26,590 nucleotides of DNA from a virus, in the IMG/VR virus record IMGVR_UViG_3300048672_001228, positions 1-26,590 of that record; one strand, given 5' to 3'. Below, in pieces: positions 1 to 26,590 of the stretch (within the stretch, counting starts at the first letter, position 1; each line of letters opens with the position of its first letter). Below the pieces are notes generated by a model that saw only the letters and a program-made list of their open reading frames with translations, did no database searches and was not told the origin of the DNA. A program made the translations under genes and the position numbers.

Positions 1-44
1 CGCACACAAATTGTCAAAAACCGTGCCAAGTTTAAAAATTATTT

Positions 45-1076
45 TCATTTAGCTAGTGGATTCAGTTTGACAGCATCGTTTAGATGGCTTGGGCTTAAGT
101 GCGCATAGCGCATGGTCATTTTTATATCTGAATGCCCAAGCACCCGTTGTAACGTCAAGATATCCCCTCCATTGCTGATAAAGCAGCTGGCGAACGAATG
201 CCTTAATATGTGTGTGGCCTGCCCACGCGGTAGCACCAAGTCGGTTTTTGCTACCACACGGTTGAATGCCATCATGCCATCTTTAAAGATGCGGTCTTCT
301 GGATCCTTACACCGTGAAAAGTCTAGCAACTCGGCATAAAAATCAGCATCCAGCGGCACTGTGCGCACTTTTTTGGATTTAGTAAACTCAAACGTCACCC
401 TGCCATTGTGTAGCTGCTTACGCTTAAGCTGTTCAGCCTCGCCCCAACGTGCACCGGTTCTGATACATATCTGGGCAATCCACCACACCGATTTATTCCG
501 GCAAGCCTTCAGTGCATCAAACAGTGTTTCGATTTGCCCAGGCGAAAGATAGCTCAGCTGCTTTTCTTGGATTTTTACCAGCTCCACCTCGGCAATCGGG
601 CAATCATAAGCAATGATCTTAAGCTTTTTTAGCGTGCGGTACATGGCAGCCAGATACACATGCCGATTGTTAAAGGTCTTGGCCATCACCGGCTTGATAG
701 ACCTGAACATACACTCATATCGGTAATCAAGGAACTGTGACGGCAACAGAGTACGGGCATTTTTATGCCCTAGTCGGCTGAACATAGCCTCTAGTACACG
801 CCGCCTACGTGGCCCATCGGATAAGTTAACGCCATAGTAGCGCCACCAGATGTCCAGCAGCTCATAAAGAGACCGATTGTCCTGGTCAGCAACACTATTT
901 TTAACCGCTTGGTGCAGTTTTTCTGCCCCACCGCCACCATCACCCAGGTACTTAAACAGATGGTCTCGCTCAAACTGTTCAGCGGCACGCAAGGTGGGGA
1001 ATGTGCGCCTGATCCTTGGCACATCCTTGCGGTTAATTTGCAGCATGTAACCGGCTTTGGTTTTTGATATCGGCAT
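45..1076 (-). CDS. int: Tyrosine recombinase integrase, P2-like
   Basis: Site-specific recombinase expected to integrate and excise this phage. The 343-aa protein has a variable arm/core-binding N-terminal half and a C-terminal catalytic domain. The catalytic set is visible: R210 in the TGARWGE motif, H289 and R292 in the HILRHSF motif, H315 in the VLGHS motif and the nucleophile Y324 in MRYAH. Length and order (int, then a leftward repressor, then rightward early genes) match P2 and HP1. In P2 the attachment site lies just beyond the 3' end of int, which here would be at or left of base 45, so the phage boundary is probably at or outside the window edge. The 44 bases before it show nothing I can identify. 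Start is the ATG at 1076, after which the iteron block begins almost at once. Confidence 0.95.
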   Translation of the reverse strand: MPISKTKAGYMLQINRKDVPRIRRTFPTLRAAEQFERDHLFKYLGDGGGGAEKLHQAVKNSVADQDNRSLYELLDIWWRYYGVNLSDGPRRRRVLEAMFSRLGHKNARTLLPSQFLDYRYECMFRSIKPVMAKTFNNRHVYLAAMYRTLKKLKIIAYDCPIAEVELVKIQEKQLSYLSPGQIETLFDALKACRNKSVWWIAQICIRTGARWGEAEQLKRKQLHNGRVTFEFTKSKKVRTVPLDADFYAELLDFSRCKDPEDRIFKDGMMAFNRVVAKTDLVLPRGQATHILRHSFASCFISNGGDILTLQRVLGHSDIKMTMRYAHLSPSHLNDAVKLNPLAK

Positions 1077-1082
1077 TTAGGC

Positions 1083-1596
1083 TTATTACACTTTTATAAT
1101 AATTTATTGCACCGTTTTGTGAGGCGCATTCCATTGCATACCAACGCCTGTAGACGACAACTATATTTATTGCACCTTTCCGGACTACCCTGCCTGTACT
1201 TTTTTTACCCACATAAAAACAAGCGGAAAAAGATCAGGATTTAACCGTAAATAACTCGAAAAATAATTTAAATCTCTCACATAGGAAGCAGCAAAAAAAA
1301 ACTTAGGGGGGGGGGTCGGGAAAAGTGCAATAAGTGCAATAACGCTAAAAAACACATATAACACAATGAATAATAACAAATAAATTATTACAAAAAAGTG
1401 TAATAAAGTGTAATAATTATTGCACTATTTGTTGCATTTTGACGTAATGAAAAAACAAGTATTAGTTATTGATTATTATAATGTTTATTAGTTAGTGCAA
1501 TAATTTATTACACTTTATTACATTTTAGTGCAATAATATATTCAATATAAAACAACGCGTTACTATCGTTTTTTAGCGTTATTGCACTTATTGCAC
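1083..1596. repeat. Cluster of about 15 nine-bp iterons (GTGYAATAA), candidate origin or cis replication region
   Basis: This is most of the 660-base gene-free stretch between int and the repressor gene. The 9-mer TTATTRCAC or its complement GTGYAATAA occurs at 1083-1091, 1104-1112, 1167-1175, 1325-1333, 1334-1342, 1398-1406, 1408-1416, 1417-1425, 1495-1503, 1505-1513, 1528-1536, 1579-1587 and 1588-1596, with one-base variants at 1385-1393 and 1515-1523. Copies lie in both orientations and are symmetrical about a centre near 1460. Surroundings are very AT-rich. P4 alpha binds iterons at its ori and crr, and this phage carries an alpha-like primase-helicase, so a replication role is a reasonable inference. 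Arm-type sites for the integrase or operator sites are alternatives. Confidence 0.8.
1306..1353 (+). repeat. Left arm of 48-bp perfect inverted repeat
   Basis: Ten G residues, then TCGGGAAAA, two abutting GTGCAATAA iterons, then CGCTAAAAAAC. The exact reverse complement lies at 1568-1615. A run of nine A residues lies just outside each arm, so the symmetry extends imperfectly beyond the 48 bp. Confidence 0.95.
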
Positions 1597-1615
1597 TTTT
1601 CCCGACCCCCCCCCC
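1568..1615 (-). repeat. Right arm of 48-bp perfect inverted repeat
   Basis: Exact reverse complement of 1306-1353, including two TTATTGCAC iterons and a run of ten C. The 214 bases between the arms contain a second, imperfect pair of inverted iteron blocks (1385-1425 against 1495-1536), so the whole segment could extrude as a nested cruciform. Confidence 0.95.
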
Positions 1616-1738
1616 TATGCTTTTTTTTTGATTTCTAGCTGTTTTGTATAACTAACTGTTTAAATACATTATTATATTTATTAGCAAATAACGTGCCAAA
1701 ATAATATAAATCAAAGTCGCATAATCTGAAATCCTTGG

Positions 1739-2329
1739 CTAACTTTCCTCAAAAATCTCAATAGCAATCCTGTCGTCCTTAAACTTTTGCAGCACAAACG
1801 GCTGTGCCAATTTGTATAAATCCAGCCTGGTATAATCAACCCCTGGTATTGCACCGCACTGCATTAACGACTGCTCAATACTGGCCGCTGTGATGTAAAA
1901 GCAATCCTGCAAGCTATTAGGGTCAACGGTATCTAAAAAAGGCAACAGCGGCGCGGTATGGCTGCTATCACCGTTATCTTTGCCATTTCCATTAACAGCA
2001 TAAGGCACATCGGTTTCATTAATTACACCGCTGCACCGATCAGGTACCGACCTTAGTTTTCTCATATCGTTTTTATCCTCCAGGTACATTTCGCCCTTGC
2101 CGGTTAAAATCCAGTCCGTAGAAACACCATATTTAACGAGCATCCCCCTTAACACCGCCCCACCAAGTTGCCCGGTATCCCATACATAATTAGTAATAGT
2201 GCGCTTAGGAACGTCTATTCCGTCAGAAAGTGCATCCCAAGTGAGGCATTTTTGTTTTTTGAAAGTCAATAAACGCGCTACCTCTGCGCTTTTTGGTGAT
2301 TTTTGTGTTGTTTTTTGCACTATTTCCAT
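1739..2329 (-). CDS. CI-type phage repressor
   Basis: Likely lysogeny repressor. The N-terminal part reads as a helix-turn-helix (WDALSDGIDVPKRTITNYV), followed by the stretch DWILTGKGEMYL, typical of Phage_CI_repr-type regulators. The C-terminal half is not recognisably a peptidase. It is divergent from the rightward early genes and sits between int and that operon, as in P2/HP1 immunity regions. The frame is open up to a GTG at 2389, with ATGs at 2380 and 2374. I prefer the ATG at 2329 because the early rightward promoter (TTGACA at 2329-2334) begins exactly there and no ribosome site precedes the upstream starts. The start remains uncertain. Confidence 0.8.
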   Translation of the reverse strand: MEIVQKTTQKSPKSAEVARLLTFKKQKCLTWDALSDGIDVPKRTITNYVWDTGQLGGAVLRGMLVKYGVSTDWILTGKGEMYLEDKNDMRKLRSVPDRCSGVINETDVPYAVNGNGKDNGDSSHTAPLLPFLDTVDPNSLQDCFYITAASIEQSLMQCGAIPGVDYTRLDLYKLAQPFVLQKFKDDRIAIEIFEES

Positions 2330-2356
2330 TGACACACGCTCTATTTGCTCTATAAT
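2329..2356 (+). promoter_or_regulatory. Rightward early promoter, sigma-70 type
   Basis: TTGACA at 2329-2334, a 16-base spacer, and TATAAT at 2351-2356. Both hexamers match consensus exactly. It points to the early gene at 2417, with transcription expected to start near 2363. It overlaps the 5' end of the divergent repressor gene. Confidence 0.75.
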
Positions 2357-2365
2357 TTTTATAGA
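2349..2365. promoter_or_regulatory. Inverted repeat over the -10 box, candidate operator
   Basis: Perfect 7-bp arms TCTATAA and TTATAGA around TTT. The repeat covers the TATAAT box of the early promoter, the position expected of a repressor or Cro-type operator. Function is inferred from position only. Confidence 0.45.
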
Positions 2366-2416
2366 ATTCTGCATAATCATGTAATTCACTAATCAATTTA
2401 ACATAGAGGACCGGAA

Positions 2417-2653
2417 ATGTCAGATAAAACAAACCCAATTAAAAGAAGTAAAAAACAACGGATGGTTGCCTTTTATTTCCAGCATAGCAAAGAAGTGCGC
2501 GATTTAAGCGACACCTTACGCGCACAGGCAAATATGGAATTTGCGGGTTTTTGCCGCGCCATGTTCAACGCAGGACTTGAAGCAAAATACGGCATTAAAC
2601 TAGTAAACAACCTACCGGTTGCCCAACTAGAAAAAGAAGATACTAAACGTTAG
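2417..2653 (+). CDS. Small basic protein, first gene of early operon
   Basis: 78 aa, rich in Lys and Arg at the N-terminus (IKRSKKQRM), then mostly predicted helix. I do not recognise a family. It is preceded by a good ribosome site (AGAGGA, 2405-2410) and lies about 55 bases downstream of the predicted start of the early promoter. Its place, divergent from the repressor, is that of Cro, Cox or Apl-type regulators, so a DNA-binding role in the lysis/lysogeny or excision switch is plausible but unproven. Confidence 0.7.
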   Translation: MSDKTNPIKRSKKQRMVAFYFQHSKEVRDLSDTLRAQANMEFAGFCRAMFNAGLEAKYGIKLVNNLPVAQLEKEDTKR

Positions 2654-2710
2654 TCTTAATGGTAGTTGATTAAAATTATCCTTTAAATAGGCTTATTCGC
2701 TTAAAAATCA

Positions 2711-2735
2711 TTACTTTACAATAAATGTAAAGTAA
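2711..2735. promoter_or_regulatory. Perfect 10-bp inverted repeat, candidate operator
   Basis: TTACTTTACA, a 5-base AT spacer, then TGTAAAGTAA. It lies 22 bases ahead of the gene at 2757 in an otherwise empty 100-base gap. There is no U-run after it, so it looks more like a dimer binding site than a terminator. Confidence 0.5.
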
Positions 2736-2756
2736 ACAGCACAAAGGAAAACTATT

Positions 2757-3086
2757 ATGCCAATACTAAACAGCTCGGCAGTTGACAAAACTATTGCCGA
2801 TACCATCACCGAAAACCTACCCTTTATTGAGCGTAAAATTGCGCTTTGTACAGATTTAGAGCAAATACTAGGACTGTTTGCAAAAGTATCAGATAATCTG
2901 ATCCGCACTACAGACAAAACTACCGAAAGTATAAACCTGCTGAAAGCTGCTGAGGATATCGCCAAAAAGAACGACGATATGCCGGATGGCTTCCATATGA
3001 TTTATTTAAATCTGATGCAGCAAGTATTTAACGACTTCAATATTAGCCGCCGAGAAAACATGATGATGGGGAAGGTGAGACTATGA
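2757..3086 (+). CDS. Hypothetical early phage protein
   Basis: 109 aa, largely helical by eye, acidic to neutral, no membrane segment and no motif I recognise. A ribosome site (AAAGGAAAA) precedes the ATG. The stop overlaps the ATG of the next gene (ATGA at 3083-3086), so the two are translationally coupled. A perfect inverted repeat just upstream (2711-2735) may regulate it. Confidence 0.7.
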   Translation: MPILNSSAVDKTIADTITENLPFIERKIALCTDLEQILGLFAKVSDNLIRTTDKTTESINLLKAAEDIAKKNDDMPDGFHMIYLNLMQQVFNDFNISRRENMMMGKVRL

Positions 3087-3226
3087 GCGTAGCACATAAA
3101 AATGGCTGGTTTGTGGCAACTATCGGTGCAACCGTGGTTTTTTCCCATGACCGTAGGGATGCGATGGTCAGGGCGGTTACTAAATACCTTGCCGGAAACG
3201 GTGGCCTCTATGCAAAGTCCAACTGA
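3083..3226 (+). CDS. Small hypothetical protein, 47 aa
   Basis: Starts in an ATGA overlap with the gene before it and ends 17 bases inside the next. Sequence begins MSVAHKNGWFV and contains no recognised domain. Supported by coupling at both ends and tight packing in the early operon rather than by homology. Confidence 0.55.
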   Translation: MSVAHKNGWFVATIGATVVFSHDRRDAMVRAVTKYLAGNGGLYAKSN

Positions 3227-3470
3227 TAAAAAGCTAGTGGTCACCGTGCTGGATAATGAGGGATTTACAAAACAGGAAGTGGTTATCCTAAACCTGGTAT
3301 GCCAGGGCTTAACCCGCAAAGAGATTGCCATAGCTCGGTGCAGATCGTTCGGGACGATATCAAAGCATATCGAAAACATTGCTTTAAAACTGAATGCAAA
3401 AAGCCAGGCCGAAATTGTTGCCAAGGCTATTGCTTTGGGTATTGTCAGGATTGGTGTGCAGGATGCCTAA
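3210..3470 (+). CDS. LuxR-family helix-turn-helix protein, HTH domain only
   Basis: 86 aa consisting almost entirely of a GerE/LuxR-type DNA-binding domain: FTKQEVVILNLVCQGLTRKE leads into a short turn and the recognition helix region TISKHIENIALKLNAKS. There is no receiver or autoinducer-binding domain. The frame is open upstream to 3102, but the ATG at 3210 follows GGTGG at suitable spacing and gives a protein that starts right before the domain. It is probably a phage early transcription regulator. The target is unknown; the inverted repeats at 2711-2735 and 8239-8262 are candidates. Confidence 0.8.
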   Translation: MQSPTDKKLVVTVLDNEGFTKQEVVILNLVCQGLTRKEIAIARCRSFGTISKHIENIALKLNAKSQAEIVAKAIALGIVRIGVQDA

Positions 3471-3708
3471 GCGTTTTGTCTGGAGTAGTTATGTCAGTGT
3501 GTTAGCCAGTAAGGCTGAGCCAATAGTTAACCCAAAGCACATGGCAAGCGATAAAAAAAGGCAGTTATGGGAGGCGATAAAAACCAAGCGTCCTGGTTTG
3601 GCTGATCTGATGGTAAACAACGCAGATATTGCGGCGTTAAAAGAAATGTTTGGAGCAGAAATTGTGTTTGCAACTGAAGAACTAGACAGGCTTATTGGTG
3701 AAGAATAA
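3463..3708 (+). CDS. Hypothetical early protein, 81 aa
   Basis: Starts 8 bases inside the end of the LuxR-type gene. The C-terminal half is acidic (FGAEIVFATEELDRLIGEE) and the N-terminal part basic. No family recognised. Coupled position directly ahead of the primase gene suggests an early role. Confidence 0.6.
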   Translation: MPKRFVWSSYVSVLASKAEPIVNPKHMASDKKRQLWEAIKTKRPGLADLMVNNADIAALKEMFGAEIVFATEELDRLIGEE

Positions 3709-3752
3709 GCCTGTTTGACTATTATAAATCGCATAAAACACTATAAATTATA

Positions 3753-6398
3753 ATGATAAAGTCCATAAATAGCAAAATAATAGCGCGGCTGGTTAATGAT
3801 TTTCAAATGCGCCAATCCGGTACCAATTTACGTATGGGTAAATGCCCGTCCTGTGAGCGCAAAACGCTGTGGACATGGGCAGAATCCCCTGGTGTTGTGC
3901 AATGTGACCGCGTTGGCAAGTGCGGCTATAGCTCAACCACCAAAGAGCTTTACCCTGATCTATATGCTAACGTCAGCAAAACTTACCCCGCTACTAAAGA
4001 AGAACCTAACAAAACCGCTGATGCTTATTTGGCTATCAATCGCGGCTTTAAGCTTGCGCCCATTAATGGCTGGTACGAGCAGGGCAAATACTGGAATCCC
4101 AATGGTGACAAAGGCACGGCAACCGTGCGCTTTTGGCTGGATGCCGAAAAAACGGTATTCTGGGAGCGTTTTATTGATGATGTGACCATCACTGAAGAAG
4201 ACGGCAGTAAAACCCTGCGAAAATCCAAGTTTAATGCAGGCTTTCAGGGTAAATGGTGGCAGCCGCCAAACCAAACCATCCATGAAAAAGACCATGTTTA
4301 TTTAGTGGAGGGCATTTTTGATGCCATGAGCCTGGTTGAAAACGGCTTAAAAGCTGTGGCTATCATGAGCAGTGGCACATTCCCAGCTGAATCCATTAAA
4401 GAACACCTGCATAAAAAAGTAAACTGGGTGATTGCACTGGACAATGATCTTGCTGGAATAAAATCGAGCAAGAAACATGCCATAGAGTTAAAAAAATTAG
4501 GCCAGTCGGTGAGCTATGCCTTACCATCGCAAGGCAGGGAAAAGATAGACTGGAACGATCTGCATATTGCCCACAAGATCAACCCCGCGTATATCGAAGA
4601 TTATCTATATTACGGCGCGGCCGAGTTTGCCAGCAGTACAAACGACAAGGCTATGGTAATCTGGAAGCGCAACAAGCTGCTGCATTATTTTGTGTTCTCT
4701 TTTAAAGAGCGCACTTACCGCTTTAAGATTGATGAGGAAGATTACAAAAAGTCTTATGCCAAGGCTTTTGATGATAGCCTTGATACTGGCTTGGCAGAAG
4801 CAGAAGCCTTTAGCCAAACCAAACAGATCACTGAAATCGCCAACTTCAGCATGGAATACCTGTACTCCCAACAACCAGCGAATGGCGATGATGGCTGGTA
4901 TTTCTTAAAGATCACCTATAGCAATGGCAAAAAACCGTATCAGTGCGCGGTATCCGGTGATGTATTCGCCGAATCCAAGAAATTTAAAAAGACTATGCAG
5001 ATTAAGGCGCATGGCGCATTGTTCACCGGCAGCAATGCCGATATGGATTATTTGTATAAACAGTGGTTTGCCACTCAACAAAAAAGCGTAAGAACCCTTG
5101 ATTTTGTCGGTTATGACGAAGACACCAAGTCGTATGTATTCCCAGAATTTGCCGTGCAATCCGGTAAGATTTTAAAGCTGAATGCAGAGTCATTTTTTAA
5201 CTTAAAAGACACGGGTATTAAAACCAACGTTGATATTAATCAGCGCTTGACCGCCAATAAGCCCGTTGATTTTATTGATGACTACATTAAGGCATTTGGC
5301 ATTGGTGGCTTGATTGGCATGGCATGGTGGGTGGGCAGTTTAATTAGCGTGCAAATCCGTGATAAACATTCCAGCTATCCCTATATGCAAGTTATTGGTG
5401 AACCCGCATCGGGAAAATCAGCGATGGTCAATTTTTTGTGGAAATTGATCGGAAAAACCAGCGACACCTTCAACCCAAATTCATCATCGCTTTCTGGCCG
5501 ATTTAGGAAGATGGCTGAAGTGTCAAACATGCCTGTAGTTTTTAACGAAGTCGATAATGAAAACGTGAATAATCCCCATGCAAAAAAATTCATGTGGGAT
5601 GAATACAAAGACCCGTTTGAAGGTTCTCTGGGCAGAATAACCGGTATTAAGAGCAACGACAACAGCACACGTAACCCGCCGTTCAGGGGCGGATTAATGG
5701 CCGTGCAGAATATAAAAACCCTAGCGTCATCGGCTATGTTGTCACGCTTTGTTTATTTGCCTTTTGACCGTTCACATCATTCTATGGACGGCAGAAGATC
5801 AGCTGACAAGCTGCGTGATTTGGAGATTACCGATGTGAGCGGTTTTTTACTACAAGTCTGCTCAAAATCCGATGTATTGTTTTCTGAATACAACAAATTA
5901 TTTCTGCATTATCAGCATAAGTTGGCAACGTATAAGAAAAATGGCTCAGAAATCCCCGCTTTAAATCATGACAGGGTTATTAAGTGTTACGCCCAAATGA
6001 TGGCATTAGCTGAGTGTTTAAAGCTTATCGTCCCGCTATCGGATCATCATATAAAACAAACGCAAGACAAATTGATTTCCGGTGCTATCGAATGGCAAGC
6101 ATCTCTCGATGAAGATCATCCCGTTGTTTTCGAGTTCTGGCAAACCTTTGAATACCTAAACTCAAAATTTGGTGAACAAGGCAATGCGCTTAATCACAGC
6201 AATAGCCCAGATTTGGAAATAGCCATTAGCTTGCAAGACTTTAATGCTCGATGCATTGAATCAAAGCAAGAAACCGTATCTACCAAAGACCTGCGTGAGC
6301 ACCTGCTGGGTAGTAAATCTAGAAAATACCTAAGAACAGCTGCTGTGTATTCACGGCTGGAAAAGCGTACTTTACGGTGCATGATTTTTAAAGCTTAG
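3753..6398 (+). CDS. Primase-helicase, P4-alpha-like (zinc finger, Toprim, P-loop)
   Basis: Replication protein of 881 aa, expected to prime and unwind phage DNA. The N-terminus has a CHC2-like zinc ribbon, C31-x2-C34 and C51-x5-C57. A Toprim domain follows: the VYLVEGIFDA strand with its Glu near residue 186 and the D-x-D pair at 230-232 (ALDNDLAG). The C-terminal half carries an SF3/DUF927-like ATPase with Walker A GEPASGKS at 549-556 and Walker B VVFNEVDN at about 595-602. The plan resembles phage P4 alpha or DUF927-type primases rather than the P2 gpA or HP1 Rep expected with these head and tail genes, which suggests a replication-module swap. The last gene of the early run with a clear function before the displaced spike gene. 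Confidence 0.9.
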   Translation: MIKSINSKIIARLVNDFQMRQSGTNLRMGKCPSCERKTLWTWAESPGVVQCDRVGKCGYSSTTKELYPDLYANVSKTYPATKEEPNKTADAYLAINRGFKLAPINGWYEQGKYWNPNGDKGTATVRFWLDAEKTVFWERFIDDVTITEEDGSKTLRKSKFNAGFQGKWWQPPNQTIHEKDHVYLVEGIFDAMSLVENGLKAVAIMSSGTFPAESIKEHLHKKVNWVIALDNDLAGIKSSKKHAIELKKLGQSVSYALPSQGREKIDWNDLHIAHKINPAYIEDYLYYGAAEFASSTNDKAMVIWKRNKLLHYFVFSFKERTYRFKIDEEDYKKSYAKAFDDSLDTGLAEAEAFSQTKQITEIANFSMEYLYSQQPANGDDGWYFLKITYSNGKKPYQCAVSGDVFAESKKFKKTMQIKAHGALFTGSNADMDYLYKQWFATQQKSVRTLDFVGYDEDTKSYVFPEFAVQSGKILKLNAESFFNLKDTGIKTNVDINQRLTANKPVDFIDDYIKAFGIGGLIGMAWWVGSLISVQIRDKHSSYPYMQVIGEPASGKSAMVNFLWKLIGKTSDTFNPNSSSLSGRFRKMAEVSNMPVVFNEVDNENVNNPHAKKFMWDEYKDPFEGSLGRITGIKSNDNSTRNPPFRGGLMAVQNIKTLASSAMLSRFVYLPFDRSHHSMDGRRSADKLRDLEITDVSGFLLQVCSKSDVLFSEYNKLFLHYQHKLATYKKNGSEIPALNHDRVIKCYAQMMALAECLKLIVPLSDHHIKQTQDKLISGAIEWQASLDEDHPVVFEFWQTFEYLNSKFGEQGNALNHSNSPDLEIAISLQDFNARCIESKQETVSTKDLREHLLGSKSRKYLRTAAVYSRLEKRTLRCMIFKA

Positions 6399-6409
6399 AG
6401 GATTAAACA

Positions 6410-7285
6410 ATGGAAGATGCCATAAAACGAATAGTCGATAAAAACTACCCAGAACTCACCGGACAATTGCACCTGCCGCGTTTTGCCCAAGTGGTTAACG
6501 TGCGTGAGACACCCACCAATGGCGCGATTGCCGATGAATACCGCCCACATTATGCGGTATCAATACAAGTTCTGGATGAACATGGCCAACCAGACAGCAA
6601 GTTTCCGGTATTGCATGATGTGCCGTTAAGCTTGCCCACGGCTGGCCATGAATCAGGCCAATTCAGTTATCCAGAAAACGGCGCGCATGTTGAAGTTGGG
6701 TTTGCTTACGGATCCCCAAATAAGCCATTCATTCGTAATGTGATCCCCCACGGGCGTAGTCTTCCGGATGTAAAACGCGGAGAAATGAAACGCCAACACA
6801 GCACTGGCCGCTATGATGGCTTTGATAAAGATGGAAACCACGCCGTGCAAACTGATGGTACACTGACCAATGACTCATTAAAGCGTATCATTTCATCGCT
6901 GGAAAATCTTGAGACTTACACGCAGTCGCTACGTAATGTAGAAGCCGATGAAACCGATACCATTGGCGGTACAAAAACCATTAAGGCAATGGGTGCTATG
7001 CGGATTAATTCCGGTGGGCGAACAGAAATACTCAGCATTCAGGATTTGGTCTCTACCAGTAACGGCAAGCAGCTTTTAAAGGCCCCAAAAACATGGGTGG
7101 GTTCAAATTCAGAAAACGTGCTGGGGCTGTTAAGTGAATTAATGGCTCAGGTGATTTTACTGGCTAATGTATTGGCATCGCATACGCATCCAAGCGTTGG
7201 GGTTATCTCACAAGCATCATCGGTAACAGCGGTTTCAACGTCTGTTACTGGTATTAAGGGTCGTTTAGACGGGATTAAGGAGTAG
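6410..7285 (+). CDS. Baseplate spike protein, gpV/gp45-like, in early region
   Basis: 291 aa. Residues 20-115 look like the OB fold of tail-spike proteins: beta-rich, with FAQVVNVRETP, VPLSLPTAGHESGQFSYPEN and GAHVEVGFAYGSPNKPFI, matching the pattern of gpV-type proteins in which a channel value and a version with given offsets are set by Gly-Asp-Pro turns. A glycine-rich beta region follows and then a helical C-terminus with an HTHP motif at about 258-261, which in other spikes can bind metal. Spacing to the primase stop is 11 bases with ribosome site GAGGA. A structural gene in the early operon is unusual. Alternative: a non-virion protein built on the same fold. Confidence 0.75.
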   Translation: MEDAIKRIVDKNYPELTGQLHLPRFAQVVNVRETPTNGAIADEYRPHYAVSIQVLDEHGQPDSKFPVLHDVPLSLPTAGHESGQFSYPENGAHVEVGFAYGSPNKPFIRNVIPHGRSLPDVKRGEMKRQHSTGRYDGFDKDGNHAVQTDGTLTNDSLKRIISSLENLETYTQSLRNVEADETDTIGGTKTIKAMGAMRINSGGRTEILSIQDLVSTSNGKQLLKAPKTWVGSNSENVLGLLSELMAQVILLANVLASHTHPSVGVISQASSVTAVSTSVTGIKGRLDGIKE

Positions 7286-7287
7286 TG

Positions 7288-7482
7288 ATGATTGATAGTA
7301 ATGTGGAAAAAATACGGGCACAACTTTTATCTCGCAGTGAGATAGGTATTTCAAAATATGGGGTAACTACAGATAGGGATGATTTATCTTTGCTGGATTG
7401 GTTGCAACATGCGCTGGAAGAAACCCTCGATAAAGCAGTTTATTTGCAAGCGGCAATCAGTAAATTAAAAGCCAATCAGTAA
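7288..7482 (+). CDS. Small helical phage protein, MazG-like
   Basis: 64 aa from the ATG at 7288, which follows AAGGAG at good spacing; a GTG directly before it is a weaker choice. The sequence ISKYGVTTDRDDLSLLDWLQ followed by HALEETLDKAVYLQAA matches a short family common in phages that resembles the helical core of nucleotide pyrophosphohydrolases (E-E-x-x-D pattern). Enzymatic activity is not established from the sequence. Probably the last gene of the early operon. Confidence 0.65.
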   Translation: MIDSNVEKIRAQLLSRSEIGISKYGVTTDRDDLSLLDWLQHALEETLDKAVYLQAAISKLKANQ

Positions 7483-7559
7483 TGCGGCCAAATCGACGGC
7501 CAATTGGTGGGCAAGTCAGATTTAAAATTGTAAATAGATAAGTAAAACATGGCGTTAAG

Positions 7560-7587
7560 TGGCGGAGAGAGAGGGGTTCGAACCCTC
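7560..7587 (-). other. 3' end of a tRNA-Ser gene (T arm, acceptor, CCA)
   Basis: Read on the minus strand: T stem GAGGG, loop TTCGAAC, stem CCCTC, then acceptor strand TCTCTCC, discriminator G and CCA. This is the usual bacterial tRNA-Ser 3' end. No D arm, anticodon arm or matching 5' acceptor strand (GGAGAGA) exists within the next 100 bases upstream on that strand, so it is a fragment and not a gene. Such fragments are the usual crossover cores of tRNA-targeting integrases. Confidence 0.75.
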
Positions 7588-7634
7588 ATAACTGCCATAT
7601 AACCCGCTGATTTTACTATTTATAATGCTTATGT

Positions 7635-7675
7635 ATTGGCCGTAATTGGCCGTACTACGGCCAATTACGGCCAAT
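7635..7675. repeat. Perfect 41-bp palindrome with 20-bp arms
   Basis: Two ATTGGCCGTA decamers, a single C, then two TACGGCCAAT decamers. No U-run follows, so it is not a typical terminator. It is best read as paired protein-binding sites, probably integrase arm sites. Confidence 0.9.
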
Positions 7676-7747
7676 TGAATAATGTAAGTTGCAGATAATA
7701 AAAGCATTCTTTATATTAATAATTTTATTTAAAACATGGGTTAAAAA

Positions 7748-8161
7748 ATGTCTAAAACATACCGAAATATAGCAATAATTATCATTGGCCTTTCGCTTAC
7801 GGCTGCTTTTATAGACGGATCAAGCCCATATCAAAAGGCTGTTGATGAGATAACCACTGCCTATGTGATGAAGGTTAATATCCCAGGCCGCGCAGTTGTC
7901 TGTGACCACAAAGAATTGCAAGCTAGGCAGTTTATATTTTGCAAGTTAAAAAGCTTGGATGGTGAGGCTAACTTGGGGGTTTGGGAAGTAGTGGGCAAAG
8001 ATAACCCATTATTTTATGCGCTGAATGGTAAGGCAATAACAGCGCTGGACACCTTATCGTTAGGTGCAAATTTTTTAAGGCATCCATCCCCAGCTAAGCT
8101 TGATATTTCAGCAATTATTGAAGACTTTGCAGGGGCAAACAAACCAGTTATTTTTAAATAA
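7748..8161 (+). CDS. Membrane-anchored or exported hypothetical protein
   Basis: 137 aa with a hydrophobic N-terminal segment (residues 8-21, IAIIIIGLSLTAAF) that could be a signal peptide or single anchor, followed by a soluble domain of about 115 residues with two Cys (in AVVCDHKE and FIFCKL) that might form a disulphide. No family recognised. It sits alone between the attP-like module and the C4/antirepressor unit, about 265 bases from the early operon, so it is a candidate moron gene. The ribosome site is weak. Confidence 0.65.
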   Translation: MSKTYRNIAIIIIGLSLTAAFIDGSSPYQKAVDEITTAYVMKVNIPGRAVVCDHKELQARQFIFCKLKSLDGEANLGVWEVVGKDNPLFYALNGKAITALDTLSLGANFLRHPSPAKLDISAIIEDFAGANKPVIFK

Positions 8162-8206
8162 AATAAATTAATTAGTAAATTATATGAATTTATGTAAATT
8201 ATATTA

Positions 8207-8235
8207 TTGACGATTTATTAACTTATGTGTATCAT
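8207..8235 (+). promoter_or_regulatory. Sigma-70 promoter for the C4/antirepressor unit
   Basis: TTGACG at 8207-8212, a 17-base spacer, TATCAT at 8230-8235. Expected start near 8242. Located in the AT-rich gap 8162-8290 that holds no gene. Confidence 0.65.
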
Positions 8236-8238
8236 TAT

Positions 8239-8262
8239 TTTGTCCTCAATAAAATGGACAAA
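8239..8262. promoter_or_regulatory. Inverted repeat at the transcription start, candidate operator
   Basis: Arms TTTGTCC and GGACAAA around ten bases, covering the expected +1 of the promoter at 8207-8235. Position suits repression by a dimeric regulator. It does not match the repeats at 2349-2365 or 2711-2735. Confidence 0.45.
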
Positions 8263-8294
8263 CGGGTTTAGCATCTCGGAATACAACAGCGCAT

Positions 8295-8316
8295 AGCCGC
8301 TATAAGCGGTTTTTTT
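8295..8316 (+). terminator. Short hairpin with U-run, possible attenuator
   Basis: Stem CCGC/GCGG (extendable by two weaker pairs), loop TATAA, then seven T. It lies in the leader between the promoter and the C4 RNA and could terminate or attenuate transcription. The stem is short, so strength is uncertain. Confidence 0.4.
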
Positions 8317-8344
8317 GTGCGTAACGTTCAGACCTTCATATTAT

Positions 8345-8420
8345 GTCGGGCTGGGCGGGGCAGCCGAAAGGCTGGCCGGTTCTGTTGTTCCGGTATGCTA
8401 ACCCCGTTCAGTCTGGCTCC
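8345..8420 (+). ncRNA. C4-type antisense RNA of phage immunity
   Basis: The sequence has the hallmarks of the C4 RNA of phages P1/P7 and the related P4 CI RNA: GGGCTGGGCGGGG, hairpin CAGCC-GAAA-GGCTG (8361-8374), a second hairpin closed by CCGG/CCGG, then AACCCCGTTCAGTCTGGCTCC-like 3' end, whose CCCCG pairs back with CGGGG to close a three-way junction. In P1 this RNA is processed from the ant transcript and blocks antirepressor translation. Here an antirepressor-like gene follows directly, which supports the call. Identified by eye; a covariance-model search would confirm it. Confidence 0.7.
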
Positions 8421-8471
8421 ATGATTAGCATCGTGTTGCCAGAATATCAATCAAGCAACAGGAAAATAATC

Positions 8472-9056
8472 ATGTCACAACCAAATACCAATATCCGTCC
8501 TTTTACATGGGGCGACATCGAATTTTCAGAAACCATCATGATTGATGGAATCCAACATGTTACTCGTCGAGCCATCGGTGAATTCTTGGAATATGCTGAA
8601 GCAACCAAACAAATCAGCAAAATTATTGAACGAAATTCACATATTTTAGAGTTTCAGTTGTCGTCAGTAGTGACGACAACTGACGGCAAAAATTACGATA
8701 CTTTCATCTATGATCCAGTTGGTTTTTTGCTGATCGTGATGCAATCAGATCAGCCCAAAGCAATCGATATGAAAATCGCCATTGCTAAATTTGTCCGTTA
8801 TTTTTCAAAAAAACCAGCTGTTACCGCCAAAGAGCAAAGAATTATCCGTGGCCGGATAACATCACTCGTTAAAAGCATTGTTGATGAAACCGACCAGGTG
8901 TCTGTAAAAGTCCATTGGGAGGAAATCCGTTACCTGTGTGATCAGATCGGCTGTTCCTATCCAGAAATTCACCTAATGCGCAAAGGCTGGACACAACTTA
9001 CGTTAGTGGGTGGTTATGATGTGTTGATGGATGGACGCAATGGCGGTGCGAAATGA
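8472..9056 (+). CDS. Antirepressor-like protein (BRO-N / P22 Ant N-terminal type)
   Basis: 194 aa. The N-terminal 110 residues fit a BRO-N/P22AR-type domain: an opening strand pair, the helix RRAIGEFLEYAEATKQISKI, and the segment YDPVGFLLIVMQSDQPKA. Expected to counter a repressor and promote induction. The ATG at 8472 follows AGGAAAA. The frame stays open upstream to an ATG at 8343 through the C4 RNA, and that extension reads like an Ash-family peptide (AGQPKGWPV), so a longer 237-aa product is possible. The C4 RNA upstream is the likely translational regulator. The stop overlaps the next ATG (ATGA). Confidence 0.75.
   Translation: MSQPNTNIRPFTWGDIEFSETIMIDGIQHVTRRAIGEFLEYAEATKQISKIIERNSHILEFQLSSVVTTTDGKNYDTFIYDPVGFLLIVMQSDQPKAIDMKIAIAKFVRYFSKKPAVTAKEQRIIRGRITSLVKSIVDETDQVSVKVHWEEIRYLCDQIGCSYPEIHLMRKGWTQLTLVGGYDVLMDGRNGGAK
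8656..8681. repeat. Perfect 11-bp hairpin inside the antirepressor gene
   Basis: Arms AGTTGTCGTCA and TGACGACAACT with a four-base loop, in the coding sequence for SSVVTTTD. Long perfect hairpins within a coding region are uncommon; it may be a regulatory structure or a protein-binding site. Confidence 0.8.
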
Positions 9057-9199
9057 AACCAGAAACCCGCATTTACATATTTGTGCTGGTTGCCCTGCTG
9101 GTACAGTTTTTCATTGTGCTAAAAAACAAGGAGCTGGAAAAATCCGCACAGGACTATTACAACGCCTGCCAAATAGCCATTGGTGAAAACCATGTCTAA
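9053..9199 (+). CDS. Small single-span membrane protein, 48 aa
   Basis: Starts in an ATGA overlap with the antirepressor gene. Residues 6-23 (RIYIFVLVALLVQFFIVL) form one clear membrane span, followed by a short charged tail with one Cys. No family recognised. It may be a moron or a superinfection or lysis-related peptide, but nothing in the sequence settles this. Confidence 0.6.
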   Translation: MKPETRIYIFVLVALLVQFFIVLKNKELEKSAQDYYNACQIAIGENHV

Positions 9200-9617
9200 G
9201 CCATTAACTTTCGCGGAGAAAAAAAAGCAGCTACAGTGGGAAAAAGATAACCTGGTGATGAGCGGCTCACAGCTCACTAATCTGCTAGGCGTATCGATGA
9301 ACAAGATCATCAATTGCATTAACGATGGTACGCTGGGCTTTCCAAAACCTGCTAAAACAAAATGGGTAGGCGACTATCAGCAAATTAAATATTACATCCG
9401 CCAGGAGCTTAAGGAATTTATGGCCAGGGTTGATTTAAAAACCGTTATTTTCCGCAACCTGAAAAAAAATAACGGCAGGCAGATTAAAATGGCTATCAGC
9501 ACAACTGATCCAAGCCTGTATTTCCAGTTTTTTAAAGTCAACCAATCCCGCTTACAAAATTACGGCGTAGGCCGTTATGATTGCAGCGACGAAACAGCCC
9601 AAGGCGGTGCCCAATGA
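9192..9617 (+). CDS. Hypothetical protein with possible HTH
   Basis: 141 aa from the ATG at 9192; TTG and GTG codons just upstream are less likely starts. It overlaps the small membrane protein gene by 8 bases. Residues 25-50 (SQLTNLLGVSMNKIINCIND) look like an Alpa/excisionase-type winged HTH, followed by a basic segment. Role possibly DNA binding; no firm family. The stop overlaps the next ATG (ATGA at 9614). Confidence 0.6.
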   Translation: MSKPLTFAEKKKQLQWEKDNLVMSGSQLTNLLGVSMNKIINCINDGTLGFPKPAKTKWVGDYQQIKYYIRQELKEFMARVDLKTVIFRNLKKNNGRQIKMAISTTDPSLYFQFFKVNQSRLQNYGVGRYDCSDETAQGGAQ

Positions 9618-9868
9618 CACGTATCGATAGAACAAAATCAAAAGTAACACCTATTACTGCTGCTCCACTGCAATATCCTAGTGAGCAGATTGAAGGTATT
9701 ACCGCACAAGCCAGCAGGGTATTTGATAATGCCAGGGCGTTTAGGGTATTAAATAAGCTAATTATCCCAAATAAACCGATAAGCCCTGGCGTGTTAAGGC
9801 TGTTAGAATTATTGGTGGATGATCTTGAAGATGTGGCGGATGAACTGGATAATTGGGTACAGATTTAA
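9614..9868 (+). CDS. Hypothetical protein, 84 aa
   Basis: Coupled to the preceding gene by ATGA. Basic N-terminus and an acidic helical C-terminus (LLELLVDDLEDVADELDNWV). No family recognised. It is the last gene of the antirepressor operon; just after its stop the sequence changes character into the cassette-like block. Confidence 0.6.
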   Translation: MTRIDRTKSKVTPITAAPLQYPSEQIEGITAQASRVFDNARAFRVLNKLIIPNKPISPGVLRLLELLVDDLEDVADELDNWVQI

Positions 9869-9870
9869 AT

Positions 9871-9920
9871 AAATAACCGGACTGGCCAATTGGCCAGTCC
9901 CTTGAAATGACGGGTTAGGC
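9871..9920 (+). other. attC-like junction ahead of first cassette
   Basis: Ends in GTTAGGC (9914-9920), a perfect integron core site (GTTRRRY), preceded by TTGAAATGACGG, similar to the 3' half of the downstream sites. The 5' half is not a normal R''/L'' arm: AAATAACC pairs only partly, and a perfect 22-bp palindrome (9879-9900) lies between. It may be the phage-cassette junction at an insertion point, or a shortened attC. Confidence 0.45.
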
Positions 9921-9945
9921 TGCTTAACTATACATAGGAGACAAA

Positions 9946-10125
9946 ATGGCAACAGTGCCTGAAATTTTAGAAAAAATAAGCAATAAAGAGCTTGTAGCAA
10001 TACCGTCTGAGTATTTCACCATTTTTATCGAATACTGCAAAGAGATACAGTATGACCATACGCAATTAGTAATAAAAGAAAATGATGGAAAACACATAGT
10101 TGGGCTTTATGATGCGAGTGCATAA
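9946..10125 (+). CDS. Cassette-type ORF 1, hypothetical 59 aa
   Basis: Starts after a good ribosome site (TAGGAG). The product, beginning MATVPEILEKISNKE, is a small soluble protein with no family I recognise. Its stop codon lies inside a GCATAAC box (10120-10126), the arrangement of integron gene cassettes in which the ORF ends at the attC R'' box. Confidence 0.65.
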   Translation: MATVPEILEKISNKELVAIPSEYFTIFIEYCKEIQYDHTQLVIKENDGKHIVGLYDASA

Positions 10126-10274
10126 CATAAAGTCAATAATGCAAAGCGGCAAGTCTTGAAGCCTTTATGTAAAAAATGAGCATTTAACACAGAATTAACA
10201 AGCTAGACGCTTATTTGATGGCTATTTGATAGATAGTATGATGCGGCTAGCCCGTGTTGATTGAAATGTCGTGC
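10120..10274 (+). other. Degenerate attC-like site after ORF 1
   Basis: R''-like GCATAAC at 10120-10126 and R'-like GTCGTGC at 10268-10274, which departs from GTTRRRY at the third and fifth bases. Flanking arms pair in part (TCAAT with ATTGA next to an unpaired base). About 155 bp, at the long end for attC. The bases after it, TGCTAAA, match those after the site at 10604. Possibly a decayed site; it might also contain a lost cassette. Confidence 0.4.
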
Positions 10275-10317
10275 TGCTAAATAATGACACGATTTTAAAC
10301 TTACACTTGGAACAAAA

Positions 10318-10521
10318 ATGTTTGGATTGACTAAGCGCGAACAAAGATGGAAAGCGGAACAAAAAGCCGCTGAAACACTTGCTGGCCTGGCTGTTGGAAT
10401 ATTACAGGCAGTAGCAAGCGTTAGGGTTGCAGAGGCAAACGCTAATGCAATTAGCAAGCTACAAGCCGAAAATGCAAGACTAAAAGCAAAAATAGACGCA
10501 AAAGATAACATAGGTGCATAA
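10318..10521 (+). CDS. Cassette-type ORF 2, hypothetical 67 aa with coiled coil
   Basis: Basic N-terminus (FGLTKREQRWKAEQKAAE), a short Ala/Val/Leu-rich stretch (residues 20-37, possibly membrane-associated) and a helical C-terminus (NAISKLQAENARLKAKIDAK) with heptad spacing of a coiled coil. No family recognised. Weak ribosome site (TTGGAA). The stop codon lies in the GCATAAC box of a canonical attC, so this ORF plus that site form a standard gene cassette. Confidence 0.7.
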   Translation: MFGLTKREQRWKAEQKAAETLAGLAVGILQAVASVRVAEANANAISKLQAENARLKAKIDAKDNIGA

Positions 10522-10604
10522 CGCTTTGTTAAGGCGCTGCCGCACTGGATTTTAAAAATACACATGACTGCTTAACGGCAGTCGCCTTGAACAAATTGTT
10601 AGGC
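10516..10604 (+). other. Canonical integron attC site
   Basis: R'' GCATAAC (10516-10522) and R' GTTAGGC (10598-10604). The outer 21 bases (10516-10536) pair with 10583-10604: the R boxes match except one base, then a 2-base unpaired spacer, then TTTGTT against AACAAA, then one extrahelical G (10589), then AAGGCG against CGCCTT. Inner arms CTGCCG/CGGCAG continue the stem. R boxes, unpaired central spacer, L boxes and the extrahelical base are exactly the features integron integrases recognise on folded attC. Confidence 0.85.
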
Positions 10605-10633
10605 TGCTAAACGTGGCCACGATTGGTGTTTCT

Positions 10634-10930
10634 ATGGCAGTAAAAAAGGTATACGTACATACAGGGGATTTGGTTATCATTCATGTTGTTGATGGTGATG
10701 AGTCACGCTCAAAAGATGGGTATGACCACAGCGCCAACACTAGGCGAGAGAAATATTTGTTTACGTTTAATACCGATTCTGTGACTTATTCTTGTCCACA
10801 GTATAATGTTGGCTACCAACAGACGACTGGTGGGCATGTGATGTGGAGTACAACTAAAATAAATATTGAAAAACAGGCTCTTATGGATGAAATTGCCGAA
10901 TTAAAAGCAGCTATCGCTGGTACTGCCTAA
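10634..10930 (+). CDS. Cassette-type ORF 3, hypothetical 98 aa
   Basis: The product opens MAVKKVYVHTGDLVIIHVVD, is beta-rich and ends in a helix (IEKQALMDEIAELKAAIAG) with heptad spacing. A GTG at 10613 would add seven residues and lies 8 bases after the attC core site; I prefer the ATG. No family recognised. The stop codon is inside GCCTAAC (10925-10931), a perfect R''-type box, so the ORF has a cassette end, but no complete attC follows. Confidence 0.65.
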   Translation: MAVKKVYVHTGDLVIIHVVDGDESRSKDGYDHSANTRREKYLFTFNTDSVTYSCPQYNVGYQQTTGGHVMWSTTKINIEKQALMDEIAELKAAIAGTA

Positions 10931-10961
10931 CGTACAGTAGGCACCGATAACGGTGCATAAC
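10924..10961. repeat. Truncated attC-like remnant with two hairpins
   Basis: GCCTAAC at 10925-10931 and GCATAAC at 10955-10961 are two R''-type boxes 30 bases apart. Between them are hairpins TGCCTA/TAGGCA and GCACCG-ATAA-CGGTGC. No GTTRRRY box follows on this strand, so the last cassette appears to have lost its recombination site. Confidence 0.45.
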
Positions 10962-10974
10962 AAAAAAATACTAT

Positions 10975-11003
10975 AAAAAAAGCCAGCAATTGCTGGCTTT
11001 TTT
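10975..11003. terminator. Bidirectional rho-independent terminator
   Basis: A7 run, palindrome GCCAGCAATTGCTGGC (10982-10997), T6 run. It serves the rightward accessory genes and, on the other strand, the leftward P-Q transcript, whose last stop is at 11009-11011. Confidence 0.85.
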
Positions 11004-11008
11004 ATTGC

Positions 11009-12025
11009 TTAAAGCACCGTCCAAACTGGATCACTAAACCTGACCTTATCCCCCTTAATCACATCATTAATCTCTAAAAAGATTTGCTGCATAGGCTGTA
11101 CTTCCAGCTCATGGTAAACCCGCATGGTCTTCTCTGGATCTGCAAGCCCCCCTGCATTTTTGGGGATAATACCCATCAGCTCAGGCCGCATCCGGTGCAT
11201 AGCTAACAATTCCGCTTCTGTTGTGCCCTTAATTTTTTCATATTCGTCCTTGGTACCGATGTCCCCCACTGGAATAATCTGCACCGGCTCTTTATTGGTA
11301 GAGCGGGGGATATTTAAATACAGGCTTCTAAAATTGCCTGGGCCTTTCGATCCCTTCACTTTCTGTTCAATCATTTTTGCCGTTTCTTCATCTAGATTCG
11401 CATCCGTCGTTACCAATATATAGCCCATGTGAGCGCCATTAATATAATACTTGCGCCGGAATAACGTTGCATCCTCACTTAATAGTACTGCTTGTATGCC
11501 GCCCAAATATTGTGGAATTCCATAAATACCCTGTTTCAAATCCGGTTCCATTAAATGGATTACTTCATCTTTATCATATTCAATAAGGTTAGTATCAAAG
11601 CCAATATCCATCGTTTGTATTTTGATATAAACCCCAGGCTCTTTACCTCTGCGCATAGCGACAGACGGCAAGTGTGCAAGCCTTAATACCTTGCCAAAGC
11701 GGTCGGTAAACTTTTGGAAATAACAGTTACCGGTGACCACGAAATCTAATGCTGCCTTACGCAGCTCGCTTAACGTTAACAGCGGCGTGGGCACATACCA
11801 TTTGCAGATCATGTTTTTCTTAAAGTGCATGATGGTACCGTGGTAAGCGTTGGCTCCCATGAGTTTACTTAATCCATATAAGCTAACTGGCGGGTTGTAA
11901 TAAGCCCCACTCAAGCCTAAAAAACTGCCGGTGTAATCGTACAGGCTGTTACTAAGGATCGCTTCTGGATCTCCAAAACTAAACATCTGTACCGATGGCT
12001 CTTTTACTGCAATATCTATGGGCAT
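11009..12025 (-). CDS. Q: Portal protein, P2 gpQ family
   Basis: Forms the head portal vertex through which DNA is packaged and to which the tail attaches. 338 aa, close to the usual length of P2 gpQ. Recognised by LSGAYYNPPVSLYGLSKLMG near the N-terminus, TPLLTLSELRKAALDFVVTG in the middle, and MRPELMGIIPKNAGGLADPE near the C-terminus, which matches the PBSX/P2 portal pattern. It is the downstream partner of the large terminase gene, 8 bases after it on the minus strand, as in P2. Confidence 0.95.
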   Translation of the reverse strand: MPIDIAVKEPSVQMFSFGDPEAILSNSLYDYTGSFLGLSGAYYNPPVSLYGLSKLMGANAYHGTIMHFKKNMICKWYVPTPLLTLSELRKAALDFVVTGNCYFQKFTDRFGKVLRLAHLPSVAMRRGKEPGVYIKIQTMDIGFDTNLIEYDKDEVIHLMEPDLKQGIYGIPQYLGGIQAVLLSEDATLFRRKYYINGAHMGYILVTTDANLDEETAKMIEQKVKGSKGPGNFRSLYLNIPRSTNKEPVQIIPVGDIGTKDEYEKIKGTTEAELLAMHRMRPELMGIIPKNAGGLADPEKTMRVYHELEVQPMQQIFLEINDVIKGDKVRFSDPVWTVL

Positions 12026-12033
12026 GGGAATCC

Positions 12034-13701
12034 TTAATCTGAAAAAGTAACTTTGGTGGGTTTGCGGTTTACGTTGATATCTTCAGACATCATCGCATGC
12101 ATGATAGCCCAGGCAATATCGGCATGGCCTGCGTTGGGCGACCGGCTGGACGCATAGATAATTTGTCCGGTCGTACTAGTTGTTTGGTTAATCATCATAA
12201 ACGCACGGGTCACTTCATGCTGTGATGACAGGTATTTAAACCGTCCATTTTCGATTAAATCCAGCGCCTTAATCACCATACTATTTTTCATAGCAGTGCT
12301 GTAATGGATGGGCATGGCACGCGGGTAGAAGTCTTGCACCAGATCAAAGATACCAGAACCAATACCTGTGGTATCAATGCCAAAATGTTGCACGTTGTGT
12401 TTATCAACTTGCTCTTTAATGTTCGCTGATTGCAGTTGTATATTCTGGCCGTGGTAGTTGTGCAAATCCAGCAGCCTGAACGGGCGCTGGTAATGGCTTG
12501 GGCGGTCAAGTATGGCAAGGCTGGAATTGTCGCGTACTCGGCTAGGATCAAAGCCAAATGCCACATGATGGTTGCCAAATGGCCGGTAATCGTTGGCTTT
12601 ATAATCTGGCCATTTGTCAGCTTCAACAATGCAGTTCATCAATTTTTGCAGGCTAAACACTGACTGGCTATCATCAATAAATTTGCACATGTATAGGTTG
12701 GCAAAGTCATTGGGGCTGTAATCCAGCTTAAGCTCGGCAATATCAAATAGGTCACAGCCCTGTTCTTCTGCGTCTTCAATCGTCACCATGTTACGCCAGA
12801 TGTTATCCGGCCCCAATAGGCCAAACTTTAACTCGGTATGGCTGGTATCAATCGCAAAATCAGACAGCTTATGGTTAACGGCAAACTCGGAACCACTCCA
12901 GATCGGATAGGCATCGTGGCTCATAGCGGATGGTGTAGAAAAGAACGTGCGCCGCCATTTTTTATGTGATGCCATACCGCCTGCGACTTTCTTGAGTTCC
13001 TTAAAGCGCGGAATCCAGAATACTTCGTCTATATATAAGTGCCCATGGTACGACTGCGCTGTGGATGAGTTAGTCGCTAAAAAGCGCAGTTCAGCACCAT
13101 TGGACAGCTTGATTAAAAACTTGCCCTTGAGTTCGATTTCAAAATGTTGCTGGGCAAAGGCCACAATATACTGTTTAAAAATTTCCGACTGGTCCCGACT
13201 TGCTGAGATAAACAGCTGGTTATCCCCAGTACGGATCGCATCATCCAAAGCTTCCCAGGCAAAATAATAAGTAGCACCAATTTGGCGGCTTTTTAAGATA
13301 AACCGGTTACGCCTGCCCTTGTTTTCATACCATAGCTTTTGGTACTGGTACAACATGCCATCACGGATTTCATCCAGCATTTCAATAGATATATTGCTTA
13401 TATCGTTGGCTTTGGTGCGCCCTGATTTTTTAGCAGGTTTCTTATCGGCTTTTGCTTGGCTGGGTTCTTCAGTGTCATCTAGCTCAGATAATGCGCGTTT
13501 GCCAGGCTGTGCCATGTTAGTGGATGCCACGGCAATGCTACGGCGTACTTTAAGCAGTGCACTGGACAGCCTGTCTATGCCGCCGTAATCCACATCAGTT
13601 TTATCAGGCTTGTCTATTAACAGCATTAATTGCCGCTCGATCATTTCCGGCAGTGGGTATTCGTTGATTATTTTTGTTATTTGCTGGGTGTCATTGGCCA
13701 T
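12034..13701 (-). CDS. P: Terminase large subunit, P2 gpP family
   Basis: Packaging ATPase and nuclease, 555 aa. A P-loop variant KSRQIGATY lies at about 137-145 and Walker B LYIDE at 222-226. The nuclease half has acidic residues in FGFDPSR (D385), FGIDTTGIG (D443) and GHADIAWA (D528), the RNase-H-like set of large terminases. The N-terminal 100 residues include a Lys-rich linker (about 85-97). It is transcribed divergently from the scaffold gene and pairs with the small subunit at 15780-16502, as in P2. Confidence 0.95.
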   Translation of the reverse strand: MANDTQQITKIINEYPLPEMIERQLMLLIDKPDKTDVDYGGIDRLSSALLKVRRSIAVASTNMAQPGKRALSELDDTEEPSQAKADKKPAKKSGRTKANDISNISIEMLDEIRDGMLYQYQKLWYENKGRRNRFILKSRQIGATYYFAWEALDDAIRTGDNQLFISASRDQSEIFKQYIVAFAQQHFEIELKGKFLIKLSNGAELRFLATNSSTAQSYHGHLYIDEVFWIPRFKELKKVAGGMASHKKWRRTFFSTPSAMSHDAYPIWSGSEFAVNHKLSDFAIDTSHTELKFGLLGPDNIWRNMVTIEDAEEQGCDLFDIAELKLDYSPNDFANLYMCKFIDDSQSVFSLQKLMNCIVEADKWPDYKANDYRPFGNHHVAFGFDPSRVRDNSSLAILDRPSHYQRPFRLLDLHNYHGQNIQLQSANIKEQVDKHNVQHFGIDTTGIGSGIFDLVQDFYPRAMPIHYSTAMKNSMVIKALDLIENGRFKYLSSQHEVTRAFMMINQTTSTTGQIIYASSRSPNAGHADIAWAIMHAMMSEDINVNRKPTKVTFSD

Positions 13702-13827
13702 TTGTGCCGTTTTTTGCCATTAATTAAATTAATAGTGCAAATATAACGTGTATTTTTTTGAGTCGCACTTGTTATTAGGCATTTTTTAGCATAGTATTTG
13801 AAAAAATTGTCAAACTATTGGGTTTTT
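13702..13827. promoter_or_regulatory. Divergent late-gene control region (P/Q versus O onward)
   Basis: A 126-base AT-rich gap between divergent P and O. In P2 the equivalent gap holds two late promoters activated by Ogr. I could not find a clear TGT-N12-ACA Ogr site or good -35 boxes here, and no ogr-like gene is in the window. Assigned by position only. Confidence 0.4.
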
Positions 13828-14700
13828 ATGTCAGATCGCAGCTTAACAACAAACTGGAAACGCATCGGACGCAGCGGCGCAACCGTTGACGGTCGTGTCA
13901 TTGAACCCAAAATGATTGAAGAAGCTGCTGCTAATTACAACAAAGATTTGTTTACTGCGCTGATCTGGCCTGAGCACCAACGCTGGTTCAATATGGGTAC
14001 AGTTGATGCCATTAAAGCGACTGATAATGACGAAGGCGGTAAAGACCTATTCGCCTTAATCTCCCCAAACTCTTACTACCTTGAAGCCAATAAACAAGGC
14101 CAAAAGCTGTTTACTTCAATGGAGCTATGGCCAAATTTTAGAAAGACCGGCACCTGGTACTTAACCGGACTTGGTGCGACAGATACCCCCGCTTCAGTTG
14201 CTATCTCAGAAATACGCCTCTCCAATATTGCCGCCAAGGAAGGCGTTTTTTTATCGCAGATTGTTGAGATGACCGAACGAGAGTTTACTGAGCCACAAAA
14301 AGAATCTTTTATGAGCCGTCTTGCGGCGCCATTTTTTAAATCCAAACCCGACGAGACCGACATGGCTGATAAAGCAGCGCTAGAAAAATTGCAACAAAGT
14401 ATTGATGCCCTGGAAACAAAGTTCGCATCATTGAAAGGCATTGCTGACGATGCAACTAAAACGCCGGATGCAGCGGTGATTAATGCTGAAGCGTTTGCAG
14501 CTTTAGTGTCAAAAGTCGCAGCAATTGAGGCCAAGCACTCTGAAATCTCTATGGATAACTTCTCAGTGCGTACCACTGCCATTGAAACAGAATTGGCAGA
14601 CCTGAAAGAAAAGCTATCCAATGCGCTATCTGAACAGCCCGGCACCCAGGGTGGTGAGCATTTTGGCGTAGAGTCTGACAAATTAGCAGACGTTTACTAA
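13828..14700 (+). CDS. O: Capsid scaffolding protein and maturation protease, P2 gpO
   Basis: Self-cleaving head protease fused to a scaffold, 290 aa. Candidate catalytic residues fit P2 gpO: D21 (ATVDGR), H50 (WPEHQR) and S97 (FTSMEL), corresponding to P2 D19, H48 and S107. After residue 190 the chain becomes Ala/Glu/Lys-rich helix (LEKLQQSIDALETKFASLKG), the scaffold part. The ATG at 13828 is chosen because the MSDRSLTTNWKRIG start is typical of the family; a TTG at 13798 is also in frame. Confidence 0.93.
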   Translation: MSDRSLTTNWKRIGRSGATVDGRVIEPKMIEEAAANYNKDLFTALIWPEHQRWFNMGTVDAIKATDNDEGGKDLFALISPNSYYLEANKQGQKLFTSMELWPNFRKTGTWYLTGLGATDTPASVAISEIRLSNIAAKEGVFLSQIVEMTEREFTEPQKESFMSRLAAPFFKSKPDETDMADKAALEKLQQSIDALETKFASLKGIADDATKTPDAAVINAEAFAALVSKVAAIEAKHSEISMDNFSVRTTAIETELADLKEKLSNALSEQPGTQGGEHFGVESDKLADVY

Positions 14701-14738
14701 CTGATTGCCCCTTAAACACCTTACGCACAGAGACATCC

Positions 14739-15773
14739 ATGAATTTAAGCAGACAAGCTAAAGCAAAGATGGATCAGCTGATTAAGCTGACCGCACAGAA
14801 ATATGAAGGCCAGGTGGGCGAAGCCTACACGGCAACGCCATCGGTTGCACAGCAGCTAAATGATAAAATCGTGGAGGATGGCAACTGGCTATTACCACTG
14901 ATTAACGTATTGCCAGTTAATGAAGTATCTGGTGAAAAGATTTTAATGGGATTATCAGGCCCTGTTACCAGCCGCACCGACACATCGGGTTCTACTGAGC
15001 GTGTTGCCAAGCAACTGGTGCAACTGGATACTTTGGGTTACACGCTTAAAAAGACTGAAACCGATGTTGCACTTAAGTACAGCATGATCGATATGTGGGC
15101 TAAGTTTCCAGATTTCGCTGCGCGTTATGGCAAAGCAGTACGCCAAGCCATTGGCAATGACCGCGTGCGTGTGGGCTGGCGTGGAACTTCTGCCGCAGCT
15201 ACTACCAACGTGGGTACTAACCCGCTGTTACAGGATGTTAACGTTGGTTGGCTTGAACAAATACGTAATTACAATAGTGGCTCACAGCGCATTATTGGTA
15301 CGGTCGGCGCACCGATTAACTTAAGTGCTAATGCCGGCACCAGCAATGCAACAACATTTCCAAATCTTGACAGCCTAGTGCATCCGATGGAATACCATTT
15401 AGGTATCCCATTTCAGGATGACCCAGACCTAGTTATTTTAGTATCACGGGATTTGATGGCAGCTGCTGAAGGCCGTTATTATGCTGCACAATCTGACAGA
15501 CCTACTGAAAAACGCCTGATTGAAGACAATACAACCGTAAAGACATACGGCGGATTCCCTGCTATTGTGCCGCCGTTTTTCCCAAGCGGAACCTTGCTGT
15601 TAACCTCGCTGAACAACCTGTCTATTTACTGGCAAGGTACATCATGGCGCAGACAACAAATTGATAACCCGCGTAAAGACCAATACGAAGATTTCAACAG
15701 CCGCCAGGAAGGTTATGTGGTTGAGAACTTCGACAAGTGCTATTTGATCGAAAACGTTACTTTAGTCGCTTAG
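14739..15773 (+). CDS. N: Major capsid protein, P2 gpN
   Basis: 344 aa, HK97-fold capsid protein of the P2 family. Recognised from the helical N-terminus (SRQAKAKMDQLIKLTAQKYE), VLPVNEVSGEKILMGLSGPV, the GWRGTSAA segment and the C-terminal YVVENFDKCYLIENV. In P2 the N-terminus is removed by gpO. Position directly after the scaffold gene and before M is as in P2. Confidence 0.95.
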   Translation: MNLSRQAKAKMDQLIKLTAQKYEGQVGEAYTATPSVAQQLNDKIVEDGNWLLPLINVLPVNEVSGEKILMGLSGPVTSRTDTSGSTERVAKQLVQLDTLGYTLKKTETDVALKYSMIDMWAKFPDFAARYGKAVRQAIGNDRVRVGWRGTSAAATTNVGTNPLLQDVNVGWLEQIRNYNSGSQRIIGTVGAPINLSANAGTSNATTFPNLDSLVHPMEYHLGIPFQDDPDLVILVSRDLMAAAEGRYYAAQSDRPTEKRLIEDNTTVKTYGGFPAIVPPFFPSGTLLLTSLNNLSIYWQGTSWRRQQIDNPRKDQYEDFNSRQEGYVVENFDKCYLIENVTLVA

Positions 15774-15779
15774 ACCCTT

Positions 15780-16502
15780 ATGTATATCAATCGTCTTCAG
15801 GCTATTAAAGATTTACAGAAAGAACAGGCTGCACAAGGGGGTGAAGACCCCTATGCACCGGTTATTGATGCTAGTTTACAAACTGACGAGCCTTACGACT
15901 TTGACCACTACAAAGCCGCCATGCTCGCAGACATTAACCAGCTTAAGCAGCTGAAGACGATTGAAGCCAAGGCGATGGCAAAAGGCACGATGCTTGAACA
16001 GTATCTGCCTTTTGTAAACTCCTATGTAAACTCAGGCGACAACTACCCAAACTCAGTGGCCGTGCAAGTGGCAATTTGGCTGGTTGATACGGGCAATATC
16101 CCTGCCGCTACCCATTTGCTGTTGCACCTGATTAAGCAAGGCATCCACCACACCCCGTTTAATTTTGACCGCACGCTAGAGGTGTTTACCTGTGATGCTA
16201 TCTACGATTGGGCTACCGACCTGTATAAAAAAGGTGAAATTGCAGGTGACCAGCTGGCAACTGTCGTATCTGCTATGGAAGCGGATGCGTGGGCATTGCC
16301 GCCAGTAGTCACTAGCAAGATGTATGCCATGCTGGCCAAGCACAAATCAATCGCTGGTGAATACGCGACAGCCTTTGCCTTATGCCTAAAAGCTGAAGCG
16401 GTTAATCCCGATGGTGCTGGCGTTAAGAAGCTGAAAGAAACGATTGAAAGCAATTTAAAAAGCACTACCGACTCCTCAAGCCCAGACCAAGCGACCGTCT
16501 AG
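15780..16502 (+). CDS. M: Terminase small subunit, P2 gpM
   Basis: 240 aa, the DNA-recognition and cos-cleavage partner of gpP in P2. Central helical segment with NYPNSVAVQVAIWLVDTGN and the aspartate-rich DAIYDWATDLYKKGE is typical of gpM. Starts 6 bases after N. It carries an acidic, low-complexity tail (TTDSSSPDQAT). The 73 bases after it hold only a small imperfect hairpin. Confidence 0.9.
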   Translation: MYINRLQAIKDLQKEQAAQGGEDPYAPVIDASLQTDEPYDFDHYKAAMLADINQLKQLKTIEAKAMAKGTMLEQYLPFVNSYVNSGDNYPNSVAVQVAIWLVDTGNIPAATHLLLHLIKQGIHHTPFNFDRTLEVFTCDAIYDWATDLYKKGEIAGDQLATVVSAMEADAWALPPVVTSKMYAMLAKHKSIAGEYATAFALCLKAEAVNPDGAGVKKLKETIESNLKSTTDSSSPDQATV

Positions 16503-16575
16503 CCTGTTTACTGCCCCATAAAATGGGCGATACGGTTTGCTCTGGCACTAATTTTTAACCTGATGTGGATGATCG

Positions 16576-17109
16576 ATGGCTCTGACTGGTAAGCCCCAAC
16601 TAACAAGCAATGCCCAAATCGGTAACGATGGCTTCTGGCCAATGCTCGTTATTGGTGATCTGGTGGCAAAATACCGCATACCCGCAGAATACGACGATGG
16701 TGTAATCAGCTGGGGATTGCAGCTGGGCATGATCCGCGTTAACCAACAGCTGTCTGCCGCTAAGCTTGCCTGCCTTTATCCAGAAGTTACCGACACATCC
16801 ATAGCACCGCTACAGGTTTATACCGCTCTGGTTGATTTTGCCGCCGCGCACACGCAACTGATAGACGGTGAAGAAACCTTAGTTACTTTTTATAAACATG
16901 CCTGCTACAGCATGGCCAAAGCGTTTTTATTACAGCAGTTCAACACTATGAACCGCCGCACCATGGCCGAAAACGTCAAGAAAGAATCTTACGAGACTGA
17001 AGACTATTGGTTAAACCAGGCGCAATGGGCGATTAACAGCATTTTAAAAGCCATTGTACCAGGCATAGAAACCGTGTCCGATTTTGGCGTGCATGTTGCC
17101 TTGATATGA
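16576..17109 (+). CDS. L: Head completion protein, P2 gpL
   Basis: 177 aa, adaptor or stabiliser that completes DNA-filled heads. Family features are the long helix region HTQLIDGEETLVTFYKHACY with the MAKAFLLQQF stretch, and the ENVKKESYETEDYWLNQAQW segment near the C-terminus. Gene order N-M-L is conserved with P2. Its stop overlaps the ATG of the next gene by 4 bases. Confidence 0.9.
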   Translation: MALTGKPQLTSNAQIGNDGFWPMLVIGDLVAKYRIPAEYDDGVISWGLQLGMIRVNQQLSAAKLACLYPEVTDTSIAPLQVYTALVDFAAAHTQLIDGEETLVTFYKHACYSMAKAFLLQQFNTMNRRTMAENVKKESYETEDYWLNQAQWAINSILKAIVPGIETVSDFGVHVALI

Positions 17110-17588
17110 AACAACTAGCTTGCATTACCCAATTTATTGTCAACCTTAATCTAGTCGCTGCTGAGCAGATAGACAGTTGGGTTGATAAGCTTAAGATTAC
17201 ACTAGCAGCCACCTCTATGGGAGTAGGCGGGATTGTTTTATTCCGGCAAACCTACTCCATTTCTTTATTCATAGAGCGCTACCCGCATAAGGTACACCCG
17301 TCTGAGTTACTGTTTGCCCATATTGCCGCATGGCTGATGGACAACGACAGCGAACGCTTTGACCAAAAAGATGCTGATATTGAAGTAGAACTCGATATTT
17401 TAGACGACGAAACCGCAGATATCATGGTCAGCATCGATTTTATTGAAGAAATTGGCATTGTTGAAGATCCAGGTGGCGCTATTTTGTTTAACGGCCAACG
17501 CTGGCGACTTGCCACACCGATTATTAAATATGCCTTGTCTGGCGATATCGCCGAACCGGTTGATCTGGTTTTTGGTGATGAGTTATGA
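17106..17588 (+). CDS. R: Tail completion protein, P2 gpR-like
   Basis: 160 aa. Pattern of P2 gpR: an initial helix, a middle YPHKVHPSELLFAHIAAWLM segment and an acidic strand-rich C-terminal half with DPGGAILFNGQRW. In P2, gpR acts with gpS at the tail terminus. It is coupled by ATGA to L and overlaps the next ATG by 4 bases. In P2 the lysis genes lie between L and R; here they have moved downstream. Confidence 0.85.
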   Translation: MKQLACITQFIVNLNLVAAEQIDSWVDKLKITLAATSMGVGGIVLFRQTYSISLFIERYPHKVHPSELLFAHIAAWLMDNDSERFDQKDADIEVELDILDDETADIMVSIDFIEEIGIVEDPGGAILFNGQRWRLATPIIKYALSGDIAEPVDLVFGDEL

Positions 17589-18262
17589 GCCAGTTGTATG
17601 TTGATGTGCAAGGCTTGTTACCGCTACGCAGGCAGTTTGAACTGCTGGCCATGCCATCTTCCAAGCGCCGCCGCATACTTAATAAAGTTGCGCAGGAAGT
17701 CCGTAAAGACAGCTTAAAGCGGGTACGCTCACAAACTGATTTGCAAGGTGCTGCTTACGCGCCACGCCAAAAGCCACGCCGGCGCAAGATGCTTAGCAAG
17801 ATGGTGCGCAAGATGGCAGTTGTTAACAACGATGGCTTAAAAGCGACCGTAGGATTTAAAAGCCCACGCACTGGCATGATTGCCGCTAAACACCAGTACG
17901 GCGCAACCGAGACAGTTACCGCACGTAGCCGAACAGGCAATGCAGGCAGTTATGGCAGTACAGCAATGGCCTCTAAAAAACAGGCGAAAGCACTGCGCGA
18001 CCTTGGCTTTAAGGCAAGGCCACAAGGTGGCAGCGACCGAAGGCCAGTATCGTGGTTATGGATAACATCCAACTTAACCATGGGTCAGGCAGGGGCGATT
18101 ATCAGGTCTATGCGCATAAGACAGGGTACAGAAATAAGATCGTCGTGGACAACGACCTTGCCGGCACGCTCGTTTTTAGGGGCAACGCTGCAGGAAGTCA
18201 CCGGCTACATTAACACTATATTTACAACCATTACGCAGGATATCCCCCATGGCACTAGGTAA
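17585..18262 (+). CDS. S: Tail completion / virion morphogenesis protein, P2 gpS-like
   Basis: 225 aa, strongly basic (SSKRRRILNKVAQEVRKDSL, PRQKPRRRKML). This is the phage virion morphogenesis family with gpS of P2; it finishes the tail tip that joins the head. It is longer than P2 gpS, with an inserted stretch about residues 110-160 (TARSRTGNAGS). Overlaps the preceding gene by 4 bases and the sheath gene by 14. Confidence 0.85.
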   Translation: MSQLYVDVQGLLPLRRQFELLAMPSSKRRRILNKVAQEVRKDSLKRVRSQTDLQGAAYAPRQKPRRRKMLSKMVRKMAVVNNDGLKATVGFKSPRTGMIAAKHQYGATETVTARSRTGNAGSYGSTAMASKKQAKALRDLGFKARPQGGSDRRPVSWLWITSNLTMGQAGAIIRSMRIRQGTEIRSSWTTTLPARSFLGATLQEVTGYINTIFTTITQDIPHGTR

Positions 18263-19379
18263 AGTTACCGTAAACGCTTTAAATTTGTCGCAGGGTGCTT
18301 TCCCTACGGTGGAAAAGTATTTTTTGTTTGTCGGCGTTGCACCCAGCAACGTAGGCACCTTGGTGTTTTTAAACACAGACTCTGATCTGGATGCCGCGTT
18401 AGGCGTTGCAAGCTCTGATTTAAAAACCCAGATCAAGGCCGCCAAAGCCAATGCAGGACAAAACTGGGCATGTGTAGCAGCACCGGTGGTAGATGGCACG
18501 CTGTGGGCGCCTGCTGTCGATAAAGCGATGAACGAAGCCGTAAAAGTGGAAGCGGTTGTAGTGTGCTCCCCAGTTACCGCCGCTGCCAACATTACCGCTA
18601 TGCAAACCAAGGCACTGGACATTAACACCAGCTTTGGCCGCAGGGTGTTTTTTATGGCCTCTACCATTGCCATTGATCCCACGGCAGGCACAGGACAAAC
18701 CTGGTCTACTTACATTACTGCACAAACGGCATTGGTAACAGGGCTTAAATGTGAGCGGGTAGTGGTTGTGCCGCGTATTTACACCGATTCTTTGGGGATT
18801 TTGGCGGGGCGCTTGTGCAATTACAGTACAAGCATTGCCGACACACCCATGCGCATAGAAACTGGTGCTTTGGTTGGCCAGGACATTACCACGCTGCCGC
18901 TGGATAACACTGGCGTGCGTTATAACAATGCCCATGCCAAGGCACTTAATGACCTGCGCTTTAGTGTGCCACAACTGTATGCTGATTACCCTGGTGTGTA
19001 CTGGACAGACGGCCAGACGCTGGATGCACCTGCTGGTGATTACCAAGTAATTGAAAACCTGAGAGTGGTTGACAAAGCCGCGCGTGCGGTGCGGATTGTG
19101 TTGATTTCTTTGGTGGGTAACCGCCGCTTTAATTCATCACCGATTGGTGAAGCCTGGGCGATTATTAACTTAATGCGCCCATTGCTGGAAATGAGCCGCA
19201 GTTATACCTTTGCGGGGATTCCATTCCCTGCCGAACTGCAAGTACCTAAAGACGGTGATGTGGCTATCCAGTGGATAACCAACACACAGGTACAGGTGTT
19301 TTTAAAGGTGCGTCCGTTCTCAATACCAAAAGACATTACTGCTAACATCGTGCTTGATTTGTCCTTGCTTGTTGTTTAA
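18249..19379 (+). CDS. Tail sheath protein, DUF2586-like
   Basis: 376 aa. Contractile sheath of a myovirus tail. It begins MALGKVTVNALNLSQGAFP and has the YFLFVGVA segment near the N-terminus and the C-terminal VQVFLKVRPFSIPKDITANI, the pattern of DUF2586 sheaths used by HP1/K139-like phages instead of P2 FI. The tube gene follows after 30 bases. Family assignment is from memory of the pattern; role is well supported by gene order. Confidence 0.82.
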   Translation: MALGKVTVNALNLSQGAFPTVEKYFLFVGVAPSNVGTLVFLNTDSDLDAALGVASSDLKTQIKAAKANAGQNWACVAAPVVDGTLWAPAVDKAMNEAVKVEAVVVCSPVTAAANITAMQTKALDINTSFGRRVFFMASTIAIDPTAGTGQTWSTYITAQTALVTGLKCERVVVVPRIYTDSLGILAGRLCNYSTSIADTPMRIETGALVGQDITTLPLDNTGVRYNNAHAKALNDLRFSVPQLYADYPGVYWTDGQTLDAPAGDYQVIENLRVVDKAARAVRIVLISLVGNRRFNSSPIGEAWAIINLMRPLLEMSRSYTFAGIPFPAELQVPKDGDVAIQWITNTQVQVFLKVRPFSIPKDITANIVLDLSLLVV

Positions 19380-19409
19380 GCCTGCCTAAACCTAACTTAA
19401 GAGAGCTTT

Positions 19410-19862
19410 ATGAGCCATAAACATTTATCAGCGCAAGACTTTGACATTATGGTCGGCAACTTGCTTATCCATGTCGAAAACATGAGTGCAGCTATTTCGG
19501 ATAACCGCCAGGCGGTGATGACACGCGGCGTGCCGAATGGCTATGTGGACGGCGATGTATCCTGTTCCGGTGACATTGAAATTGATACCAAGAACTTTAA
19601 CAACTTAACGGAGGTTGCTCGCGGTGCGGGCAGTTTTCGGGCGATCCCGCCTTTTGACATTATCTACAGCGGTAAAAACGTCAGTGGCAAGCATGTTGTA
19701 CAACTTTATGGCTGCGTGCTTACGGTAAGTGATTTGCTTAGCAATGACCCCAAAGGTAGCGAAAAGCTTAAGCATAAGCTGACGTTTACCGTTAGCAGCC
19801 CTGATTTTGTGCGTATTAATGGCGTGCCGTATTTGTCTGCTAAAGATGTGCGTGATCTGTAG
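19410..19862 (+). CDS. Tail tube protein, DUF2597-like
   Basis: 150 aa. Hallmarks of DUF2597: LSAQDFDIMVGNLLIHVENM at the start, GVPNGYVDGDVSCSGDIEID in the middle and SPDFVRINGVPYLSAKDVRD at the end. Forms the inner tube of the contractile tail. Preceded by AGAG ribosome site. Sheath followed by tube is the expected order. Confidence 0.85.
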   Translation: MSHKHLSAQDFDIMVGNLLIHVENMSAAISDNRQAVMTRGVPNGYVDGDVSCSGDIEIDTKNFNNLTEVARGAGSFRAIPPFDIIYSGKNVSGKHVVQLYGCVLTVSDLLSNDPKGSEKLKHKLTFTVSSPDFVRINGVPYLSAKDVRDL

Positions 19863-19894
19863 TTGATATCTTAAAAGATAAAGAGGGCGCGTAA

Positions 19895-20149
19895 ATGCCG
19901 ATTGAAACTGATTTGAAAGAAATCAAGAGATTTAACGAGCTTCATTTACAGCCGGATGGAATGGCAAACATCACTTTTAAAAAAGAGTATTTGCACCAAG
20001 ATGGCACTATCAATGATGCAGGTACACAAGGCTATATGCTGGACAAGCCCAAAGTTGATGCGGTATTAGCAGGCGGAGTTGATGTAAATCTAACACTTGG
20101 GCAAAACATGTTGTTGGCAATTGAGAACGCAGTGAGAGATGAAAAATAA
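19895..20149 (+). CDS. Hypothetical phage protein, 84 aa
   Basis: Begins the unrecognised block between tube and lysis genes. Ribosome site AGAGGG. Contains FKKEYLHQDGTINDAGTQGY and a C-terminal helix. No family recognised; position suggests a small tail-associated or chaperone role. Its stop overlaps the next ATG (TAATG). Confidence 0.65.
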   Translation: MPIETDLKEIKRFNELHLQPDGMANITFKKEYLHQDGTINDAGTQGYMLDKPKVDAVLAGGVDVNLTLGQNMLLAIENAVRDEK

Positions 20150-21153
20150 TGGCAACTCAGGTAAATAGAGGGTACTACACAACACAGATTTTTTATACAA
20201 ATACTGATACTCAATCAGCCATTCGCGCGATGATTACCACATTTGTTGTCGCACATGGATGGGAAGCCGTTAGTCAAAGCTTAGCCACGTCTGATGTGTA
20301 TAGATCGCTTGATACAGGTGGAACGGCTGGCAATGCTGCACATTACTCTTATGTCGAACTAGACTATTCCATTGCATCGCGCGTAGTGCAACGACAGTGG
20401 CGGTCTTGGACTGGTAGCGCAGGGGCTTTAAAAGCACAAAACACATTTTATGTATCACTTGTGACTGGACAAAGTGGAGTATGTACAGAATCGGATTCTG
20501 GCCAAGGTTTTGACATTTCTTTGGGAGGGAGTATCACGCTTAATATTTCTCGTGGGCGGTTTTGTACTTATGGTTCTATTCCTGGACGCAGTGGAGATAT
20601 TTCATCTGGATGCACTCTAGTTATCGAGCGGACAAGAGTGCATAACGCTGACCTTGTTGGTGGTAGCCCTGCGTGCATTCTTGTTAAAACTGGCACTATG
20701 TTCCGCAGCAACGCACACTTAACAACATCTAGGTTCCGCTGGTCATGCCCTGTTGGAATTGCAGACGGCAGCTCTGGACTAACAACGCAATGTGGAGATC
20801 AAAGTGGGTTCAGCTGTCTAGAAACTGGAGAGTTTGTCTATTCTGATGCCTATTATAATTTTGACAGGACTGATACTTATCAAAATTCAATACAGTTAGC
20901 AGTAATCAATTCTCCTGGATTAATAGAAGGGTCAACACGCGCGGGGGCGATATTTCCAAATATTTCAAAAGTAGCATCCATTCCTTATTATGTTGATTTT
21001 CTCGGCGCATTGCAAGGCGCTTGTAGGCAATATGGGGCATCTTTTGGATCCTTGATACAGACAAAAGCCGATATTTACGGCATACCATCTGGTGCTTCCG
21101 GCGCTGACACTATTTACGAAACAATGCCAGGCGGCATAGCGCTGGTGCAATAA
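20149..21153 (+). CDS. Putative tail or fibre-associated structural protein
   Basis: 334 aa, beta-rich, with many Ser, Thr, Gly and Tyr residues and nine or so Cys (for example GVCTESDSGQGFDISLGG, CTYGSIPGRSGDISSGC). Repeated short Gly-Ser loops look like a virion surface protein rather than an enzyme. I do not recognise a family. Coupled to its neighbours by single-base stop/start overlaps at both ends, so it is one of a set of genes made together. Possibly a receptor-contact protein. Confidence 0.7.
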   Translation: MATQVNRGYYTTQIFYTNTDTQSAIRAMITTFVVAHGWEAVSQSLATSDVYRSLDTGGTAGNAAHYSYVELDYSIASRVVQRQWRSWTGSAGALKAQNTFYVSLVTGQSGVCTESDSGQGFDISLGGSITLNISRGRFCTYGSIPGRSGDISSGCTLVIERTRVHNADLVGGSPACILVKTGTMFRSNAHLTTSRFRWSCPVGIADGSSGLTTQCGDQSGFSCLETGEFVYSDAYYNFDRTDTYQNSIQLAVINSPGLIEGSTRAGAIFPNISKVASIPYYVDFLGALQGACRQYGASFGSLIQTKADIYGIPSGASGADTIYETMPGGIALVQ

Positions 21154-21923
21154 TGCCGACAAAAATCTGCAAATCAAACAGTTTAGGCGCTAATAAGTCA
21201 ATAATAACGTACAAATCAAAGTGTAATTTGTTGCATCTAAAAATGATTGGCCGCTATAAATCTAGGTCATTCGGCGGCTTTGTTGTCGATATTAATGCAG
21301 CTTACATAGCTCAGTATGTGTGGCAAGCCGCACAGCGCACACTGACGCAGTCGGCGGGGTTGACAAATGCACAAAACGCGCGGCTTTTTGCAATATCGAC
21401 AACTGATAACACCGCCAAAATTGACGCAATTAACGCACTGACAATACTAAATTTAGACGCAAAAGTAAGCACAAAAATGGACGCGTTTACTTACACGCCA
21501 CCGCCTAGCATTTCGGCGCTAGCTACCACAGCACAGCTAAACACAGCAATAAGCAGTATCCCTGCTGTAAATTTAACCGGCATTGCAACCACTGCACAAA
21601 TAGATGCAGCAGTTTTAAACTTAAAAGGCGGCGCACAGGTTGATTTAACTGATGTTTTCATAAAAACTGAGTCTATCGAGCTAACACAAGCAGCTGCGCC
21701 AACGGCGTTAGATATTGCCAACGCTGTTTTTAATCACATCATCGAAAACGGCAAAACCTTTGCCCAAATTGTCCGCATTAAATTTGCGGTCTTAAAAGGC
21801 AAAACAACAGGCGTTGGCACAGACACTGAGCATTACTTATCAGATGATGACACCAAGCCGCGCATAACCACTACATTTGATGCAGACAACAACCGCACAA
21901 ATGTTGTTCAGGATGGCGACTGA
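21153..21923 (+). CDS. Putative fibre-like protein with ATTAQ repeats
   Basis: 256 aa. The middle has two degenerate copies of an ALATTAQLNTAISSIPAVNL-type unit, common in phage fibre and adhesin stalks, followed by a C-terminal region ending TFDADNNRTNVVQDGD. The first 30 residues are basic and unlike the rest; an ATG at 21243 would remove them. TAATG coupling favours the earlier start. Structural role inferred from composition and place. Confidence 0.6.
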   Translation: MPTKICKSNSLGANKSIITYKSKCNLLHLKMIGRYKSRSFGGFVVDINAAYIAQYVWQAAQRTLTQSAGLTNAQNARLFAISTTDNTAKIDAINALTILNLDAKVSTKMDAFTYTPPPSISALATTAQLNTAISSIPAVNLTGIATTAQIDAAVLNLKGGAQVDLTDVFIKTESIELTQAAAPTALDIANAVFNHIIENGKTFAQIVRIKFAVLKGKTTGVGTDTEHYLSDDDTKPRITTTFDADNNRTNVVQDGD

Positions 21924-22153
21924 TGTTTAATTCAAAACAGTTTGCTACTAGACAGTTTTCAACGCGACAATTTAGCGCAAAAGATATTATTGCTGTCTTT
22001 ACAGTGCGTATTTATACTGCTGTGCAAGCATCGGTAACGATTAAATCAGCAATTGAGCAGTCAGTAACACGGCTGTTTTCTGCCGTTGCTGGCACATCAA
22101 GATTAATACCAGCACTAATCAGCATACTGCACATTGATGACGATCATGTTTGA
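21923..22153 (+). CDS. Hypothetical phage protein, 76 aa
   Basis: Starts in TGATG overlap with the preceding gene. The N-terminus has three imperfect QF-T/S-R-QFS units (FNSKQFATRQFSTRQFSAKD), and a moderately hydrophobic remainder. No family recognised. Similar short units occur in some fibre-associated phage proteins. Confidence 0.55.
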   Translation: MFNSKQFATRQFSTRQFSAKDIIAVFTVRIYTAVQASVTIKSAIEQSVTRLFSAVAGTSRLIPALISILHIDDDHV

Positions 22154-22475
22154 TCAGCAATACGTATTACTGATTGACAATGACAATGTGCTGGAAGTTA
22201 ACGGCCTGCGCAATGCCGTTACCGATGCGTTTATTAACAATGCAACCATCTCGGCAACACTTAAAGATATAGCTGGTGTCGCCATTGCAGGGCAAACATG
22301 GCCGCTGACATTGCCGTATGTTACAGACAGTGAAGGCTGTTACCGTGCTTTGCTTGCCAACACGCTGGCAGTCAGCAACGGCAAGCCTTATACACTACAA
22401 ATAACCGCAGCCGGCAGCGGACTAAAAGCCAGTTACTCAGTCATCATCACCGCACAGACCAGGCGTAACCAATGA
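22146..22475 (+). CDS. Hypothetical Ig-like phage protein
   Basis: 109 aa from the ATG at 22146; an ATG at 22137 is also in frame. Strand-rich pattern (NATISATLKDIAGVAIAGQ, KPYTLQITAAGSGLKASYSV) suggests a small beta-sandwich of Ig-like type. It overlaps the preceding gene, and its stop overlaps the next ATG. No firm family. Confidence 0.6.
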   Translation: MFDQQYVLLIDNDNVLEVNGLRNAVTDAFINNATISATLKDIAGVAIAGQTWPLTLPYVTDSEGCYRALLANTLAVSNGKPYTLQITAAGSGLKASYSVIITAQTRRNQ

Positions 22476-22969
22476 AAAAAGACACCACATTAACTGCTGA
22501 AAAGCTGCTAAAAACCCTGACCAAAAAAGGCTATCCGGTCTCAGTGCGCGAAAACACCATAAATATTATCGGCATCCGCTATGGTATCAACACCGATGAT
22601 CTGTTTACCGACCAGCTGGCCATCATCTTTGAAAAAGACAGCAAGCAGGTAGCGCATGTCTTTAATGCAGTCTCTACTGATTGCGAACGCAACGGCTATT
22701 TATCGCCAGGGTTTTACCCGGACTGCTGGAAAATTGGCGCATATATGGGGCGCTATTTAAGTTTAGTCAGCACAGATGAACTTGGTATTAACTTGTGCCA
22801 CGGTGAAGCTGACCCATACACGCTTAAAAAACAGCACTGGCTGGGCGGCACGCAAGTGATTAAAGACAAGGGTGAGTTCCACAATGCACTTGATCTGATC
22901 CTAAAAATACCACATGAGGTCGCGCAAACGTTTAACTATGCACTGTTAGAAGAATCTGATTTTGCTTGA
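22472..22969 (+). CDS. Conserved-looking hypothetical protein near lysis genes
   Basis: 165 aa. It contains INIIGIRYGINTDDLFTDQL near residue 30, DCERNGYLSPGFYPDCWKIG and a His-rich middle (NLCHGEADPYTLKKQHWLGG). The NIIGIR...D pattern recalls a family I have seen beside phage lysozymes, possibly a peptidoglycan-active protein, but I cannot verify it. It precedes the holin-like genes directly. Confidence 0.6.
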   Translation: MKKDTTLTAEKLLKTLTKKGYPVSVRENTINIIGIRYGINTDDLFTDQLAIIFEKDSKQVAHVFNAVSTDCERNGYLSPGFYPDCWKIGAYMGRYLSLVSTDELGINLCHGEADPYTLKKQHWLGGTQVIKDKGEFHNALDLILKIPHEVAQTFNYALLEESDFA

Positions 22970-23010
22970 TACAGCATTTTTTAACACTTTAAAACCGGAC
23001 TTGAGCAGGC

Positions 23011-23322
23011 ATGATGTTGCACCATGATTTTGATGTTATCAGCAATATAAAAGCCATCTTGCCAGCCATTATGGGGGCGTTGGTGTCGTCTATGTCCGTG
23101 CCGCAAAGTGTAGCGGGGGTGTCGGGCCTATTGTCTGCATCTATTATTGGCTTTGTGGGCGGCAATGCGCTGGTTGAATATCTGGCCATATCTGATACAA
23201 CGTGGGTTGCGTTTTTCCTAAAGTTCTCAATTGGCGTTTTTGGGTTGGCAATCCTTAGGGAATCGCTGATTAAAATGCCGGATTTGATCTCGTCTTTGAG
23301 TAAACGCTTTACCGGAGGCTAA
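23011..23322 (+). CDS. Holin-like membrane protein
   Basis: 103 aa with hydrophobic segments at about residues 14-34, 37-53 and 63-85 separated by short loops and ending in a basic tail (SLSKRFTGG). Size, segments and place before a lysozyme gene fit a phage holin, which makes the membrane hole that releases the lysozyme. No sequence family can be named by eye. Confidence 0.65.
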   Translation: MMLHHDFDVISNIKAILPAIMGALVSSMSVPQSVAGVSGLLSASIIGFVGGNALVEYLAISDTTWVAFFLKFSIGVFGLAILRESLIKMPDLISSLSKRFTGG

Positions 23323-23323
23323 C

Positions 23324-23578
23324 ATGCTGCATGAGCACATGCTTTTTTTTTATATCTTTTTGATGCTTGCCCCGCTTGCGGCCGAGCTGGTCAATAAAAT
23401 AAAAGTCGATGGCGTCATTTTAAAATGCAGGATGCTGGCGATAGTGATAGCGGCAACCATGGCTGCACTCGGCAACCCGCTTGGACAGGATATTTTAATC
23501 ATCGTCCTTGCCATCAGATATTTTGACAAAATCACTTACTACTTGTTTTTTAAACGGGAAACCCATGAAAACCATTGA
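23324..23578 (+). CDS. Second small membrane protein, possible holin partner
   Basis: 84 aa. Membrane spans at about residues 6-23 (HMLFFYIFLMLAPLAAEL) and in 36-68, then a charged tail. Strong ribosome site CGGAGG. It lies between the holin-like gene and the lysozyme gene and overlaps the latter by 14 bases, so it may be an antiholin or second holin. Alternative: spanin-like protein, but no proline-rich or lipobox signature is seen. Confidence 0.6.
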   Translation: MLHEHMLFFYIFLMLAPLAAELVNKIKVDGVILKCRMLAIVIAATMAALGNPLGQDILIIVLAIRYFDKITYYLFFKRETHENH

Positions 23579-24092
23579 CCAGATGATTGATGATGTCCTT
23601 AAACATGAAGGCGGCTATGTCAACCATAAAGATGACAAAGGCGGCCCCACTAATTTAGGCGTTACCCAAGCCACGCTAAGCGATTACCTTAATCGCCAGG
23701 CCAGCATTGATGATGTCAAAAAACTGACGAAACAAACCGCCTGCGACATTTATAAAAAATGTTATTACACCGACCCCTGTATTGATAAGTTACCCAATTT
23801 GATACAGCCGTTAATGTTTGATATGTCCATTAACCACGGCTATAAAAAAGCGGCCAAGCTATTGCAGGAGCTGTTAAGCAAAAAAGGCTACGACATTGGC
23901 GGCATAGATGGCGCTATCGGCAATAAAACCTGCGCGTGCTCAGCACAGGCTGTTAAAAGCCTTGGCAATGAGTTTGTTAACCAGCTCGTTGAGATGCGCA
24001 TCAGTTTTTATAACGCGATTGTGCATAACAACCCAAGCCAGAAAGTATTTTTAAAAGGCTGGCTAACACGGGCAAACAGTTTTCGCATTTAA
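23565..24092 (+). CDS. Endolysin, glycosyl hydrolase 108 type
   Basis: 175 aa. It has the GH108 signature: the catalytic Glu in EGGYVN (E15), then DKGGPTNLGVT (residues 24-34), and a C-terminal peptidoglycan-binding-like region (GYDIGGIDGAIGNKTCACSA). Cleaves the cell wall at lysis. No signal peptide, so export depends on a holin. The ATG at 23565 is chosen because the MKTIDQMIDDVLKHEGGY start is family-typical, though the frame is open to 23508. Confidence 0.9.
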   Translation: MKTIDQMIDDVLKHEGGYVNHKDDKGGPTNLGVTQATLSDYLNRQASIDDVKKLTKQTACDIYKKCYYTDPCIDKLPNLIQPLMFDMSINHGYKKAAKLLQELLSKKGYDIGGIDGAIGNKTCACSAQAVKSLGNEFVNQLVEMRISFYNAIVHNNPSQKVFLKGWLTRANSFRI

Positions 24093-24123
24093 CCAAACCC
24101 ACAACAACTAAAAAGAGAATCCC

Positions 24124-24456
24124 ATGGCAGAACCCATTATTGTAAGCATCGGCAACAACGAACTGACGTTTAACGCAGATGACGAAGACTTTAACCAGTA
24201 CATCAACGAGCAAACCCCCGCCGATAAGATCAGCCCGGCGTGGAACTTTATCAGCCGCACTATTGCTGAAGAAAGCCGTGAAACCTTGAAAAAAGTGGCC
24301 ATTAACGAATATGGCAAGCCCAAGGGCATTATTGTGTTACAGATTGCAGCGGTGATTGTGACCGAGCTTGGAGGGGATTTAACTATTGCAGTAAAAAAGC
24401 CCAAAGCCGTGCCAACAAAACCGGTGAGAATGGTTACAAACAACTCAGTCTCTTAA
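24124..24456 (+). CDS. Tail assembly chaperone, short form (gpE-like)
   Basis: 110 aa zero-frame product. Acts on the tape measure during tail assembly. The fold is small and mixed alpha/beta; the TPADKISPAWNFISRTIAEE segment matches phage tail chaperones. It lies directly ahead of the tape measure, separated only by the frameshift extension. The A_AAA_AAG heptamer at 24393-24399 lets a part of ribosomes make a longer product, as P2 E and E+E' do. Confidence 0.8.
   Translation: MAEPIIVSIGNNELTFNADDEDFNQYINEQTPADKISPAWNFISRTIAEESRETLKKVAINEYGKPKGIIVLQIAAVIVTELGGDLTIAVKKPKAVPTKPVRMVTNNSVS
24393..24399 (+). promoter_or_regulatory. Programmed -1 frameshift site A_AAA_AAG
   Basis: The zero-frame codons are GTA AAA AAG CCC, giving heptamer A AAA AAG, the same slippery string used by E. 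coli dnaX. The -1 frame is open from before this point to the TAG at 24582-24584. Site position and gene context match tail chaperone frameshifts. Confidence 0.75.
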
Positions 24457-24584
24457 GTAAAAAATGGCTGCCGCTCGAACCCATAACCGTAACAAGCATG
24501 GGCGATGCGCTATGGCTGGAAAACAGTTACTGGGAATCCATGTCCGATGCCATCGCCAATGGCATTGGCAAAGCCTTCGGGTAG
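24399..24584 (+). CDS. Frameshift extension of tail chaperone (E'-like)
   Basis: The -1 frame reads GCC CAA AGC and on, giving about 61 residues that include SLLSKKWLPLEPITVTSMGD and end in GIGKAFG. Joined to the first 92 residues of the chaperone it gives a 153-aa protein. It ends 7 bases before the tape-measure ATG. Translated alone it has no good start codon near its 5' end, which supports the frameshift reading. Confidence 0.72.
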   Translation, partial: AQSRANKTGENGYKQLSLLSKKWLPLEPITVTSMGDALWLENSYWESMSDAIANGIGKAFG

Positions 24585-24591
24585 GTAAATA

Positions 24592-26590
24592 ATGTCTGTT
24601 GCACTGCAAAACCTTAACTTTATTGTTAGCCTGACTGACCGTATGAGTGCGCCTATGGGCAATATCTTGCGTACAGTCAACAGTGTTAGAAACAATATGC
24701 GGCAAGGCGCTGTTGATATTGGCGTGGGTGTGGCTGGACTGTTTACAGTGGGTGAATCAGTTAATAAACTGACTGAAAAAGCCATTAAGTTTGAAAGCGC
24801 CATGGCGGACATTCGGAAAGTGGTGGATTTTCCGTCACCCACCGGCGTTAAAGATTTTGGTAATGAGCTGCTAAAAATGAGCCATACCACACCCATTACC
24901 GCTGAAGGATTAGCTCAGATTGCAGCCAGTGGTGGTCAATTAGGTATTGCGGCTAATGATCTTCCAGACTTTACTGACATTGTCGCCAAGATGTCTACCG
25001 CATTTGGCTTATTGCCGGAAGAAGCGGGGAAAAACATTGCTAAATTAAGCAATATCTTCAAGATGCCGATTGCTGATATGCGATTGATGGGCGATGCCCT
25101 GAACCATCTTGACGATAACATGGCGACTAATGCCAAGGATATTATTGACGTAACGTCGAATATTGGCGGTATGGCACAGATGATGGGGCTTACTGCAACC
25201 CAGTCAGCAGCATTAGCAACGAGTATGTTGTCCTTGGGGCAAGCGCCGGATGTGGCGGCAACGGGCATTAATGCATTGCTATTAAAGCTTGGCAGTGCCA
25301 GCAACCAAAGCAAAGATTTTAAAGCGGCGTTAGGTGACATTGGCTTATCAGTTGGTGATCTTGAAAACAGCCTTAAAAATAGCGGCGCACAAACTACCAT
25401 TACCAATTTTCTGGAAAAAATAGGCAAGCTGGATAAAGCCCAGCAGCTTAAAACGCTGGGGAACTTATTTGGTGCTGAATATGCGGATAACTTGGCAACG
25501 CTGGTGGGTGGGCTAGACCAATACCACAAGGCACTTGTCTTGGTAGCCAAGCAAGAAAGCTTTATGGGTAGTATGCAACGCGAGTTTGCTATCCGGTCGG
25601 CAACGACTGAAAACCGTTTAAAAATATTGGGTAATGTCTGGGATCATTTTTTGATTAATGCCGGCACTATCTTTTTGCCCATGGTGAACGATGGCATACA
25701 GCTTATGAATAGCTTGCTTGATCCGGTGATATCATCAATCAACAAGCTTTCTGCCGAATACCCTGTACTTACTAAATATTTAGGTTATGCAACGGCAGGG
25801 GTTTTTGCCTTTATTGCCATAATTTCTATTGCTTCCATCGCGATGGGGGCACTTAGTTTGGTATCTGGTGGTTTTGCGCTGGTGATGGCACTGATCACTA
25901 GCCCAGTGTTTGCGGTCATTGCTGCTTTTGTGGCGATGAACTTTGCCATTGATTATGTTGTTGAAAACTGGAAGCAACTCAAGCAAAGTTTTTTTGATGG
26001 CGCTAATGCCTTTTTAGATTACATCGGGGTATTTAGTGCGATTGATACCGTGACTGCCAAGCTGAATTCATTAAAAGCCTGGTGGGCGGGTTTTGATCCG
26101 TTTGCTGACATGAAAGCCGGTGCAATGGCGACATTATCATGGCTATCCAACCTTGATTTGTTCGGCAGCATGAAGTCGGGTACGGTTTCCATTGGTGATG
26201 GGCTATTATCTGGTATTGCAGCCATAAAAACAGGCTTGCTTGACTTTACCATCTGGCTGTCTGAAATAAATCCGTTTGGCAGCCTGAACTTTGGCGCGGT
26301 TTCCATTGGTGATGGGCTGTTATCGGGTATTGCCGCGATAAAAACTGGGTTGCTTGACTTTACCATCTGGCTGTCTGAAATAAATCCGTTTGGCAGCCTG
26401 AACTTTGGCACGGTTTCCATTGGTGACGGGCTGTTATCTGGAATTGCCGCGATAAAAACTGGGTTGCTTGACTTTACCATCTGGCTGTCTGAAATAAATC
26501 CGTTTGGCAGCCTGAACTTTGGCGCGGTTTCCATTGGTGACGGGCTGTTATCGGGTATTGCAGCCATAAAAACAGGCTTGCTTGACTTTA
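24592..26590 (+). CDS. Tail tape-measure protein, 5' part
   Basis: Sets tail length. At least 666 residues lie in the window, with no stop codon before the edge. The N-terminal region has the TP901/PhageMin-type core: FESAMADIRKVVDFPSPT, LLKMSHTTPITAEGLAQIAA, SGGQLGIAANDL. Two or more membrane-like hydrophobic segments lie at about residues 397-450 (ATAGVFAFIAIISIASIAMG). From residue 524 it becomes tandem 38-aa repeats. Position after the frameshifted chaperone is the standard arrangement. Confidence 0.92.
   Translation, partial: MSVALQNLNFIVSLTDRMSAPMGNILRTVNSVRNNMRQGAVDIGVGVAGLFTVGESVNKLTEKAIKFESAMADIRKVVDFPSPTGVKDFGNELLKMSHTTPITAEGLAQIAASGGQLGIAANDLPDFTDIVAKMSTAFGLLPEEAGKNIAKLSNIFKMPIADMRLMGDALNHLDDNMATNAKDIIDVTSNIGGMAQMMGLTATQSAALATSMLSLGQAPDVAATGINALLLKLGSASNQSKDFKAALGDIGLSVGDLENSLKNSGAQTTITNFLEKIGKLDKAQQLKTLGNLFGAEYADNLATLVGGLDQYHKALVLVAKQESFMGSMQREFAIRSATTENRLKILGNVWDHFLINAGTIFLPMVNDGIQLMNSLLDPVISSINKLSAEYPVLTKYLGYATAGVFAFIAIISIASIAMGALSLVSGGFALVMALITSPVFAVIAAFVAMNFAIDYVVENWKQLKQSFFDGANAFLDYIGVFSAIDTVTAKLNSLKAWWAGFDPFADMKAGAMATLSWLSNLDLFGSMKSGTVSIGDGLLSGIAAIKTGLLDFTIWLSEINPFGSLNFGAVSIGDGLLSGIAAIKTGLLDFTIWLSEINPFGSLNFGTVSIGDGLLSGIAAIKTGLLDFTIWLSEINPFGSLNFGAVSIGDGLLSGIAAIKTGLLDF
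26161..26590 (+). repeat. 114-bp tandem repeats in tape measure gene
   Basis: Unit of 38 codons beginning FGSLNFGAVSIGDGLLSG and including IKTGLLDFTIWLSEINP. Copies start at 26161, 26275, 26389 and 26503; the last is cut by the window edge. Copies differ at a few bases only, mostly silent, so the duplication is recent or under homogenisation. The first copy has GSMKSGT in place of GSLNFGA. Confidence 0.95.

Follow-up and report, generated by a model that had tools for sequence, protein, structure and literature searches.

The window, by which we mean the whole stretch of 26,590 nucleotides that was analysed, is an entire IMG/VR virus record of a P2-like phage, in which integrase, repressor, replication protein, portal and terminase genes follow each other in P2-like order (Table 1). 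The assignment rests on this gene order, on the terminase and on a P2-type portal protein that is 40-46% identical to those of P2-type phages. Between the replication protein and the portal lies an accessory region, whose last three small open reading frames (ORF1 to ORF3) each stop within a GC[A/C]TAAC box, at 10120-10126, 10516-10522 and 10925-10931, respectively. None of ORF1-3 could be given a convincing function from Pfam, PHROGs, PADLOC or NCBIfam, and tblastn found no match for them in phages and none for ORF2 in plasmids. Relatives of ORF2 were found in IMG/VR contigs, and the scan of GTDB genomes returned stretches fitting the pattern of this family and no confirmed relative. The start of the family is nearly invariant (window and L046-L052), attC sites flank some copies and not others, and in one contig (L050) the N-terminus of the family forms part of a 206-aa protein matching phrog_4826. 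Upstream in the window, a C4 antisense RNA (RF01695, 71 bits; 8339-8423, plus strand) lies at the 5' end of an anti-repressor-like gene (8343-9056; phrog_245, anti-repressor Ant), an arrangement as in P1-type immunity control, here in a P2-like phage.

Table 1. Features of the window discussed in the text (CM, covariance model for attC; G051, the best relative of the window found).
Feature	Position	Strand	Basis
Phage integrase (tyrosine recombinase), not an integron integrase	45..1076	-	PF24624/PF00589; TIGR02249 51.5 bits against the 265-bit IntI cut-off; synteny
Primase/helicase-type replication protein, left border of the hotspot	3753..6398	+	Toprim Pfam matches; 49% to G051
Probable degenerate attC ahead of ORF1: hairpin, R''-like GTTAGGC (9914-9920)	9871..9920	-	By eye
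ORF1, 59 aa, no known family; stop in GCATAAC (10120-10126)	9946..10125	+	
Possible decayed attC between ORF1 and ORF2 (GCATAAC ... GTCGTGC)	10120..10274	-	By eye; below CM threshold
ORF2, 67 aa, MFGLTKREQRWKAEQ family of small phage proteins; stop in GCATAAC	10318..10521	+	
Intact attC	10516..10604	-	CM R1, 42 bits, E=4e-9; scanner 19.1; fold z -4.4
R' box GTTATGC; predicted crossover GCATAA^C directly after the ORF2 stop	10516..10522	-	Sequence and polarity
Predicted "attC-first" cassette: attC, leader and ORF3, ending at the TAA^C stop	10522..10930	+	Inferred
R'' box GCCTAAC	10598..10604	-	Sequence
ORF3, up to 105 aa, no known family; stop in GCCTAAC	10613..10930	+	
Terminal attC remnant 3' of ORF3 (GCCTAAC ... 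GTGCATAAC)	10925..10961	-	Sequence; weak CM matches
P2-type portal protein, right border of the hotspot	11009..12025	-	59% to G051

The region contains one intact attC, and the neighbouring sites are degenerate. In the hairpin ahead of ORF1, the other arm is shortened (AAATAAC) and the covariance model did not score it as a full attC, while an element like the terminal remnant of the window follows the ORF2 homologue in L048, a 38.8-kb contig with five reversed attCs and no relative of the window portal. With a single intact site the window is not a CALIN (at least two attC sites without intI), and it is not a complete integron with intI and attI either, its tyrosine recombinase being the phage integrase. 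The best relative of the window that we found, G051 (L398/L399), is syntenic with it (integrase 51%, primase 49%, portal 59% and terminase 50% identical), and between its primase and portal it holds about a dozen small genes, almost without match to the window, and about eight attC matches, all reversed; G051, as many other phages, is thus a CALIN. With attC cargo in both phages, this region serves as a cassette hotspot in no fewer than two phages of the lineage. It occupies the same genome position as the known P2-like accessory hotspot between the replication and portal genes, but its cargo in the window and G051 consists of attC-delimited units, whereas attC was absent from the 43 other portal-related loci tested.

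The attC site at 10516-10604

A covariance model trained on 20 chromosomal-integron attCs matched the window from 10604 to 10516, on the minus strand only, with a runner-up of 9.5 bits. In the attC scanner, the site reached a structural score of 19.1 against a top score of 14.1 among 40 shuffled windows, and its fold z-scores were -3.5 on the minus and -4.4 on the plus strand. Read 5' to 3' on the minus strand, the left part is GCCTAAC(R'')-AATTT-GTT[C]AAGGCG[A]CTGCC and, after the inner stretch, the right part is GGCAGCGCCTTAAC-AAAGC-GTTATGC(R'). The arms pair as TTTGTT/AACAAA, AAGGCG/CGCCTT and CTGCC/GGCAG, with unpaired spacers of 2 nt.

The preliminary description had read the letters correctly, namely GCATAAC at 10516-10522, which includes the ORF2 stop TAA (10519-10521), and GTTAGGC at 10598-10604, and the pairing of the arms and the 2-nt unpaired spacer that it reported are borne out. 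It had, however, counted a single extrahelical G, whereas the right arm carries a G and a T that are both extrahelical, and it had exchanged the names of the boxes, its R'' being R' and its R' being R'', so that its orientation is reversed. In the aadA1 site of R100, the canonical reference, the scanner places the extra C and A on the L'' (R''-side) arm, whereas the window attC, when read on the plus strand, has its extrahelical bases on the opposite arm. This is why the site matches on the minus strand: the covariance match that had been predicted in plus orientation was found at the predicted place but not in that orientation. The window attC therefore opposes all three ORFs, its neighbours ORF2 and ORF3 included, with R' touching the ORF2 stop, and differs from the canonical arrangement in which the gene is codirectional and the attC stands at its 3' end.

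On the minus strand the site has R'' and R' boxes with AAC/GTT cores, L arms, unpaired spacers and extrahelical bases on L'', and it is a genuine integron-type attC in a phage. Its recombinogenic (bottom) strand is predicted to be the plus, gene-sense strand. The hairpin is intergenic and lies 3' of a stop codon, as a chance hairpin or a transcription terminator might, and Rfam found no attC in the window, matching the C4 RNA alone. We give such a reading almost no probability, as against it stand the fold and model statistics, the conserved pattern of extrahelical bases, the recurring boxes and the exact mobility breakpoints described below.

Polarity of attC sites and genes in phages and bacteria

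For the viral survey, IMG/VR was scanned for the canonical attC left arm and sites were then called by the covariance model; for comparison, GTDB genomes were scanned with the same left-arm pattern and the best 150 matches were used. Gene strands were taken from our own codon-usage gene caller. A crude test of gene strand by ORF length was dropped in its favour, being too noisy in GC-rich contigs.

In viral contigs, the attC was opposed to both neighbouring genes at 168 sites, codirectional at 8, mixed at 7 and without neighbours at 3, which makes 168/176 unambiguous sites opposed, or 72 opposed against 6 codirectional when counted by locus. Among the best 150 bacterial matches the relation was inverse, with 13 opposed and 95 codirectional sites (2:26 by locus), and the difference between viral sites and these 150 matches is significant by Fisher's test (p around 1e-50 counting sites and 7e-17 counting loci). 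An independent second pattern for viral contigs, built on the right arm with a variable R'', gave 8/8 opposed sites. Strands were confirmed independently of the caller by PHROG matches to RNA ligase, DNA methyltransferase and phrog_12600 in L061, PAPS reductase in L121 and the portal in L101. In L069, which has two divergent gene clusters, the attCs in each cluster are opposed to the genes of that cluster. One of the two opposed bacterial loci listed (L180, Pseudothauera rhizosphaerae) is itself a prophage, in which genes for a portal and a head protease neighbour the site. Its reversed attC adjoins the portal gene and is nearly the same as in the IMG/VR locus L101.

Reversal of attC relative to the genes is thus general among the sites found in the surveyed phages. 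As two strict DNA patterns chose the viral loci, other attC types are under-sampled and the Vibrio type was missed. Phage TJE1 has a single site scored at the cut-off, and it is codirectional; this site (L272, 1016-1075) is of another sequence type (GTATAAC...GTTATGC) and may be an exception or have a different origin. In P12002L, MW202573 and the scanned part of PH101 we found no convincing attC, low-scoring chance-like matches alone. According to PMC9892861, the cassettes of TJE1 and PH101 run in one direction as in bacterial arrays, and the attC directions of P12002L are divergent. No report of the reversed polarity was found in the literature searched, a coverage that excludes most subscription papers and bioRxiv.

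These data bear on the origin of the cassettes. The preliminary description was right that a true attC lies in a P2-like phage without an integron integrase of its own; carriage of attC by phages lacking the integrase had already been published (PMC9892861). Its inference that integron cassettes had entered the phage is not upheld, given that ORF2 relatives were found in viral contigs and none in the GTDB genome scan or in plasmids, and that attC and gene have, in phages, a polarity opposite to the one seen in integrons. Capture of ordinary cassettes from the chromosomal integron of a host would agree with the chromosomal-integron type of the window attC and with attC-bearing phages being known (PMC9892861). 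We nevertheless consider it very improbable: the canonical polarity of integrons already disfavours it, ORF2 relatives were found only in viral contigs, and the cassettes common to several phages carry reversed attCs.

Boundaries of the units and an empty/filled pair

At 79/160 opposed sites, the stop of the upstream gene falls exactly at RYYYAA^C / GCCTAA^C, and the following gene begins a median of 29 nt past R''. Agreement between the boxes on either side of a gene is commoner than agreement between the R'' and R' of a single attC (78 vs 27 pairs, p=6e-7), as would be the case if attC and gene had moved together as a closed circle. The window carries the same signature, its R'' and the ORF3 stop box (10925-10931) both being GCCTAAC, so that R'' is closer to that box than to its own R' (GTTATGC). 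Box matching is a sign of mobility and not of polarity, which is shown by the breakpoints. In segments common to otherwise unrelated phages, 11/49 ends lie at most 8 nt from the predicted crossover in the stop-codon box, against 2.2 expected under a simple null (p=5e-4).

Two shared cassettes were resolved at base level. The phrog_1273 cassette occurs in L146, L152 and L096, in three different surroundings, and identity extends from the AAC of the attC to the GCCTAAC after the gene. In L152 it interrupts the 3' end of a gene whose product, judged by eye, resembles a helix-turn-helix protein. We predicted the uninterrupted protein (GKLN/NPIDRK) and used it as a query, which retrieved five contigs with an empty site (L401-L405) and one that is filled (L406) and identical to L152 over 3949 nt. 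L152 and L406 hold a 396-bp reversed cassette at CTGAA^C, where L401-L405 have an empty AA/C site; between the empty L403 and the filled L152, 1788/1788 bases of the left flank are identical, and the right flank is 98.4% identical over 187 nt. The empty site of L401-L405 has no attC, and the insertion is therefore one at a bare G^TT. The filled-site phage (L152) resembles the Burkholderia phages BcepIL02, DC1 and BcepMigl, a group that we take to be Bcep22-like.

Cassettes can enter secondary G^TT sites, an event called attG-type insertion. PMC12901181 mentions attG sites among integrase substrates. The L152/L406 event resembles attG-type insertion, as in both a single cassette enters a bare G^TT without duplication, but it took place in a phage and the cassette is reversed.

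For the window itself no empty-site relative was found, and BLAST of the region and of its attC against phage records returned no relative; a common phage-type attC gave integron-like copies in P1 and one other record, and otherwise short chance matches. Crossover at its R' box (10522 to 10516) would follow by analogy with the other phages, and its own cassettes may still be mobile.

The sites might instead be former attCs that now provide only homology or a hairpin signal, the genes being shuffled by homologous recombination at the conserved boxes through RecT-type single-strand annealing proteins of the phage. Genes for RecT-like or other single-strand annealing proteins are present in L107, L145 and L077, all contigs that carry arrays. 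However, the breakpoints fall at the AAC core without flanking homology, one insertion went into a target without a nearby attC, and exchange driven by homology should break anywhere in the attC. We regard this reading as unlikely.

Recombinase source and a cassette form adapted to phages

IntI scored above the curated cut-off in 2/50 viral records, many of which are fragments, making absence weak evidence. One of these records (G037) comes from an isolate, and its L132 is an ordinary integron with codirectional layout; the other (G050) holds L153, where the scored site is opposed. In 23/33 viral records, again including many fragments, the search for tyrosine recombinases was negative. A host IntI acting in trans is probably the simplest source of the recombinase, because these phages almost never carry an integrase. 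The same scarcity of IntI in phage records could point to a different phage recombinase that evolved to use attC with reversed gene polarity. This is rather improbable in our judgement, considering the 23/33 records lacking a tyrosine recombinase, the fit of the sites to a model built from IntI substrates and, in Qi et al. 2023 (PMC9892861), the recombination by IntI1 of 5/6 phage attCs tested.

The window site quite probably belongs to a phage-adapted form of the cassette, made of "attC-first" units that are moved by integron-type chemistry, probably with host IntI in trans. In gene sense, such a unit would consist of a reversed attC, a leader with the ribosome-binding site, the gene and its stop codon, with a crossover exactly 3' of the stop (RYYYAA^C, or G^TTRRRY on the other strand). 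It would be excised as a circle through R' x R' recombination. Its targets would be other phage attCs or bare G^TT sites, among them TAA^C stops, and insertion would duplicate no target sequence and leave the gene codirectional with the phage operon, the integrase probably being supplied in trans by a host integron. As to the cause of the polarity, harmless G^TT targets in compact phage genomes may be the antisense of TAA^C stops; by landing there the attC would enter in antisense, so that only gene-reversed cassettes would be expressed. With the reversal, the coding strand would also be the recombinogenic one; where genes run in the direction of replication, that strand would be the lagging-strand template, on which attC folds better (PMC8946536). 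At the level of sequence, this proposal is supported by the identity of the attC, the reversed polarity, the signatures of circular units, the exact exchange boundaries and the empty/filled pair in another phage.

Cassettes of chromosomal integrons (Xanthomonadales/Burkholderiales type) are alike in attC sequence and structure, G^TT crossover and the R-box matching of circular units. In those integrons, however, gene and attC are codirectional and linked to intI/attI and Pc, whereas the phage attC runs against the gene and intI was not found. The attC sites and CALINs described in phages by Qi et al. 2023 likewise comprise attCs and cassettes, mostly without an integron integrase, but the available part of that paper (PMC9892861) mentions no general reversal, no exchange between phages and no empty/filled site. 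On balance, we lean towards a phage cassette pool that would run parallel to integrons with opposite polarity, use host integrases to exchange accessory genes among unrelated phages and have TAA^C stop codons as natural landing sites, and that could be a birthplace of cassettes. To the origin of cassettes and the precise reshuffling of small accessory genes in phages, such a reversed-polarity pool, together with the empty/filled pair, would offer a concrete, testable route. Moreover, attC searches that assume integron polarity would misread phage arrays, in that the gene after an attC is taken as the next cassette and not as the same one.

Separately, phrog_12600, a family of unknown function, recurs in attC units of several phages that share no other relationship (L061 11240-11893, L116 2215-2976 and L121 5771-6631).
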